In this document: one piece after another, positions 1 through 62,709 of the stretch
Position numbering within the stretch: position 1 is the first letter of the stretch
Layout: each line of letters begins with the position of its first letter
From: Longibaculum muris
Lineage (GTDB): Bacteria; Bacillota_I; Bacilli_A; Erysipelotrichales; Coprobacillaceae
Reading direction: 5' to 3'
Assembly: GCF_004343035.1 (NCBI RefSeq)
Contig: NZ_SMCQ01000017.1
Location: 1-62,709, forward strand
DNA: 62,709 bases
The notes under the pieces: generated by a model
Told to the model about the DNA's origin: nothing
The model's input: only the letters and a program-made list of their open reading frames with translations
The model's database searches: none
Made by a program: the position numbers and the translations under genes

Positions 1-114
1 TGCAAAGTCTCATTTTTCTTCTTTTTAAGGCAAAAAAGTTGAAAAAGTTTTTGATACACTCTTATTATAGCACAAAGCAAACATTTATCAATTGCCTTAA
101 GCAATTTTTGTATT

Positions 115-146
115 CAAAAAATAACATGGAATTATCTCCATGTTAT
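115..146 (-). terminator. Rho-independent terminator of the YhgE-type gene
   Basis: On the minus strand a perfect 10-bp stem (ATAACATGGA with its complement, loop of 6) is followed by a T-run. It overlaps the stop codon of the exporter gene, so it terminates that gene alone. Confidence 0.85.
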
Positions 147-2710
147 TCTTCATTTACTTTTTCAAAGGCTTGAGGAATGATATGTTTATCTTCTTTATGT
201 TTAAATTGATAATAACAAATAGTTAAGATAGAACATACAACAAAGATTCCTACAAATACCCATATTTCTGTTGTTAATGATGCATTTGCCATACTAATCA
301 CTTTTCTAAATCCATCTACACTATAAGTATATGGAACAAAATAGTGAATAGATTTAAAGAATGAAGCAGATGTTTCTAATGGATAAGTTCCAGCAGAACC
401 ACCTAAGTTAATAATCATAAACACTAACAATAAGAATTCACCAATAAATCCTGTTGTTAAGTTCAATAAAACGATAATTGACATAAAGGCAGCTGATACA
501 ATAATCGCAAATAGATAAGTCATCAATAATTGTTGTGGTTCAAATCCATTAATAAACCTCAAGCAACTAATCATAACAACTGCAGCTAAAGTAGAAACAG
601 TATACATAACTGTTGCTTTAGAAGCCCAATATTTAACACTAGACTTAGCTTCTTTAATCCCATATCTAATTGGATACATCAATGTAAAGGCTAATCCACA
701 AACATATAATGCAACACTCATCATATATGGTGCCATTGCATGCCCGTTGTTTTCTACAACAGATATTTCTTTATGAGATGTGTCAACTGGTGATGCCATC
801 ATTTCAAATGTATCATCATTTGTTGAAATCTTACTTTGTTCAGCTCCATCTTTTAAGCTTGTATTTAATGTTGTTACACCATTTTTAACTTCATTTAATC
901 CTGATCCTAATGTAGAAGAACCATCTGCTAATTGACCAGCTCCACTACTAATTTGTCCTGCCCCACCACTAAGTTGTGCAGAGCCACCAACTAAAGTTCG
1001 ATTGTTAGATACTAACTGAGAAGTTCCCATATACAATTGACTTGCCCCAGAATCTAATGCTTTTACACCACTAATTAATGTTGGAGTTTGTTTTTGGATT
1101 TCAGCAGTTCCATTGGCTAACTGACTAGCTCCATTTATTAAAGTTGAATTATTAGCAGTAATTGTTTTTAAACCTTCATTTACTTGATTTGTTCCAGCTA
1201 AATAAGCTGTTACTCCACCAACTAAACTATCTTTTTTATCAATAGTTATTTTAATAGGCTTATTATTTTGATTTAATGTTGTAAAACTTCCACCATTTAC
1301 TGAAGCATCTACTTTATCAAGTCCAGCTTGCATAGTTTGTAATGCTTGTATCAATCCCATTGTTTCAGGAGTTGTTCCTTGTTGAGTTAAAGATTTTTGG
1401 ATTGATTGAATTGATTGAGATAACTGATTGATTGTTTGATTGTTTGTTACAATTAATTTTTGAGGACCTGAAACATCAAATTTCTCAATATTTTTATTAA
1501 TTTCATTTGAAGTTGATAATGCTGTCATTAATTGTGTTTTTAATGTTTCATCAATTTCTGAATTATTTTTAATACTATTAATTAATTCTGTATTTAATTG
1601 ACTAGAATTAGTTGCAGCCTCTTTAAGTTTATTGAGTTCGCCTAAATCTGCACTCAACTGATTATTCAATAAAACTAACGTTTGAAGCTTTTCGGCATTA
1701 TCAGCTAACTCTTTACCCATTTGAGCAGATAAACCTTGAACTTTTGTTAATAGTTGTTGATTAGAACTTTTTAATAAAGTTGTTCCTTCTCCTAATTCAT
1801 GAACACCTTGAGATAATTGTGCATTGTTACTTACTAATTGTTGACTACCTAAGAAAGCTTGATTAACACCTAAAGTATAAGCACTAATTCCTTTATTTAA
1901 TGATTGAGCCCCTTCATTTAATTGAAGAATACCACTTTCCAAAGCACCTGTAGAACTATTTAAAGTATCTAAACCATTCTTTAATGTATAAACACCATTA
2001 TGAACAGTTAAGACTCCATCAGTATAATCCTTTAGTCCTTTATTAAGTGTATCAGCACCATCTTTAAATGTTAAAGAACTTGAAGCCAAAACTTTTAAAT
2101 TATCTGAAATCGTATGATTACCATCAACTAATTGATTAACCCCATCAGATAATTTATTCGTTCCATCACTTGCTTCACCTAAACCATCAGATAAAGTCCC
2201 AATTTGTTCAAAGATTGTTTGAGCATAAGTCTTTGTTACTGATGAAGAAACTTCAGCTTTAATCTTAGCAATTGCTGAATCATCCATTTTAGAAGCAATA
2301 TAGTTTGTTCCTGGATTCGTTGTATAGTTGAGAATCATTTTTTGTGGTTGATCATCCAATAATGTTGTTGCATTTTTAGAGAAATTTTCTGGAATTGTAA
2401 TGACCATATAATAATCACCTTTTTCCAACCCTTTATTTGCATCCTCAGCATTAACAAAATGGAAGTTCATAGAATCATTATCTTCAAGATTCTTCACAAG
2501 TTCCTCTCCAACTGCTAAAGACGAATCATTGTAAGTCACCTCTTTATCTTCGTTAACGACTGCCACAGGAATTTCTCCTGTATTTCCATATGGGTCCCAC
2601 ATTGATCCAAGGAAAACACATGAATAAATACTTGGAATTGCAATAATAGCTATAATAACAACGATAATCCAAGCATTGTGGAAAATGTTTTTCCATTCTT
2701 GTCTAACCAT
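143..2710 (-). CDS. YhgE/Pip-family membrane protein (ABC-2-like exporter)
   Basis: About 855-residue membrane protein of the YhgE/Pip (phage infection protein) family, related to ABC-2 permeases and to EsaA of type VII secretion. One N-terminal membrane segment (about residues 10-30) is followed by a roughly 600-residue extracellular part rich in L-x-x-G-x-x-x-L repeats with heptad character. The last 190 residues carry five or six membrane segments. The substrate is unknown. I start at the ATG at 2710, which has an AGAAGG site 6 nt upstream; the longer in-frame start at 2743 has no ribosome site and runs into the operator palindrome. It is monocistronic and divergent from the Rrf2 gene, which probably regulates it. 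Confidence 0.85.
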   Translation of the reverse strand: MVRQEWKNIFHNAWIIVVIIAIIAIPSIYSCVFLGSMWDPYGNTGEIPVAVVNEDKEVTYNDSSLAVGEELVKNLEDNDSMNFHFVNAEDANKGLEKGDYYMVITIPENFSKNATTLLDDQPQKMILNYTTNPGTNYIASKMDDSAIAKIKAEVSSSVTKTYAQTIFEQIGTLSDGLGEASDGTNKLSDGVNQLVDGNHTISDNLKVLASSSLTFKDGADTLNKGLKDYTDGVLTVHNGVYTLKNGLDTLNSSTGALESGILQLNEGAQSLNKGISAYTLGVNQAFLGSQQLVSNNAQLSQGVHELGEGTTLLKSSNQQLLTKVQGLSAQMGKELADNAEKLQTLVLLNNQLSADLGELNKLKEAATNSSQLNTELINSIKNNSEIDETLKTQLMTALSTSNEINKNIEKFDVSGPQKLIVTNNQTINQLSQSIQSIQKSLTQQGTTPETMGLIQALQTMQAGLDKVDASVNGGSFTTLNQNNKPIKITIDKKDSLVGGVTAYLAGTNQVNEGLKTITANNSTLINGASQLANGTAEIQKQTPTLISGVKALDSGASQLYMGTSQLVSNNRTLVGGSAQLSGGAGQISSGAGQLADGSSTLGSGLNEVKNGVTTLNTSLKDGAEQSKISTNDDTFEMMASPVDTSHKEISVVENNGHAMAPYMMSVALYVCGLAFTLMYPIRYGIKEAKSSVKYWASKATVMYTVSTLAAVVMISCLRFINGFEPQQLLMTYLFAIIVSAAFMSIIVLLNLTTGFIGEFLLLVFMIINLGGSAGTYPLETSASFFKSIHYFVPYTYSVDGFRKVISMANASLTTEIWVFVGIFVVCSILTICYYQFKHKEDKHIIPQAFEKVNEE

Positions 2711-2732
2711 AAGAAACCTTCTTTCTATATTT

Positions 2733-2774
2733 TCTATAGACATTTCATATCTATGGATATATAATGTCTATAGA
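2733..2774. promoter_or_regulatory. 12-bp inverted repeat, candidate Rrf2 operator
   Basis: TCTATAGACATT at 2733-2744 is repeated exactly inverted at 2763-2774. The 18-bp spacer holds a smaller palindrome (ATATC...GATAT). The repeat starts just downstream of the -10 box of the exporter promoter and lies between it and the exporter start codon. A bound repressor would block that transcript. The adjacent divergent Rrf2 gene is the obvious candidate ligand (inference). Confidence 0.65.
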
Positions 2775-2776
2775 GT

Positions 2777-2804
2777 ATTATAGTTAATTCAATATAAAAG
2801 TCAA
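2777..2804 (-). promoter_or_regulatory. Sigma-A-type promoter of the YhgE-type gene
   Basis: On the minus strand TTGACT (2799-2804) and a perfect TATAAT (2777-2782) are separated by 16 bp. Transcription would start at the edge of the 12-bp inverted repeat. Confidence 0.75.
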
Positions 2805-2863
2805 CTCTTTTAGATACAAATTTAAAAAAATTTGTTAAAATAAGATATGAAGGTGAAAAGGAT

Positions 2864-3286
2864 ATGAAAATAAGACAAAGTTTTGAACAAGCAATTTGTA
2901 TACTATTACTCATTGGAGCAAGTGATTCTCCTATTAAAAGTCATGAATTATCTCAAAAATTAGGTGTATCTGATTCTTATTTAAAAAAAGTAACAAGACA
3001 ATTAGTTGTTTCTGGATTAATTACTTCTAAAGCAAGTAAATTAGGTGGTTTTGTTTTAAATAAAAATTTAAAAGATATTTCTTTATTTAATATCTTTGAA
3101 GCTATTGAGGGAAAAGAAAAATTTGTTGAAACAACTCATTTAGTAGAAAAAGTATTTGATCCTAAACTAAAAGTTAAAGAAACAGAAGATGTTATTGTCA
3201 ATTATTTAAATACCGCTGAAGAACAATATAAAGCAAAATTAAAAGAAATAACTTTAGCGCATATAATTGAAGCTGCACAAGAATAG
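2864..3286 (+). CDS. Rrf2-family transcriptional regulator
   Basis: 140 residues, usual length for Rrf2 proteins. A winged helix-turn-helix occupies the first 65 residues (SHELSQKLGVSDSYLKKVTR is the recognition part), followed by a long dimerisation helix. The cysteine triad that binds an iron-sulphur cluster in IscR/NsrR-type members is absent; there is only one Cys near the N terminus, so a redox cluster is unlikely. An AAGGTG site precedes the ATG. It is divergent from the YhgE-type exporter with a shared 12-bp palindrome between them, which argues for local control of the exporter, as seen with other Rrf2/YhgE-type pairs. The effector is unknown. Confidence 0.85.
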   Translation: MKIRQSFEQAICILLLIGASDSPIKSHELSQKLGVSDSYLKKVTRQLVVSGLITSKASKLGGFVLNKNLKDISLFNIFEAIEGKEKFVETTHLVEKVFDPKLKVKETEDVIVNYLNTAEEQYKAKLKEITLAHIIEAAQE

Positions 3287-3303
3287 CCCTATGGCTATTT
3301 TTC
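3282..3303 (+). terminator. Terminator of the Rrf2 gene
   Basis: AATAGCC, 4-nt loop, GGCTATT, then a T-run. The hairpin begins at the stop codon. Confidence 0.85.
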
Positions 3304-3414
3304 TTATATAATAAAATATTGTCTCTAAGGGTATATTATGAATAAATAATTAATAAAATTACAATTCTTTTTCTAGATAAGATATGATAAAATAAATCAC
3401 AGGAGAGTGAGAAA

Positions 3415-3879
3415 ATGAGTGTTGCTATTTTATTTGGTATGTTAAAAACATTAGCTGATAAACAAATCAAACCTAAACATAATTTATTATTAATGATTTC
3501 TACTTTTGAAGAAGTTGGTCATGGTAGCAGTTATGTTCCTGAATGCATTAGTGAATTAATTGCTGTTGATATGGGATGTATTGGTTTAGATTTAGTATGT
3601 AGTGAGTATGATGTAAGTATTTGTGCTAAAGATGGTAGTGGTCCTTATGATTATGATATCACTAGTCAATTGATTCAACTTGCTAAAGATCATCAATTAC
3701 AATATGCAGTTGATATTTATCCATTCTATAGTAGTGATGTTTCTGCAGCTTTAAGAGGTGGTCAAAATATCAAAGGTGCTTTAATTGGTCCTGGGGTTGG
3801 GGCTTCTCATGGTATGGAAAGAACTCATATTCAAGCAGTAGAAAACACTTTAAAACTTATCTTAGCTTATATTGCTTAG
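3415..3879 (+). pseudogene. M42 (glutamyl aminopeptidase) family, C-terminal fragment
   Basis: 154 residues matching only the C-terminal part of M42 cellulase/glutamyl aminopeptidases, which are normally about 340-360 residues. The catalytic TFEEVGHG motif, the metal-binding Asp in AVDMG and the late His in ASHGMERTH are present. The N-terminal metal-binding His, the bridging Asp and the PDZ-like inner domain are missing. The ORF begins with SVAILFGML, exactly where family members continue from their bridging-Asp motif. A ribosome site (AGGAGA) lies before the ATG and a terminator follows, so a truncated protein may still be made. With half the metal site gone it should be inactive. The 130 bp upstream do not encode the missing part. 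Confidence 0.8.
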
Positions 3880-3905
3880 CTCTTTCTTTTAGAAAGAGCT
3901 TTATT
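3878..3905 (+). terminator. Terminator after the M42 remnant
   Basis: AGCTCTTTCT, 3-nt loop, AGAAAGAGCT, then a T-rich tail. Confidence 0.85.
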
Positions 3906-3959
3906 TTCGTGCTTTTATTGTATTTCTTCGTTATAATGATAAAGAGAGTGGTGATATAA

Positions 3960-6134
3960 ATGAAGGTATTGTTGAAAAGATCGATTATCGTGGGACTTAT
4001 TTTATTATTAGTATGTAGCGGGGTTGCAACAATATATATTAATTCCTTATCAACTAATCTTTATGATGAAACAAATGAATACTTACAAGATATTACCATC
4101 CAAACAGCAACAGCTATCAAAAATAAAATCAATGAAAATCTAACCCAACTCAAAAGTATTAGTTTGATTATTCATCAACAAGATATGAGTCAAAAAGAAT
4201 TACTTAACTATCTTGATGAATTAGCTCAAAGAGATGGTCTGAAAAGATTTGGTATTGCCAACAAAGATGGTGATGTTATAACGTCTGACAATAAAACTTT
4301 TAATATTAAAGAGCGTCAGTATTTTAAAGATTCTTTAGCTGGAAAAGCAGCAACCTCTACATCTTTAATTGATTATGTTGATAATAAAAAGATTATTGTT
4401 TATTCAGTCCCTATTTATAATCAAAAAGAGATTGTAGATGGTGTATTATTTGGAACTTTTGAGACTGATAAATTATCTGATATTCTTTCTACAGCAGCTT
4501 ATAATGATGTAGGATATTCTTTTATCTTTAATGAACAAGGACAAATTATTATTTGTTCTGATGATCATTTAGAATTATCAAATATTGAAGATTTAAATAA
4601 AATTTATTTAAAAGATATTGATGTAAAAGGTGATGGAATTATATCCTTTCAAGATTTAGATGAAACAGATAAGTATTTAAGTTATGCTAATATTAAAAAT
4701 AACGATTGGTTAGTCGCTTCTGTTTTTCCTCGAGAAATTGCAACTAAAAAAATCCAGAACTTTATTCAAAGTGCTCTGGCAACATGGTTACTTATTGGGG
4801 TAGGTGGAGCTTTATTATTGACGTATTTCTACTTTACTCAAGGAAAAAATAAACTACGAATTACTCAATTAGCTTATGAAGATGCTGTAACTCAACATTA
4901 TAATTTTAATAAGTTCTTAGAGTATTGTCATAGTACCAAACGGCTTTCTCGTTATGTATTAATTAATTGTGATATCAAGGGATTTAAATGGTTTAATGAG
5001 ATATATGGTGAAGATATTGCAAATCAATTATTAAGAACAATTATTCAATGTATGGAAGAAATTTGTCATGAAGATGAATTTTGTTGTCGTGAATCAGCTG
5101 ATCATTTTGCTTTATTGCTTTATAAAGATACACATGAACATCTAGAACAAAGATTATCTGATTTAACTCAATGTATTCGTGAAAAATTTACTGGTGAGTA
5201 CTCAACTTCACAGTACTTCTTCCATTTTGGTATATATGAGATGAGTGAAGCTGATAATGATATTAAAAATGCTTTTAAGAAAACACAATATGTTAAAAAT
5301 GATATGAAACAATTATCTAAAGATGATGTTATATTCTATCAAGAAGATGTTTTCCAAAAAGGGCTTTATAACCAACAAATTGAAAAAGAATTTGATTCTT
5401 CTCTTAAACAAGAACATTTTAAAGTTTATATTCAACCTAAAGTTAATTTAAAAACTGGTGAGGTTTCTAGTGGAGAAGCACTTGTTCGTTGGCATCATCC
5501 TCATCAGGGACTTATTGCTCCAGCGGCTTTTATTCCAATTTATGAGAAAAATGGTATGTTAGAAAAATTAGATTCTTATGTTTTAGAAAGAACTTTAAAG
5601 ACCTTAGTTTATTGGAAAGAAAAGTATGATAAAGAGATTTCTATTTCTATTAATGTTTCACGTACTTATTTATTTAATGAAGGATTTGCTGAACATTTGA
5701 TTGAATTAATTGAATCCTATCCAATCAATCCACAACAAATAGAAATTGAAATTACAGAAACAACTGCTTTTAATCATCAAGAGGAATTAATCCTTATCTT
5801 AAAAGAATTTAAAAAACATCATTTACGTATTGCTTTAGATGATTTTGGTAGTGGTTATTCTTCTTTAAATATGTTAAAAGATTTTCCAATTGATGTTGTA
5901 AAAATAGATCAAGAATTCTTTAGAACAAATACTTTTACGCAAATGAGAGGACATATTATTATTGAACAAGTCATTGAACTTTGTCATAGACTCAATATTG
6001 AAGTTGTTGCTGAAGGAGTAGAAACTAAAGAACAAAAAGATTTCTTAGTGAAGCATCATTGTGATTATGTTCAAGGATATTATTATTATAAACCTATGCT
6101 TATTAAGGATTTTGAGAAACATTTTATTAAGTAA
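3960..6134 (+). CDS. Membrane c-di-GMP phosphodiesterase, Cache-GGDEF(degenerate)-EAL
   Basis: 724 residues. Membrane segment 1 at about 8-28, an extracellular Cache-type sensor to about 270, membrane segment 2 at about 272-290, a GGDEF-like domain to about 450 and an EAL domain to the end. The GGDEF signature is degenerate (SADHF at 379-383), so cyclase activity is not expected. The EAL domain keeps its catalytic signatures: EAL at 506-508, DDFGSGYS from 627, VKID with Lys648, and AEGVET with Glu685 and Glu688. It should hydrolyse cyclic di-GMP in response to an extracellular ligand. The zinc carboxypeptidase-like gene starts 15 nt after the stop, so the two are probably co-transcribed. No dedicated diguanylate cyclase is present in the window. 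Confidence 0.9.
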   Translation: MKVLLKRSIIVGLILLLVCSGVATIYINSLSTNLYDETNEYLQDITIQTATAIKNKINENLTQLKSISLIIHQQDMSQKELLNYLDELAQRDGLKRFGIANKDGDVITSDNKTFNIKERQYFKDSLAGKAATSTSLIDYVDNKKIIVYSVPIYNQKEIVDGVLFGTFETDKLSDILSTAAYNDVGYSFIFNEQGQIIICSDDHLELSNIEDLNKIYLKDIDVKGDGIISFQDLDETDKYLSYANIKNNDWLVASVFPREIATKKIQNFIQSALATWLLIGVGGALLLTYFYFTQGKNKLRITQLAYEDAVTQHYNFNKFLEYCHSTKRLSRYVLINCDIKGFKWFNEIYGEDIANQLLRTIIQCMEEICHEDEFCCRESADHFALLLYKDTHEHLEQRLSDLTQCIREKFTGEYSTSQYFFHFGIYEMSEADNDIKNAFKKTQYVKNDMKQLSKDDVIFYQEDVFQKGLYNQQIEKEFDSSLKQEHFKVYIQPKVNLKTGEVSSGEALVRWHHPHQGLIAPAAFIPIYEKNGMLEKLDSYVLERTLKTLVYWKEKYDKEISISINVSRTYLFNEGFAEHLIELIESYPINPQQIEIEITETTAFNHQEELILILKEFKKHHLRIALDDFGSGYSSLNMLKDFPIDVVKIDQEFFRTNTFTQMRGHIIIEQVIELCHRLNIEVVAEGVETKEQKDFLVKHHCDYVQGYYYYKPMLIKDFEKHFIK

Positions 6135-6149
6135 CAGAAGGAGATAAAT

Positions 6150-7085
6150 ATGAATATATTGGATATAACAATATCTCAAGGTGAGAAAAAACAAGTCTAT
6201 ATCAAACCTGATGTTGATGAGTATGAAATTCCAACAACCATAATATGTGGAAAAGAACCAGGAAAAACTTTATTAATTACTGCACAAATTCATAGTTGTG
6301 AATATCCTGCAACACCAGCAACAATTCGTTTAGCTCAGGATCTTGATCCACAAAAAGTAAAAGGACAAATTATTATTATGCATTGTGTGAATGTTAATGG
6401 GTTTTATCAACATGTTTCTGGTGTTATTCCTGAAGATCATTTTAATCTTAATAGTCATTATCCTGGTAAAAAAGATGGTACTGTGGGTGAGAGAATTGCA
6501 TATTTCTTTGTTGAGAAGGTCTTTCCTCATATTGATTTTATTATTGATATGCATAGTGGTGGGATTCGTGAAACATTAACTCCATGTTTATTCTATCCAG
6601 TTGTTATGGCAAAAGAATCATTAGAAGTGGCTAGTGCTTTGAGTATTCCTTATTTGATTGCCTCACATGCCACAACGGGTGAATATAGCTATGCTGCAAC
6701 ATATTTCCATATTCCAGGTTTACTTTTAGAAAGAGGATTTGGTGGAAGATGTGAAGAAGAATGGATTCAAGACGACTACATAGATTTAAGATTAGCTTTA
6801 AATAAGATGGGAATGTATGAATATGAACATACTGTTGATGTTCAACAATTTAATTCTGTTGACACAATATATTTAACGAGTCATCAAAAAGGTTTATGGT
6901 ATCCTCAAATCAAAGCTGGACAGCATATTAAGAAAAATCAGTTATTAGGCTGTGTAAAGGATTTTTTTGATCAAGTAATTGAAAATTATTATGCTAAGGA
7001 TGATGGAATTGTTTTCTATTATACTCATTGTTTAGCGGTTAGAGAGGGTTATCCTTTAGTTGCATATGGAAAAAATAGAGATTAG
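6150..7085 (+). CDS. M14-like / succinylglutamate desuccinylase-aspartoacylase family protein
   Basis: 311 residues of the AstE/AspA branch of the M14 zinc carboxypeptidase superfamily. The zinc ligands are visible as H48-x2-E51 (IHSCEYPA) and H135 (IDMHSGG). Glu194 in LLLERGFGG is a plausible catalytic acid, and NLNSHYPG corresponds to the substrate-binding N-R-x-F-P-G region of the family, with Ser in place of Arg. Family members hydrolyse N-acyl amino acids or amide bonds; the substrate here cannot be deduced. It probably shares a transcript with the upstream phosphodiesterase (15-nt gap, AGAAGGAG site). Its 3' end overlaps the convergent hydrolase gene by 4 nt. Confidence 0.8.
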   Translation: MNILDITISQGEKKQVYIKPDVDEYEIPTTIICGKEPGKTLLITAQIHSCEYPATPATIRLAQDLDPQKVKGQIIIMHCVNVNGFYQHVSGVIPEDHFNLNSHYPGKKDGTVGERIAYFFVEKVFPHIDFIIDMHSGGIRETLTPCLFYPVVMAKESLEVASALSIPYLIASHATTGEYSYAATYFHIPGLLLERGFGGRCEEEWIQDDYIDLRLALNKMGMYEYEHTVDVQQFNSVDTIYLTSHQKGLWYPQIKAGQHIKKNQLLGCVKDFFDQVIENYYAKDDGIVFYYTHCLAVREGYPLVAYGKNRD

Positions 7086-8056
7086 TTATTAATCTCTATT
7101 TTTTGATCTATAAATTGAAATACTTTATCCCAATAAGCTTGAGGATTATAATCTTTAGCTTCGGCATGTCCTGCTTCTTCTACAAGATATAAGTCTTTAG
7201 GTGCATTGGTTGCTTTATACACTTCATAAACCATTTCAGTAGGTACAAAATCATCCTTACCTCCATGTATAAATAAAATAGGTTTATCATTCTTCTTTAA
7301 TTGTTCAATACTAGAAGCTTCCTTAAAATCATAACCGGCTTTTAATCTAGCCACTAAATTAGAAATATCTAAGATTGGAAAAGTTGGTAAGTGAAAACGT
7401 TTCTCAAGTTCACTTGCAAAGATATCCCAAACACTAGTATAACCACAATCTTCAACATACCCAACAACATGTTCAAGTTGATCACCAGCACACATCATAA
7501 CTGTTGCTCCACCCATTGAAACACCATGTAAAATAATTTTAGCTTGTGGATCTTTTTTTACAATCCAATCAACCCAACAAGCAATATCATCTTTATCTAA
7601 CCAACCCATACCAATGAGTTCTCCTTCACTTTTTCCATGAGCACGATTATCAGGTAAAACAACATGATAACCTTTCTCATAATAAGCTGCACCATAAGAC
7701 ATCATATTTGAATGATTTGATTTATACCCATGTATTAAAATCGTCCACATATGATGATTTTCTTTTTGCATTAAGTATTTTCCTTTTAAAGCAATACTAT
7801 CATTAGCTGCAACAATCATTGGTTTTGTTGTTTTTTCAAAATCTTCAGCTTTTTTTCCTTCAGTTTGTTTATTCAAAGCAATCTGTTTTTGTGCTCCCTC
7901 TAATATATTTATCTGTTCATCTTCATCAATTACTCTTTGATCAGAATTACTAACTGGAGATAAGGCATAATTCACAAAATAAACTCCTACACCATATCCA
8001 GCACTCAATAACAAACAAAAAATAATAAACCCTATCAAAAATCCCTTTTTTTTCAT
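7082..8056 (-). CDS. Membrane-anchored alpha/beta hydrolase
   Basis: About 324 residues. An N-terminal hydrophobic segment (about residues 5-27) would anchor it, with the hydrolase domain probably outside. The Ser nucleophile lies in HGVSMGGA, the Asp in GGKDDFVP and the His in EAGHAEA. PDNRAHGKSEG is typical of this serine aminopeptidase-like (Hydrolase_4) family. The substrate is unknown. I chose the ATG at 8056 (AAAGGG 9 nt upstream) over the upstream ATG at 8074, which lacks a ribosome site. A close paralogue with the same PDNRAHG and DDFVPT motifs lies at 61690-62598. Confidence 0.8.
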   Translation of the reverse strand: MKKKGFLIGFIIFCLLLSAGYGVGVYFVNYALSPVSNSDQRVIDEDEQINILEGAQKQIALNKQTEGKKAEDFEKTTKPMIVAANDSIALKGKYLMQKENHHMWTILIHGYKSNHSNMMSYGAAYYEKGYHVVLPDNRAHGKSEGELIGMGWLDKDDIACWVDWIVKKDPQAKIILHGVSMGGATVMMCAGDQLEHVVGYVEDCGYTSVWDIFASELEKRFHLPTFPILDISNLVARLKAGYDFKEASSIEQLKKNDKPILFIHGGKDDFVPTEMVYEVYKATNAPKDLYLVEEAGHAEAKDYNPQAYWDKVFQFIDQKIEINN

Positions 8057-8115
8057 TTCTTTCAACCCTTTCATGTTTATACATTTTATATAAAATTTTT
8101 TAATTAATCAAGAAA

Positions 8116-8140
8116 AAAGAGTAGAAATTGTCTACTCTTT
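8116..8140 (-). terminator. Terminator of the osmoprotectant/EgtU-type ABC operon
   Basis: AAAGAGTAGA and TCTACTCTTT form a perfect 10-bp stem with a 5-nt loop, followed on the minus strand by a T-run. It overlaps the stop of the permease gene. Confidence 0.85.
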
Positions 8141-9697
8141 GATTAATTGATTTTTAATTAAGAAATCTTTTGCAACATCTTTAGGTTTTTGTTTTAATTC
8201 ATCTACTCTATAATTTAAATCAACCATAACATCTTCATTTAAATAATTTTGCAGTTGATTTATATAAGTAATGATTTCTGGACATTCTTCTTGGATACGA
8301 TCATTGATAATTGGAATAGCATGATATGGCAAGAAGAAACTTTTATCATCTTTTAAGACTTTTAAATCATATTTCTTTAATAATCCATCTGTTGAATATG
8401 CATCTATGACATCACATTCATGGCTTTCTAAAGCTGTATAACGAGGTGAATTATCAATTGGAATAATCTTTTTAAATTTTATAGGATAGGTTTTTTGTAA
8501 ACCAATGAGACAATCTTTTCTTTCAACAAATGTTAATGTTGGTGAGAATATTAATTGTTTTGAAACTTTACATAAATCACTGATTGTTTCAATATTATAT
8601 TTTTTAGCTGTATCTTTTCTCATAGCTAAAGTATAAGTATTATTAAAACCTAGTGGTTCTAAGACTGTTAATTGATAACGATCCTGCATTTCTTTTTTTA
8701 CTGTATCATACACTTCATTAACATTACTATTTGGCTCTAAACCTAAAATACTACCATATATAGTACCCGTATAATCAACATACATATCAATACTTCCACC
8801 ATTAATCGCATCCAATACAATTGAACTTGAACCAAGTGATAAAGCTTGTTCCACTGCAACATCTGTATTTCCTTCAATCAAATACTTTAACATATAATTC
8901 AAGGTTTCCTGTTCCGAAAAATCCATACTACCAATCTTAATTGTTACTGACTGACTCTTTGTTCCCATATTTGTATAAATAAAACTACCTGCTAAAGCAA
9001 AACATGTTAAAACAATAATAAGCTTATCAATAACATCTTTTATTGGACTTCTTTTCACTGAAAGCTGGAAGCTTTTTGGTGTTACCGTGCGCTCTAAGAT
9101 AGAGAAAATATAATCAATTAATAAAGCAAGCAAACATGCTGGAATAGCTCCTGCTAGAATCTGATCCGTATTGGTTGTACGAATTCCTGCATAAACAAGA
9201 TATCCTAAACCACCTGCACCAATGAATGCCGCTAAAGTCATTAACCCAACAGAACTTACCGCACTAATTCTAACACCAGCCATGATAACTGGAGCAGCAA
9301 GTGGAATTTGTACTTTATAAAGAACTTGTAATCGAGTTAATCCAATCCCTTTGGCTGCTTCTAGAGTTTCTTCATTAATACTATCTAATCCAGCAACTGT
9401 ATTTTTAATAATTGGTAATAAAGAATAAAGTATAACCATGACAATAGCTGGTTTTGTTCCAATCCCTAATAATGGAATCATAAATCCTAATAATGCCATT
9501 GAAGGGATAGCTTGGATAATATTAGCAACTGCCATAACTGGTTTTTTAGATGGTTTAAAATAAGTTATTAATATACCAAGTGGTACTCCAATTACAATTG
9601 ATATTAAAATAGCTAATACCGTTAATTGAATATGTTGAGCAAATAAACCTAATATTGATGAAAAGTTTTGGATAAAATAATTTATAAATTCACTCAT
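8132..9697 (-). CDS. OpuB/EgtU-type ABC importer: permease fused to substrate-binding domain
   Basis: 521 residues. About residues 1-215 form a BPD_transp_1 permease with five or six membrane segments; the EAA loop is visible as EAAKGIGLTRLQVLYKVQIP. A further membrane segment at about 225-245 leads into an OpuAC-like substrate-binding domain (about 250-521) displayed outside. This fused layout is known for quaternary-amine importers (glycine betaine, choline, carnitine) and for the ergothioneine importer EgtU of Streptococcus pneumoniae. I cannot tell the ligand from motifs alone. It overlaps the ATPase gene by 1 nt and has its own GAGGGAG site. Confidence 0.9.
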   Translation of the reverse strand: MSEFINYFIQNFSSILGLFAQHIQLTVLAILISIVIGVPLGILITYFKPSKKPVMAVANIIQAIPSMALLGFMIPLLGIGTKPAIVMVILYSLLPIIKNTVAGLDSINEETLEAAKGIGLTRLQVLYKVQIPLAAPVIMAGVRISAVSSVGLMTLAAFIGAGGLGYLVYAGIRTTNTDQILAGAIPACLLALLIDYIFSILERTVTPKSFQLSVKRSPIKDVIDKLIIVLTCFALAGSFIYTNMGTKSQSVTIKIGSMDFSEQETLNYMLKYLIEGNTDVAVEQALSLGSSSIVLDAINGGSIDMYVDYTGTIYGSILGLEPNSNVNEVYDTVKKEMQDRYQLTVLEPLGFNNTYTLAMRKDTAKKYNIETISDLCKVSKQLIFSPTLTFVERKDCLIGLQKTYPIKFKKIIPIDNSPRYTALESHECDVIDAYSTDGLLKKYDLKVLKDDKSFFLPYHAIPIINDRIQEECPEIITYINQLQNYLNEDVMVDLNYRVDELKQKPKDVAKDFLIKNQLIKE

Positions 9698-10818
9698 TAT
9701 TCTCCCTCACTTTCATCATATTTTTTAGAAAGAGTTGTTACTAAGGTACTCTTAGTTATTAAACCAGATAAAATACCATCATCTACAACTGGTATAGTAT
9801 ACATATCCTTTTCCTTAGCAATGTTTAAAACATCAACAATTGATTCAAGTGAGGATACCGTCACACAGTTTTGATTCATGACATCACTAACACGTTTACT
9901 CTTATTTTCTTCTAAAGCTGCCTGTGCAGCATTAATAACTCCCATAAAATGCCGATCTTTATCAATAACCATCAAACTATCAACCCGGAAGTTAAACATA
10001 ATATTTAAAGCTTTAATACATTTTAAAGAATGTCGACAAACAATTGGTTCTTCAATCATAATATCATGTGCTTTAATTAATTCAGGTGAATCCCAAATAC
10101 GTTTCTTTCCAACAAAGTTTAAAACAAAATCATTAGCAGGATGTTTTAAGATTTGTTCAGGAGTATCATATTGCTGAATCTTTCCATCACTCATAATACA
10201 AATACGATCAGCTAATTTAATAGCTTCAGCCATATCATGGGTTACAAAGACAATCGTTTTTTGGACATTTGCCTGTAATGTTAATAATTCATCTTGAAGT
10301 TGGCTTCTTGTAATTGGATCAAGTGCACTAAAAGGCTCATCCATTAAGATAATATCTGGTTCACTAGCAAATGCTCTAGCAACACCTACACGCTGTTGTT
10401 GACCACCACTCATCTGTTCTGGATATTTATCCATATATTCATCTGGATCTAAACCTACCATATTTAAGACATTTTTAACTTTATCTATCAAATGTTTATC
10501 TTTTTTATTTTTGAGTTTTGGAATCAATTCAATATTTTCTCTTACAGTCATATGAGGAAATAAACCTGTCTGTTGAATTACATAACCAATATTACGTCTT
10601 AAATCTATTTCATTTTCTTGACTTATATCTTTTCCATTTACAAGAATTGTTCCTTTGGTTGGTCTAATCAGCTTATTAACCATCTTTAAAGCTGTTGTCT
10701 TTCCACAACCACTAGGACCAATAATACATACAAATTCTCCATCATTTATCGTAAAAGAAATATCTTCTAATACATGCTTTTCTTTGAAGGATTTATAAAT
10801 ATTTTTAAATTCAATCAC
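9697..10818 (-). CDS. OpuA/EgtV-type ABC importer ATPase with CBS domains
   Basis: About 373 residues, the energising subunit for the fused permease/binding protein that follows. Walker A GPSGCGKTT at about 33-42, signature MSGGQQQRVG, Walker B IILMDEPFSALD, and a switch His in FVTHDMAEA. The C-terminal 120 residues form a pair of CBS repeats, which in OpuA-type systems sense ionic strength or nucleotides. I favour the GTG at 10818 (VIEFKNIYK, with AAGGAAG 8 nt upstream) as start because family members begin at this point. The ATG at 10842 has only a weak ribosome site and would add 8 residues. Confidence 0.9.
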   Translation of the reverse strand: MIEFKNIYKSFKEKHVLEDISFTINDGEFVCIIGPSGCGKTTALKMVNKLIRPTKGTILVNGKDISQENEIDLRRNIGYVIQQTGLFPHMTVRENIELIPKLKNKKDKHLIDKVKNVLNMVGLDPDEYMDKYPEQMSGGQQQRVGVARAFASEPDIILMDEPFSALDPITRSQLQDELLTLQANVQKTIVFVTHDMAEAIKLADRICIMSDGKIQQYDTPEQILKHPANDFVLNFVGKKRIWDSPELIKAHDIMIEEPIVCRHSLKCIKALNIMFNFRVDSLMVIDKDRHFMGVINAAQAALEENKSKRVSDVMNQNCVTVSSLESIVDVLNIAKEKDMYTIPVVDDGILSGLITKSTLVTTLSKKYDESEGE

Positions 10819-10955
10819 ATCAATCACTTCCTTTTCTTTCATTCTATGCCTAAATTGTGACTGTTTCGTGAATTTTCAAACATAAAATTTATCTTTATTG
10901 TACACCTAATTTATGAATTTGTTATAGTTTGTCTTAGAATTTTTGTATTTATTAA

Positions 10956-10981
10956 AAAAACTGGACATAAATCCAGTTTTT
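10956..10981 (-). terminator. Terminator of the PTS IIC gene
   Basis: AAAAACTGGA, 6-nt loop, TCCAGTTTTT. The stem is perfect and T-rich on the minus strand. Confidence 0.85.
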
Positions 10982-10986
10982 GTTTA

Positions 10987-12225
10987 TTATTTCTCTTGAA
11001 TTTTTTCATCTTTGAGTAATTGTTTTTCTGCAACTTTAAAAAATGGGATATAAATAACGACTGCCATCACAATTTCAATTGCAGACCAGACAGCTGCACG
11101 CCAATCCCAGCCGGTTGCCATTAATGGGCCGATGATTGGCGGCATTGTCCATGGTACTAACGTAACGGGAGCATTCACTAATCCTACCAGCATAACGAGA
11201 TAACTTGTTGCAGCAAGAATCAAAGGAACAAGTATAAATGGGATCATCATTAATGGATTCATGATGATAGGGAAGCCAAATATAACTGGTTCATTTATTT
11301 CAAACAAGCCACTTGGTAAAGAAATTTTTCCTAATTGTCGATAAGTTTTACTCTGTGATCTTAGCATCAAAAAGACTAACGCTAAAGTTGCTCCCGTTCC
11401 ACCAACATTAACAAATAAACTACTAAAGCCTGCTGATGTAATGTAAGGCAAAGGTAAATGTTTTGCATAAGCCAACCCATTTGCAGTTACAAACTGCATG
11501 AAGATTGGATCAGCAACACCTTCAAGTGCCATATCTCCATGAATCCCTGCACACCATAATAGACTAACTAAAAAAGTATAAACAACAATTCCTGGTAAAG
11601 TATTTAATGCAAATAATAAAGGAGAGAATATTTGTTGAATAAACCCATTAATATTAAAATGCAATGGTACTCTGACCAACCAAAAGAGAAATAGTGTCAA
11701 AACGGCAGGAACCAATGAGATAAAAGAATTACTAACTGCTGGTGGTACACCTTCAGGCAAATGAACAACCCAATTTTTACGAATACATAAATGATAAATC
11801 TCGACTGCAACAATTCCTGAAATAATTGCAGTAAATAATCCTGTTGAATCAAATCCGGCAGCATCAATTGTAAAATCATCTGATAATTGTGTAATAATAA
11901 AAGCAACAAGTGCTAATGCTCCCCCAGAAATACCATTCAAATCATAACTAACAGCTAACTCATAACCAATACCTACAGCTGCTAATAAAGCAATAATTCC
12001 AAAAGATGCATTAACTGCAGCATTGATCATTCCCTCATATGGCTTCAAAAAATTCATCCATGCATCAATTGGAATATTTCCAACAATCAAAAACATACTT
12101 CCTGCAATGATAGCTGGTAAAGTTACAACCAAACCATTCCTAACCGCCACTAAATGACGCTGATTAGCAACCTTAGCTAGTGGAGGAATTAATTTGTTTT
12201 GAATCCAATCAAATAAATTATCCAT
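10987..12225 (-). CDS. PTS EIIC component, cellobiose/lichenan (Lac) family
   Basis: 412 residues with about ten hydrophobic segments. The sequence is typical of the CelB/LicC branch of the lactose/cellobiose PTS permeases (VRNGLVVTLPAIIAGSMF near the N terminus, GGTGATLAL and FEINEPVIFGFPIIMNP in the conserved substrate and phosphotransfer region). It would transport a beta-glucoside or related disaccharide, phosphorylated by a separate IIB. No IIA or IIB is adjacent; the only IIB in the window is 22 kb away at 34219. The RpiR regulator just upstream is the likely controller. AAGGAG lies 6 nt before the ATG. Confidence 0.9.
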   Translation of the reverse strand: MDNLFDWIQNKLIPPLAKVANQRHLVAVRNGLVVTLPAIIAGSMFLIVGNIPIDAWMNFLKPYEGMINAAVNASFGIIALLAAVGIGYELAVSYDLNGISGGALALVAFIITQLSDDFTIDAAGFDSTGLFTAIISGIVAVEIYHLCIRKNWVVHLPEGVPPAVSNSFISLVPAVLTLFLFWLVRVPLHFNINGFIQQIFSPLLFALNTLPGIVVYTFLVSLLWCAGIHGDMALEGVADPIFMQFVTANGLAYAKHLPLPYITSAGFSSLFVNVGGTGATLALVFLMLRSQSKTYRQLGKISLPSGLFEINEPVIFGFPIIMNPLMMIPFILVPLILAATSYLVMLVGLVNAPVTLVPWTMPPIIGPLMATGWDWRAAVWSAIEIVMAVVIYIPFFKVAEKQLLKDEKIQEK

Positions 12226-12269
12226 AACAAACTCCTTTCTTTTTTATTTTAAAGACCTTTTCTATATTC

Positions 12270-12298
12270 ATTATAGAATTGCCTTTTCTTAATGTAAA
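12270..12298 (-). promoter_or_regulatory. Promoter of the PTS IIC gene
   Basis: On the minus strand TTTACA (12293-12298) and TATAAT (12270-12275) are separated by 17 bp. The IIC gene therefore has its own promoter downstream of the RpiR gene. Confidence 0.75.
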
Positions 12299-12362
12299 TA
12301 AATTAGAAAGAAGTCGAAAGTTGTTACTAAGAGTGTTATTTTTTACAAAATAAAACACTCTG

Positions 12363-13118
12363 TTACATGTCTTTATGTTTTTGATAATAAACTTCACGTG
12401 CTAAGTACTCTAATAAATAAACCACTGGTAATTGTGATGTAATATTGGTTTCTTGATATGTTTCTACATTGATATAATAAGGAATATTTAAATCAGAGAT
12501 TCTCGCTATGGTAGAATTAGCACTATTGGTCATTGATATAACTTTAATGTGGTGTAAACGAAAACGATTGATATAATCAACAACATCTTCATTTTGTCCA
12601 CTTACAGAAAATACAATTAAACAAATATGTTCATCAAATTGTTCAGAAACATAATAAACTGGACTATTTTGTGGATCAGTTACAGCTAATGAAAACTTAT
12701 ATAATGAAGAAAACAAATTAGCTCCATAAGTTGCCATAATTCCTGAAGTACCTATTCCAACAAAGAATAACAATTCTGATTGTAAAATAAAATCAATAGC
12801 TTGCCCAAGTTTTCTTTGAAAATCTGGTTGCGTTGTTCTTTGTAAAAATTCTGTGAAGATTGTTTGATCAAGAGATTGAATGAGGGTATTATTTTCTTTA
12901 ATACTTTTTGCATAATGGTACAGTTGAGATTTAAAATCAGCATATCCTTGACACCCAAATTTTTTACAAAACCGTAAAATAGTTGTTGTACTTACATATG
13001 TTGCATCAGCTAACTCTCTAATACGCATATAGATAACCTTATCCAAATTCGCATTAATATAATTATAAATAGCCATTTCTGTAGGCTTTAATTCTACTTC
13101 CTCCAATAAAAATAACAT
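12363..13118 (-). CDS. MurR/RpiR-family transcriptional regulator
   Basis: 251 residues. An N-terminal HTH_6 domain (about 1-75, with ATYVSTTTILRFCKKFG as recognition region) is followed by a SIS sugar-phosphate-binding domain (about 105-245) containing FFVGIGTSG and FSVSGQNEDV. Members sense phosphosugars and control sugar uptake. Its position directly upstream of the orphan IIC gene on the same strand suggests it regulates that permease. A hairpin at 12331-12362 follows the gene but lacks a clear T-run. Confidence 0.9.
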   Translation of the reverse strand: MLFLLEEVELKPTEMAIYNYINANLDKVIYMRIRELADATYVSTTTILRFCKKFGCQGYADFKSQLYHYAKSIKENNTLIQSLDQTIFTEFLQRTTQPDFQRKLGQAIDFILQSELLFFVGIGTSGIMATYGANLFSSLYKFSLAVTDPQNSPVYYVSEQFDEHICLIVFSVSGQNEDVVDYINRFRLHHIKVISMTNSANSTIARISDLNIPYYINVETYQETNITSQLPVVYLLEYLAREVYYQKHKDM

Positions 13119-13194
13119 ATCCTCACTTCCTCACGTTTTTCATCATAGCACTTCCCTTTCCTAACAACAACTATTACACTTGATTGCAAAAAGC

Positions 13195-13223
13195 AAAAAA
13201 ACAGATACAATGCGTATCTGTTT
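13195..13223 (-). terminator. Terminator of the activase gene
   Basis: AAACAGATAC, 5-nt loop, GTATCTGTTT, then a T-run on the minus strand. It overlaps the stop codon. Confidence 0.9.
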
Positions 13224-16200
13224 ATTCTTGCATATTCTTAAATGCTGTTGAAAGCATTAATTTAATACGATTCAATTGATTGACTTCACTAGCTCCTGGA
13301 TCATAATCAACAGCCACAATATTACTTTGTGGATACTTCTTACGTAAAGCTTTAATAACCCCTTTACCCGTAACATGATTTGGTAAGCACGCAAATGGCT
13401 GCATACAAACAATATTTGGTGCTCCTTCTTCAATTAATTCAATCATTTCACCAGTTAAGAACCAACCTTCACCCGTCATATTTCCCATTGATACAATTTC
13501 AGTTGCCTTTTTAGCAATTTGATCAATTGGTGTAGGAGCATCAAAACGCTTAGAAGCTTTCAAAGCTTTAATCATATCTTTTCTTAGATAATCAACAAAC
13601 CAAATTGCAAAGTTACATAACCAAACTGAAGATTTCTTGACATCAAAATGTTCATGTTCATACCAAGTATTATAGAAACAATATTGGAAGAAATCTATTA
13701 AATCCGGCATCACAGCTTCGCCACCTTCTGATTCAATGATATCAACAATTTGATTATTAGCTGTTGGATGGAATTTAACAAGAATTTCTCCAACCAAACC
13801 AACTCTAGGTTTTTTAATATCTAATAATGGTAACTCATCAAAGTCTTTAACAATTTGATAAACATTTTGTTTAAATTCTTTCATACTACCATTTTCAACA
13901 TTCTTTTTACATTTTTCTACCCATGATTCATATAATTCATTAGCTGAACCTGGTGTTGCTTCATAAGGTCTTACTCGATAAAGAACACGCATGAATAAGT
14001 CTCCATACATAGCTCCAATGATAACCTTTTTAGCAACTTTATAGGTAATTTTGAAACCAGGATTACTTTCTAAACCAGAAAGATTAGCTGAGATAACTGG
14101 GATATGTTCCATTCCTGCATCTTTTAAAGCTTTTCTAATGAAAGCAATGTAGTTTGTTGCACGACATCCTCCACCTGTCTGAGATATCATTAAAGCAACT
14201 TTATTTAAGTCATACTGACCACTATTTAATGCATTCATCATTTGACCAGTGACTAAGATACTTGGATAACAAGCATCATTATTCACATATTTTAATCCCT
14301 GTTCCACAGCATCTTTATCAACTGAAGGTAAAACAACAAAGTTATATCCTTCTGAGTTCATAGCTGTTTCAACAAATTGGAAATGTAATGGTGACATCTG
14401 TGGACATAGGATTGTATATCGATCATCTTTCATTTCTTTTGTGAAAGGGACTTTCACTTGTTCATATTTTTTAGATAAATCTATAATATCTTCTTTTTTA
14501 TCAACTGTTGCCTTTAAAGAACGTATACGTATACGAATAGCTCCTAAGTTACTTCCTTCATCAATCTTAATTAAAGTATAAATCTTATTTCTTGCTTTTA
14601 AGATTTCAGCAACTTGATCTGCTGTCACAGCATCTAATCCACATCCAAATGAAGTTAATTGAATTAATTGCAAATCAGATTGAGAAGATACAAAAGAAGC
14701 TGCTTTATACAAACGAGAATGATATGTCCATTGATCAACAACTCTTAACTTCAAATGTTCTTCATCCAAATAACAAACACTATCTTCACTTAATACTACA
14801 AAACCTTCACTTGTGATTAAATCAGGAATCCCATGATTAATCTCTGGATCAATATGATAAGGACGACCAGCCAAAACAATCCCTTGGATATGATGTTCAC
14901 GCATATAATCCATAGCACGTTTTCCTTCTTGGCGAATATCTTGTTGACAATGCTTTAATTCTTCATAAGCTCTATCAATCGCATTATGTAATTCATTATC
15001 ACTTAAATTAAATTCTTTTAATTCTTCTTTTAAGACATTGAATAATGTTTTAGGGTTATTTAATGATACAAATGGATTTTTAAAGTTAATATGATTTTGT
15101 TGTAAACTATCCACATTATTTTTAATAACTTCTGGATATGATGCAACAACTGGACAATTATAATGATTTCCAGCATCTTCGTTTTCCAATCTTTCATAGG
15201 CAACAGAAGGATAGAAAATAAATGAAATACCCTTTTGAATTAAACTTTCAATATGTCCATGAGTAATCTTTGCTGGATAACATGCACTTTCACTTGGAAT
15301 AGATTCTATACCCTTTTCATAAATCGCTTTAGATGATCTTGGTGAAAGAACAACTCTAAACTTTAATTCAGTAAAGAAAGTATGCCAGAATGGATAGTTT
15401 TCATAAATATTTAAAGCTCTTGGTATACCCACTACACCTCTTGAAGCATCTTCAATAGGTAAAGAATGATATTGGAATACACGACGATATTTATAATCAA
15501 ATAAATTAGGTAATGTCTTTGATTTTAAAGGTAAATTAGCTCCACGTTCACATCTATTTCCACTAATAAACTCTCTACCATCATTAAATGAAGTAATTGT
15601 CAACATACAATTATTCGTACATTTGCCACAATTGCGCATTGTATTTTCATAAGTTAAATTCTCTAACTCTGCTAATGATAAAATTGTAGAACCCTTATGA
15701 TCATCTCTTTCCATGGCTATCTTAGCCATTCCATAAGCTCCCATTAACCCTGCAATATCAGGACGAATAACTTCAATATCAGCTTCTTTTTCAAAAGCTC
15801 TTAAAACAGCTTCATTATAAAAAGTTCCACCTTGTACAACAACATTCTTACCAATTTGATCTTTATTTCTTAATTTAATAACTTTATATAAAGCATTCTT
15901 AATAACTGAATAAGATAAACCCGCGGAAATATCAGCTAACGTCGCTCCTTCTTTTTGTGCTTGTTTAACCTTAGAATTCATAAAGACAGTACAACGGCTT
16001 CCTAAATCCAATGGATGTTTTGAAGTTAAGGCAAGTTCAGCAAATTCATCAATCTCATACCCTAATGAATGAGCAAATGTTTCTAGAAATGAACCACACC
16101 CTGATGAACATGCTTCATTTAACGTAATGTCTTGAATAACATCATCTTTTATTGTGATGGCTTTCATATCTTGACCACCAATATCTAAGATAAAATCAAC

Positions 16201-17442
16201 ATTTGGTTGGAAATGTTTAGCTGCTGTATAATGAGCAATTGTTTCAACTTCTCCAATATCAACTTTTAAAGCTGCTTTAATCAATGCTTCACCATATCCA
16301 GTTACCCCAGCTTTTTTAATTTCACAACCCTCTGGAATTAAGGCATATACTTCTTTCATTATTCTTATAATTAAATCTAAAGGATTTCCTTCATTTGAAT
16401 TATAGAATGAATAAAGAATTGAGCCTTCATTATCAATTAATATAACCTTTGATGTTGTTGAACCAACATCAATTCCTAAATAAATATCACCTTTATATTT
16501 TTTTATATTTCTTTTCTTTGTCATTGCTTGTAAATGACGTTCTCTAAATCCTCTTAATTCATCTTCATTATGGAAAAGTGGTTCTAATGTATGACTAGAT
16601 TCATTTCCTTGACTCTTTAATTCTTTTAATTGTTGAATTAAATCTTTTAATGCAATAGCTTGTTCTACTTCTTTAGCATTTAAACAAGCTCCCATAGCAA
16701 CAAACAATTGAGAATTATCTGGGAAAATAATTTCATCTTCTTTTAAATTTAATGTTTCAATAAAACGTAAACGTAATTGATCTAAGAAATAAAGTGGTCC
16801 CCCTAAGAAAGCAACTTTTCCTTTGATTGGTTTTCCACATGCTAAACCACTAATTGTCTGATTAACAACAGCCTGAAAAATAGAGGCAGCAATATCTTCC
16901 TTTTGAGCTCCTTCATTAATTAATGGTTGGACATCAGTTTTAGCAAAAACACCACAACGAGATGCGATTGGATAGATACGTTTATGATTCTTAGCTAGAT
17001 CATTTAAACCAGATGCATCAGTTTGAAGGAGAGTTGCCATTTGATCAATAAACGCTCCTGTTCCTCCAGCACATGTCCCATTCATTCTTTGTTCTAATGA
17101 ACCTTCAAAATAGGTAATCTTCGCATCTTCTCCACCTAATTCAATAGCAACATCAGTACTTGGAATATATGTTTCAATTGTCTTAGTACAAGCAATAACT
17201 TCTTGTACGAATTTAATATGTAAAGATTCAGAAATAGATAAACCACCAGAACCAGTAATTACTGGATGAATATCCATATCAGGATACTGTTCATTGATTT
17301 CTTCTAATAAAGTTAAAATTGTATTTCTAACATCTGAATTATGTCTCACGTAATTTGAATATAAACATATATCCTTCTCATCTGTTAAATAAGCTTTAAC
17401 TGTTGTTGATCCAACATCGATTCCTAAATAAAATTGACTCAT
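13222..17442 (-). CDS. Giant 2-hydroxyacyl-CoA dehydratase activase-related protein (double activase + HgdB-like)
   Basis: About 1406 residues. Two ASKHA-fold activase modules lie in tandem: module 1 (about 1-310) with GIDVGSTTVK, NGTCAGGTGAF and SRCGVFAKTD; module 2 (about 320-590) with GIDVGSTTSK, NEACSSGCGSF and SRCTVFMNS. Each keeps the Cys pair that in HgdC-type activases holds a bridging [4Fe-4S] cluster between subunits. A Cys-rich stretch follows (CGKCTNNC plus a later Cys), then a DUF2229 region and a C-terminal HgdB-like part with conserved Cys (NNDACYPS, MQPFACLP). Related proteins are proposed to drive ATP-dependent low-potential electron transfer to double-cubane clusters; the substrate is unknown. 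The ATG at 17442 has AAGGAG 7 nt upstream. The MarR gene just upstream, on the same strand, is the likely regulator. Confidence 0.9.
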   Translation of the reverse strand: MSQFYLGIDVGSTTVKAYLTDEKDICLYSNYVRHNSDVRNTILTLLEEINEQYPDMDIHPVITGSGGLSISESLHIKFVQEVIACTKTIETYIPSTDVAIELGGEDAKITYFEGSLEQRMNGTCAGGTGAFIDQMATLLQTDASGLNDLAKNHKRIYPIASRCGVFAKTDVQPLINEGAQKEDIAASIFQAVVNQTISGLACGKPIKGKVAFLGGPLYFLDQLRLRFIETLNLKEDEIIFPDNSQLFVAMGACLNAKEVEQAIALKDLIQQLKELKSQGNESSHTLEPLFHNEDELRGFRERHLQAMTKKRNIKKYKGDIYLGIDVGSTTSKVILIDNEGSILYSFYNSNEGNPLDLIIRIMKEVYALIPEGCEIKKAGVTGYGEALIKAALKVDIGEVETIAHYTAAKHFQPNVDFILDIGGQDMKAITIKDDVIQDITLNEACSSGCGSFLETFAHSLGYEIDEFAELALTSKHPLDLGSRCTVFMNSKVKQAQKEGATLADISAGLSYSVIKNALYKVIKLRNKDQIGKNVVVQGGTFYNEAVLRAFEKEADIEVIRPDIAGLMGAYGMAKIAMERDDHKGSTILSLAELENLTYENTMRNCGKCTNNCMLTITSFNDGREFISGNRCERGANLPLKSKTLPNLFDYKYRRVFQYHSLPIEDASRGVVGIPRALNIYENYPFWHTFFTELKFRVVLSPRSSKAIYEKGIESIPSESACYPAKITHGHIESLIQKGISFIFYPSVAYERLENEDAGNHYNCPVVASYPEVIKNNVDSLQQNHINFKNPFVSLNNPKTLFNVLKEELKEFNLSDNELHNAIDRAYEELKHCQQDIRQEGKRAMDYMREHHIQGIVLAGRPYHIDPEINHGIPDLITSEGFVVLSEDSVCYLDEEHLKLRVVDQWTYHSRLYKAASFVSSQSDLQLIQLTSFGCGLDAVTADQVAEILKARNKIYTLIKIDEGSNLGAIRIRIRSLKATVDKKEDIIDLSKKYEQVKVPFTKEMKDDRYTILCPQMSPLHFQFVETAMNSEGYNFVVLPSVDKDAVEQGLKYVNNDACYPSILVTGQMMNALNSGQYDLNKVALMISQTGGGCRATNYIAFIRKALKDAGMEHIPVISANLSGLESNPGFKITYKVAKKVIIGAMYGDLFMRVLYRVRPYEATPGSANELYESWVEKCKKNVENGSMKEFKQNVYQIVKDFDELPLLDIKKPRVGLVGEILVKFHPTANNQIVDIIESEGGEAVMPDLIDFFQYCFYNTWYEHEHFDVKKSSVWLCNFAIWFVDYLRKDMIKALKASKRFDAPTPIDQIAKKATEIVSMGNMTGEGWFLTGEMIELIEEGAPNIVCMQPFACLPNHVTGKGVIKALRKKYPQSNIVAVDYDPGASEVNQLNRIKLMLSTAFKNMQE

Positions 17443-17534
17443 ACTCTTTCTCCTTCGCTTATTATCCAACCAACCACCATTTTATAAATACTAAACAAAT
17501 CTTCTCTTTATTTCAAACATTATGCCCATAAATT

Positions 17535-17957
17535 TTATCCAATCAAACCAGATATACGTTTACAGATTCTCACATATTCTAAGGCATCCTTTTCGCCTAA
17601 CTGGCTTAGCATATGACTAATATGATGAATCATTTCATCTCTACGAGTCATCGCAAATTCTTTTCCTTTATCGGTAATATAGACTTGTATTTTTCTTTTA
17701 TCATTAAGATCACTTATTCTTTGAATATATTCTTTACGTGATAAGCTATTTAAAATAGCTGCCACCCTTGATGTATTGACATCTAACGCATGACTAATTT
17801 CACCAGCATTAGCACCATCTTTTTCATCAATTAAATACAGCAGGACTGCCAGTTCTCCACGTTTGATTTCAGCAATATTATATTGAACAATTCTTCCTGC
17901 CTTTTCTGTTTTTGTAATGTATTGAATAAGTTCTTCTGCATAATTTTCGTAGTTCAT
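17535..17957 (-). CDS. MarR-family transcriptional regulator
   Basis: 140 residues, normal MarR length, with a winged HTH: GEISHALDVNTSRVAAIL is the recognition region and LNDKRKIQVYITDKG the wing with its conserved D-x-R. A 90-nt gap separates it from the downstream activase gene on the same strand, so it may regulate it or share its transcript. The ligand is unknown. GAGGT precedes the ATG. Confidence 0.9.
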   Translation of the reverse strand: MNYENYAEELIQYITKTEKAGRIVQYNIAEIKRGELAVLLYLIDEKDGANAGEISHALDVNTSRVAAILNSLSRKEYIQRISDLNDKRKIQVYITDKGKEFAMTRRDEMIHHISHMLSQLGEKDALEYVRICKRISGLIG

Positions 17958-18117
17958 ATTTTACCTCACACTATGAGCATTTTATACTCCTTTATATTTT
18001 TTGTCAATCCTTTTGTTTTTTTATAGAAATTTAGACAATTTGATTAGTTTTTGTTGAATTATAAATATATACGAGCAAGCTACATTGACACTATTTCAAA
18101 AAAGAGTCATCATATAT

Positions 18118-18146
18118 TTGATGTCATTTTTTAATCTTGGTACAAT
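18118..18146 (+). promoter_or_regulatory. Promoter of the M20 amidohydrolase gene
   Basis: TTGATG (18118-18123), 17-bp spacer, TACAAT (18141-18146). Confidence 0.65.
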
Positions 18147-18168
18147 AGAATAAAGGAAGTGAATTGAT

Positions 18169-19488
18169 ATGTATGAAAAAATTAAAGAGCTTTCTACTCT
18201 CTATTATCCAGATACAGTAAAAATGCGTAGAGACCTACACAAATATGCTGAAAGAGGTTGGTTAGAATTAAGAACAGCTTGTATAATAGCAAGTGAATTA
18301 GAAAGATTGGGATATCAGGTTTTAGCAGGTGAGGATATTATGAATAAAGAAGCTAGAATGGGAGTTCCACCTGAAACCATTTTACATTTAAATTATCGTC
18401 GTGCTCAAAAAGAAGGAGCTAATCCAAAATATCTTGAAAAAGTAAAAATGGGAATGAGTGGCGTTGCCGGGGTTTTGAAAAATGGAGATGGTCCAACAAT
18501 TGCATTAAGATTTGATATTGATGCTTTGGGATTGATTGAAGAAAATTCATTATCTCATTTTCCTTATAAAAATGGGTTTTCATCTGTTCATTTAGGGGCA
18601 ATGCATGCTTGTGGTCATGATGGACATACTGCGATTGGCCTTACAACAGCAAGAATCCTGATGGATATTAAAGAAAATATTCATGGTACTATTAAACTGA
18701 TCTTTCAACCTGCTGAAGAAGGTGTAAGAGGGGCAAAATGTATTGCTGAGAGTGGTTTTTTAGATGATGTTGATTATATATTGGCAGCTCATATTATGCC
18801 ACAGAATAGTCAAAAGTATGATTTGTATTTTGGGATGAATGATTCCTTTGCAACAACTAAGTTAGATGTTATTTATCATGGGGTATCAACACATGCGGCT
18901 GAATCGCCACAGTTTGGTAAAAATGCTTTGCTTTCAGCGGCTAATTGTATTATCAATCTCCATTCCATTCCTCGTAACAGTGATGGTTGTACCCGCGTCA
19001 ATGTTGGAACTGTTCATGCAGGGACAGGACGAAATGTTGTTCCTGAAACAGCCAAATTAGAGATTGAAGTACGTGGGGTTACGAGTGAATTAAATCGATA
19101 TATGGAAATTTATGCTCGCGATATTATTCAGGCTTCAGCACTTATGCATGATACTGTTGTTGAGGTTGAGGAAAAAGGAAAAGCTTATGCATTAAATTGT
19201 GATGAGGAATTTATGAATCAGATTAGACAGCTTTGTGAAGAATATTTATCTGATTTAAAGCTACCTAAAAAAAATCTTAGTCCACTTGGAGGAAGTGATG
19301 ATTTTTCTTATATGATGGAAAGAGTTCAAGCTCATGGAGGTAAAGCCACTTATATGAAATTGTTGACACCTATGGTATCTTCACCACATAATGATTCTTT
19401 TGATTTTAATGAAAAAGTTCTAGAAAAAGGTCCTAGAATCTTTGCTAGTATTGTTTATGGTTTACAAAAAGAAAAAGATAATTTGTGA
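18169..19488 (+). CDS. M20-family amidohydrolase (IAA-amino acid/AbgB-like)
   Basis: 439 residues, somewhat longer than the usual 380-400 because of an extended N-terminal region. The metal-binding motif HACGHDGHTA and PAEEG are intact, and a late His lies in SSPHNDSFDF. Family members hydrolyse N-acyl amino acids, aminobenzoyl-glutamate or hippurate-like amides in the cytoplasm. The dimerisation (lid) domain covers about residues 220-330. It is transcribed alone, from a promoter 20 nt upstream, and ends in a bidirectional terminator shared with the helicase gene. The substrate is not assigned. Confidence 0.85.
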   Translation: MYEKIKELSTLYYPDTVKMRRDLHKYAERGWLELRTACIIASELERLGYQVLAGEDIMNKEARMGVPPETILHLNYRRAQKEGANPKYLEKVKMGMSGVAGVLKNGDGPTIALRFDIDALGLIEENSLSHFPYKNGFSSVHLGAMHACGHDGHTAIGLTTARILMDIKENIHGTIKLIFQPAEEGVRGAKCIAESGFLDDVDYILAAHIMPQNSQKYDLYFGMNDSFATTKLDVIYHGVSTHAAESPQFGKNALLSAANCIINLHSIPRNSDGCTRVNVGTVHAGTGRNVVPETAKLEIEVRGVTSELNRYMEIYARDIIQASALMHDTVVEVEEKGKAYALNCDEEFMNQIRQLCEEYLSDLKLPKKNLSPLGGSDDFSYMMERVQAHGGKATYMKLLTPMVSSPHNDSFDFNEKVLEKGPRIFASIVYGLQKEKDNL

Positions 19489-19498
19489 TTATCTTTTT
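19472..19498. terminator. Bidirectional terminator between the M20 and helicase genes
   Basis: AAAAAGATAAT, 5-nt loop, ATTATCTTTTT. It overlaps or abuts the stop codons of both convergent genes, and each strand reads into a T-run. Confidence 0.9.
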
Positions 19499-20715
19499 TT
19501 ATTTTGACGATAATTTCGTCTATTGGGTTTATGTTTAGGTTTTGATTTTGTTTCTTTTTTTACTGGTTCACTTAAATCTTTCATTGGATAATAAGGATTA
19601 TCAACAACTGGGATTTCTTGCTTAATAAATTTTTCAATCGCTTTTAAATCAGCTTTTTCATCATAACAACAAAATGTAATCGCACTTCCTTGTGCTCCAG
19701 CTCTCGCCGTTCTTCCAATCCTATGTACATAGCTCTCACTTTCATGTGGAACATCAAAATTAATGACATGAGTTAATTCATCAATATCAATCCCTCTTGC
19801 TGCAATATCCGTTGCCACCAAGATACGTGCTTTATCATTTTTAAAATTATTTAAGGCACGAACTCTAGCATTTTGAGATTTCCCACCATGAATTGTTTCA
19901 GCTGTAATCTTAGCACGATTTAATTTCTTACATAAAGTATCTGCATTTCTTTGAGTTCTTACAAAAACAATCGCATTATAAATTTCATTGCCTTCTAATA
20001 ATTTTAATAACAGTTTTGCTTTATTCACTTTATCTACATAATATAAAGATTGATTAATCTTTTCTACAGTCACATTCCCTGAACTGACCATAACTTTTTT
20101 TGGATTAACTAAAATTTCATCAACCAAATGTTTAATCTCATTTGGTAAAGTTGCACTAAACATCATTGTTTGTTTTTGTCTAGGAAGCAACTTAATAATC
20201 TGTCTAATATCTCTAATAAATCCCATATCTAACATACGATCCGCTTCATCTAAAACAAAATATTCAATATGACTCAAATCTAACAACCCTTGTTTATGTA
20301 AATCTTTCAAACGACCTGGTGTTGCAACTAAAATATCAATCCCTCGATTAATCTTTGTCACTTGCTGAGATTGTCCTACACCACCAAAAATAACTGTTGA
20401 CTTTAAATTAACAAAAGATCTAAATGCTTGAAATGTTTCATCTATTTGAATAGCTAGTTCTCTTGTTGGCGCTAAAATAAGAGCTTTGATTGTACGGGGA
20501 TATTTATCTGCTTCATCTCTTAAATATAACTTTTGTAAAATAGGTAATGCAAAAGCAGCTGTTTTTCCAGTTCCCGTTTTTGCGCATCCAAATAAATCAT
20601 GTCCTTCTAATAAAACTGGAATCGCTTGTTGTTGTATTGGGGATGCTTCTTTATAATTCATTTGATTGACAGCTTCAATCAAAGGTTCTATTAATTCTAA
20701 TTCATTAAATTTCAT
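19489..20715 (-). CDS. DEAD-box ATP-dependent RNA helicase (RhlE/CshA type)
   Basis: About 408 residues. The family motifs appear in order: a Q motif (SPIQQQAIP), motif I GCAKTGTGKT, PTRELAIQ, GGVGQ, TPGRL, DEAD, SAT, then in the second RecA domain FVRTQ, DIAARGID and HRIGRTARAG. The last 30 residues are strongly basic, as in RNA-binding tails of RhlE-type helicases. It would unwind RNA in ribosome assembly or mRNA turnover. The ATG at 20715 has AGAGGA 5 nt upstream; an in-frame ATG at 20757 has no ribosome site. Confidence 0.95.
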   Translation of the reverse strand: MKFNELELIEPLIEAVNQMNYKEASPIQQQAIPVLLEGHDLFGCAKTGTGKTAAFALPILQKLYLRDEADKYPRTIKALILAPTRELAIQIDETFQAFRSFVNLKSTVIFGGVGQSQQVTKINRGIDILVATPGRLKDLHKQGLLDLSHIEYFVLDEADRMLDMGFIRDIRQIIKLLPRQKQTMMFSATLPNEIKHLVDEILVNPKKVMVSSGNVTVEKINQSLYYVDKVNKAKLLLKLLEGNEIYNAIVFVRTQRNADTLCKKLNRAKITAETIHGGKSQNARVRALNNFKNDKARILVATDIAARGIDIDELTHVINFDVPHESESYVHRIGRTARAGAQGSAITFCCYDEKADLKAIEKFIKQEIPVVDNPYYPMKDLSEPVKKETKSKPKHKPNRRNYRQNKKR

Positions 20716-20794
20716 TAAGGTCCTCTTTTCTTTTCTATTCGCCTCAGTATAACACATATTTCAGTAGAAACCTAATAAAATAATTGGGATCATT

Positions 20795-21589
20795 CTAACA
20801 ACAATCCCAATTATATAAAACTCTACTAAAATCTAATTTTCTCAAATCTTCTAAAGTCATAAAGAAATTCGCAACACCACAATCTCCCCACATAATCTCT
20901 TGATCATCAATATTATCTGAATCTATTTGTAATAGTAACACTTGATAATCTTCCATTTCTCCCTCACGTGGATCAAACTGTGTAAAGAAAGGATATCCTC
21001 CTATTCTATGACCACTATTATTGAGTTGGTCATAAATAATATCTATATCTTGATCTTCTAAATCTTGAAAAGTTTCAATTAAATCATCTGGATAACATTC
21101 ATTCCATAGTTTTGTAAATACACTATCAAATTGATAATCTGAAGGTGATAATGCTTGTTTTGTTAATTGAAAATCCAATCCAAATTCATTAGATATAGGA
21201 AAATAAAAATCTTCATTTGTTGTAATTTGATATTTACTTAAAATATCAACTTGCGTAATTGTTTCATCAATATGAGAATAATAGATAACTTCATAATCAT
21301 CTGGTAATCCAACGATATCATTATCTAATGCCCAAAATTGTAACATTCCTTCTCTTGGTAAGCCTAGTTGATTTTTAGGTAAATCATCCATACGTATTTG
21401 TGCCAACAAACGATATTGTTCGTCTTTATCATTTGTAGGAACATTTTGATTTTTTGGTATATAAGGTATACCACCAAACTTACTATCTGTAATTCTTAAT
21501 TGATTTGTATTTATATTAATAGAAATTGTTTCTCTTTCTGTTTTCTCTTGAAATACATTAAGAAACTCTTTTATCTTTTCTTGACTCAT
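20795..21589 (-). CDS. DUF1963 (YwqG-like) protein
   Basis: 264 residues, a soluble acidic protein. FGGIPYIPKN near the start, MLQFWALDND, and RIGGYPFFTQFDPRE followed by LLLQIDSD and MWGDCGVANFFM are characteristic of DUF1963/YwqG. The biochemical function of the family is not established. AGGGG precedes the ATG. It follows sepF on the same strand but with its own 25-nt gap, so it may be co-transcribed with yggS-sepF. Confidence 0.85.
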   Translation of the reverse strand: MSQEKIKEFLNVFQEKTERETISININTNQLRITDSKFGGIPYIPKNQNVPTNDKDEQYRLLAQIRMDDLPKNQLGLPREGMLQFWALDNDIVGLPDDYEVIYYSHIDETITQVDILSKYQITTNEDFYFPISNEFGLDFQLTKQALSPSDYQFDSVFTKLWNECYPDDLIETFQDLEDQDIDIIYDQLNNSGHRIGGYPFFTQFDPREGEMEDYQVLLLQIDSDNIDDQEIMWGDCGVANFFMTLEDLRKLDFSRVLYNWDCC

Positions 21590-21614
21590 ATATTATCCCC
21601 TATCTCTACTATAT

Positions 21615-21857
21615 TTAAAGATTTTCATCAGGTATTTCAACTTCTGCTTTAGGAACACAAAGATATGTAAAACTATTAATTTGTTGAATCTGTCCACCAA
21701 TAATATAAAGACCACCACATAAAAAATCAATCACTCTTTGAGCTTCTGTTCTTTCAACATTTTCAATATCTAATATAACTCGATATCCTTCTTGAATTTG
21801 ATCTAAAACATCAACAGCTTCACTATAGCTTCTGACTTTATAGATAATCTCTTTCAT
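21615..21857 (-). CDS. sepF: Cell division protein SepF
   Basis: About 80 residues, reduced to the SepF core domain (DUF552): VRSYSEAVDVLDQIQEGYRVILDI, then the FLCGGLYIIGG turn and a beta-strand TYLCVPKAEV. The amphipathic membrane-binding helix and linker found at the N terminus of most SepF proteins are absent, so membrane tethering of FtsZ would need another protein. The ATG at 21857 has AGGAGG 9 nt upstream; the longer ORF to 21899 lies inside yggS. The neighbour is yggS, as in many Firmicute division clusters. Confidence 0.85.
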   Translation of the reverse strand: MKEIIYKVRSYSEAVDVLDQIQEGYRVILDIENVERTEAQRVIDFLCGGLYIIGGQIQQINSFTYLCVPKAEVEIPDENL

Positions 21858-21858
21858 C

Positions 21859-22509
21859 TTATTCATCCTCCTGAAACAATGCTCTACCAATTCTAACAAT
21901 TGTCGCTCCTTCTTCTAAAGCAACTTTATAATCTTGTGACATTCCCATTGATAATTCATTTAATGGATATTGTGGATAAGCATTCTTTAATCTATCTAAT
22001 AATTGTTTTGTCTTTTGAAAATAAATACGCGTATCTTCTACTTCAATATTTGGTGCCATCATCATTAATCCATCAACAATTAAATGCGAACAATTCTTCA
22101 AATACGCCATAACATTATCCATATCATCTTCATCAAATCCATGCTTACTTTCTTCCCTAGCAATATTCACTTGTAATAAAATATGTACCTCAATATCCCT
22201 TTTACTTGCTTGTTTCTCTAATTCATCAAGCAAACCATAATCATTAACAGAATGAATCAAATCAACTTTATCAATAATATATTTAACCTTATTCTTTTGT
22301 AAAGTCCCAATAAAATGCCAATGCCCCTGTCCATGATACTTTTCATATTTATCCATAAATGCTTGAACTCTATTTTCACCAAAATAAAAACAACCACATT
22401 TTTCTAATTCTTCTATTTCCTTTTCATCAACATATTTAGTTGCTGCTACTAATTTAGCAGGTGATACATCTTTTAATATTTCTTTTACTGCTTGTTGATT
22501 TACTTTCAT
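21859..22509 (-). CDS. yggS: YggS-family pyridoxal phosphate homeostasis protein
   Basis: 216 residues, usual length. The fold-III barrel signature is visible: LVAATKYVD with the PLP-binding Lys, FGENRVQAF, HFIGTLQKNK, LQVNIARE, LSMGMSQDYKVALEEGATIVRIG. It binds PLP without known catalysis and maintains B6 and amino-acid homeostasis. It lies directly upstream of sepF (1-nt gap after start correction), so the two form an operon. Confidence 0.95.
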   Translation of the reverse strand: MKVNQQAVKEILKDVSPAKLVAATKYVDEKEIEELEKCGCFYFGENRVQAFMDKYEKYHGQGHWHFIGTLQKNKVKYIIDKVDLIHSVNDYGLLDELEKQASKRDIEVHILLQVNIAREESKHGFDEDDMDNVMAYLKNCSHLIVDGLMMMAPNIEVEDTRIYFQKTKQLLDRLKNAYPQYPLNELSMGMSQDYKVALEEGATIVRIGRALFQEDE

Positions 22510-22622
22510 GTCTTTTCACCTCTAAAGATATTATATATCTTTTTTATAATTTTACTATACTTAATCTCAAAATGTTCACATAGATATGTTACAATAGAAA
22601 CCATAGAAAGGATGATTCAGAT

Positions 22623-23579
22623 ATGAATGATTTACTTGAAAGATATTTAGGTGCAGTTTGTTCGTATTTTCTAGGCTTTAAGAAAAAAAGAGTCTATGAT
22701 GATTTAAAATATCATATACAATCATCAGTACATCAATATGATGACTTAGAAGATTTACTTGTTAACTATGGTCATCCTAGAAGTATTGCATTAAGCTATG
22801 GCTATAGACCTATTATCCAGCATATCTTTAATCCTAAAGTCGTCAGTATTATTGAAAGAATTGTCTTATTAATTTCTGGTATTTATCTATTCTTTTCTAC
22901 ACTTTTTTATCTTGAACAATTTAACTGCTTACCTTTTCAAGATTCACATCAAGTCATCGCTACTTTAAATACATCTAATATTATTGCTTTATTACTATCA
23001 CATCCATTTCTAGTTATGATAAGTATTGCTGTGATTGCTATTATATCACTCATATTAGCAGATCAAAAATATAAAGTCTCTCAAGAAATAGATCCTCTAT
23101 GGTCTTTACAAAAACTCTATGACTTACCACATCAATCACATTATCCTAGTCATGTTGCTGAAACAATCTTTATGATTATCTTCACAATATTCTTTATCTT
23201 TTATTCTATTTTCTTTTCAAGAGATATCATTATACAAATTCAACATGAATCCTATCAAATGATACATTTAATGACTTATTTCTTTCAACCATTCATTATG
23301 ATAATCTTTGTAGATTATATCATTGATATAACTAAAAAAATATATACTAAAAAATATCTAAAATACAGTACACTCATTAACTTATTTACTTTAATTTCAC
23401 TAACAATCTTTGTTGTTAATTCAGGATTCCTACATGATTACCTATTACCATTAAATATCAATATCAATTACACATTTGTTAATTTCTTTATCATAGGAGC
23501 CTTAATCATGATTTATACAATTTCATTATATAAACTCTTAAGAAACCTTAAATCATATCGTTCCTTATTTAGAAGCTAA
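22623..23579 (+). CDS. Polytopic membrane protein with HAAS-like N-terminal region
   Basis: 318 residues. The first 70 (YLGAVCSYFLGFKKKRVYDD, then LVNYGHPRSIALSYGYRP) resemble the HAAS/permease-prefix region of DUF1700-type proteins. Six or so hydrophobic segments follow at about 80-100, 120-142, 185-205, 220-240, 255-275 and 290-310. There is no catalytic motif I recognise. It is monocistronic on the plus strand between yggS and sipW. The function is unknown. Confidence 0.7.
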   Translation: MNDLLERYLGAVCSYFLGFKKKRVYDDLKYHIQSSVHQYDDLEDLLVNYGHPRSIALSYGYRPIIQHIFNPKVVSIIERIVLLISGIYLFFSTLFYLEQFNCLPFQDSHQVIATLNTSNIIALLLSHPFLVMISIAVIAIISLILADQKYKVSQEIDPLWSLQKLYDLPHQSHYPSHVAETIFMIIFTIFFIFYSIFFSRDIIIQIQHESYQMIHLMTYFFQPFIMIIFVDYIIDITKKIYTKKYLKYSTLINLFTLISLTIFVVNSGFLHDYLLPLNININYTFVNFFIIGALIMIYTISLYKLLRNLKSYRSLFRS

Positions 23580-23606
23580 AGGGTATTGCATCACGCAGTA
23601 CCCTTT
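23578..23606. terminator. Hairpin between convergent membrane-protein and sipW genes
   Basis: A 12-bp stem with one mismatch (AAAGGGTA-TGC arms, 5-nt loop) spans both stop codons. No strong T-run follows on either side, so termination efficiency is uncertain. Confidence 0.5.
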
Positions 23607-24127
23607 ACTAATTTCTCTTTTTCTTCCCATCTTTGTTGAATTAACCTATTAACTAAATATATAACAAGTAACTCACCATATAAAATAAACCCAAACGTAC
23701 TCTTTAAAAACAAAAACACTTTCCCTAAAAACGGAATATGATAAACATAAGTCCCTAAAATATCACTTCTCTTAGTTTCATAATTATCATAAAAATCTTT
23801 CCCCTCAGCCTGTGTCCTATAATAAAGATTCCCATCATTACCTATTTGTGTTTCTCTAAAATAATGTGTCAACAAAATGTCATCCCCAAAACGATTCGCT
23901 TGAAATGTTACAATCGTATTAGGTGCTATTTCTACATCTTCAGGTATCAACTTTGTTAAAACCAAAGAAAATGTAGGAATTGTTGGTTCCATACTATCCG
24001 TCATAACTGTGTATAAACGATATCCAGTTATCTTGGCAACCTTATCAGGAAAGTAAACAATTGTCACAAGACAAAAGATAAACTCTATCATAAATATTGT
24101 AGATATAAATCTCTTAATACTTCTCAT
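23591..24127 (-). CDS. sipW: SipW-type (ER-type) signal peptidase I
   Basis: 178 residues with membrane segments at about 10-27 and 138-160. The nucleophile is Ser45 in MTDSMEPTI. The position that is Lys in ordinary bacterial signal peptidases is His88 (LLTHYFRE), which defines the archaeal/eukaryotic-like SipW class. SipW processes TasA/CalY-type matrix proteins in Bacillus. The gene immediately upstream encodes such a candidate substrate, and the pair is separated by a terminator. AAAGGAG lies 9 nt before the ATG. Confidence 0.9.
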   Translation of the reverse strand: MRSIKRFISTIFMIEFIFCLVTIVYFPDKVAKITGYRLYTVMTDSMEPTIPTFSLVLTKLIPEDVEIAPNTIVTFQANRFGDDILLTHYFRETQIGNDGNLYYRTQAEGKDFYDNYETKRSDILGTYVYHIPFLGKVFLFLKSTFGFILYGELLVIYLVNRLIQQRWEEKEKLVKGTA

Positions 24128-24155
24128 TGTTTACTCTCCTTTCTTTGTTGACAAA

Positions 24156-24177
24156 AAAACCGTCTTAAGACGGTTTT
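24156..24177 (-). terminator. Terminator between the TasA-like gene and sipW
   Basis: AAAACCGTC...GACGGTTTT with a TTAA loop and a following T-run on the minus strand. Partial read-through would give much substrate and little peptidase. Confidence 0.85.
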
Positions 24178-24181
24178 AAAA

Positions 24182-24676
24182 CTATTGAATTTTAGCCATT
24201 ACATCAACCGATAAATCTTTACCTGCATGATTATCATCTTTAGGTGTTAACTCTATCGTATATTTATTTTCCTTTTCAACTGAAGAATCTGTTGCTGTTA
24301 CTCCAGTTTGTGTAACGCCTTCATTTCCAGTAGCTCCTTTAATAGAAATTGTAAAATCATTTGCTAAATCAATTTTTTCTGTATCATCCTTTTCATATAC
24401 TTTAACATTTGTAATCTCCAATGAAGTTATTGCCTTTGTAGTTACATCATTAACTTCAAATGTAACATCACTTGAATAAGTAGGAGCATCTGTACTTAAT
24501 GTGTTATCTGCTGTTGTATATGTTACAGGATTTGCTGAAGAAAGTTTAACAGGACTTGCAAGACTAAGTGTTCCTGTATTAGTTGCATCTAATTGATCCC
24601 AAACTGCAAATGTGAAAGCTGATGTTCCTACAACGGCGATTGCTGTTGCTAATGAAAGTATTGTACTCTTTTTCAT
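24182..24676 (-). CDS. TasA/camelysin-like protein with SipW-dependent signal peptide
   Basis: 164 residues. The signal peptide (MKKSTILSLATAIAVVGTSA) is followed by FTFAVWDQLDATNTGTLSLA, the pattern found just after the cleavage site of SipW-processed proteins (TasA, CalY). The mature part of about 140 residues is acidic, Thr/Asp-rich and beta-strand-like, with no Cys. It is shorter than TasA (about 260) and camelysin (about 197). It could assemble into a surface or matrix fibre, but that is inference. The ribosome site is strong (GGAGG 9 nt before ATG), and a terminator follows before sipW. Confidence 0.8.
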   Translation of the reverse strand: MKKSTILSLATAIAVVGTSAFTFAVWDQLDATNTGTLSLASPVKLSSANPVTYTTADNTLSTDAPTYSSDVTFEVNDVTTKAITSLEITNVKVYEKDDTEKIDLANDFTISIKGATGNEGVTQTGVTATDSSVEKENKYTIELTPKDDNHAGKDLSVDVMAKIQ

Positions 24677-24811
24677 AATATTTTTCCTCCTCTAAATTTT
24701 ATTATTATGTGGGTATTTACCGTCTTGTTTTTACACCTACATTGTATGACAAAATAGAGGGTTTGTATAATACTTATATATAGATACCTAGTTATGTGAT
24801 TTTATACATAG

Positions 24812-25729
24812 CTACATGTGTGAATAGTTATCATAAATGATATCTAAAAAGATTTTAGCTGCATTTGATAATACTGTTCTTTTTCTTTTTATAATAACAA
24901 AGCTTTTTGTTATGTGACAATTTTTGAATTGTAGGCTTTTAATATGAGAATGTTTTAATTCTTCGATTTGCCATTTGTTTCCTAACATAATTGCATTAGC
25001 ATGATTAATCATATTGATAATTGCATGGTAATTACTCATGGTAATGGTTGTTTTGAATTGTTTTAATGGGATATCATCTATGGTTAAGGAAAAGTTGAGT
25101 TCTGAAAAGAAATCATATGGTAAGTGGATAAGAGGAAAGTCTAATAAGTCTTTGACATCTATTTCTTCTTTGTGGGATAATGGATTGTTTTCATTGATAT
25201 GTACATAGAGTGGTCCTGTTCCTAGGATTTCTATTTCTATGTCTTTGATTTCTGCCATTTTTTTAAAGATAGTTAATTGGATATCATTAAGAATAGTTAT
25301 ACCTATTTCAGATTTCATATCAATAACATTTTGTAAGACTTCTTCAGCAGTTGTTTCTAAAAATTTTATTTCTGTTTCTGCACTATTTATTCGTTTATAG
25401 AAATTTAAGATAAGATCATCTCTTAAAAAGATAGAATCTACGGATATTGATAATTGACTATAGATTTGATCTTCATCTAGTTCTTTTATTCTTTCTAAGA
25501 CTTTGAATTGTTCTAAGATTGACTTTGAATAATAATATAATAGTTTCCCTGTAGGTGTTAAGGTTACGCCTCGATTATTTCTTTCTAATATCTGTTTTCC
25601 CATTTCTTCTTCTAAAGCATGTATAGAACGGCTTAGATTGGGCTGTGATATGTATAGTTTTTCTGCTGCTTTATTGATACTCCCACAATCAATAACTTCA
25701 ACAAATTGAAACAATTGCTCCTTCCTCAT
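24812..25729 (-). CDS. LysR-family transcriptional regulator
   Basis: About 305 residues, standard LTTR length. The N-terminal HTH (FVEVIDCGSINKAAEKLYIS, then LSRSIHALEEEMG) is followed by a periplasmic-binding-like effector domain (about 90-300). I start at the ATG at 25729 because the HTH begins immediately after it; an ATG at 25738 is also possible, and both share the AAGGAAAGG site. An ATG at 25825 lies in the terminator of the next gene. It lies upstream of the TasA-like gene on the same strand. The effector and targets are unknown. Confidence 0.9.
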   Translation of the reverse strand: MRKEQLFQFVEVIDCGSINKAAEKLYISQPNLSRSIHALEEEMGKQILERNNRGVTLTPTGKLLYYYSKSILEQFKVLERIKELDEDQIYSQLSISVDSIFLRDDLILNFYKRINSAETEIKFLETTAEEVLQNVIDMKSEIGITILNDIQLTIFKKMAEIKDIEIEILGTGPLYVHINENNPLSHKEEIDVKDLLDFPLIHLPYDFFSELNFSLTIDDIPLKQFKTTITMSNYHAIINMINHANAIMLGNKWQIEELKHSHIKSLQFKNCHITKSFVIIKRKRTVLSNAAKIFLDIIYDNYSHM

Positions 25730-25804
25730 ATATTTCATCCTTTCCTTATAATAATATTCTATCATATCGATTATATCTGACAAAACAAAATCGAATATTA
25801 CAAA

Positions 25805-25831
25805 AAAACAATGCCTTATTGACATTGTTTT
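25805..25831 (-). terminator. Terminator of the 196-residue hypothetical gene
   Basis: AAAACAATG, 9-nt loop, CATTGTTTT and a T-run on the minus strand. It separates this gene from the LysR gene. Confidence 0.8.
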
Positions 25832-26420
25832 AAATATTTCCTTCTTCTAATGCTCTAAAAAAGTCTTTAGCTTCATTATGGATATTAACTTTTTTTGTTT
25901 CTTCTACAACATACCATGTTAATTCATAATCTTGAATGATAATAGGAATTCTTTTTCCACATCTATATAAGAAATAATCTTCTTCTATCAATTGTTTTGC
26001 AACTTCACTTACAACTTGCAATAATTCATAATATCCAACTGGTCCTTTTCCAATATAACGCATTTTCTCATCATAACAATCAGGATCCTCATAACCAATA
26101 TTTTCTATTCCCTCTTGTCTATACCATTCAAATAAAACTTCCAACCCTTCATCATCTAATATTTCTGTTTCTTCCATTTCTAAAAAAGCAAAATTCCATC
26201 TTTCTTCACTATATAAACCAGTATCATCTCCACTATAATTTTCTCTAAAAAAAGTTTCATTATTCATAGAAATATTAAATACTGATACATTAGAATATTC
26301 CTTATATTCATATGCTTCATTTGAGTAAATAAAAAATGTAATAGAATAAGCATCACTTAAATCCCACTCATCCATTGTTTTCTTAACTTTCTGATACAAA
26401 TACTCCTTTAAATTAATCAT
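25830..26420 (-). CDS. Uncharacterised acidic cytosolic protein (DUF4303-like?)
   Basis: 196 residues, strongly acidic and Tyr-rich, without a signal peptide or membrane segment. The layout (short N-terminal helix, SITFFIYSNEAY strand, ERWNFAF, then a helical C-terminal half with GKGPVGYYELLQVVSEVAKQ) reminds me of DUF4303/SMI1-like small proteins that often serve as immunity partners. I cannot confirm this, and there is no toxin gene beside it. A good AAGGAG site precedes the ATG, and a terminator follows. Confidence 0.55.
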   Translation of the reverse strand: MINLKEYLYQKVKKTMDEWDLSDAYSITFFIYSNEAYEYKEYSNVSVFNISMNNETFFRENYSGDDTGLYSEERWNFAFLEMEETEILDDEGLEVLFEWYRQEGIENIGYEDPDCYDEKMRYIGKGPVGYYELLQVVSEVAKQLIEEDYFLYRCGKRIPIIIQDYELTWYVVEETKKVNIHNEAKDFFRALEEGNI

Positions 26421-26476
26421 TATATTGTCTCCTTTTTTTATATTTTACTATATATTTTATAAAATTGGAAAGAAAA

Positions 26477-26494
26477 AAGCTGCCTAAGCAGCTT
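26477..26494 (-). terminator. Terminator of metG
   Basis: AAGCTGC, 4-nt loop, GCAGCTT, then a T-run on the minus strand. It overlaps the stop codon. Confidence 0.9.
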
Positions 26495-28415
26495 ATCTAA
26501 TCTTTGTACCATTTGGTAAACTTTGTACTGTTGCAAGTTCAAGAACTTTTTTCTTAGATCCTGCTAAAATCATACCTTGAGATTCTACTCCTCTTAATTT
26601 AGCAGGTTTTAAATTAGCAACAACGATAACCTTTTTACCAATCATTTCTTCTGGTGTATAGAAATCAGCAATTCCTGATACAATTTGTCTTGTTTCTTTT
26701 CCAATATTAATTTGAGAAACTAATAATTTATCTGCATCTGGATGTTTTTCACATTTTTCTACTGTTCCTACAACTAATTCAACTTTTGCAAAGTCATCAA
26801 TTGTAATTTGATTTTCTTCTTCTTTTGGTTCTTCTTTTTTAGGTTGTAATGCTTCAACTTTCTTTTCTACTTCTTTTGGATCTAGTCTAGCAAATAATTG
26901 TTGAGGTTTATCTGTAACTTTTGTTCCTACTTTATATAAACCAAATGTTGTTAAGTCTTTAAATTCTCTTTGATCTGTATTGATTTGATCTAAAATCTTT
27001 GTAGATGTTGAAGGCATATATGGTTCTAATGCAATAGCAGCAAAACGGATAGCTTCAATTAAGTTATAAAGAACTGTTGCTAAACGATCTTTTTTATCTT
27101 CTTCTTTAGCTAAAGCCCAAGGCATTGTATCATCAATATATTTATTTGTTCTTCTTAATAAAACAAAGATTTCATCTAATGCTTTTGATGCTTTATATTC
27201 ATCCATTAAATCTTGTACCTTTTGAGGCATTGCTAAAGCAATTTCTTTTAATTCATCATCAACAGGTTCATTAACACCCGGATTTGTAACAATACCATCA
27301 AAGTATTTATTAGTCATTGCAATTGTTCTATTAACTAAGTTACCTAAGATATTTGCTAAATCAGAGTTAATACGTTCTACCAATAAATCCCAAGTAATAC
27401 TTCCATCATTATCATAAGGAATTTCATGTAAAACATAATATCTTACAGCATCAACTCCAAAGATATTCACTAAATCATCAGCATAAATAACATTTCCTTT
27501 AGATTTAGACATTTTACTTTCACCTTGTAATAACCAAGGATGTCCAAAGACTTGTTTTGGTAATGGAATATCTAATGCCATTAACATAATTGGCCAATAG
27601 ATTGTATGGAATCTCACAATATCTTTACCAATTAAATGTAAATCAGCAGGCCAATATTTCTTATATAATTCACCATGATTCCCATCTACATCATATCCAA
27701 GTCCAGTAATATAGTTTGTTAATGCATCAATCCATACATAAACAACATGTTTTGAATCAAAGTCTACAGGAATTGACCAAGTAAATGAAGTACGTGAAAC
27801 ACATAAATCTTGTAAACCTGGTTTTAAGAAGTTATTCATCATTTCATTTTTTCTAGATACTGGTTGAATAAATTCTGGATGATCTTCAATATGTTTAATT
27901 AAACGATCAGCATATTTAGATAATTTAAAGAAGTATGCTTCTTCTTTAGCATCATGAACTTCTCCACCACAGTCAGGACATTTTCCATCAACTAATTGTG
28001 ATTCTGTAAAGAATGATTCACAAGCTGTACAGTATTTTCCTTCATAATGACCTAAATAGATATCTCCTTGATCATATAATTTCTTAAAGATTTTTTGAAC
28101 TTGTTTCACATGATATTCATCTGTTGTTCTCATGAAACGATCATATGTTGTATTCATTAAATCCCAAATATTTTTAACGACTGCTGCTTTTTCATCAACA
28201 AATTGTTTAGGTGGGATTCCAGCTTCATTTGCTTTTATTTCAATCTTTTGTCCATGTTCATCAGTTCCTGTTTGAAAATAAACATTATACCCTTCTTGTC
28301 TTTTACTTCTTGCGATTGCATCAGCTAAAATAATTTCATATGTATTACCAATATGAGGTTTTCCTGAAGTATAAGTAATCGCTGTTGTTAAATAATAATC
28401 TTTTGGATCTTTCAT
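26493..28415 (-). CDS. metG: Methionyl-tRNA synthetase
   Basis: 640 residues, the long bacterial form. HIGN near residue 21 is the class I HIGH signature and KMSKS lies at about 300. A zinc-knuckle insert with CTAC and CPDC sits at about 127-150. The C-terminal 105 residues form the EMAPII-like tRNA-binding domain (FAKVELVVGTVEKCEKHPDA) that dimerises the enzyme. It charges tRNA-Met in the cytoplasm. Expression is controlled by the T-box leader upstream, which ends in a terminator 20 nt before the AAAGGAG site. Confidence 0.98.
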   Translation of the reverse strand: MKDPKDYYLTTAITYTSGKPHIGNTYEIILADAIARSKRQEGYNVYFQTGTDEHGQKIEIKANEAGIPPKQFVDEKAAVVKNIWDLMNTTYDRFMRTTDEYHVKQVQKIFKKLYDQGDIYLGHYEGKYCTACESFFTESQLVDGKCPDCGGEVHDAKEEAYFFKLSKYADRLIKHIEDHPEFIQPVSRKNEMMNNFLKPGLQDLCVSRTSFTWSIPVDFDSKHVVYVWIDALTNYITGLGYDVDGNHGELYKKYWPADLHLIGKDIVRFHTIYWPIMLMALDIPLPKQVFGHPWLLQGESKMSKSKGNVIYADDLVNIFGVDAVRYYVLHEIPYDNDGSITWDLLVERINSDLANILGNLVNRTIAMTNKYFDGIVTNPGVNEPVDDELKEIALAMPQKVQDLMDEYKASKALDEIFVLLRRTNKYIDDTMPWALAKEEDKKDRLATVLYNLIEAIRFAAIALEPYMPSTSTKILDQINTDQREFKDLTTFGLYKVGTKVTDKPQQLFARLDPKEVEKKVEALQPKKEEPKEEENQITIDDFAKVELVVGTVEKCEKHPDADKLLVSQINIGKETRQIVSGIADFYTPEEMIGKKVIVVANLKPAKLRGVESQGMILAGSKKKVLELATVQSLPNGTKIR

Positions 28416-28435
28416 TTTATCTTTCTCCTTTCAAT

Positions 28436-28655
28436 AAAAAAACGTCCTTATATAAAAGGACGTAAATATACGCGGTACCACCTTTTTTACACCAAAGTGT
28501 CTCTCAAAACTTTAACGCAGTTAACGTTTATCCCTAACTATTCGAGATAACAGCTCCCAGACCATCTTCATAAAAGTTATGTACTGATTTACACCATCCA
28601 TCAGCTCTCTTTAACGCCCTTTTAATCTTTTCTGTTCTTCGCTTTTTTCTACCAT
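28436..28655 (-). ncRNA. T-box leader (Met-specific) of metG
   Basis: On the minus strand a Stem I with AGAGAGCTGATGG is followed by an ATG specifier triplet at 28571-28569 in TTTTATGAAGATGG. Further on comes the T-box core GGTGGTACCGCG (about 28471-28482). The bulge residues TGGT are complementary to ACCA, the acceptor end of tRNA-Met with an A discriminator. A terminator hairpin follows (ACGTCCTT with AAGGACGT at 28442-28463, seven T). Uncharged tRNA-Met should stabilise the antiterminator and switch metG on. Confidence 0.95.
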
Positions 28656-28658
28656 TTA

Positions 28659-28687
28659 ACCTTAACAAATATCACTTTTAAAGTCAA
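28659..28687 (-). promoter_or_regulatory. Promoter of the metG T-box transcript
   Basis: TTGACT (28682-28687) and TAAGGT (28659-28664) with a 17-bp spacer on the minus strand. The -10 box is weak, so the exact start is uncertain. Confidence 0.55.
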
Positions 28688-28865
28688 TATTATCTCTTAT
28701 ATTTTTAAAATTATCATTAATTTCTCTTGATTTTCTATAATCCATCTCACGCTTATTTTCCTATTCCTTTTATTCATCAGTATTTTAGCGTTTTTCATGA
28801 GACTTTTATAAGAAAATCATGCGTCATATTTGTCATCAACTTGAGACTCACACCATGACTTTCCA

Positions 28866-28874
28866 TGATACAAT
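28866..28874 (+). promoter_or_regulatory. Extended -10 promoter of the toxin mRNA
   Basis: TGATACAAT matches the extended -10 pattern TGnTATAAT. The -35 region is poor, as expected for extended -10 promoters. It lies about 50 nt ahead of the toxin start codon. Confidence 0.5.
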
Positions 28875-28921
28875 AACCCTATCATCAGACTCGACAGTTA
28901 ATGGGAAGGAGCTGTTAACCC

Positions 28922-29017
28922 ATGTTGGAGATTTTTATTTCTTTTGGAGTTGCTGTCGTGGCAGATGTTGTTGCTGATATCATCTGTAAATGGTTAGATA
29001 GCAGAAATGATGATTAG
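28922..29017 (+). CDS. Fst/ICKWLD-type small membrane toxin (type I toxin-antitoxin)
   Basis: 31 residues: M-L-E-I-F then a hydrophobic stretch (ISFGVAVVADVVADII) spanning the membrane, then a charged tail CKWLDSRNDD. Length, single membrane helix and the I-C-K-W-L-D tail match Fst-like type I toxins of Firmicutes, which depolarise the membrane when over-produced. AAGGAG lies 10 nt upstream. ATGGG at 28901-28905 can pair with CCCAT at 28919-28923, which would hide the start codon with the ribosome site in the loop, a feature known from Fst mRNA. Downstream are a bidirectional terminator and a convergent antisense promoter. Toxicity is inferred from family resemblance. Confidence 0.75.
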   Translation: MLEIFISFGVAVVADVVADIICKWLDSRNDD

Positions 29018-29114
29018 CCAAAAAATTATACTAATTCATTGAACAATTGATATCTTTTGGAGTTACTATTATGGAAAATATTGCTGCTGATATCAGATAG
29101 CAAAAATGATGATT
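29018..29114 (+). pseudogene. Decayed second copy of the toxin ORF
   Basis: TCTTTTGGAGTT...GTTGCTGATATCA of the toxin is repeated in altered form at about 29052-29096, followed by GATAGCAAAAATGATGATTA, the copy of the toxin's last codons. The segment coding for the C-K-W-L core is deleted, a TAG follows the GATATCAGA stretch, and the first codons are replaced by a copy of the pfkA 3' end (29018-29053). It cannot make a toxin but lengthens the toxin mRNA. Confidence 0.65.
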
Positions 29115-29124
29115 AACTCAATTG

Positions 29125-29158
29125 AAAACCAGGCTGGCGCGCCTGGTTTTCTTTTTTT
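29125..29158. terminator. Shared bidirectional terminator of the toxin-antitoxin locus
   Basis: AAAACCAGGC, 6-nt GC-rich loop, GCCTGGTTTT. It is followed by a T-rich tract on the plus strand and by four T on the minus strand, so it can end both convergent transcripts. Confidence 0.85.
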
Positions 29159-29180
29159 CCCATGTTAGAGTTTTCTTCTC
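29125..29180 (-). ncRNA. Candidate antisense antitoxin RNA (RNA II-like)
   Basis: A minus-strand promoter (next entry) would start a roughly 55-nt RNA at about 29180 that ends in the shared terminator. Its 5' part is complementary to CCCATGTTAGAG at 29159-29170. That sequence repeats, with one mismatch, the toxin start region CCCATGTTGGAG (28919-28930). The RNA can therefore pair in trans with the toxin start codon, the same logic as RNA II of the Fst par locus. Size, position and pairing fit; expression is untested. Confidence 0.65.
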
Positions 29181-29186
29181 GAAAAA

Positions 29187-29215
29187 ATAATAACATAATC
29201 TTTTCGATACTTCAA
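29187..29215 (-). promoter_or_regulatory. Promoter of the antitoxin RNA
   Basis: On the minus strand TTGAAG (29210-29215), 17-bp spacer, TATTAT (29187-29192) preceded by TGT (extended -10). It is stronger than the toxin promoter, as expected for a short-lived antitoxin. Confidence 0.7.
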
Positions 29216-29236
29216 GTATAATTACTAACCAACAAA

Positions 29237-30196
29237 TTATACTAACTCATTAAATAATTGATACATTCTTTCTTGAATTTCACTAACATCATTTAATGCA
29301 TCTTCAATTTTTCTTGCAACAATATGATTATCTTTCTTACATACACAATAACCACTTTGATGATTCAATAAGAGTTCTACTGCATATTGTCCCATTTGTG
29401 AAGCAAGAATACGATCTTGAGGAACAGGACTTCCTCCTCTTTGAATATGTCCTAAAACAATTGAACGCCCAGAAAAATGGGTTTCCTTAGAAATTCTTTC
29501 TGCTAATTTTTCAACATCTATCATTTTTTCACTAGCAATAATTATAGCATGTTTCTTGCCTTGTTGTTTTTCATAATAATCCATCATCTGAATAATATAA
29601 TCTTCATCATATCCTGTATTCTTAGTAATAATAAATTCACTACCACAAGCAATCCCAGAATATAAAGCCAATGAATCTTTATGATTCCCCATCACTTCAA
29701 TCACAAAACAACGATGATGTGAACTTGATGTATCTCTTAATTTATTCACTGCATCAACAATATTATAAAGCGCTGTATGAAAACCAATTGTTTCATCAGT
29801 TCCATTAATATCATTATCAATTGTTCCTGGTATACCTACACAACATATTCCTTTTTGTGATAATTCTAGTGCTCCTCGATAAGTTCCATCCCCACCTATC
29901 ACAATCAATCCTTCAATTCCTCTTTCTTTTAATTGATTGATAGCCTGCATCTGTACTTGATCTTCTTTAAATTCTGGTAAACGAGATGAACCCAAAATAG
30001 TTCCTCCACGACTTAAAATCTCTGAAACATCTATATTCTTTAATTTCTCTATCTTTCCATTAACCAAACCTGTATATCCATCGTAAATTCCATAAACTTC
30101 TACGCCTTTACGACTCGCCACTCGCATAATTGCACGAATCGCTGCATTCATTCCTGGAGCATCTCCACCTGATGTTAAAACGGCAATCTTTTTCAT
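29237..30196 (-). CDS. pfkA: 6-phosphofructokinase
   Basis: 319 residues with the start at 30196, exactly the usual bacterial ATP-PFK length. TSGGDAPGMNAAIRA is the nucleotide-binding loop, GGDGTYRGA the second Gly-rich motif, and PGTIDNDI carries the catalytic Asp. It phosphorylates fructose 6-phosphate in glycolysis and forms a tetramer. The ATG at 30196 has AGGAGG 7 nt upstream; the ATG at 30202 is too close to that site, and the longer ORF to 30292 lies inside divIB. It is preceded by divIB at 13 nt, so they are probably co-transcribed. Its last 30 bp are duplicated near 29018. Confidence 0.97.
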   Translation of the reverse strand: MKKIAVLTSGGDAPGMNAAIRAIMRVASRKGVEVYGIYDGYTGLVNGKIEKLKNIDVSEILSRGGTILGSSRLPEFKEDQVQMQAINQLKERGIEGLIVIGGDGTYRGALELSQKGICCVGIPGTIDNDINGTDETIGFHTALYNIVDAVNKLRDTSSSHHRCFVIEVMGNHKDSLALYSGIACGSEFIITKNTGYDEDYIIQMMDYYEKQQGKKHAIIIASEKMIDVEKLAERISKETHFSGRSIVLGHIQRGGSPVPQDRILASQMGQYAVELLLNHQSGYCVCKKDNHIVARKIEDALNDVSEIQERMYQLFNELV

Positions 30197-30209
30197 TTTC
30201 ATACCTCCT

Positions 30210-30965
30210 TTATTGACAAGATCTTGTATATACATTTCTCCCTTCAATACTAAAATAACATGCATTTTTATGTTCATTTTTAAGTGCTTCATAACTAAAT
30301 TGATGGGTATTTAATTTTGTCGCTACATCTTCTACTCTTACATAGACAACTTTGTTATCTTTCATTAAACATTTTAATCTAGTTGGATCAGCTGCTTGTG
30401 GTTCTAATATAATATCACTCATCTCATTTTGCATAAGAGTTGGTACTTTATAAAACCCTCTAGCAAATTCTTCTAACATTGTTTTTGATTGAAAGTTTTG
30501 AATATAGGGAAGGACTTTTAATTCATCTCTTTGTTTTGACTGACGAACTTCTACTATTCTTCCTATATCATTAATCGCGTAAATTTTATTATTCAAACTG
30601 GCATATGCTATAGGAGTGGCTTCTTCTACACCAATCACAACATTTCCAATTAAATCTATATCTATTGAAGCTTTTTTTATTGTAGGTAACTGCTTAATTT
30701 CTTTTATTACTTTTTCCTTATTAATAAAAAAATAATAAGATGATGGTTTGATTGATATGTGTTTTAATATTTCTTGTTGGGGAGTTTGATGGACTCCTTC
30801 AATCTTAATAGATTTCACCCTTGGATAATCACTTATCAAAAACATAGTAATCATAATGAAAATAAATAAAGATATAATAACTTTGACTTTTCTTTTGAGT
30901 TTTTTCTTTTTTCTTTGTTTATATGTCTTTTGAACAGGGTTCTCATTATATTCATTATAACTCAT
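30210..30965 (-). CDS. divIB: Cell division protein DivIB/FtsQ
   Basis: About 251 residues: a basic cytoplasmic tail (YKQRKKKKLKRKVK), one membrane segment at about 29-48, then a POTRA domain (SIKIEGVHQTPQQEILKHIS) and a FtsQ beta domain (IYAINDIGRIVEV, ILEP). It is part of the septal FtsQ/L/B complex outside the membrane. The ATG at 30965 has AAAGGAAG upstream; a further in-frame ATG at 30998 has none. The gene stands away from any murein or division cluster and runs into pfkA, which is unusual. Confidence 0.85.
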   Translation of the reverse strand: MSYNEYNENPVQKTYKQRKKKKLKRKVKVIISLFIFIMITMFLISDYPRVKSIKIEGVHQTPQQEILKHISIKPSSYYFFINKEKVIKEIKQLPTIKKASIDIDLIGNVVIGVEEATPIAYASLNNKIYAINDIGRIVEVRQSKQRDELKVLPYIQNFQSKTMLEEFARGFYKVPTLMQNEMSDIILEPQAADPTRLKCLMKDNKVVYVRVEDVATKLNTHQFSYEALKNEHKNACYFSIEGRNVYTRSCQ

Positions 30966-31071
30966 GAAAATCACTTCCTTTGAAAGATATTTTAACATGA
31001 ATTTAATACTTTGACTATTTCATTCATATCTTTTGAATATAAGATAAAGTCATGTCATAATGATTATAGGG

Positions 31072-31100
31072 TTGATATTTATTGAAAATCAGTGTATATT
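31072..31100 (+). promoter_or_regulatory. Promoter of the lipid-binding/ADH/ALDH operon
   Basis: TTGATA (31072-31077), 17-bp spacer, TATATT (31095-31100), 40 nt before the first start codon. Confidence 0.7.
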
Positions 31101-31141
31101 GTTGAAAATACTTAAAATTTTGAAAGTAAGTAGGTGAAAGT

Positions 31142-31600
31142 ATGAAAAAGATGTTAATTTGGATTATTATGCAGTTTCTATATCGTGGAATGAAAGTTCT
31201 TTATCATGAAGATAAGCGTATGAAAGAGGAATTTGATGGATGGAACAAGGATAAAGTCATTCAATTAAGAGTTAATCATGGTCCTTCAATTACAATTGCT
31301 TATGCTTATTTGAAAGGATTGTCTAAGGTTCATCGTCATCCTGATATTGTGATTACGTTTAAGAGTATTGATACAGCTTTAATGGTATTTACTGGACAAA
31401 TGAGTGTAAAGCAAGCTTATTTAGAACATCGTTTTTCTTTAAAGGGAGATGTATTTGAGAGTATGCGTTTTGTAAGATGTGTTGATTTAACTGAGACTTA
31501 TTTATTTCCTCGTTTTATGACGAAACGTATTTTTAATCATTATGAGAAGAAATATAAACCAAGTCTTTGGATTTATTTGAAAGCTATTTTAACTTTATAA
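31142..31600 (+). CDS. Small SCP2-like protein (putative lipid-binding)
   Basis: 152 residues. A hydrophobic N-terminal helix (MLIWIIMQFLYRGMKVLY) is followed by a compact domain: strands around KVIQLRVNHGPS and DIVITFKSIDTALMVFTG, then SLKGDVFESMRFVRCVDLTE. VITFKS...ALMVFTGQMS and the later LKGD resemble the SCP-2 sterol/lipid carrier fold. The assignment is tentative. It is the first gene of an operon with an iron alcohol dehydrogenase (13-nt gap) and an aldehyde dehydrogenase, which would suit a carrier for long-chain alcohol or aldehyde substrates (inference). Confidence 0.55.
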   Translation: MKKMLIWIIMQFLYRGMKVLYHEDKRMKEEFDGWNKDKVIQLRVNHGPSITIAYAYLKGLSKVHRHPDIVITFKSIDTALMVFTGQMSVKQAYLEHRFSLKGDVFESMRFVRCVDLTETYLFPRFMTKRIFNHYEKKYKPSLWIYLKAILTL

Positions 31601-31613
31601 GGAGGAATCTTTT

Positions 31614-32783
31614 ATGTATTTTGAATTTATTAATAAGACAAAGTTATGTGCTGGGGAACATGCTTTAAGTCATTTGGAATATGAATGTCATCAATATCAT
31701 ATGAAACATCCATTGATTATTACTGATGAAGTGCTTTATCAATTGAAATATATTGATATAATTAAGAAATATTTGTTTGTTGATTATAGTCTTTATACAC
31801 ATGTACCTGTAGATTCTTCTATTCATGTTATTGAAGATATTCATAAGTTTTATATTGAAGAAGAATGTGATGGTGTCATTGCTGTTGGTGGAGGAAGTGT
31901 TTTAGATACAGCTAAAGGTGTTGTTTTGATGTTATCACATGAATGTGATTCTATTGAAGATATTTTGGGATTTGAGGATTTAAAGAAGGGACTTGATATT
32001 CCTTTCTTTGCGATTCCTTCAACAAGTGGAACTGGGAGTGAAGCTACTTGTGTAGCCGTGGTTAGTCATCCTGAAAAACAAGTAAAATTAGAAATTATAT
32101 CTCAACATGTTCAAAGTGATGTTGCTTTCTTAGATCCTTTACTGACAACCAACCTCCCATTAAAAACAACTGCTTCTACTTCTATCGATGCCTTGGTTCA
32201 CGCTATTGAAGCTTATAGTTGTTCACAAAAAAATCCATTAAGTGATACTTATGCCATGAGTGCCATATCACTTATATCACAAAACTTACTACCAACTATT
32301 CATAAACCTAAAGATCAAAATTTACGTTTTCAACTTTCTTTAGCTTCTTATTTAGCTGGTGCAGCTTTTTCTAATTCTATGGTGGGAATTGTCCATGCGA
32401 TTGGTCATGCCTTAGGTGCTGTTTGTCATATTCCTCATGGTGATGCAATGAGTATGTTATTGATTCCTTGTATGAAGTTTAATCTTGATGTAAATCATGA
32501 ATTATATGGTGATATCTTACTTTATTTAGGAGAAAAAGAACTTTATGCCAAAACACCTCATGAACAATTAGCACAACAAACAATTGAAGTCATTGAAAAA
32601 TTACTTCATCAATTACATGATGAAGTTCAGTTACCTATTTCTTTATCTAGTATTTCTGATTTAAATGAACATATTGAAGATATTGCCCAAAGAGCTTTGA
32701 ATGATGGAGCCTTAATAGTTAATCAAAAGTATGTAACACATGAAGATATTATAAATATATTGGAGGGTTATTATGGATATTAA
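31614..32783 (+). CDS. Iron-containing (group III) alcohol dehydrogenase
   Basis: 389 residues, normal length. GGGSVLDTAKG binds NAD(P), PSTSGTGSEAT is the conserved turn, and the metal ligands lie in SIDALVHAIEAY and HAIGHALGAVCHIPHG. It interconverts an alcohol and an aldehyde. It overlaps the aldehyde dehydrogenase by 11 nt, so the two are translationally coupled and probably hand on the aldehyde. Confidence 0.95.
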   Translation: MYFEFINKTKLCAGEHALSHLEYECHQYHMKHPLIITDEVLYQLKYIDIIKKYLFVDYSLYTHVPVDSSIHVIEDIHKFYIEEECDGVIAVGGGSVLDTAKGVVLMLSHECDSIEDILGFEDLKKGLDIPFFAIPSTSGTGSEATCVAVVSHPEKQVKLEIISQHVQSDVAFLDPLLTTNLPLKTTASTSIDALVHAIEAYSCSQKNPLSDTYAMSAISLISQNLLPTIHKPKDQNLRFQLSLASYLAGAAFSNSMVGIVHAIGHALGAVCHIPHGDAMSMLLIPCMKFNLDVNHELYGDILLYLGEKELYAKTPHEQLAQQTIEVIEKLLHQLHDEVQLPISLSSISDLNEHIEDIAQRALNDGALIVNQKYVTHEDIINILEGYYGY

Positions 32784-34143
32784 AGAATTAGTTGAAATGC
32801 AAAGAAATTATTATATGACATTACAAACAAAAGATATTGATCAAAGAATAAAGACAATTGAAAATATTAAGATATGGATATTAGAACATCAAAATCGTAT
32901 TATTGAAGCATTAAAGAAAGATTTAAATAAAGATGCAACTGAATCATATATGTGTGAAATAGGTTTAGTCTTAAGTGAGATCAATTATCAATTAAAACAT
33001 ATCAAAAAATGGTCTAAACCAAAAAGAGTGAAAACTCCATTAGCACAATTTTATGGAACAAGTTATGAAACATATGAACCTTATGGAGTCTGTTTGGTCA
33101 TGAGTCCTTGGAATTATCCATTTATGTTGTCAATTGAGCCTGCAATTGGTGCTATTGCTGCTGGAAATACTGTCATCATTAAACCAAGTGCTTATGCTCC
33201 CCATGTTTCTCATATTATTAAACAGATGATTGAGGAATCATGTGATGAAAAATGGGTTGCTGTGGTTGAAGGTGGACGTGCTGAAAATACTGAGTTATTA
33301 GAACAACGTTTTGATTATATTTTCTTTACTGGTAGTGTTAATGTTGGAAAGTTAGTTATGGAAAAAGCAAGTCGTTATTTAACTCCTGTGACGCTTGAAT
33401 TAGGTGGTAAGAGTCCTTGTATTGTTGATGATGATAAGAGTTTGAAATTAGCAGCGAAACGTATTGCTTTTGGTAAGTTTTTAAATGCTGGTCAAACTTG
33501 TGTAGCCCCTGATTATTTACTGATTAAAGAAGAACTTAAAGATTCTTTTATTGAAGCTATAAGGGATGTTATTTATGAGTTCTTTGGAGAAAATCCAATT
33601 GAAAATAAGCAATTAGTTAAAATTATTAATCAGAAACATTTTGAACGTTTATCTCATTTACTTGAAAATCAAGATATTGTGATTGGTGGAAAATTTGATG
33701 AAAGACATTTAAAAATATCTCCAACTGTAGTTGATCATGTTGATGGTGATAACTCTTTAATGCAAGAAGAAATCTTTGGTCCTATTTTACCTATTATAAC
33801 TTATCATAATATTCATGAAGCTATCCATTTTATTAATCAAAGAGAAAAACCTTTAGCTTTCTATATTTTCTCATCACAAAAAGAAGTTCAGGATTTATTA
33901 TTGAAATCTTGTAGTTTTGGTGGTGGATGTATTAATGATACAATTATTCATCTTGCGACAAGTGAATTAGGTTTTGGTGGAGTTGGTCATAGTGGTATGG
34001 GTTCTTATCATGGTAAAAAGAGTTTTGAAACATTTTCTCATACACGTTCTATCGTTAAGAAAGCAACCTGGATTGATTTACCTTTAAGATATTATCCTTA
34101 TACTCCTTTAAAAGATAAAATGATTCGTTTATTTGTAAAGTAA
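32773..34143 (+). CDS. Class 3-like (fatty) aldehyde dehydrogenase
   Basis: 456 residues, about 40 shorter than class 1/2 enzymes, as usual for ALDH3. The catalytic Cys243 lies in NAGQTCVAPDY and Glu209 in LELGGKSP; FTGSVNVGK is the cofactor loop and EEIFGPILPI is also present. The C-terminal tail ends in a hydrophobic/basic stretch (IDLPLRYYPYTPLKDKMIRL), which in this class often aids membrane contact. Class 3 enzymes oxidise medium and long-chain aldehydes. It is the last gene of the three-gene operon. Confidence 0.93.
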   Translation: MDIKELVEMQRNYYMTLQTKDIDQRIKTIENIKIWILEHQNRIIEALKKDLNKDATESYMCEIGLVLSEINYQLKHIKKWSKPKRVKTPLAQFYGTSYETYEPYGVCLVMSPWNYPFMLSIEPAIGAIAAGNTVIIKPSAYAPHVSHIIKQMIEESCDEKWVAVVEGGRAENTELLEQRFDYIFFTGSVNVGKLVMEKASRYLTPVTLELGGKSPCIVDDDKSLKLAAKRIAFGKFLNAGQTCVAPDYLLIKEELKDSFIEAIRDVIYEFFGENPIENKQLVKIINQKHFERLSHLLENQDIVIGGKFDERHLKISPTVVDHVDGDNSLMQEEIFGPILPIITYHNIHEAIHFINQREKPLAFYIFSSQKEVQDLLLKSCSFGGGCINDTIIHLATSELGFGGVGHSGMGSYHGKKSFETFSHTRSIVKKATWIDLPLRYYPYTPLKDKMIRLFVK

Positions 34144-34218
34144 TTTCATTTTTTGAAAATCATAAGCAATTTATTCGTGGTATAGTAAAATATATAATAA
34201 ATTAAGGGAGGAAAGACA

Positions 34219-34521
34219 ATGATTAAAATCATGTTATGTTGTGCATCAGGGATGTCAACAAGTTTATTAGTTGAAAAAATGAAGAAAGCTGCTCAAGAAC
34301 AAGGTGTTGAAACTGAAATTTGGGCAGTTGGAGCAAATGAAGTTAAAGCCAATGCTGGTAAAGCAGATATTATTTTATTAGGCCCACAAGTACGTTATGC
34401 TCAAAAAACAATTGAAGCAGAAGCTGGTGGAGTTCCAGTTGCTAATATTGAAATGCGTGATTATGGAACAATGAATGGTAAAGCTGTTTTAAAACAAGCT
34501 TTAGATATTGTTAATAAATAA
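34219..34521 (+). CDS. PTS EIIB component, lactose/cellobiose family
   Basis: 100 residues, usual IIB length. The phosphorylated Cys lies at the start of a P-loop-like turn in MLCCASGMSTSLL; the second of the two Cys (Cys8) is the equivalent of the phospho-Cys. LLGPQVRY and DYGTMNGK are typical. It would pass phosphate from IIA to a sugar bound to IIC. No IIA or IIC is adjacent, and it has its own terminator, so it is monocistronic. The IIC at 10987 is the only candidate partner in the window. Confidence 0.93.
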   Translation: MIKIMLCCASGMSTSLLVEKMKKAAQEQGVETEIWAVGANEVKANAGKADIILLGPQVRYAQKTIEAEAGGVPVANIEMRDYGTMNGKAVLKQALDIVNK

Positions 34522-34525
34522 TTTA

Positions 34526-34565
34526 AAATGCAAGAAACAGAGTCATATCTGAATTTCTTGCATTT
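34526..34565. terminator. Bidirectional terminator between PTS IIB and the deacetylase
   Basis: Perfect 12-bp stem (AAATGCAAGAAA with TTTCTTGCATTT, 16-nt loop), followed by a T-run on the plus strand and T-rich on the minus strand. Confidence 0.85.
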
Positions 34566-34569
34566 TTTA

Positions 34570-35982
34570 TTAATTATTAACATGTTGATGTGGTGTAAAT
34601 GAACTATCATCAATAGCTTTAAAAGTATAACCTAAAGCTTGGTAATGTTCTATGATCTTTGGCAAAGCTTGAACTGTTGTTGATTTTGCAGCTGTATCAT
34701 GGGCAAGGATCATAATATTTTGAGAATGACTTGCTGTTCCATTTTTAATTAATTGACTGACTGCCACATTATTTCCTGAGGCATCTCCTGTACTCGCATT
34801 CCAATCATAATATTGATATCCTCTATTTTGTACTTCTTTAGCTAAAGTACTCATAATACCTTTACAATAATGTCTTGATACTGTATTTGATGCTCCTCCT
34901 GGAAAACGGATATACTTAGGAACAAAACCAATTTGTCCTTTAACCATTTGTCCTATTTTATCAAGGTCATTAAAATAAGCAGTTGTTGAAGCATAAATTT
35001 GTTTATAGTTATGTGTATATGTATGAAGTCCAATAGTATGTCCTTTATCATGAGCTTGTTTAATAAGATAATTATATTTCTTTCCATTTCCCGTAACAAA
35101 GAAAGTTGCTTTGGCATTGTATTTATCTAAAATATTCAAAATCTTTGCAGTATTTGCTGATGGTCCATCATCAAATGTTAAATAAACAATCTTATTACCA
35201 TTTTGTCCTACTGATTGGATAGGTTTATTTTCAACAACAGTCACTTTCTTTGTATATTTATTTTGATTACCAGCTTTATCAGTAACCGTATAAATAACAT
35301 CATATGTTCCTACTTTTGAAAGATTGACTTGTTTAGAATTGACTTCTATCTTAGGTTCAGGATCACGATTATCTTTTGCTTTTATACCAGAAAGATAATT
35401 TATTTTATGTCCTACTTCTACAGTTAAATCTTTTAATCCAGTTAATGTAGGTTTTTCTTCATCTTTTACAATTTTTATAGTGGCTTCTTTTTCTGTTTGA
35501 TTATTTGCTTCATCACTTACAACAATTATAACTTTATATTCACCTGCTTTATTCAATGGATATTCTTCTTTAAAAGCAACAGTTGTTTTTGTTTCATCCT
35601 TAAGATTTGTTATGAAATCTTCAGGTTTTACATTTGTTCCTAAGTCAACATCTAAATCTTTAATATCAAATGTAGGTGCCTTTGTATCTACAACCTCAAC
35701 ATCTAAATTATATGTTTTATCACCTATTTGATATTCAATCGTATATTGACCTAAACGATGATTATCAACCTTAGAACTATTAATTTTCACATCATCTATA
35801 GAATGATGCTTCACTTCTTTAATAAAAGACTTTGCATCAAAATCATCATTAATCTCTATTTTCTCAACACTTTTCTTAAACACAATTGATGGTTGATTAA
35901 AAAAATAAAACAATCCTATACCCATCCCAATAACAACAATAATACCTATACCCATAATTATTTTTTTCTTCTGTTTTTTCAT
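34570..35982 (-). CDS. Membrane-anchored polysaccharide deacetylase with Ig-like repeats
   Basis: About 470 residues. N-terminal membrane anchor (about 8-28), three bacterial Ig-like (DUF5011-type) repeats at about 40-105, 108-175 and 180-252, then a NodB (CE4) domain at about 262-465. Catalytic motifs are complete: TFDDGPS (Asp pair), HTYTHNY (H-x3-H), RFPGGAS and LAHDT. It should deacetylate peptidoglycan GlcNAc/MurNAc or another surface glycan outside the cell, protecting against lysozyme. The ATG at 35982 has GAGGA 8 nt upstream. Confidence 0.92.
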   Translation of the reverse strand: MKKQKKKIIMGIGIIVVIGMGIGLFYFFNQPSIVFKKSVEKIEINDDFDAKSFIKEVKHHSIDDVKINSSKVDNHRLGQYTIEYQIGDKTYNLDVEVVDTKAPTFDIKDLDVDLGTNVKPEDFITNLKDETKTTVAFKEEYPLNKAGEYKVIIVVSDEANNQTEKEATIKIVKDEEKPTLTGLKDLTVEVGHKINYLSGIKAKDNRDPEPKIEVNSKQVNLSKVGTYDVIYTVTDKAGNQNKYTKKVTVVENKPIQSVGQNGNKIVYLTFDDGPSANTAKILNILDKYNAKATFFVTGNGKKYNYLIKQAHDKGHTIGLHTYTHNYKQIYASTTAYFNDLDKIGQMVKGQIGFVPKYIRFPGGASNTVSRHYCKGIMSTLAKEVQNRGYQYYDWNASTGDASGNNVAVSQLIKNGTASHSQNIMILAHDTAAKSTTVQALPKIIEHYQALGYTFKAIDDSSFTPHQHVNN

Positions 35983-36115
35983 ATCTATCATCCTCGTTCT
36001 CTACATCTTCATTATATCCCTTTTATATGACTTTTCTAAGACCATTTCTCTTTTTTCTTCATTTTATGACATATAACTCACAAATTCATTGGTCACTCAT
36101 AAATTTCATAGTATC

Positions 36116-36144
36116 TTCAAATTTTATATCAAATATTTTAGAAT
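36116..36144 (+). promoter_or_regulatory. Promoter of the DUF401 permease gene
   Basis: TTCAAA (36116-36121), 17-bp spacer, TAGAAT (36139-36144). Confidence 0.6.
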
Positions 36145-36177
36145 AAATGAGAATTTGAAATAAAGGGAGGATTATTT

Positions 36178-37380
36178 ATGTTAGTTGTTTATTTAGGGAT
36201 TGTTTTTTTAACAATTGTTATACTCATAGCAATAAAAAGACCACTTTATCAAGCAATCCTTGGTGGTCTCATTATGTTAGTTATACTTTATCAAATTCCT
36301 ATTGGTGATGCTTGTATCCAAGTTACTCATGTCTTTACTCATTGGGATTCTTTTCAAATTCTCATTTCTTTGTATTTAATTACTTTCTTACAAAGAATGC
36401 TAGAAACAAGACAACAGATTAAATTAGCACAACAAGATTTAAATGGTTTATTTCATAATCGACGTATCAATGCAGGTGGAGCACCTTTATTTATTGGTTT
36501 ACTTCCTTCAGCTGCAGCCATGATTTTATGTGGTGATATTGTTAAAGAGGCAACAGATGGATATCTAGATTCAAAAGATCAGGCTTTTACTGCAAGTTGG
36601 TTTCGTCATATTCCTGAAAGTACCTTACCAACTTATGCAGCTGTATTATTAATGGCTAATATATCTGGGGTTCCTTTATCTGAATTTATCATTGGTATGA
36701 TTGTTCCTATTTGTGCATTATCATTCATTGGTTATTTTTCTATACTACGTAAGATTCCTAAAGATCCTGGTGTAGAAAGGAGTCAAAATAGATGGTTGGA
36801 TTTTATTCATTTGTTTCAACATTTATGGTCTTTACTTGCTATTATAGTTTTTATTCTTGTTTTTAAGTTATCAGTTGTTAGTGCTGTTTTGATTGTTATT
36901 GTATTGTGTATTTTTATTTATCATTTCCATATTGATGAATTGCTACCAATGGTTAAAAGTTCTTTTGAAAAGAAAATGATACTGAATACTTTTTTAGTTT
37001 TGGTATTAAAAGAATTGATTGCTTATACTGGAGTATTAGAAGTTTTACCAGAAATGCTTTTAACTTTACCTATTCCATCTTATTTAGTCTTTGTTATATT
37101 GTTCTTTGTTGGTGGTATTATTAGTGGATCTAGTGGTATTATTGCTTTAGGAACACCTATAGCATTTGCTACAATACCAGGAGGTATGCCATTAATGGTG
37201 CTATTAATGTGTATATGTCATGGAGCCAGTCAATTATCACCAACACATATTTGTTTAGTTGTTGCTGCAGATTATTTCCATGTAAGTTTAGGCGATTTGA
37301 TTCGTAAAACATTACCTAAAACTTTGTTATTTTGTTTCATTGCTATTATCTATTACAATATACTTATTTTGATTTATTAA
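36178..37380 (+). CDS. DUF401-family integral membrane transporter
   Basis: 400 residues with about ten hydrophobic segments. INAGGAPLFIGLLPSAAAM, then DSKDQAFTASWFRHIPESTLPTYA and the late GGIISGSSGIIALGTPIA and HGASQLSPTHICLVV are hallmarks of DUF401 (ion-transporter superfamily, related to DctM/CitT folds). The substrate is unknown. It is transcribed alone and ends convergent with the HxlR gene. Confidence 0.85.
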   Translation: MLVVYLGIVFLTIVILIAIKRPLYQAILGGLIMLVILYQIPIGDACIQVTHVFTHWDSFQILISLYLITFLQRMLETRQQIKLAQQDLNGLFHNRRINAGGAPLFIGLLPSAAAMILCGDIVKEATDGYLDSKDQAFTASWFRHIPESTLPTYAAVLLMANISGVPLSEFIIGMIVPICALSFIGYFSILRKIPKDPGVERSQNRWLDFIHLFQHLWSLLAIIVFILVFKLSVVSAVLIVIVLCIFIYHFHIDELLPMVKSSFEKKMILNTFLVLVLKELIAYTGVLEVLPEMLLTLPIPSYLVFVILFFVGGIISGSSGIIALGTPIAFATIPGGMPLMVLLMCICHGASQLSPTHICLVVAADYFHVSLGDLIRKTLPKTLLFCFIAIIYYNILILIY

Positions 37381-37409
37381 AAAAATGGCTTTTTACAAAG
37401 TCATTTTTT
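37381..37409. terminator. Terminator between DUF401 permease and HxlR genes
   Basis: AAAAATGGCTTT, 4-nt loop, AAAGTCATTTTT (one G-T pair). T-rich on both strands. Confidence 0.75.
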
Positions 37410-37786
37410 TATTCTTTATAATCACATTTTTGACATTGAATCATAGTATTCTCACTATCTTCTCGATAATATATACCTGACCATTTACAAATACTTTGTA
37501 GAATAGGAACCACTGATTGACCTTTAGGTGTTAGTGAGTATTCAACACGAGGTGGAATTTCATCATAAGAATGACGTTCTATCATTTGATTTTGAATTAA
37601 TTCTTTAAGCATTGAAGCTAAAACAGCATCTGTAATATTTCCCATTTCTTTTCTGAGTTCACTATAACGTAAAACATCTTTTTTAGCTAATACACAAATA
37701 ATACGTGATTTCCATTTACCGCCAAAGATTTCTAAACCATATTCTAAAGGACAACGAATATCTTTTTCTAATTTATGTTGATACAT
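37409..37786 (-). CDS. HxlR-family transcriptional regulator
   Basis: 125 residues. The family signature CPLEYGLEIFGGKWKSRII is intact with the conserved Cys, followed by the winged HTH (ELRKEMGNITDAVLASMLKE) and PPRVEYSLTPKG. The C-terminal CQKC pair is uncommon and could bind metal or form a disulphide. HxlR proteins usually sense electrophiles or thiol stress through Cys. The target is unknown; it is convergent with DUF401. Confidence 0.92.
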   Translation of the reverse strand: MYQHKLEKDIRCPLEYGLEIFGGKWKSRIICVLAKKDVLRYSELRKEMGNITDAVLASMLKELIQNQMIERHSYDEIPPRVEYSLTPKGQSVVPILQSICKWSGIYYREDSENTMIQCQKCDYKE

Positions 37787-37868
37787 CTTACTCCCTCCAA
37801 TACAAATCTATTATATAAGATACAACTATAAAATAACAAGATACTAAGAAATTTAATAGTAAGAAAAA

Positions 37869-37883
37869 AGGACTTAATGTCCT
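37869..37883 (-). terminator. Terminator of the amidase gene
   Basis: AGGAC, 5-nt loop, GTCCT, then six T on the minus strand. The stem is short. Confidence 0.65.
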
Positions 37884-38612
37884 CTAATTTATGTTTTCTA
37901 TAATTCCTTGAGCAATAGCTTGACCTATTTTTTCTAACTTTTGATTATCATTGAGATAATCAAAATCTTTTCCTCTTATGTAACCTAATTCAATCAATAC
38001 AGAAGATACACTGTTATCTCTTAAAACAGCCAAAGAATTTCCATCTTGCATTCCTCTATTTTTAGAATAATTTAATTTTTCGATATGATTTCCTATAGAA
38101 GTAGCAAGTGCTTCACTTGCTTTATTCTTAGTATATATCTCAAAACCAGATATATTTGTTGTTTTATCATAATCATTGACATGAATTGAAACAAAATATT
38201 TGGCTTGATTTTCTTTACTCATATCACAACGTAATTTTAAATCTGTAATTTTATTATCATGTAAAGCTTCATCTTTATCCCGTGTCAAGATAGCTTTGAT
38301 ATCTGCTTTATCAAGTTCCTTAGCAACAGCTTTTGCAGTTGTTAAAGATATATCTTTTTCATAGAGTTCATCAATATTCGCTCCAACATCATATCCCCCA
38401 TGACCAGGATCAACAATGACTGTTGCTTTATAGTTTTTTGGTTTGTCATTTTTTTGAGGAGTTATTGCTTCAGTTTCAAAGAGTGACATCACATGACTTA
38501 CAGCAAAGCTTATACCTTTATATAGACCAAATAGAATAATCAAGCAAGCCACTGCTGCAATAATAACTCGATCAACTCTTAATTTTAATTTTTTCTTTTT
38601 CTTTGCAGCCAT
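37884..38612 (-). CDS. N-acetylmuramoyl-L-alanine amidase (Amidase_3)
   Basis: About 242 residues: a basic N-terminal tail, one membrane segment (about 15-38), and an Amidase_3 catalytic domain (about 65-242). Zinc ligands are visible in VDPGHGGYDVG (His), DELYEKDIS (Glu) and FVSIHVND (His), and the catalytic Glu in VLIELGYI. It cleaves the amide between MurNAc and the stem peptide outside the cell. The ATG at 38612 has AGGAG 7 nt upstream; the GTG at 38627 overlaps that site and is unlikely. Confidence 0.93.
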   Translation of the reverse strand: MAAKKKKKLKLRVDRVIIAAVACLIILFGLYKGISFAVSHVMSLFETEAITPQKNDKPKNYKATVIVDPGHGGYDVGANIDELYEKDISLTTAKAVAKELDKADIKAILTRDKDEALHDNKITDLKLRCDMSKENQAKYFVSIHVNDYDKTTNISGFEIYTKNKASEALATSIGNHIEKLNYSKNRGMQDGNSLAVLRDNSVSSVLIELGYIRGKDFDYLNDNQKLEKIGQAIAQGIIENIN

Positions 38613-38690
38613 TATCTCACTCCTCACACTATGCTTATTCTATCATATTTTTATCCCAACTTAAACAACAAACAATTTACAACCATGAAA

Positions 38691-38717
38691 AAAAGATTTG
38701 ATTATTTCAATCAAACC
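38691..38717 (-). terminator. Terminator of the atp operon
   Basis: GGTTTGATT, 5-nt loop, AATCAAATC, then seven T on the minus strand, right after the atpC stop codon. Confidence 0.9.
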
Positions 38718-42906
<4,189 letters not shown>

Positions 42907-42915
42907 TATCTTCAC

Positions 42916-43446
42916 CTACTTTCTTAATAATTCTTTTTTCAATGATTCCAATTTATAAGAAAGTGAATCATCATAAATATGATTATCAACTTCTACTCTA
43001 ATTCCACCAATCAAAGCTGTATCAATAACCATACGTAATTTTACTTTCTTTCCAACTTTAACACTTATTGCATTTTCAATTCTTAATAATTCCTTATCTG
43101 ATAACTCATAAGGTGTATAAACTTTACCCACCTTAATACCAAAATAGTCATAACATAAAGATTGAAATTCAGCACAAATTTCACGAATATAAGCAATTCT
43201 TCTTTTCTTAATTAATAAAAGCAAGAAATTATATACATATGTACCAACTTGTTTTTCAAAACTTTGCTTAAGAACACTCATCTTTAGTTCATCTGTTACC
43301 CCATAATGAGAAAAGAAACGTACAATCGATGAATCAACAAAAACTTCTTGTACTTTTTCCATATCCTCTTGATAAGCTTTAACTGCATGTTCTTCTTTTG
43401 CTATTTCAAATAAAGATTCAGCATAACGATTGGCTATGGCATTCAT
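42916..43446 (-). CDS. atpH: ATP synthase F1 subunit delta
   Basis: 176 residues. The N-terminal helical bundle (ANRYAESLFEIAKEE) and the C-terminal GGIRVEVDNHIYDDSLSYKLESLK signature are typical of OSCP/delta, which joins the peripheral stalk to F1. The start codon overlaps the atpF stop (TAATG), indicating coupling. Confidence 0.97.
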   Translation of the reverse strand: MNAIANRYAESLFEIAKEEHAVKAYQEDMEKVQEVFVDSSIVRFFSHYGVTDELKMSVLKQSFEKQVGTYVYNFLLLLIKKRRIAYIREICAEFQSLCYDYFGIKVGKVYTPYELSDKELLRIENAISVKVGKKVKLRMVIDTALIGGIRVEVDNHIYDDSLSYKLESLKKELLRK

Positions 43447-43949
43447 TAGTTCACAACCTTCTCTACAAATTCTTCAACCAATTCTTGATTTTGTTTTGTA
43501 TTCATTTCTTTTTGAATAATCTTTGTTGCAACTTCAATTGCAATATCAACGATTTCTTCTTTCATTTCTGTTTTTGCTTGAACCTTTTCTGCTTCAATTT
43601 CTTTTTGAGCTTGTTCAATTTTACTAGCAGCCTCTTTACGTGCTTCAACAATAATATCATCACGTTCTTTTAAAGCATCAGATTTTGCTCTTTCAACAAT
43701 TTCATGATACTCTCTAGCTGAAACACGGGCTTGTTGTTCGCTTTCTTGCATAAATTTTTTAGCTTTTTCATTCATATCTTTTGCTTCATTGATTTGTGTT
43801 TCAATAAAATCAGCTCTCTTAGCAAAATAAGCCTGCACAGGAGCCCAAAGATACTTCTTAAAAACAAACAACATGACACCAGTTGAACATAATTGAACAA
43901 TAAGTGTTGTTATATTGGGGAATAATTTTCCAGCAATATCTATATCCAT
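43446..43949 (-). CDS. atpF: ATP synthase Fo subunit b
   Basis: 167 residues. One N-terminal membrane segment (about 12-32) is followed by a long charged coiled coil (about 38-165) of Ala/Glu/Lys heptads that forms the peripheral stalk. GGAGG precedes the ATG. Confidence 0.97.
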   Translation of the reverse strand: MDIDIAGKLFPNITTLIVQLCSTGVMLFVFKKYLWAPVQAYFAKRADFIETQINEAKDMNEKAKKFMQESEQQARVSAREYHEIVERAKSDALKERDDIIVEARKEAASKIEQAQKEIEAEKVQAKTEMKEEIVDIAIEVATKIIQKEMNTKQNQELVEEFVEKVVN

Positions 43950-43973
43950 AATTTATTCCTCCTTAACTTTCAA

Positions 43974-44216
43974 TTATTTAATGAAGTTAGGGAATACGAA
44001 CATTAATAAGAATGAAATCAATAAACCATAGATAGCTACTGTTTCTGATAAGGCAATCCCTAAGATCATCATTGTACGAATTTTACCTTCTGCTTCAGGG
44101 TTTCTTCCTACAGCTTCTACTGCTTTACTAGCTGCAATCCCTTCTCCAATTCCTGTCCCTAAACCTGCACATACAGCAATCCCTGCTGCAATTGCAATTA
44201 AACCATAATCTGTCAT
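43974..44216 (-). CDS. atpE: ATP synthase Fo subunit c (Na+-type site)
   Basis: 80 residues, two membrane helices with the polar loop GRNPEAEGK. Helix 2 has Glu58 followed by Thr59 (LSETVAIYG). Helix 1 has Glu25 in GTGIGEGIAASKAVE at the position where Na+ rings of Ilyobacter have Gln32. Two facing carboxylates plus a hydroxyl residue are the pattern described for the Na+-driven c ring of Fusobacterium nucleatum, whereas H+ rings lack the helix-1 carboxylate. A Na+-translocating enzyme is therefore likely (inference). Confidence 0.97.
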   Translation of the reverse strand: MTDYGLIAIAAGIAVCAGLGTGIGEGIAASKAVEAVGRNPEAEGKIRTMMILGIALSETVAIYGLLISFLLMFVFPNFIK

Positions 44217-44266
44217 TTTCTATACCTCCAAATTTTCTTTCTTTTAATTTTTTTATTCTTTACTAG

Positions 44267-44953
44267 TTATTCTGCTTCTATAGCAATAAGAATACTAGAT
44301 AAAGTCACAAAGACTAGTGTTTGAATACATCCTGCAAAGACATCAAAATAAGCATGTAATACAGGAGCTAAGATAGGTCCTAAAAAGTTAACTGGTAAAA
44401 TCATTCCAGATAGCCATCCAGTAAACTGATAGACCAATCCCATTAAAATTGTTCCACTTAATATATTACCAAATAAACGCATTGATAATGATATTAATGG
44501 TGATATTGCACTTAAGATATTGGTTGGTGGCCACACCAATTCTTTAATATAGGTTAAACCACCTTTTTTCTTAAAGGCATTATACTGAATTAAAATAAAG
44601 GTAATTAATGTCATTGCTAGAGTAATTGAATAGTTTGATGTTGGTGCATCAAATCCAATTAATCCACTTAAGTTAGCAACAATTAAATACACAAATAACA
44701 TTGCAAAGTAAGGATAATAGCTCTTTTCAAATTGAGAAGGCATAATTGATTTCATATAATTATAAACCATCTCAACTCCTGTCTCACATACTAAAACAAT
44801 CCCCTTTGGTTTTTCTAATGGATCAGCCGCCATGACTTTCTTTCCTGCATAGATAAAAAACAAACATAGCGCAGTTATAATAATCAAAGAAAAAACCAAT
44901 TCAACTTGTAATTCTATATGTATGCCAGATAGGAACGTTGAACTAATTTTCAT
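44267..44953 (-). CDS. atpB: ATP synthase Fo subunit a
   Basis: 228 residues, five or six membrane helices. SLSMRLFGNILSGTILMGL contains the essential Arg that faces the c ring, and the final helix is ETLVFVTLSSILIAIEAE-like (SILIAIEAE at the C terminus). It forms the ion half-channels with the c ring. GGAGG precedes the ATG. Confidence 0.97.
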   Translation of the reverse strand: MKISSTFLSGIHIELQVELVFSLIIITALCLFFIYAGKKVMAADPLEKPKGIVLVCETGVEMVYNYMKSIMPSQFEKSYYPYFAMLFVYLIVANLSGLIGFDAPTSNYSITLAMTLITFILIQYNAFKKKGGLTYIKELVWPPTNILSAISPLISLSMRLFGNILSGTILMGLVYQFTGWLSGMILPVNFLGPILAPVLHAYFDVFAGCIQTLVFVTLSSILIAIEAE

Positions 44954-45314
44954 TTATCTCACCTCCTTTATGAATAAATCCTTCTATATAAATTGTTATT
45001 TTTATGACAAGATAGCCTAAAAACACACCAAAAATATGTATAAAATCCATCTTAACAGCAATAAAGAAACCTAAAGCATAAAATAATAATTTTAAAATAA
45101 ACATAATTGCTATAATTGCTGTAGACATTGAAAACTTTAATATTCCTTCACTCATCTTTATATTCATTAAAAAGATGATGATATTTATAATATACCCCAA
45201 AATAAAACCAAATATATAAGATATATCTTGTAAACATAAACTCATTATCAATATGATTAAAGAAGCAATGAAAAAAACATGGACTGATCTTTTTAAAACT
45301 GTTTTTTCATTCAT
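44943..45314 (-). CDS. atpI: AtpI-like ATP synthase protein I
   Basis: About 123 residues, four membrane helices, matching the weakly conserved AtpI family (ATP synthase I, assembly factor for the c ring). It overlaps atpB by 11 nt. The ATG at 45314 has AGGAG 9 nt upstream; the TTG at 45323 lies within that site. It overlaps the end of atpZ by 8 nt. Confidence 0.85.
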   Translation of the reverse strand: MNEKTVLKRSVHVFFIASLIILIMSLCLQDISYIFGFILGYIINIIIFLMNIKMSEGILKFSMSTAIIAIMFILKLLFYALGFFIAVKMDFIHIFGVFLGYLVIKITIYIEGFIHKGGEINEN

Positions 45315-45495
45315 GTTTTCCAACTCCTAACAATAATTTAATAACATATATAAATGATAACAACAAACATATCAATAAAGCTATTGGCTGACTATCAAAA
45401 TACTCATCTATTTTTAAACCAACCCATAAACAAAAGAGAAAAACTCCAATCACTTTTAATCCTAATTCTAAAGCAAATACCAAGTCTTTTAACAT
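45307..45495 (-). CDS. atpZ: AtpZ-type small membrane protein
   Basis: 62 residues, two membrane helices joined by the GLKIDEYFDSQPIA loop, typical of AtpZ (first gene of many Firmicute atp operons; linked with AtpI to Mg2+ supply and c-ring assembly). There is no Shine-Dalgarno sequence in the 12 nt ahead of its ATG, which is preceded by a T-run. Its start overlaps the stop of a 23-codon leader ORF by 7 nt, so it should depend on translational coupling. Confidence 0.85.
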   Translation of the reverse strand: MLKDLVFALELGLKVIGVFLFCLWVGLKIDEYFDSQPIALLICLLLSFIYVIKLLLGVGKHE

Positions 45496-45560
45496 AACAA
45501 AAAAAGAGTTATATGAAAAAGATATCTTCTATTGAGAATATTGATGTCTTGATCATTCAT
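45489..45560 (-). CDS. 23-residue leader peptide of the atp operon
   Basis: An unannotated ORF of 23 codons (MNDQDINILNRR...LFLLC) with AAGGAG 8 nt upstream. It ends inside the atpZ start (ATGTTAA overlap). Its start codon lies in the 5' arm and its end behind the 3' arm of a terminator-like hairpin, so translation of the ORF would both open the hairpin and deliver ribosomes to atpZ. The peptide itself shows no run of a regulatory codon. The function is inferred from layout. Confidence 0.6.
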   Translation of the reverse strand: MNDQDINILNRRYLFHITLFLLC

Positions 45561-45567
45561 ATAACTC
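45499..45567 (-). promoter_or_regulatory. Attenuator-like hairpin before atpZ
   Basis: On the minus strand GAGTTATATGAA (45556-45567) pairs perfectly with TTCATATAACTC (45506-45517), and seven T follow (45499-45505). Inside, AAGACATC can pair with GATATCTT. The structure is a long terminator-type stem located after the promoter and before the first structural gene. Confidence 0.65.
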
Positions 45568-45595
45568 ACTCCTTTATCAATAGTATTACATTACG

Positions 45596-45624
45596 ATTAT
45601 ACCGTTATTTATCTTTTATAGCAA
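45596..45624 (-). promoter_or_regulatory. Promoter of the atp operon
   Basis: On the minus strand TTGCTA (45619-45624), 17-bp spacer, perfect TATAAT (45596-45601). Transcription would start about 30 nt before the leader peptide. Confidence 0.8.
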
Positions 45625-45634
45625 TATGAAAACA

Positions 45635-46261
45635 TTAATCATCAGTACCAAATAAACGATCACCAGCATCTCCCAAACCAGGAACAATATAGCCTTTTTC
45701 ATTGAGCTTCTCATCTAAAGCTGCAACAATCAAATCTACATCTGGATGATTCTTTTCAATCATCTCAATTCCTTCAGGAGCAGCCACAAGACATGCCAAT
45801 TTAATGTATTTAGCACCACGTTTTTTAATATTTTGAAGGGCAGCACATGCACTACCACCAGTTGCTAACATTGGATCAACAACAATCACATCGGCTTCAT
45901 CTAAGCAAGCTGGAAATTTTGCATAATATTCTTCTGGTTCTAATGTTTCTTCATTACGAGCCATTCCAATATGTCCAACTTTTGCTGTTGGAATAATTGT
46001 TTTAAAACCTTCAACTAACCCTAAACCTGCTCTTAAGATAGGAACTAAAATAATAGGTCTAACTAATTGTTTTCCTGTCATTGGACAAATTGGTGTAACA
46101 ATTTCAATGTTTTTTAATGGTAATCCTTTTGTAACTTCATATGCCATTAACATTGCTATTTCGTCTAAGTTTTGTCTAAACTCTTTTGTTCCAGTTTCTT
46201 TATTTCGCATAATTGTTAATTTATGCTCAATTAAAGGATGATTTAATATTGTTGTTGCCAT
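45635..46261 (-). CDS. upp: Uracil phosphoribosyltransferase
   Basis: 208 residues, usual length. The PRPP-binding motif [16 protein letters not shown] and the C-terminal uracil-binding [13 protein letters not shown] are complete. It salvages uracil to UMP. The spacing to glyA (14 nt) and order tsaC-rpiB-glyA-upp-atp are conserved in Firmicutes. Confidence 0.98.
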
Positions 46262-46275
46262 AGTTTTCCTTCTTT

Positions 46276-47517
46276 CTATTTAATATAAGTTTTCCCGTTA
46301 TACATTGTAACTTTATCAGTTAATGCTTTGACTCTTGCTATACATTCTGTTTTAACTTCTTCAGTTTCTTCATTCTTTAAACGATAAGCAATAATCTTTC
46401 CAACTTCTCTAAAATCATCTTCATTAAAACCTTTTGTTGTCATAGCTGGTGTTCCAACACGAATACCGCTTGCTTTAAATGGCTTTTCAGTATCAAATGG
46501 AATTGCATTTTTATTTGCAGTAATATTAATTTCATCAAGTAATCTTTCGGCTTTTTTACCACTCATACCACAACTTGCTTTTACATCAATTAATAATAAA
46601 TGATTATCAGTTCCATCAGCTACCAATCTAAATCCTTCTTCTTTTAAAGATTCTTCTAAAGCTTTAGCATTTTTAATAATTTGTAAAGCATAATCTTTAA
46701 ACTCTGGTTGTAAAGCTTCATAGAAACATGCAGCTTTAGCAGCTATGATATGCATAAGTGGTCCACCTTGCATACCAGGAAATACTGCTCTATCAATATC
46801 TGCAGCTAATTCCTTTTTGCACATAATAACTCCACCACGAGGTCCTCTTAATGTTTTATGTGTTGTTGTTGTTACAACATCAGCATATGGAACTGGTGAA
46901 GGATGTAAACCTGCTGCTACTAATCCTGCGATATGTGCCATATCAACCATAAATAAAGCTCCATTATCATGAGCAATTTTAGCCATATATTCAAAATCAA
47001 TAATTCTTGAATAAGCACTTGCCCCTGCTACAACTAATTTAGGTTTAATTTCTTCAACTTTCTTTTTAAAATCTTCATAATCAATAGTTTCTGTATCTTT
47101 TTTGACACCGTAACTATAAAATTCATAATTCATTCCAGAATAGTTTAATGGATGTCCATGTGTTAAGTGTCCTCCATCAGCTAATGACATACCTAAAACT
47201 TTATCGCCATGCTCTAATAAAGCTAAGTATACTGCTGTATTGGCTTGAGCTCCAGAGTGTGGCTGAACATTTGCATGTTCACAACCAAATAATTCTTTTA
47301 ATCTATTTCTTGCTAATTCTTCAACTTCATCAACAAATTGACATCCTCCATAATATCTTTTACCAGGATATCCTTCAGCATATTTATTAGTTAATACTGA
47401 ACCAGCTAATTCTAAGATTTCTTCTGAAACAAAGTTTTCAGACGCAATCAATTCAATGTTATTTCTCTGTCTATTTAATTCTCTTTCAACACTTTCAAAG
47501 ACTTCCATATCTCTCAT
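46276..47517 (-). CDS. glyA: Serine hydroxymethyltransferase
   Basis: 413 residues. PLP-binding Lys in [25 protein letters not shown] and [14 protein letters not shown] near the N terminus. It converts serine and tetrahydrofolate to glycine and methylene-THF. The ATG at 47517 has AGAGGG 7 nt upstream. It is 2 nt after rpiB, so they share an operon. Confidence 0.98.
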
Positions 47518-47519
47518 AT

Positions 47520-47960
47520 TTATTCCCTCTCTAATTTCATCATTTTTTCAATTCTTGCATCATGTCTACCACCTTCATAATCAGTGTGTAACCATGCATT
47601 TAAAATTTCTAAGGCTAAGCCTTCCCCAATGACTCTTTGCCCCATTGCTAACATATTTGTATCATTATGCGCTCTTGTTGCTTTTGCACTAAAAACATCA
47701 TGAACTAAAGCACAACGAATACCTTTAACTTTATTAGCTGTAATAGAAACACCAATTCCTGTTCCACATACAACAACACCTTTGTCGCAATCCCCCGATG
47801 CAACTGCTTTTGCAGCTTTGGCTGCAAAGTCAGGATAATCACAGCTTTCTTCGCTATAAGTTCCAAAATCAATAACTTCATAACCTTGTTTAACCATTTC
47901 TTCCATCAATACGTTTTTTAAACGATATCCGCCATGATCACACGCAACTGCAATTTTCAT
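47520..47960 (-). CDS. rpiB: Ribose 5-phosphate isomerase B
   Basis: 146 residues of the RpiB/LacAB family. CDHGGYRLK at the N terminus and the catalytic Cys in [24 protein letters not shown] is the sugar-phosphate-binding segment. It interconverts ribose and ribulose 5-phosphates. Overlaps the tsaC-type gene by 4 nt. Confidence 0.96.
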
Positions 47961-48559
47961 TTTAATACCTCCTCTATTTCTTTCCTTGTTATTTTACCCT
48001 CACGTAATATTTTTATTTCACTACCTGTGACATCTACAACTGTACTTGCAACATTATCTGATGTTTTTCCATCAACAATAATATCAATACGTCCATCTAA
48101 TTGTTCTAAGACTTCACTTGTACATGTTGTATTAGGATGATTAGATAAGTTCGCACTTGTTACTAACATTGGTCCTACTTTCTTTAATAATGAAAGAACA
48201 TATTCATGATCTGGAATACGAATTCCTATGGTTTCTTTTCCATTTGTCATCACTGGATCAACACTCTCTTGTTTTTTAAAAACAAGTGTAATCATCCCTG
48301 GCATAAAAGCTTCAATAATCTTTCTAGCATCTTCACTCACATAAGCATATTTTTCTATATCTTTTTTGTCAGCTACCATTAATGTAATTGCTTTGGAATA
48401 ATCCCTATTCTTTGCTTCCATTAACTTATCTAATGCATCTCTTGAACCAAATTTTACACCTACGCCATACACTGTTTCTGTTGGAAATGCTGCAACTCCA
48501 TGATTTTTTATCACTTCATATACACTTTCAATATCTTTGTTTGTTACAACCTTTGTCAT
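47957..48559 (-). CDS. L-threonylcarbamoyladenylate synthase (Sua5/YciO/YrdC family)
   Basis: 200 residues, the short TsaC form without the extra Sua5 domain. AAFPTETVYGVGVKFGSRDAL, KAITLMVADK, MPGMITLVFKK, IGIRIPDH and VTSANLSNHP match the dsRNA-binding-like fold that makes threonylcarbamoyl-AMP for the t6A37 tRNA modification. It is the first gene of the tsaC-rpiB-glyA-upp run. Confidence 0.94.
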   Translation of the reverse strand: MTKVVTNKDIESVYEVIKNHGVAAFPTETVYGVGVKFGSRDALDKLMEAKNRDYSKAITLMVADKKDIEKYAYVSEDARKIIEAFMPGMITLVFKKQESVDPVMTNGKETIGIRIPDHEYVLSLLKKVGPMLVTSANLSNHPNTTCTSEVLEQLDGRIDIIVDGKTSDNVASTVVDVTGSEIKILREGKITRKEIEEVLK

Positions 48560-48646
48560 CTTCCATCACCCTCGGTGATATTCTACCATAATTTATATAA
48601 AAATTATAGAAATATAGGTATAAATCATTATTTTTAAAGAAAAAAA

Positions 48647-48670
48647 GATAATGAAATATCTTCCATTATC
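48647..48670 (-). terminator. Terminator after the Rpn fragments
   Basis: GATAATG, 10-nt loop, CATTATC, then a T-run on the minus strand. Confidence 0.8.
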
Positions 48671-48683
48671 CTTTGCATTCATT

Positions 48684-49031
48684 TTATCTAATCTTTTTCT
48701 TTGCTATCTGATATATCTTTTCTAGACTTGCTTTTTCAATAAGTAAGTCAAATATCTTTTCATACTGCTCCACGGATAGATTTTCCAGAAATCCTGTTTC
48801 AGCTTGTGGATATGTCTTGATAAACAATTTTAATACAGAATATCTTAGGCCTTTAGATAATCCTTCCTGCAGCCCTTCTTCTTTTCCTTCATCACGTTCT
48901 CTTTTCATTCTTGCCTGTCTTGCTCGCTTGTTTAAATCACGGTTGAATGCCATGTCCTGTAGAATCATATCTTCATTAAAATCATCTGCCTTCTTCTCCA
49001 TGATATCCACCACCTTCTTCTTTAACTTCAT
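48684..49031 (-). pseudogene. Rpn/PD-(D/E)XK transposase-like gene, C-terminal fragment
   Basis: 115 residues beginning in the middle of the family's C-terminal region. The very basic/acidic segment RARQARMKRERDEGKEEGLQEGL is characteristic of Rpn-type recombination-promoting nucleases and of related PD-(D/E)XK putative transposases, followed by a helical end. Its N-terminal partner lies at 49147-49698 on the same strand, and the 101-bp palindromic element sits between them. The ATG at 49031 is probably just an internal Met. Confidence 0.75.
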
Positions 49032-49079
49032 TATATCATCAATTCTATTTTTTTATATATGTAAGTTTTCTAATTAAAC

Positions 49080-49180
49080 TGTTAATGGTAAAATAAAGAT
49101 AACCAAAAAGGTTGGTTTAACAATTACCACTTATGGTAATGACAAACTACCAGCTGGTTATCTTTATTTTACCATTAACA
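49080..49180. repeat. 101-bp palindromic (MITE-like) element inside the Rpn gene
   Basis: Perfect 26-bp terminal inverted repeats (49080-49105 and 49155-49180; outer end TGTTAATGG) enclose 49 bp. The centre holds another inverted pair, ATTACCA with TGGTAAT, so the whole unit can fold into one long hairpin. It has no coding capacity. It lies exactly where the Rpn reading frame is lost. I see no clear target-site duplication. Confidence 0.75.
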
Positions 49181-49698
49181 TTTTCCTTCTTTAGGATATT
49201 GATATAGGGTAGATATATGTAGATTCTCGTGATCAAGTTATGTTTCTCCTGATTCCCTGATTCATTCTGACTGATATACCTGTCTATCAGTACCAGATTG
49301 TCCTTATCCAGGTCATCGATGAATATCAGCTGAAACACATGATGAATGTTGGTGACATAGTCATCTCCTCTCTTTTGCTGTTCTACGAGTAGTCTTGCTC
49401 CATAAATCTGGAACCTTTGATACTGCTCCTGGTCAAGTGAGGAATTCTGCATCTCGACATCACAGATTTCACCATCTTCATTGGTGACTCTGATATCCAG
49501 AATCATATCCTTATCTTCGACATGCTGAGGATTGAGATCGGGATTCAAGACCTTGAGTGAATGGCAGTCAATGCCAGCGATGTTTTCAATAATGAGTTTA
49601 AGGAGATAGATAGAATCAGGGTCCTGATCATCTCTCAAGGTATACTTGAACAAAACATCATTTTTAAAATCAACAATTTTCTTTCTTTTCATTATCAT
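49147..49698 (-). pseudogene. Rpn/PD-(D/E)XK nuclease transposase-like gene, N-terminal fragment
   Basis: 183 residues. Nuclease core with FKNDVLFKYTL at the start, the acidic Asp in ILDIRV and the E-x-Q motif in CDVEMQN, which match the PD-(D/E)XK catalytic pattern of the Rpn/transposase_31 group. The last dozen residues (NVNGKIKITSW) are encoded by the palindromic element, so the original frame ended at about residue 172. The C-terminal part continues at 49031. The ribosome site AGGAGG is in the 3' arm of a hairpin. Confidence 0.8.
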
Positions 49699-49738
49699 AA
49701 AAAAGCCCTCCTACTTCTATATACGAGAGTAAGAGGGC
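49699..49738 (-). terminator. Hairpin terminator that also masks the Rpn ribosome site
   Basis: GCCCTCTTACT pairs with AGTAGGAGGGC (one G-T pair, 12-nt loop) and six T follow on the minus strand. The 3' arm holds the AGGAGG of the Rpn gene, 8 nt before its ATG. Read-through from the upstream operon would therefore be terminated or not translated. Confidence 0.75.
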
Positions 49739-49841
49739 AAATTTCTTTTTTATTTTCCACTTCACATAATTTCACATAAAATATTATATATCTATCAACA
49801 AAAAGCTCTACTTTTTGTTAAATAATTAATTAACATTATAC

Positions 49842-51935
49842 TTATTCTTGTATTAATAAAACACTATTTTCAAAATCATTATCTGCTTTAACAATATTTA
49901 CATGACTACCCTTTTCTTCAGTATAAATAATCTCTTTTTCATTAAGTACTTGTATTGTATAGATAATTCTATCCATTATATGTTTTTCTTTATGAGTAGA
50001 TGTATTGTAAATCAATACCCCTTTATCTTCCTTTAAATAAAGAAGATCACCACTCACTTCATACATTTCATATACATCATCCAATATTTTTACTTCTTTA
50101 TTACCATCAAAACAATAAATTCCTTTATCTTTTGCTTTAGAATAATAAATATTTTGATAAGAAGATTTGAACTGATAAATGAGATCATTTGATATAATTT
50201 TTGTTTTCTGATTTTTTATATCAAAGTCACATAAGTCAAGATTATTATTAATAAAATAGATATGACCTTCAGTAAATAAAACGGAACCATTTGCTAATGA
50301 GAAAATCATTGATGCTTGTTGAGTATTCATATCTTCTTTATAAACATATTTATCTGTTGCATAATAAATATAATGGTCATCTATATAAAATTGTCTTGCA
50401 GAATTATCAATTATTGGGGCATCTATGAAAGAATAATCTTCTTGATATGAGTAAAGTAATGATGATTGTAGATGTGTATCATGATTATAGAATAACTTAA
50501 CTCGTCTTTTTGATTCATCATATTTATAAATTCGATACCCTTCTTGTTTATATACCCAAAAGTAAGTGTATTGATCATTCATATAGAAATCACTAATATA
50601 ACCATCATCTGTGTATGTTGGATCTTTAATGTATTTCTCTATTTGTAACTTTGAATCAAGCGTTACTAAACTATCCATATGAGAGTAAACAATCTGTCCA
50701 TTAGATTCAATATAATTACGATTTTTATAGTCAGTTTCAACAGCAATAGTCGAATCTTGACATCCTACTAAACAACAACCCAACAATACAAGTATCATTA
50801 ATTTATTTCTTAATTTTCTCTGTTGATGTGTATAGTTTAAATAAAACTTTCTTAATCCAATAAGCAATATACCTATAAAAATAATAAGACCCATCCACAA
50901 AATAATATGACTACAAGCAAAAAATGTTTGAATGGCCATCTCATTTTCACTATGTTTATTAAGAAGCCTAAATTCCTGACCACGTATATATCCACTCGAT
51001 AAAATGAAAGATAATGGATTAGGAATTATATAAAGTAGCTTATGACTAACAAGTAATGTTAATAAAACATAAAAGCCACCTTGAACAAAAAATGCTATAA
51101 CAAAACGTTTAAATACAATTGTCAATATCCATGTTAAAACAACTATCGAATAATATCCCAATATTCTTATGATTCTTTCTACTATTACTGCTATATATAA
51201 GGAGATATGATAAGGTGCATGTTTAAATAAAGCAATATTTTGCATATATGCTGTACCATGTTCAAAAGAACCATTTATCAAATAAAATAAATCATGTGAG
51301 ATTAAAAATATGAAAATGAAAATTGTACTTATAATGAGGGATAGTTTTATTTTGGTAAGAAACACTCCTTTTCTCCCTCTGATTGTTGAAATCATAACAG
51401 GATATGTTTCTTCTTCATATTCCACAACAAAAACTAAACTATTAACAATCATGAGAATAATAATCAATATAATATCAACATATTCATCTTCTATCATAGC
51501 TTGCCAACCACGACTATCAAAAATAATAAAATCTTTTTGATTTTCTTGAACATATTGGACTTGATCATAGAAATATGTAAAAGCTTCTTGTTTATCTAAA
51601 TAATTCAAAGCATCATTCATTTCTTTTTTTAATTGACTGACCTGATTTGCATTAACATGATATGTTATGAGTTGATTACTAATTTCTATTCTCTTTTGTT
51701 CACAAATATTAAATTGATTTTTTTCTTGATTTATTTGTTTTATATCATCTTTACTCAAGTGACCTTGATATCTATCAATATATTCTTGATAGTATTTCTC
51801 ACTATTAGGATTAGAAAACAGATAGGCTGTTTTTGTCTGAGTCAACTCAAAAACCTTAAAACAACATAACAAACAAAGAATTACCATAAATGCTTTATAC
51901 TTTCTTAGTTTCCAAAACTCATATCTAAGTTTCAT
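49842..51935 (-). CDS. ABC-2-type permease fused to a lipoprotein-like domain
   Basis: About 697 residues. Residues 1-375 look like an ABC-2 permease: first membrane helix at about 15-35, a long extracellular loop, then about six helices. From residue 380 comes a lipoprotein signal (MILVLLGCCLVGCQ, lipobox Cys at about 392) and a 300-residue Tyr/Asp-rich domain with repeated strands (IVYSHMDSL, YIYYATDKYVYK, HIYFINNN), reminiscent of DUF5050-type beta-propellers. No stop separates the two parts. The ATG at 51935 has AAGG 8 nt upstream. Last gene of the exporter operon; it overlaps the previous permease gene by 11 nt. Confidence 0.7.
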   Translation of the reverse strand: MKLRYEFWKLRKYKAFMVILCLLCCFKVFELTQTKTAYLFSNPNSEKYYQEYIDRYQGHLSKDDIKQINQEKNQFNICEQKRIEISNQLITYHVNANQVSQLKKEMNDALNYLDKQEAFTYFYDQVQYVQENQKDFIIFDSRGWQAMIEDEYVDIILIIILMIVNSLVFVVEYEEETYPVMISTIRGRKGVFLTKIKLSLIISTIFIFIFLISHDLFYLINGSFEHGTAYMQNIALFKHAPYHISLYIAVIVERIIRILGYYSIVVLTWILTIVFKRFVIAFFVQGGFYVLLTLLVSHKLLYIIPNPLSFILSSGYIRGQEFRLLNKHSENEMAIQTFFACSHIILWMGLIIFIGILLIGLRKFYLNYTHQQRKLRNKLMILVLLGCCLVGCQDSTIAVETDYKNRNYIESNGQIVYSHMDSLVTLDSKLQIEKYIKDPTYTDDGYISDFYMNDQYTYFWVYKQEGYRIYKYDESKRRVKLFYNHDTHLQSSLLYSYQEDYSFIDAPIIDNSARQFYIDDHYIYYATDKYVYKEDMNTQQASMIFSLANGSVLFTEGHIYFINNNLDLCDFDIKNQKTKIISNDLIYQFKSSYQNIYYSKAKDKGIYCFDGNKEVKILDDVYEMYEVSGDLLYLKEDKGVLIYNTSTHKEKHIMDRIIYTIQVLNEKEIIYTEEKGSHVNIVKADNDFENSVLLIQE

Positions 51936-53043
51936 AAGAAACACCTTCTTTTCCTATTAGACTCATGATAGCTAAAATAAGATTGTAGCCTACACCAATA
52001 AGCATTAACCACTGATATGTAAACATACAAAGTGGTCCTATTTGAATACAATCTCTTTCTATAAACAATTGACTCTCTTGTAACAAAGCAAATGGATTGA
52101 ATACCTGCGTGTCATTAGCAACAACAATTAATCCCAAAATAATCAATGCTGATAAAAAGAATGCAAGTATATAGTGTGGGATGTATTTTGATATAACCTG
52201 TATAATTTGTACAAGAAATAACATGATGATTAATCTCATTAAAACAATTAAGAAATAACATTGAAGCATATTACAACTTATTGAGGACCTATAGAAATCT
52301 TTAAGGGCGTATAAGGGTTCAAATAAACCATGAAAACCATAAAGAATAAGAAATGTTAAAAGTTCTGTTATAGAAAAAGCTATAACGACTATCAATACAA
52401 AAGATATCATATGAATAAATCGAATTTTTTGAAAATACTTTCTACCTTTAATAGATGTTTTTAAAAGAACATCCATATGTGAATCTCTTTCATTTGATAT
52501 CATTAAAACAACTCCAAATATAACAACAAAACTCATCAATATAATTGTTTTATCATAATGAAATAATTGATTCCAACCAACAATATAATCATAAGTTGTT
52601 ATTTGACGATCCTTGTACTCATTATAAAGAAATGTATTATATTGCTGTTCTACATTTTGATTTTTAAAGTAATCAATATTATCTGTTAAAACCTTTAAAT
52701 ATGTCTGCATATCCTGATGATAAGTATAACGACTGCGCATATCATCATAGATACTCTGTAATACAATAATATCTCCTTCTTTTCCCCCAGACTTATAATC
52801 TTTATTTGTTTCATTGGAAACTTGTTCAATCAACGTACTTAGTTTAGTAACCTTTTCTTTTGTAATCTTACCCGTAAATTCCAAAGCATAGTATTTTTCA
52901 GCAGTAGACAGTTGCTTATCAAGAAAATCTGTTTTATATTGAAAAGCTATTAATCCAATATTCAATAAAATAAAACCTATAAAGACAATAATAAAGATTT
53001 TTCTTACAAACAGTTTTTTCCATTCATATTTTAGTAAGTTCAT
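51925..53043 (-). CDS. ABC-2-type transporter permease
   Basis: About 372 residues. Helix 1 at about 17-37 (IFIIVFIGFILLNIGLIAF), an extracellular region to about 165, then five further helices. It lies directly behind the ATPase gene (4-nt gap) and should be its membrane partner. The ATG at 53043 begins NLLKYEWKKLFVRK, the usual amphipathic start of these permeases; the longer frame to 53121 lies inside the ATPase gene. The ribosome site is weak, suggesting coupling. Confidence 0.8.
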   Translation of the reverse strand: MNLLKYEWKKLFVRKIFIIVFIGFILLNIGLIAFQYKTDFLDKQLSTAEKYYALEFTGKITKEKVTKLSTLIEQVSNETNKDYKSGGKEGDIIVLQSIYDDMRSRYTYHQDMQTYLKVLTDNIDYFKNQNVEQQYNTFLYNEYKDRQITTYDYIVGWNQLFHYDKTIILMSFVVIFGVVLMISNERDSHMDVLLKTSIKGRKYFQKIRFIHMISFVLIVVIAFSITELLTFLILYGFHGLFEPLYALKDFYRSSISCNMLQCYFLIVLMRLIIMLFLVQIIQVISKYIPHYILAFFLSALIILGLIVVANDTQVFNPFALLQESQLFIERDCIQIGPLCMFTYQWLMLIGVGYNLILAIMSLIGKEGVSYET

Positions 53044-53047
53044 ATAT

Positions 53048-53905
53048 TTACCCAAAATAATACATATAGACTTCTTCAAGCCTTGGAGCAGTCTTTTGAC
53101 TTCCTTCTTCACATGTTCCAATATATCTTATACAATATTTTCCATTTTCACTTAAAACACGTGTTATTGTATGAGATTTTTCAAATTCACGAAACATAGA
53201 GTCATCAATAGTAATCTCCCAAGTTTGATCTTTGACTTCTGATAATAGATTTTCTGTTGGTAAGACTTTTAAAATTTGTCCATTTTTCATAAGAATAACT
53301 TCATTCGCAATAGATTCTACATCTTCTAAAATATGTGTTGCTAGAATAACGATTCGATTTGTTGATAATTGTGAAATAATATTTCTAAAACGCATTCTTT
53401 CTTTTGGGTCAAGACCAGCAGTTGGTTCATCTAGTATCAAAATCTTAGGATCATTCAATAATGCCTGAGCTATCCCTAAACGTTGTTTCATTCCTCCTGA
53501 AAATGTCTTAATCTTACGGTTTTTATCTTGAATAAGATTACATAATTCTAGTAATTCATCTACCTTCGATTCAATGATATCTTTCTTTAATCCTTTGAGT
53601 TCACTCATATAATATAAAAAATCAATACATTTAAATTCATCATAAAAGTGTGGATATTGAGGAAGATAACCAATACCTGAAAGATATTCATCAATCTGTG
53701 AATATATTGGTTTATGATTATAAATAATTTCACCTTCATTGGGTGATATAAGTCCAACAATTGTATTAATTAATGTTGTTTTACCTGCTCCATTAGGCCC
53801 TACTAATCCATAAACTCCATTGTTTAATGTCAGATTAACATTAATTAAAGCCTTCTTATCCTTATATGTCTTACATATATTTTTTATTTCTAACAATGTC
53901 TCCAT
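53048..53905 (-). CDS. ABC-2-type exporter ATPase
   Basis: 285 residues. Walker A GPNGAGKTT at about 37, signature FSGGMKQRLG, Walker B ILILDEPTAGLD, switch His in LATHILED. The C-terminal 60 residues are a separate small domain (IDDSMFREFEKSHT...). It energises the two downstream permeases. Such systems are frequent in peptide-antibiotic resistance and immunity. The ATG has a poor ribosome site. Confidence 0.92.
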   Translation of the reverse strand: METLLEIKNICKTYKDKKALINVNLTLNNGVYGLVGPNGAGKTTLINTIVGLISPNEGEIIYNHKPIYSQIDEYLSGIGYLPQYPHFYDEFKCIDFLYYMSELKGLKKDIIESKVDELLELCNLIQDKNRKIKTFSGGMKQRLGIAQALLNDPKILILDEPTAGLDPKERMRFRNIISQLSTNRIVILATHILEDVESIANEVILMKNGQILKVLPTENLLSEVKDQTWEITIDDSMFREFEKSHTITRVLSENGKYCIRYIGTCEEGSQKTAPRLEEVYMYYFG

Positions 53906-53918
53906 CTTACTGTACTAC

Positions 53919-53983
53919 AATCATACGTCTATAAAATCTTTTGAATCATTGTTATCAAATATAATCAATTAAAACGTATGATT
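53919..53983. repeat. 10-bp inverted repeat between lipoprotein and ATPase genes
   Basis: AATCATACGT (53919-53928) is repeated inverted at 53974-53983 with 45 bp between. It may be a weak terminator or a processing site in the polycistronic mRNA. No T-run follows on the minus strand. Confidence 0.45.
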
Positions 53984-54010
53984 TCCTTTCTCTATTGATT
54001 TATTCTCCTT

Positions 54011-54964
54011 TTATTCAACAACAATTAAACGTAATTCAGACATTAGACTTACTATCGCATATTTACTTTCACTACAATCTAAAATAAGAAAATAAAATGT
54101 ATGTTTTCCTTTTTCTATATTATTTGGTAATTGAATATCAAATTGTGATAATCCATATTCTTGCCCTTTATAATCTAAACAACCAAAACCATAATCTTGA
54201 TCAACAGTTAAAAATTGATTATCTACAAAGAAATATATTGCTCCTTTTTTTATGTACTCACTCTTAATCGCAAAACTCCATTTTAAATCTTCACCTTTTT
54301 TTAAAGGGATAGCTGGAGTTTTCATAACTTGCAAATCTCCATCAAATACCTGTTTTAATTTATTTTTATCTTCATAACCATAATAATTATTTTGAAAACT
54401 ACTTGAATTATTTTTAACAGTTTCCCATTTTACTTTTTTTCCTTTTTTATTAGAAACAAGTGCTTTGACATCTTGAGAACATTCAAAACGTCTTACTGTA
54501 TGAGCTATATTTTGACTTTTACGATAATCACTATAATCAGGGTTATCAACATTTTCTGCAACATAATTATAATTATCAATAAATATAACTGAAAAATTAT
54601 ATGTTTGATTTTTCTTCATACCTGTTGTTTGTACGTAAAACTTATTATCTTTAAATTGTTCAGTTTCTATTTTCATTTTCTTCTGATATTCAAAATCACC
54701 ATTTTTGTCAAATGAAAATGGAACAAATTGATCATCTATTGTAACCATTATCATATGATCCAATCCAATTGGTGATCTTTCATATAAAATTGTCAATTCA
54801 ACAAGATTATCAATAACTTTTATATCTTGTATACCTAATGTTGAAGAATATCCATCTGTATTAAATAATTCTTCTGTCTTTTCTTCTGGTTTATCCTCTT
54901 TAACTGGTTTTTGACATCCAACTAATAGTGATAGCAACAACGCAAAAACTATCATTCTTTTCAT
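54011..54964 (-). CDS. Putative lipoprotein, first gene of the exporter operon
   Basis: 317 residues. Signal peptide with lipobox LLVGC (Cys17), then an acidic Lys/Glu linker and a beta-rich domain of unknown type (IKVIDNLVELTILYERSPIG, MIMVTIDDQFVPF, HTFYFLILDCSESKYAIVSL). It would be anchored on the outer face of the membrane. Position ahead of the ATPase and permeases suggests a ligand-capturing or immunity partner of the exporter. No family recognised. Confidence 0.7.
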   Translation of the reverse strand: MKRMIVFALLLSLLVGCQKPVKEDKPEEKTEELFNTDGYSSTLGIQDIKVIDNLVELTILYERSPIGLDHMIMVTIDDQFVPFSFDKNGDFEYQKKMKIETEQFKDNKFYVQTTGMKKNQTYNFSVIFIDNYNYVAENVDNPDYSDYRKSQNIAHTVRRFECSQDVKALVSNKKGKKVKWETVKNNSSSFQNNYYGYEDKNKLKQVFDGDLQVMKTPAIPLKKGEDLKWSFAIKSEYIKKGAIYFFVDNQFLTVDQDYGFGCLDYKGQEYGLSQFDIQLPNNIEKGKHTFYFLILDCSESKYAIVSLMSELRLIVVE

Positions 54965-55425
54965 AACTATACCTCTTTCCCTTTTTATAATCTTAAAAAA
55001 TCAAGTTTCTTATAAATATATTATATCATGGATTCATTGTTGCTCATAAAAATGTCTTAGCTAAAAAATTTTATTGTAGTAAAATTAAATTATATATATA
55101 AACAAAATATATCATTAAAAAAGTAAAATAAATGACTTCTTTTTCATAGAAATCAATAATTAGAGAAAAATCTTTAAACAATATAATTATATAAATAGCT
55201 TGAGATTTTGATTAATATGAAAACTATTCATAAATCTAGTTTTTAATCTATAGTGAATATCAAAAAGAAATATGGATATCATTTTCAATAGAATCACCAT
55301 ATTTCTTCATGATATCAAAGTGATTATTTCGCTACATAACTCCAACATTAAAGAAAATAAGAGCATAATGTTTATAAATCAATAATTTTTATACCTTTAA
55401 ATAATAATACTTAAAATATATCTAT
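54965..55425. other. 461-bp AT-rich gap
   Basis: It holds the -10 region (TATAAT on the minus strand at 55020-55025) of the lipoprotein gene and, on the right side, the terminator of the ABC-fusion operon (55262-55305). No ORF with a convincing ribosome site was seen. Confidence 0.6.
55262..55305 (-). terminator. Terminator of the ATPase-FtsX fusion operon
   Basis: GAAATATGG (complement at 55297-55305) and CCATATTTC (complement at 55267-55275) form a perfect 9-bp stem with a 21-nt loop, followed by five T on the minus strand. It lies about 120 nt after the last stop codon. Confidence 0.65.
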
Positions 55426-57228
55426 TTAAAATCTTAATAGTTTTTCAACATCATAATGACATATTAATAATGTTGATAATATTGTTGGTGCTAGGTAGAT
55501 TCCTAAAATAAAGATAATACTTAAATAAAGTGTTGTGATAGTAAATATTTTGAGATTAATGCCTAAAATATATACTATTAATTTAGATGTAAGTAATAAA
55601 CATATAACTGATATTGTTGTTTTTACTATAGTTTGTAAGAATAAAATAAGCATCATTTTAAATATCTCTTTATTTGATAGGCCATTTGCTTTTAATACAG
55701 TTAATTCATATTTTTGATTATTAATTGTAAAAAATTGACTTATTACTAATATAAATATAACTAAGCTACAAACAATCGTAACAAATGTTGATAAGTTAGA
55801 TGTATATATTTCTAGATTTGATATTTGAGCTAAATATTTATCTTGAGATATAATTGTTGAATATAATGGATTAATTTCGTTGATTTTATCTGTTATTCCT
55901 AGGAAGCTTTCAAAATCATTTAATTGTAATAAAACTGCGTTTGTTTCTGATTCCTGGAAATATTGATATGGAACATAGATTATATATGATTGTTGTGACT
56001 GGGTTAAGAAATAATCTTCATATAATACACCTTTTATCTTGAATTTGTTTTTAGTAAGATTCAAATTATCTAATTGGATATTTGAATCTTTATTTATTTT
56101 TAATTCTTCTGAGAGTCTGAAAGAAAGATATATATCACCTGTTTTATTTTGCCAATTGGTATGTATCTTTTCTGTTTGATAATCATAATACGATACAACT
56201 TGTATTGGTTTATTTAAAGAAATCTTTTTTTCATTTATAAGAAGCTCGTTAGTCGTATTCTTATAAACTGGATAAATATTTCTAACACCTTGAATACGAC
56301 CTAATAAATCAATACCTTTATCGGAAATAAGATTAGTTTTATTTTCAACAAGTACCTCATTATTAGCAAATTGATTGAGTGACTGCTTATATTGAGAAGC
56401 TAAGCTATCCTTCATAGCATATAGAAAAATACATAAGAAAATTGAAAAAATAGGTATAACTGCAAAGATAAACTTCTCTAATTTTCCTTTACCAAATTGA
56501 AAATGAGTATACCATTTATAAAACTTTGAAGAAATCTTTGTCTCTTTTATATCTGATACAACTATATCTTTATTTATGGTTTCATCTAATAAAATCTGGT
56601 TATTTTTTAAATGATAAACAATATCACAATCTTTTAATATATTCTGATTATGTGTTGCAATAATAACCATTTTACCATCATGAGCAATACCTTTTAATAA
56701 CTCAATAATAATCTTTGTATTTGTATCATCTAATGCACTCGTTGGTTCATCAGCAATAATAATATCTGGTTCTTTTATTAAGGCACAAGCAATAGCTAAT
56801 CTTTGTTTTTCTCCACCTGAAAGAACTTCTGTTTTTGTTTGTGGATCAATAGTTAAATGAACTTTTTCTAGTAAAGTATTTGCTTTTTCTTGAGTGTATT
56901 CTAATCCTGCTATTAGACAATATAATTTAAGATTTTCTTCTATTGTTAAATATTCATGTAGATTCTTATCTTGAAATACAAAACCAATTTTTGACTTACG
57001 TAATGTAGACTTAAGATGATCATCAGTAATATCAATATTTCTACCATTGTAAGAATATTCATACCCTTTAGCACATGATATAAGTCCAATAATATAAAAT
57101 AGTGTTGTTTTTCCTGAACCACTCTTACCATTAATTGCAGTTAATTGTCCATCTGGAATTATTATTTGACTATCTTTGAAAACAATCTGTTGATTATAGG
57201 AAACGTTAATATTCTTAATTTCAATCAT
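55426..57228 (-). CDS. ATPase-FtsX fusion ABC transporter (MacB-like), second gene
   Basis: 600 residues. ATPase domain to about 225: Walker A GKSGSGKTT, signature LSGGEKQRLA, Walker B IIIADEPTSALD, switch His in ATHNQN. Then a membrane segment (about 250-270), an extracellular region of about 200 residues and three C-terminal helices: the FtsX/MacB topology in a single chain. Such exporters act by mechanotransmission on extracytoplasmic substrates. It overlaps the first fusion gene (TAATG) and has no ribosome site, so it is coupled. The two probably form a heterodimer. Confidence 0.85.
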   Translation of the reverse strand: MIEIKNINVSYNQQIVFKDSQIIIPDGQLTAINGKSGSGKTTLFYIIGLISCAKGYEYSYNGRNIDITDDHLKSTLRKSKIGFVFQDKNLHEYLTIEENLKLYCLIAGLEYTQEKANTLLEKVHLTIDPQTKTEVLSGGEKQRLAIACALIKEPDIIIADEPTSALDDTNTKIIIELLKGIAHDGKMVIIATHNQNILKDCDIVYHLKNNQILLDETINKDIVVSDIKETKISSKFYKWYTHFQFGKGKLEKFIFAVIPIFSIFLCIFLYAMKDSLASQYKQSLNQFANNEVLVENKTNLISDKGIDLLGRIQGVRNIYPVYKNTTNELLINEKKISLNKPIQVVSYYDYQTEKIHTNWQNKTGDIYLSFRLSEELKINKDSNIQLDNLNLTKNKFKIKGVLYEDYFLTQSQQSYIIYVPYQYFQESETNAVLLQLNDFESFLGITDKINEINPLYSTIISQDKYLAQISNLEIYTSNLSTFVTIVCSLVIFILVISQFFTINNQKYELTVLKANGLSNKEIFKMMLILFLQTIVKTTISVICLLLTSKLIVYILGINLKIFTITTLYLSIIFILGIYLAPTILSTLLICHYDVEKLLRF

Positions 57229-59342
57229 TATTTAGAACGTAATTCTTTTATGACGTTTGTCTTTTTAAAATATAAATAATTTCCTATATAACAGATAATC
57301 ATAATAACCAATATAACAATGACATTTATCAATAATGTTTTTAAATCATATTGATATGGAACTATCTCCTGTTCATTCATTTCTCTAAAATAATTAAATA
57401 TGCATAAAGCTGTTATTGGTAATGAACATATTAATGTATAAATTAAATCAATTAATGGTAACTTGTAGCTATATGAGATTCCATTAGCCTGTAAGAATGA
57501 CAATTCTTTTTTTCTTTGATGCAATGTATAAAGATATAGTAATGAAATAAGTATTATGCTTATACTTAAGATGATAATTGGTTGAGTTAAATAACTCTTT
57601 TCCATTTGTTGTTGTAAAGATTGACTTGTTTCTTTTGCAGTTATCTTTGTTTTTACATAGATTGGTTTATTCAAGCTTTCAATAGCTTTTTTCACATAGT
57701 CTAAATTTTTATACTCATCAACCTTAATAACATAGCTTGAAGTCTGTGTTCCGTATTGAAAATTAGCATCCTTAAGCAACGCTTCATCAATATATGCCTT
57801 TAAATTTTTCAATAGTTTTTCATCATTCATCACTTCATCATGTAGCTTTTGCATCTGCCTATAATCGATAAAGATATTTTCTCCACCACTGATATCATAG
57901 AATTGATAGGAATCTATATTATATTCGTATATTCCTTTAATCTCAAATGTTCTATTTAATGTCATTTTTAACATTGGATTTGTTTCTGCTGGTTCAGAAG
58001 CAGGATTCCCTGATTCATCTATGATATATCCTTCACTATGAAAATATCCCATCAATACAGGTATAGAGAATGAAATCTTGGTATGATCTAATTTTTCAAT
58101 TCCTAAACAATCTGCCAATTGACTTGAAATAAATATACCATCTTTCACATCTTTATCTACTTCTTTACATTTTGATACTTTTTCATCATAGAGACATGTT
58201 GAAACAGCTATATAGTTATATGCTTGTTTTAAAGGATTGTATTTTTTATCTTTGTATGTCACTTCATTAATTTTTTCTTTTAATTCCTTATCTAATTCTA
58301 CATCTTCTCCATTCTCATTACATATATAGTTATTATTCAATAACTTATAGTATGGATACATTTCTTTAATATGATTAATTTGTTGAATTTGATCTACTAC
58401 ATCTTTATTAAACTTTACTTGATAATCTAAGAAAATATTTTTATCTGTCACATCTATTAATTGTTCATTATTGACAATGAACAATTCATCATCCAAAAGT
58501 TCATTCAATGAATTATTGGCCACTTTTTGTCCAGTTTGCACCATTATTGCATTTTTTGAAAAATTATATAACGACCAGACTGAAGCTATCAATATCAAAG
58601 CATAAATTATAAAATGATGACTTAAATGTAGTAAGGTATACTTGAATGGATTGAATCTTTTTATCTGTCTTTCCCTGTTTTCTATACTCTTTAAAGACTC
58701 TGTTTTCTTCAGTTCTTTAAGCTTCATATCTTCTATCTGATAAATATGATCTCCATTATATAGATCTGGATGATGACTAGCTATTACAATCATTAAACCT
58801 TTCTCTTTTAACTTGTTTAAGATTTCTACAATCTGTTTTGCATTATTATCATCTAAATTTGCAGTTGGTTCATCCAGTAATAGTAGCTGTGGTTCTTTTA
58901 CTAAAGCCAATGCAATAGCCAATCTTTGTTTCTCTCCACCTGAAAGACTTTTACTTTTCTGTTTAAGTTTTTTTAAATCTATACAAACATCATTTAAAAG
59001 ATTCTCTACTAACGCCTTATCATATTTCTTCCCTGAAATATTAAACATTGTTTCAAAATTATCCTTAATGCTTAAATCTTCTATTAGGTTATAATCTTGG
59101 AAAACATAACTGATATAACTTCTTTTTATCTTATTATAATCATTTTTTTTAATCAGTTCTCCATTTAAATAATAATCATATCGATTATCTAAATCCAATA
59201 AACCTAATACATTAAGTATACTTGTTTTCCCAGTACCACTTTCACCCGTAAATATAGTGATTTCATAAGGATTAATTGTCACATTTCCATCTTCAACAAT
59301 TGAATATTGAAATCGTATATTCAGATTTTTAATCTCTAGCAT
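57228..59342 (-). CDS. ATPase-FtsX fusion ABC transporter (MacB-like), first gene
   Basis: 704 residues with the same layout: ATPase to about 210 (Walker A GESGTGKTS, signature LSGGEKQRLA, Walker B LLLLDEPTANLD, switch His in ASHHPD), first membrane segment (about 235-255), a larger extracellular domain of about 320 residues, and three helices at the end. Strong ribosome site AGGAGGGG. A perfect 15-bp palindrome lies 55 nt upstream. The regulator at 59979 is the likely controller. Substrate unknown; peptide export or antimicrobial-peptide defence is the family-level guess. Confidence 0.85.
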   Translation of the reverse strand: MLEIKNLNIRFQYSIVEDGNVTINPYEITIFTGESGTGKTSILNVLGLLDLDNRYDYYLNGELIKKNDYNKIKRSYISYVFQDYNLIEDLSIKDNFETMFNISGKKYDKALVENLLNDVCIDLKKLKQKSKSLSGGEKQRLAIALALVKEPQLLLLDEPTANLDDNNAKQIVEILNKLKEKGLMIVIASHHPDLYNGDHIYQIEDMKLKELKKTESLKSIENRERQIKRFNPFKYTLLHLSHHFIIYALILIASVWSLYNFSKNAIMVQTGQKVANNSLNELLDDELFIVNNEQLIDVTDKNIFLDYQVKFNKDVVDQIQQINHIKEMYPYYKLLNNNYICNENGEDVELDKELKEKINEVTYKDKKYNPLKQAYNYIAVSTCLYDEKVSKCKEVDKDVKDGIFISSQLADCLGIEKLDHTKISFSIPVLMGYFHSEGYIIDESGNPASEPAETNPMLKMTLNRTFEIKGIYEYNIDSYQFYDISGGENIFIDYRQMQKLHDEVMNDEKLLKNLKAYIDEALLKDANFQYGTQTSSYVIKVDEYKNLDYVKKAIESLNKPIYVKTKITAKETSQSLQQQMEKSYLTQPIIILSISIILISLLYLYTLHQRKKELSFLQANGISYSYKLPLIDLIYTLICSLPITALCIFNYFREMNEQEIVPYQYDLKTLLINVIVILVIMIICYIGNYLYFKKTNVIKELRSK

Positions 59343-59396
59343 AACTTTCCCCTCCTTTTGTTATTATAATAATTTTAAAAAATGCTTTCTATATAT

Positions 59397-59433
59397 TAAT
59401 ATTACCACATGCAGAAAACATGTGGTAATATTA
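59397..59433. promoter_or_regulatory. Perfect 15-bp palindrome before the fusion-transporter operon
   Basis: TAATATTACCACATG, 7-nt loop, CATGTGGTAATATTA. On the minus strand it follows a TATACT box (about 59454-59459) and lies within the leader of the transporter mRNA. No T-run is attached, so an operator or RNA regulatory hairpin is more likely than a terminator. Confidence 0.6.
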
Positions 59434-59911
59434 TTGACCACTTGATTTAATATAGTATAGTTGCAGATAATGTTACTGAATCTTAAACTTCATAAGAAGC
59501 TATATAAGATTCATATTGTTACAATAAGTGTTAATATCATATTGTTTCACCTATTTACAGTATAGATGATTTTTACATTTTAAATTATATAATTAGAAAT
59601 CCGTTGTATTTTATTTGAAATGTGTTACTTTTTTAATATATTTATATTTGCTATAAAGTAATTTTTATATAATTAGCTTATAAAAGGTTAGGTGATTTTA
59701 TGTATAATTTTACAATCCTCCTTAACTGTTTTATATCTTTAATAAAATACATACAGTTTTAAAATTTTTTATCTATGTGTTTTTCTATCTAAATTCAGTA
59801 TATCATTAAAAGAAATTAAAACAACGCACTCTTTTTGTACAAATTTTTCCATTAAAATAAAAAAATTTATACATATTTAAAAATTAATTAAATAAAATTT
59901 ATCTTAAAATT
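59434..59911. other. Long AT-rich gap between transporter operon and regulator
   Basis: Besides the palindrome it holds a near-identical pair of direct repeats, CATATTGTTACA (59512-59523) and CATATTGTTTCA (59538-59549), spaced 26 bp apart, which could be protein-binding sites, and one possible 20-codon ORF (next entry). Otherwise I see nothing. Confidence 0.5.
59700..59762 (+). CDS. Possible 20-residue hydrophobic peptide
   Basis: ATG with AGGTGA 4 nt upstream opens a 20-codon frame (MYNFTILLNC...IKYIQF). It is convergent with the RRNPP-type regulator gene. Short, hydrophobic peptides near such regulators can be pheromone precursors, but a frame of this length occurs by chance in AT-rich DNA. 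No good -35 box. Confidence 0.2.
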   Translation: MYNFTILLNCFISLIKYIQF

Positions 59912-59956
59912 AAAAAACAAATCTTTTCTTTTTATAAAAGATGAGATTTGTTTTTT
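59912..59956. terminator. Terminator of the HTH-TPR regulator gene
   Basis: Perfect 13-bp stem AAAAAACAAATCT / AGATTTGTTTTTT with a 19-nt loop, T-rich on both strands. It isolates the regulator from the transporter operon. Confidence 0.85.
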
Positions 59957-59978
59957 AATTAACAATAAATCATAGAAT

Positions 59979-61214
59979 TTACACATAGTTATTCTTTTGT
60001 TTATTTAATATATCTACATATATTGATATGTATTTTAATCTTTTTTCAAAGTTATTACTCTTATCATAGAAATCACATAATAATTCTAATGTGAATTTTT
60101 CTAAATCTTGATCATTTGTTTTTTTAGATGCTTCATATACTTTTAATAAATGTTTTTCTTTTCTTTCATCATTAGCATTTGATAAATATATTTGATATGC
60201 TTTTATCATTGTTTCCATATATTTTGTTGGTTCGTCCATTGTTTCTCTAGCTAATTTTATATACTCTCTTGCCTTATCTATTTGATTTAACTTATAAGCA
60301 GCAACAGACATATAAAAATATATGCAATGCTTATTAAATTCTAATTCCAATGCTTCATCACAGTATTCAAATACTTTTTCATATTTTTCAGAACGCACAT
60401 ATCCCCATATCAAATTATTATATGTATATACAATATTCATTTTCATATTTAATTCCTTATAAGCCTGTATACAATTTATGCTTATTCTTTCAAATTCTTT
60501 AAAGTCACCATTTCTATATAAGATTCTAGCTATATTAAAATTTGCTGAAACAATCCTTTTAAGATTAACTGTTTGAGCAAATAAAGTTCTTGCCTTCTCT
60601 GTATATTTTAATGCATCAAAATTGGCTCCTTGATAAATTTGTGTTGCTCCTATATGAAAATATAACATCGATTCAGAATAAAGATTTCCACCATATTTCA
60701 AGGCAATTTTATAATTATTTAGTGCTTCTAAATAATATTCATTCATATAGTAATATCCACCCATGTAATCATAATACAATTGACACTGATAATCTTCTAA
60801 ATAATCAAAATATTCCTTTATAAAAACATACTTCTTAGAAATATTCTTTTCACCTATTAACGTGTCATAAATCATATGAGCTAAGATATACTTAATATAG
60901 GAAAACGATGAACGTATATATTGATGATAAGATTTAATTTTTTTAAACGAGACACTATAATCTCTTAAATATATGACATCTAAATAGAAAGACATAAAAT
61001 CTTTTTCAAACTGCTCATTTAAATCTTCTTCTGTTATAGGTATCCCCATAACATCAAAAATTAATTTTGCATTTTTATAAGATATTTTTTCTTTATTATT
61101 TTCTATTCTACTTAGATGCCCCTGTGAAATACCTGTCTCATGTTTAATATATTTTAGAGTTAAACCTTCTTGTTGTCTATTTAATTTAATAATTCCGCCA
61201 AAATTTTCAATCAT
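59979..61214 (-). CDS. HTH-TPR (RRNPP-like) transcriptional regulator
   Basis: 411 residues. XRE-type HTH at about 8-62 (LTLKYIKHETGISQGHLSRI), then a helical C-terminal region with TPR-like repeats (YMNEYYLEALNNYKIALKYG, FDALKYTEKARTLFAQ, RNGDFKEFERISINCIQAY, NQIDKAREYIKLARET). This architecture is that of PlcR, Rgg and AimR, regulators that bind short imported peptides. It is longer than PlcR or PrgX. It ends 640 bp before the transporter operon on the same strand and is its likely regulator. The cognate peptide is not known; see the small ORFs around it. Confidence 0.85.
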   Translation of the reverse strand: MIENFGGIIKLNRQQEGLTLKYIKHETGISQGHLSRIENNKEKISYKNAKLIFDVMGIPITEEDLNEQFEKDFMSFYLDVIYLRDYSVSFKKIKSYHQYIRSSFSYIKYILAHMIYDTLIGEKNISKKYVFIKEYFDYLEDYQCQLYYDYMGGYYYMNEYYLEALNNYKIALKYGGNLYSESMLYFHIGATQIYQGANFDALKYTEKARTLFAQTVNLKRIVSANFNIARILYRNGDFKEFERISINCIQAYKELNMKMNIVYTYNNLIWGYVRSEKYEKVFEYCDEALELEFNKHCIYFYMSVAAYKLNQIDKAREYIKLARETMDEPTKYMETMIKAYQIYLSNANDERKEKHLLKVYEASKKTNDQDLEKFTLELLCDFYDKSNNFEKRLKYISIYVDILNKQKNNYV

Positions 61215-61261
61215 TGTAAAAGACCTTTCTTAAAAAAATAAATAATATTCTTTTCATACAT
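61207..61261 (-). CDS. Micro-ORF overlapping the regulator start
   Basis: Two alternative 16-codon frames follow an AGGTGG ribosome site. The ATG at 61261 opens a frame whose TGA overlaps the regulator's ATG (ATGA, 61211-61214). The ATG at 61257, optimally spaced (7 nt), gives MKRILFIFLRKVFYND and ends 4 nt further on. Either could be a translated leader that couples to the regulator or a signalling peptide. The regulator also has its own AAAGG site. Confidence 0.4.
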
Positions 61262-61356
61262 TTCCCACCTAACTATATTTATTGTATCAAATATAGTTTT
61301 TAATGCAACGCGAATATTTGCACAAATTTTGAACCATAATTTGTATTTAAAAAATA

Positions 61357-61377
61357 AAAACAGGTCTGACCTGTTTT
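61357..61377 (-). terminator. Terminator of the 33-residue peptide gene
   Basis: AAAACAGGT, 3-nt loop, ACCTGTTTT, followed by a T-run on the minus strand, directly after the peptide's stop codon. Confidence 0.85.
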
Positions 61378-61383
61378 AATATT

Positions 61384-61485
61384 TTATCTATTCTTAAAGA
61401 AGTAAATAACAGCTATAGCTGCTATAACAAGAATACAAAGTTTAGCAATGTTTCCAACTAAAGTTGCTAATGTATCTGCACTCAT
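61384..61485 (-). CDS. 33-residue single-pass membrane peptide
   Basis: An unannotated ORF with a very strong ribosome site (AGGAGGG, 5 nt before ATG). The peptide has a short polar start (MSADTLATLVGN), a membrane helix (IAKLCILVIAAIAVIYFF) and a basic end (KNR). It has a TTGACA promoter, a 5' leader with a strong hairpin and its own terminator: a complete single-gene unit. Such peptides include type I toxins, holin-like peptides and regulators of membrane complexes; none is recognisable by sequence. It lies upstream of the RRNPP-type regulator in the same orientation. Confidence 0.75.
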   Translation of the reverse strand: MSADTLATLVGNIAKLCILVIAAIAVIYFFKNR

Positions 61486-61511
61486 TGTATCCCTCCTACT
61501 CTTTTAAAACA

Positions 61512-61547
61512 AAAGTCATGAAAAAGGTACCCCCTTATCATGACTTT
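61512..61547 (-). promoter_or_regulatory. Leader hairpin of the 33-residue peptide gene
   Basis: AAAGTCATGA pairs perfectly with TCATGACTTT, with an inner AAGG/CCTT pairing. On the minus strand a TGTTTT tract follows. It lies between promoter and ribosome site, so it could attenuate transcription or stabilise the mRNA. Confidence 0.6.
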
Positions 61548-61609
61548 ATATGAATGATTTCCCCTCATTCTTTATCATTACAGTTATTATAACAAATACT
61601 TGTGGAAAA

Positions 61610-61638
61610 ATTATGAACATGACAAGGTTTATTGTCAA
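61610..61638 (-). promoter_or_regulatory. Promoter and palindromic operator of the peptide gene
   Basis: On the minus strand TTGACA (61633-61638), 17-bp spacer, CATAAT (61610-61615). TGACAA and its inverse TTGTCA, 6 bp apart (61620-61637), overlap the -35 box, so a repressor could act here. The site is shared with the upstream region of the divergent hydrolase gene. Confidence 0.65.
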
Positions 61639-61689
61639 TTATCTTGATTTTGTGTTATGATTATCTCATATACGAAAGGACTGATTTGA

Positions 61690-62598
61690 ATGAAAAAGAA
61701 AACATTAGCTACGGCTGCTATTTTGTCTGGTATTTTAATTGGTTTTGCTAGTGTAACAGCAATTGATCTTGCATGTAAGAAAAGACCTCCTAAAAATAAG
61801 GATAAAGATCCTTTAGATGATGAGAATCTTTCTTGGTTAGATATTCAAGATTTTGAAAATTTAGAGATTACTTCTCAAGATGGTCTTAAATTAAAAGCAA
61901 AATTATTAAAGGCTCCTCGTGATACGAATAAAGTCTTGATTGCAGTTCATGGGTATCGTTCTTATAATTTAAAAGAATATGCTTATTATATTAAGTTCTA
62001 TCATGATTTAGGTTTTAATATATTGTTGCCTGATAATCGTGCTCATGGTGAGAGTGAAGGAACTTATATTGGTTTTGGTTGGTTAGATAGATTGGATTGT
62101 ATTCAATGGATTTATAAGATGAAGGAATATTTTAATAAGGATTTACAAATTGTACTTCATGGTATTTCAATGGGTAGTGCTACTGTTTTAATGGCGAGTG
62201 GTGAAGAACTTCCTAGTGATGTGAAGTGTATTATTTCTGATTGTGGATTTACAAGTGTTCTTGAAGAATTTGAACATGAATTAAAACTTGCTCATATTCC
62301 TCCTGCACTAATTCTTCCAACAGCTACACTACTTAGTAAAAAACGTGTAGGTTATAGCTTTAAAGAAGCTTCTACTATTGATCAAGTTAAAAAGTCAAAA
62401 ACTCCTACTTTATTTATTCATGGAGATCAAGATGATTTTGTTCCAACTTACATGGTTTATGATCTTTATAATGCTTGTGGTGCTGATAAAGATTTATTGA
62501 TTGTTGAAGGAGCAGGTCATGCTCAAAGTTATCTTGTCGCACAAGAACTATGTGAAAAAACAATTATTGATTTTATGAATCAATATATTAAAGAATAA
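61690..62598 (+). CDS. Alpha/beta hydrolase with N-terminal anchor
   Basis: 302 residues. N-terminal hydrophobic segment (about 7-27), then the hydrolase domain. Ser nucleophile in HGISMGSA, Asp in GDQDDFVPTYMVY, His in GAGHAQS, plus LLPDNRAHGESEGTYIGFGWLD. It is a clear paralogue of the hydrolase at 7082-8056 (same oxyanion and lid motifs). Substrate unknown. The ATG has AAAGGA upstream. Confidence 0.82.
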   Translation: MKKKTLATAAILSGILIGFASVTAIDLACKKRPPKNKDKDPLDDENLSWLDIQDFENLEITSQDGLKLKAKLLKAPRDTNKVLIAVHGYRSYNLKEYAYYIKFYHDLGFNILLPDNRAHGESEGTYIGFGWLDRLDCIQWIYKMKEYFNKDLQIVLHGISMGSATVLMASGEELPSDVKCIISDCGFTSVLEEFEHELKLAHIPPALILPTATLLSKKRVGYSFKEASTIDQVKKSKTPTLFIHGDQDDFVPTYMVYDLYNACGADKDLLIVEGAGHAQSYLVAQELCEKTIIDFMNQYIKE

Positions 62599-62614
62599 AA
62601 AAAACTATGATTTT

Positions 62615-62709
62615 TGAACCGCCCCTGTCAAGTAGACAGGTGAAATAATTAAAATTATTATTGAAGTTGTCGATAAGACAACTTCATTTTTTTATGTAGC
62701 TAATATTGT
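62615..62709 (+). mobile_element. Possible left end of an IS3-type element (runs off the window)
   Basis: TGAACCGCCCCTGTCAAGTA followed by GACAGG begins with TG and resembles the terminal repeats of IS3/IS150-type elements in Firmicutes. It is followed by a strong hairpin terminator, as is common near IS ends that block read-through. No transposase codons are visible before the window ends. Confidence 0.4.
62663..62693 (+). terminator. Strong terminator near the right edge
   Basis: GAAGTTGTC, 5-nt loop, GACAACTTC, then a run of T. It ends the hydrolase transcript or shields the IS-like end. Confidence 0.85.

Follow-up and report, generated by a model that had tools for sequence, protein, structure and literature searches.

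A conserved hairpin over the first start codon of the atp operon in Longibaculum muris and related gut Firmicutes, probably a brake on ATP synthase production

The atp operon of Longibaculum muris begins with a conserved hairpin, a cis-acting RNA at the operon head that is shared by one branch of its family, a Coprobacillaceae-like group of gut Firmicutes. Judged from sequence and predicted folding, this hairpin is probably a built-in brake on ATP synthase production. According to the reading we prefer, to which we assign a probability of about 0.5, it blocks ribosomes at the start codon it encloses and can also terminate transcription, and translation of the first ORF, whose ribosomes pass on to atpZ, would open it.

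Discussions of ATP-synthase operons usually centre on promoter strength and on translational coupling within the operon. If the preferred reading is true, a conserved hairpin governing entry to the whole atp operon would mean that a central enzyme of common gut Firmicutes is under a new layer of regulation. A preliminary description of the locus had proposed a leader ORF within an attenuator as a gate not known to it from described atp operons, and in the literature searched no description was found that joins an atp operon with a leader peptide or with attenuation.

Results

Locus layout

The window, meaning the whole stretch of DNA analyzed (62,709 nt), contains the following features at the head of the atp operon of L. 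muris.

45635..46261, minus strand: upp, the gene upstream of the atp operon
45596..45624, minus strand: promoter-like site TTGCTA-17-TATAAT of the atp operon, 10 of 12 matches, 3' of the upp stop
45569..45575, minus strand: Shine-Dalgarno sequence (SD) AAAGGAG of the leader ORF, predicted to back-pair with the U-tract in the folded RNA
45556..45567, minus strand: hairpin 5' arm GAGTTATATGAA, holding the leader start codon (45560-45558)
45518..45555, minus strand: hairpin loop, 38 nt
45506..45517, minus strand: hairpin 3' arm TTCATATAACTC
45499..45505, minus strand: T7 tract, a possible intrinsic-terminator tail, predicted to pair with the SD through A-U and G-U pairs
45489..45560, minus strand: leader ORF of 23 codons, MNDQDINILNRRYLFHITLFLLC, from the ATG at 45560 to a TAA ending at 45489, similar to the atpI 5' end of relatives without atpZ
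45307..45495, minus strand: atpZ (PF09527, E 1.8e-7), without an SD
44943..45314, minus strand: atpI, a weak PF03899 match, with its ATG at 45314 read from the sequence
after atpI, to 38718, minus strand: atpB-E-F-H-A-G-D-C

All sequence statements of the preliminary description proved correct, namely a promoter upstream of the leader, a strong ribosome site in front of the 23-codon ORF, arms perfectly complementary over 12 bp and followed by seven T, the leader ATG embedded in the 5' arm, and a 7-nt overlap between the leader stop and the start of atpZ, which has no SD.

Folding of the hairpin

On this strand the window contains a single 12-bp repeat with at least six T among the eight bases that follow, the expected count in first-order Markov sequences being about 0.03 per strand. 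The fold energy of a 91-nt segment over the hairpin (z -2.7 to -3.0) would rank second against 43 other SD-bearing gene starts of the window. A 121-nt segment, which was used first, gave only z -2.0, and folding energy alone is therefore insufficient to settle the hairpin. The stem is rich in A and U with three G-C pairs, and the loop is long.

The helix is longer than 12 bp, a point absent from the preliminary description, as the U-tract can back-pair with the SD and consequently SD and AUG would be concealed jointly. For L. muris the predicted probability that the SD-AUG region is unpaired amounts to 0.47 before the 3' arm is made and to 0.07 in the full RNA. Pairing of SD and start codon in the full RNA, in a structure kept in eight genomes, is what a sequestering hairpin should display.

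Distribution among relatives

The region 5' of atpB was read in all 43 genomes of the family, which include no second genome of the genus Longibaculum; Candidatus Stoquefichus is one of the named close relatives. Eight of the 43 carry the element at the first atp gene: L. muris (G000), G006, G014 and five species that belong to a single genus (G017, G025, G030, G034 and G060). It precedes atpZ in L. muris and G006; the other six carriers possess no atpZ and their hairpin covers the start of atpI itself. There the SD and the start codon keep their register relative to the 5' arm, and the 3' arm falls about 19 codons downstream within atpI. In the five species of one genus (L072, L073, L074, L075, L105) the GTG of atpI overlaps an ATG-TGA pair in the 5' arm, and this start-stop pair reads AATGTGAATG or TATGTGAATG.

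In all eight carriers SD and start are enclosed by the same predicted hairpin (z -1.9 to -6.9), and no such fold was found at the 14 first atp genes of family members lacking the element (z above -1.9). A covariance model of all eight gave strong matches to those eight only (E 1.7e-6 or better), and the exact pattern of L. muris and G006 was present in 2 of 315 genomes of the order. Beyond the family no carriers were detected among the 315 genomes of the order or in a 395-genome draw from the class, the latter searched with a leave-one-out model and a stricter filter that missed G006 too. The genome of L. muris holds no other copy, L128 being an unrelated ORF with a similar SD. The element appears dispensable, because it is absent from the close relatives G021 and G005.

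Selection on the helix

At fourfold sites of atpB, L. muris and G006 are identical in 45% (35/77), whereas the two 23-nt halves of the element are identical at 20/23 and 19/23 positions (P 5e-5 and 3e-4). The loop measures 38 nt in L. muris, 24 nt in G006, where its sequence has changed freely, and 39-40 nt in the remaining carriers. Standard pairs occupy 91.4% of the cells, a share that falls to 46-63% if the partner is displaced by 1-3 columns; the counts were taken from a loop-trimmed alignment, since another alignment shifted the 3' arm of G006 by three columns. Double changes occurred at two pairs (C-G to U-A and A-U to U-A), accompanied by several G-U intermediates, and the observed covariation values were reached by 14-33 of 500 shuffles, a moderate excess. 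Mismatches comprise one G-G in G006 and two in G030. The pairing of U-tract and SD is kept in all eight genomes and is lengthened by a U-A pair in three of them, the tract itself being interrupted or short in G006 (T5) and G030.

Part of this conservation can be attributed to protein coding, because six of the eight elements overlap atpI codons. Altogether the comparisons offer good evidence that the RNA structure is under selection, for which the covariation by itself would be weak support. Stem covariation in relatives, as envisaged in the preliminary description, thus exists at two pairs and is modest, with unpaired cells in G006 and G030.

Origin of the leader ORF

A model made from the six atpI-type genomes alone finds the leader of L. 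muris with 45.3 bits, and in this leave-one-out setting the match has an E of 5e-8 in 95 kb and of 1.7e-6 genome-wide; within the window the next match, a weak one of 23.1 bits, was the window's own atpI start. Compared purely by sequence, the leader ranked first among the 102 SD-plus-start sites of the window with every one of the four relatives tested (27.5 with G014, the next site scoring 13). Its peptide resembles AtpI N-termini in a start-anchored comparison (P 0.0002 to 0.005 for the relatives), and the spacing from TATAAT to GGAG is 23 nt in L. muris as well as in G014. Because of this homology to atpI starts and the shared spacing, we read the leader as the probable remnant of an atpI 5' end. 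Events may also have run the other way, with the leader fused to atpI upon loss of atpZ. A relay ORF derived from the decayed start of a gene would provide a simple, testable case of a leader ORF arising from a broken gene.

The leader of G006 has a loop shorter by 14 nt and is read in another frame, with a different peptide, but it retains the same arms, the U-tract and a stop adjoining atpZ. No peptide conservation was found between L. muris and G006, the two being completely different, and neither runs of codons for one amino acid nor a conserved stalling peptide were found in the leader. A dedicated leader peptide is not supported, as the peptide of G006 differs completely while the arms are kept and as the hairpin of six relatives sits on the start of atpI. 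Hence, of the conserved ORF and stem that had been envisaged for relatives, the stem is present in eight genomes and the ORF from the 5' arm through the 3' arm is open in all carriers except G034, and it is the peptide that is unconserved. The interruption in G034 is an apparent one-base frameshift and may be an assembly error. In the same genome (L105; atpB pieces C1:1063572-1064221) apparent frameshifts in atpI and atpB lie at or near homopolymers and are probably assembly errors.

A tree of Upp places L. muris, G021, G005, the five-species genus and G014 close together with their order unresolved, and in a midpoint-rooted tree of AtpB the carriers fall into two separate groups. A single origin followed by losses in G021 and G005 is the simplest reading; the element may also have been transferred between lineages.

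Predicted coupling of leader and atpZ

Both genomes with leader and atpZ, L. muris and G006, have an SD-less atpZ whose start lies near or within the leader stop; in G006 this stop lies 1 nt before the atpZ ATG. Leader-to-atpZ coupling is well supported by this sequence arrangement, which is usual for coupled genes. In the same two genomes a short SD-bearing ORF, as expected of an attenuator, is situated upstream of the structural genes, and its translation is predicted. The gate of the preliminary description thus persists in part: the hairpin is real and selectively kept and the coupling to an SD-less atpZ recurs in G006, whereas the dedicated leader peptide is not supported.

Other arrangements in front of atpZ were seen in relatives without the element. 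In G021 (L063) a small hairpin, TTGCGTAAAACGCAA, followed by a pyrimidine-rich stretch lies between upp and an SD-less atpZ. The SD-less atpZ of G005, G011, G023 and G029 (L064, L078-L080) starts within a few nt of the upp stop or overlaps it, and it is therefore seemingly fed by upp translation.

Discussion

Proposed mechanism

In the preferred reading the nascent RNA would fold such that the 5' strand of the helix contains the SD and start codon belonging to the first ORF and the U-tract closes the 3' strand. An unattended hairpin would bar ribosome entry and could terminate transcription at about 45505-45499, so that atp expression is held down. A ribosome initiating on the first ORF would cover the 5' arm and then translate the 3' arm, keeping the hairpin open, and in L. 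muris the ribosomes of the relic ORF would re-initiate on the SD-less atpZ at the overlapping stop. Termination, opening by translation and re-initiation on atpZ are steps that we infer.

These steps differ in strength. Hiding of the SD is well supported by the predicted folds, and its support is at least equal to that for attenuation. Terminator action is plausible: the terminator score is positive in six of eight genomes, and in G014, G025 and G060 only if the extra U-A pair is counted in the stem; the A+U-rich stem and the long loop speak against it. As no conserved competing (antiterminator) helix appeared in MFE or consensus folds, opening would have to be direct. In E. coli, ribosomes have little repressive effect on terminators situated less than 100 bp into an ORF, except where RNA polymerase pauses (PMC4824070), and the polymerase of B. 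subtilis outruns ribosomes (PMC9226507). On these grounds ribosomes may come too late in Firmicutes, and it is doubtful that translation would open the hairpin in time.

A further-reaching idea is that of a feedback, in which ribosome loading, reflecting the translation or energy state, sets the level of ATP synthase through combined termination and start-site hiding, the relay ORF loads atpZ, and the circuit was kept while atpI was fragmented into the 23-codon relay ORF. We regard this as speculative and improbable.

Alternative explanations

The main rival is SD hiding without termination, or with inefficient termination. In its strict form the hairpin would be solely a translational repressor hiding SD and AUG of the first ORF, with the U-tract as mere partner of the SD, which we consider possible, if rather unlikely. 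It accounts well for the nearly complete pairing of the SD-AUG region in the full RNA, for the U-tract/SD pairing retained in every carrier and its lengthening in three, and for the imperfect U-tracts of G006 and G030. However, an anti-SD sequence under selection is expected to use C somewhere, and the partner of the SD consists of U in all eight genomes (GGAG facing UUUU, with G-U pairs), even where the frame differs. Moreover, T7 was retained in L. muris despite a reading frame that differs from that of the atpI versions. These two observations favour a terminator tail over a plain anti-SD.

Less probable still is a hairpin that serves mainly as the terminator of the upstream glyA-upp unit, its overlap with the atp head being incidental and the small ORF without regulatory role. 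The element follows upp in seven of eight genomes (the contig of G006 ends before the upp position), and no second terminator-like site was found between upp and the hairpin or elsewhere in the upp-atpZ interval. Yet the hairpin lies 3' of the atp promoter and must act on the transcripts of that operon as well, the register of SD and start codon within its arm is the same in all eight carriers, and in G005 upp passes straight into atpZ without any terminator.

It is very improbable that the repeat arose by chance in AT-rich DNA and is functionless, as might be suggested by the weak z of the 121-nt segment and the three G-C pairs of the stem; its rarity under the Markov expectation, its retention in eight genomes and absence elsewhere, and arms kept well above the neutral identity of 45% argue against it. 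It can hardly be believed that AtpZ truly begins with the leader and that slippage on T7 links this to the annotated frame: T7 does lie in the overlap, where a one-base slip would join the frames, and some relatives have N-terminally extended AtpZ, but the closest AtpZ proteins start at the annotated Met, the leader is unlike the extensions of other AtpZ, and a frameshift fusion was rejected on account of the offset of +1 instead of +2 and the T5 tract in G006.

Two DNA-level candidates were also considered. A DNA operator for a paired protein is unlikely, since the arm spacing differs between L. muris and G006 by 14 bp, which is not a whole helical turn; an invertible segment between the repeats is not favoured either, the promoter lying outside and the middle part of G006 looking unlike the reverse complement.

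Relation to known systems

Ribosome-controlled attenuation, SD-hiding hairpins and stop/start coupling are all known; the variant and its place at the head of the atp operon appear new within the literature searched. In the pyrBI attenuator of E. coli the terminator lies within a leader ORF and is relieved by the translating ribosome, a UTP-sensitive pause allowing ribosomes to catch up. The element of L. muris resembles it in having a terminator-like hairpin inside a short ORF, where translation through the hairpin would prevent termination. It differs in that no signal for such a pause was identified, that the 5' arm includes the start codon, and that the leader would feed the next gene by stop/start overlap.

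In the mgtCBR leader of Salmonella, mgtM responds to cytoplasmic ATP (PMC3641672). Like mgtM/mgtP, the element combines a short leader ORF with stem-loop structure in front of an operon linked to ATP; unlike them, it is a single short hairpin, neither a second competing structure nor a sign of ATP sensing was identified, and a sequence relation is not expected. For the atp operon of E. coli, translational coupling and mRNA structure were described at atpHA (Hellmuth 1991; Rex 1994; both as cited in PMC12548453). As far as that citing account goes, mRNA structure gates ribosome entry there as well and is opened by upstream translation, but it lies between internal genes, while the present hairpin is found at the head of the operon, where it encloses the first start codon and has a U-tract at its end. 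The uORF attenuators of Firmicutes resistance genes, vmlR and bmrCD, rely on antibiotic-stalled ribosomes and a separate antiterminator (PMC9226507, PMC4191407). They share with the element a small ORF and a putative intrinsic terminator upstream of the regulated genes; neither dependence on antibiotic stalling nor a separate antiterminator was seen in L. muris.

Other structured RNA in the window

The hairpin matches no Rfam family, its best score being 18.7 bits where the threshold is 70. The strongest fold of all scanned gene starts of the window (z -3.2) was that of a LysR-type regulator gene (25825, minus strand). A T-box leader (RF00230, 128 bits) was recognized at 28453-28648 on the minus strand, just 5' of a methionyl-tRNA synthetase-like gene (28415-26493).
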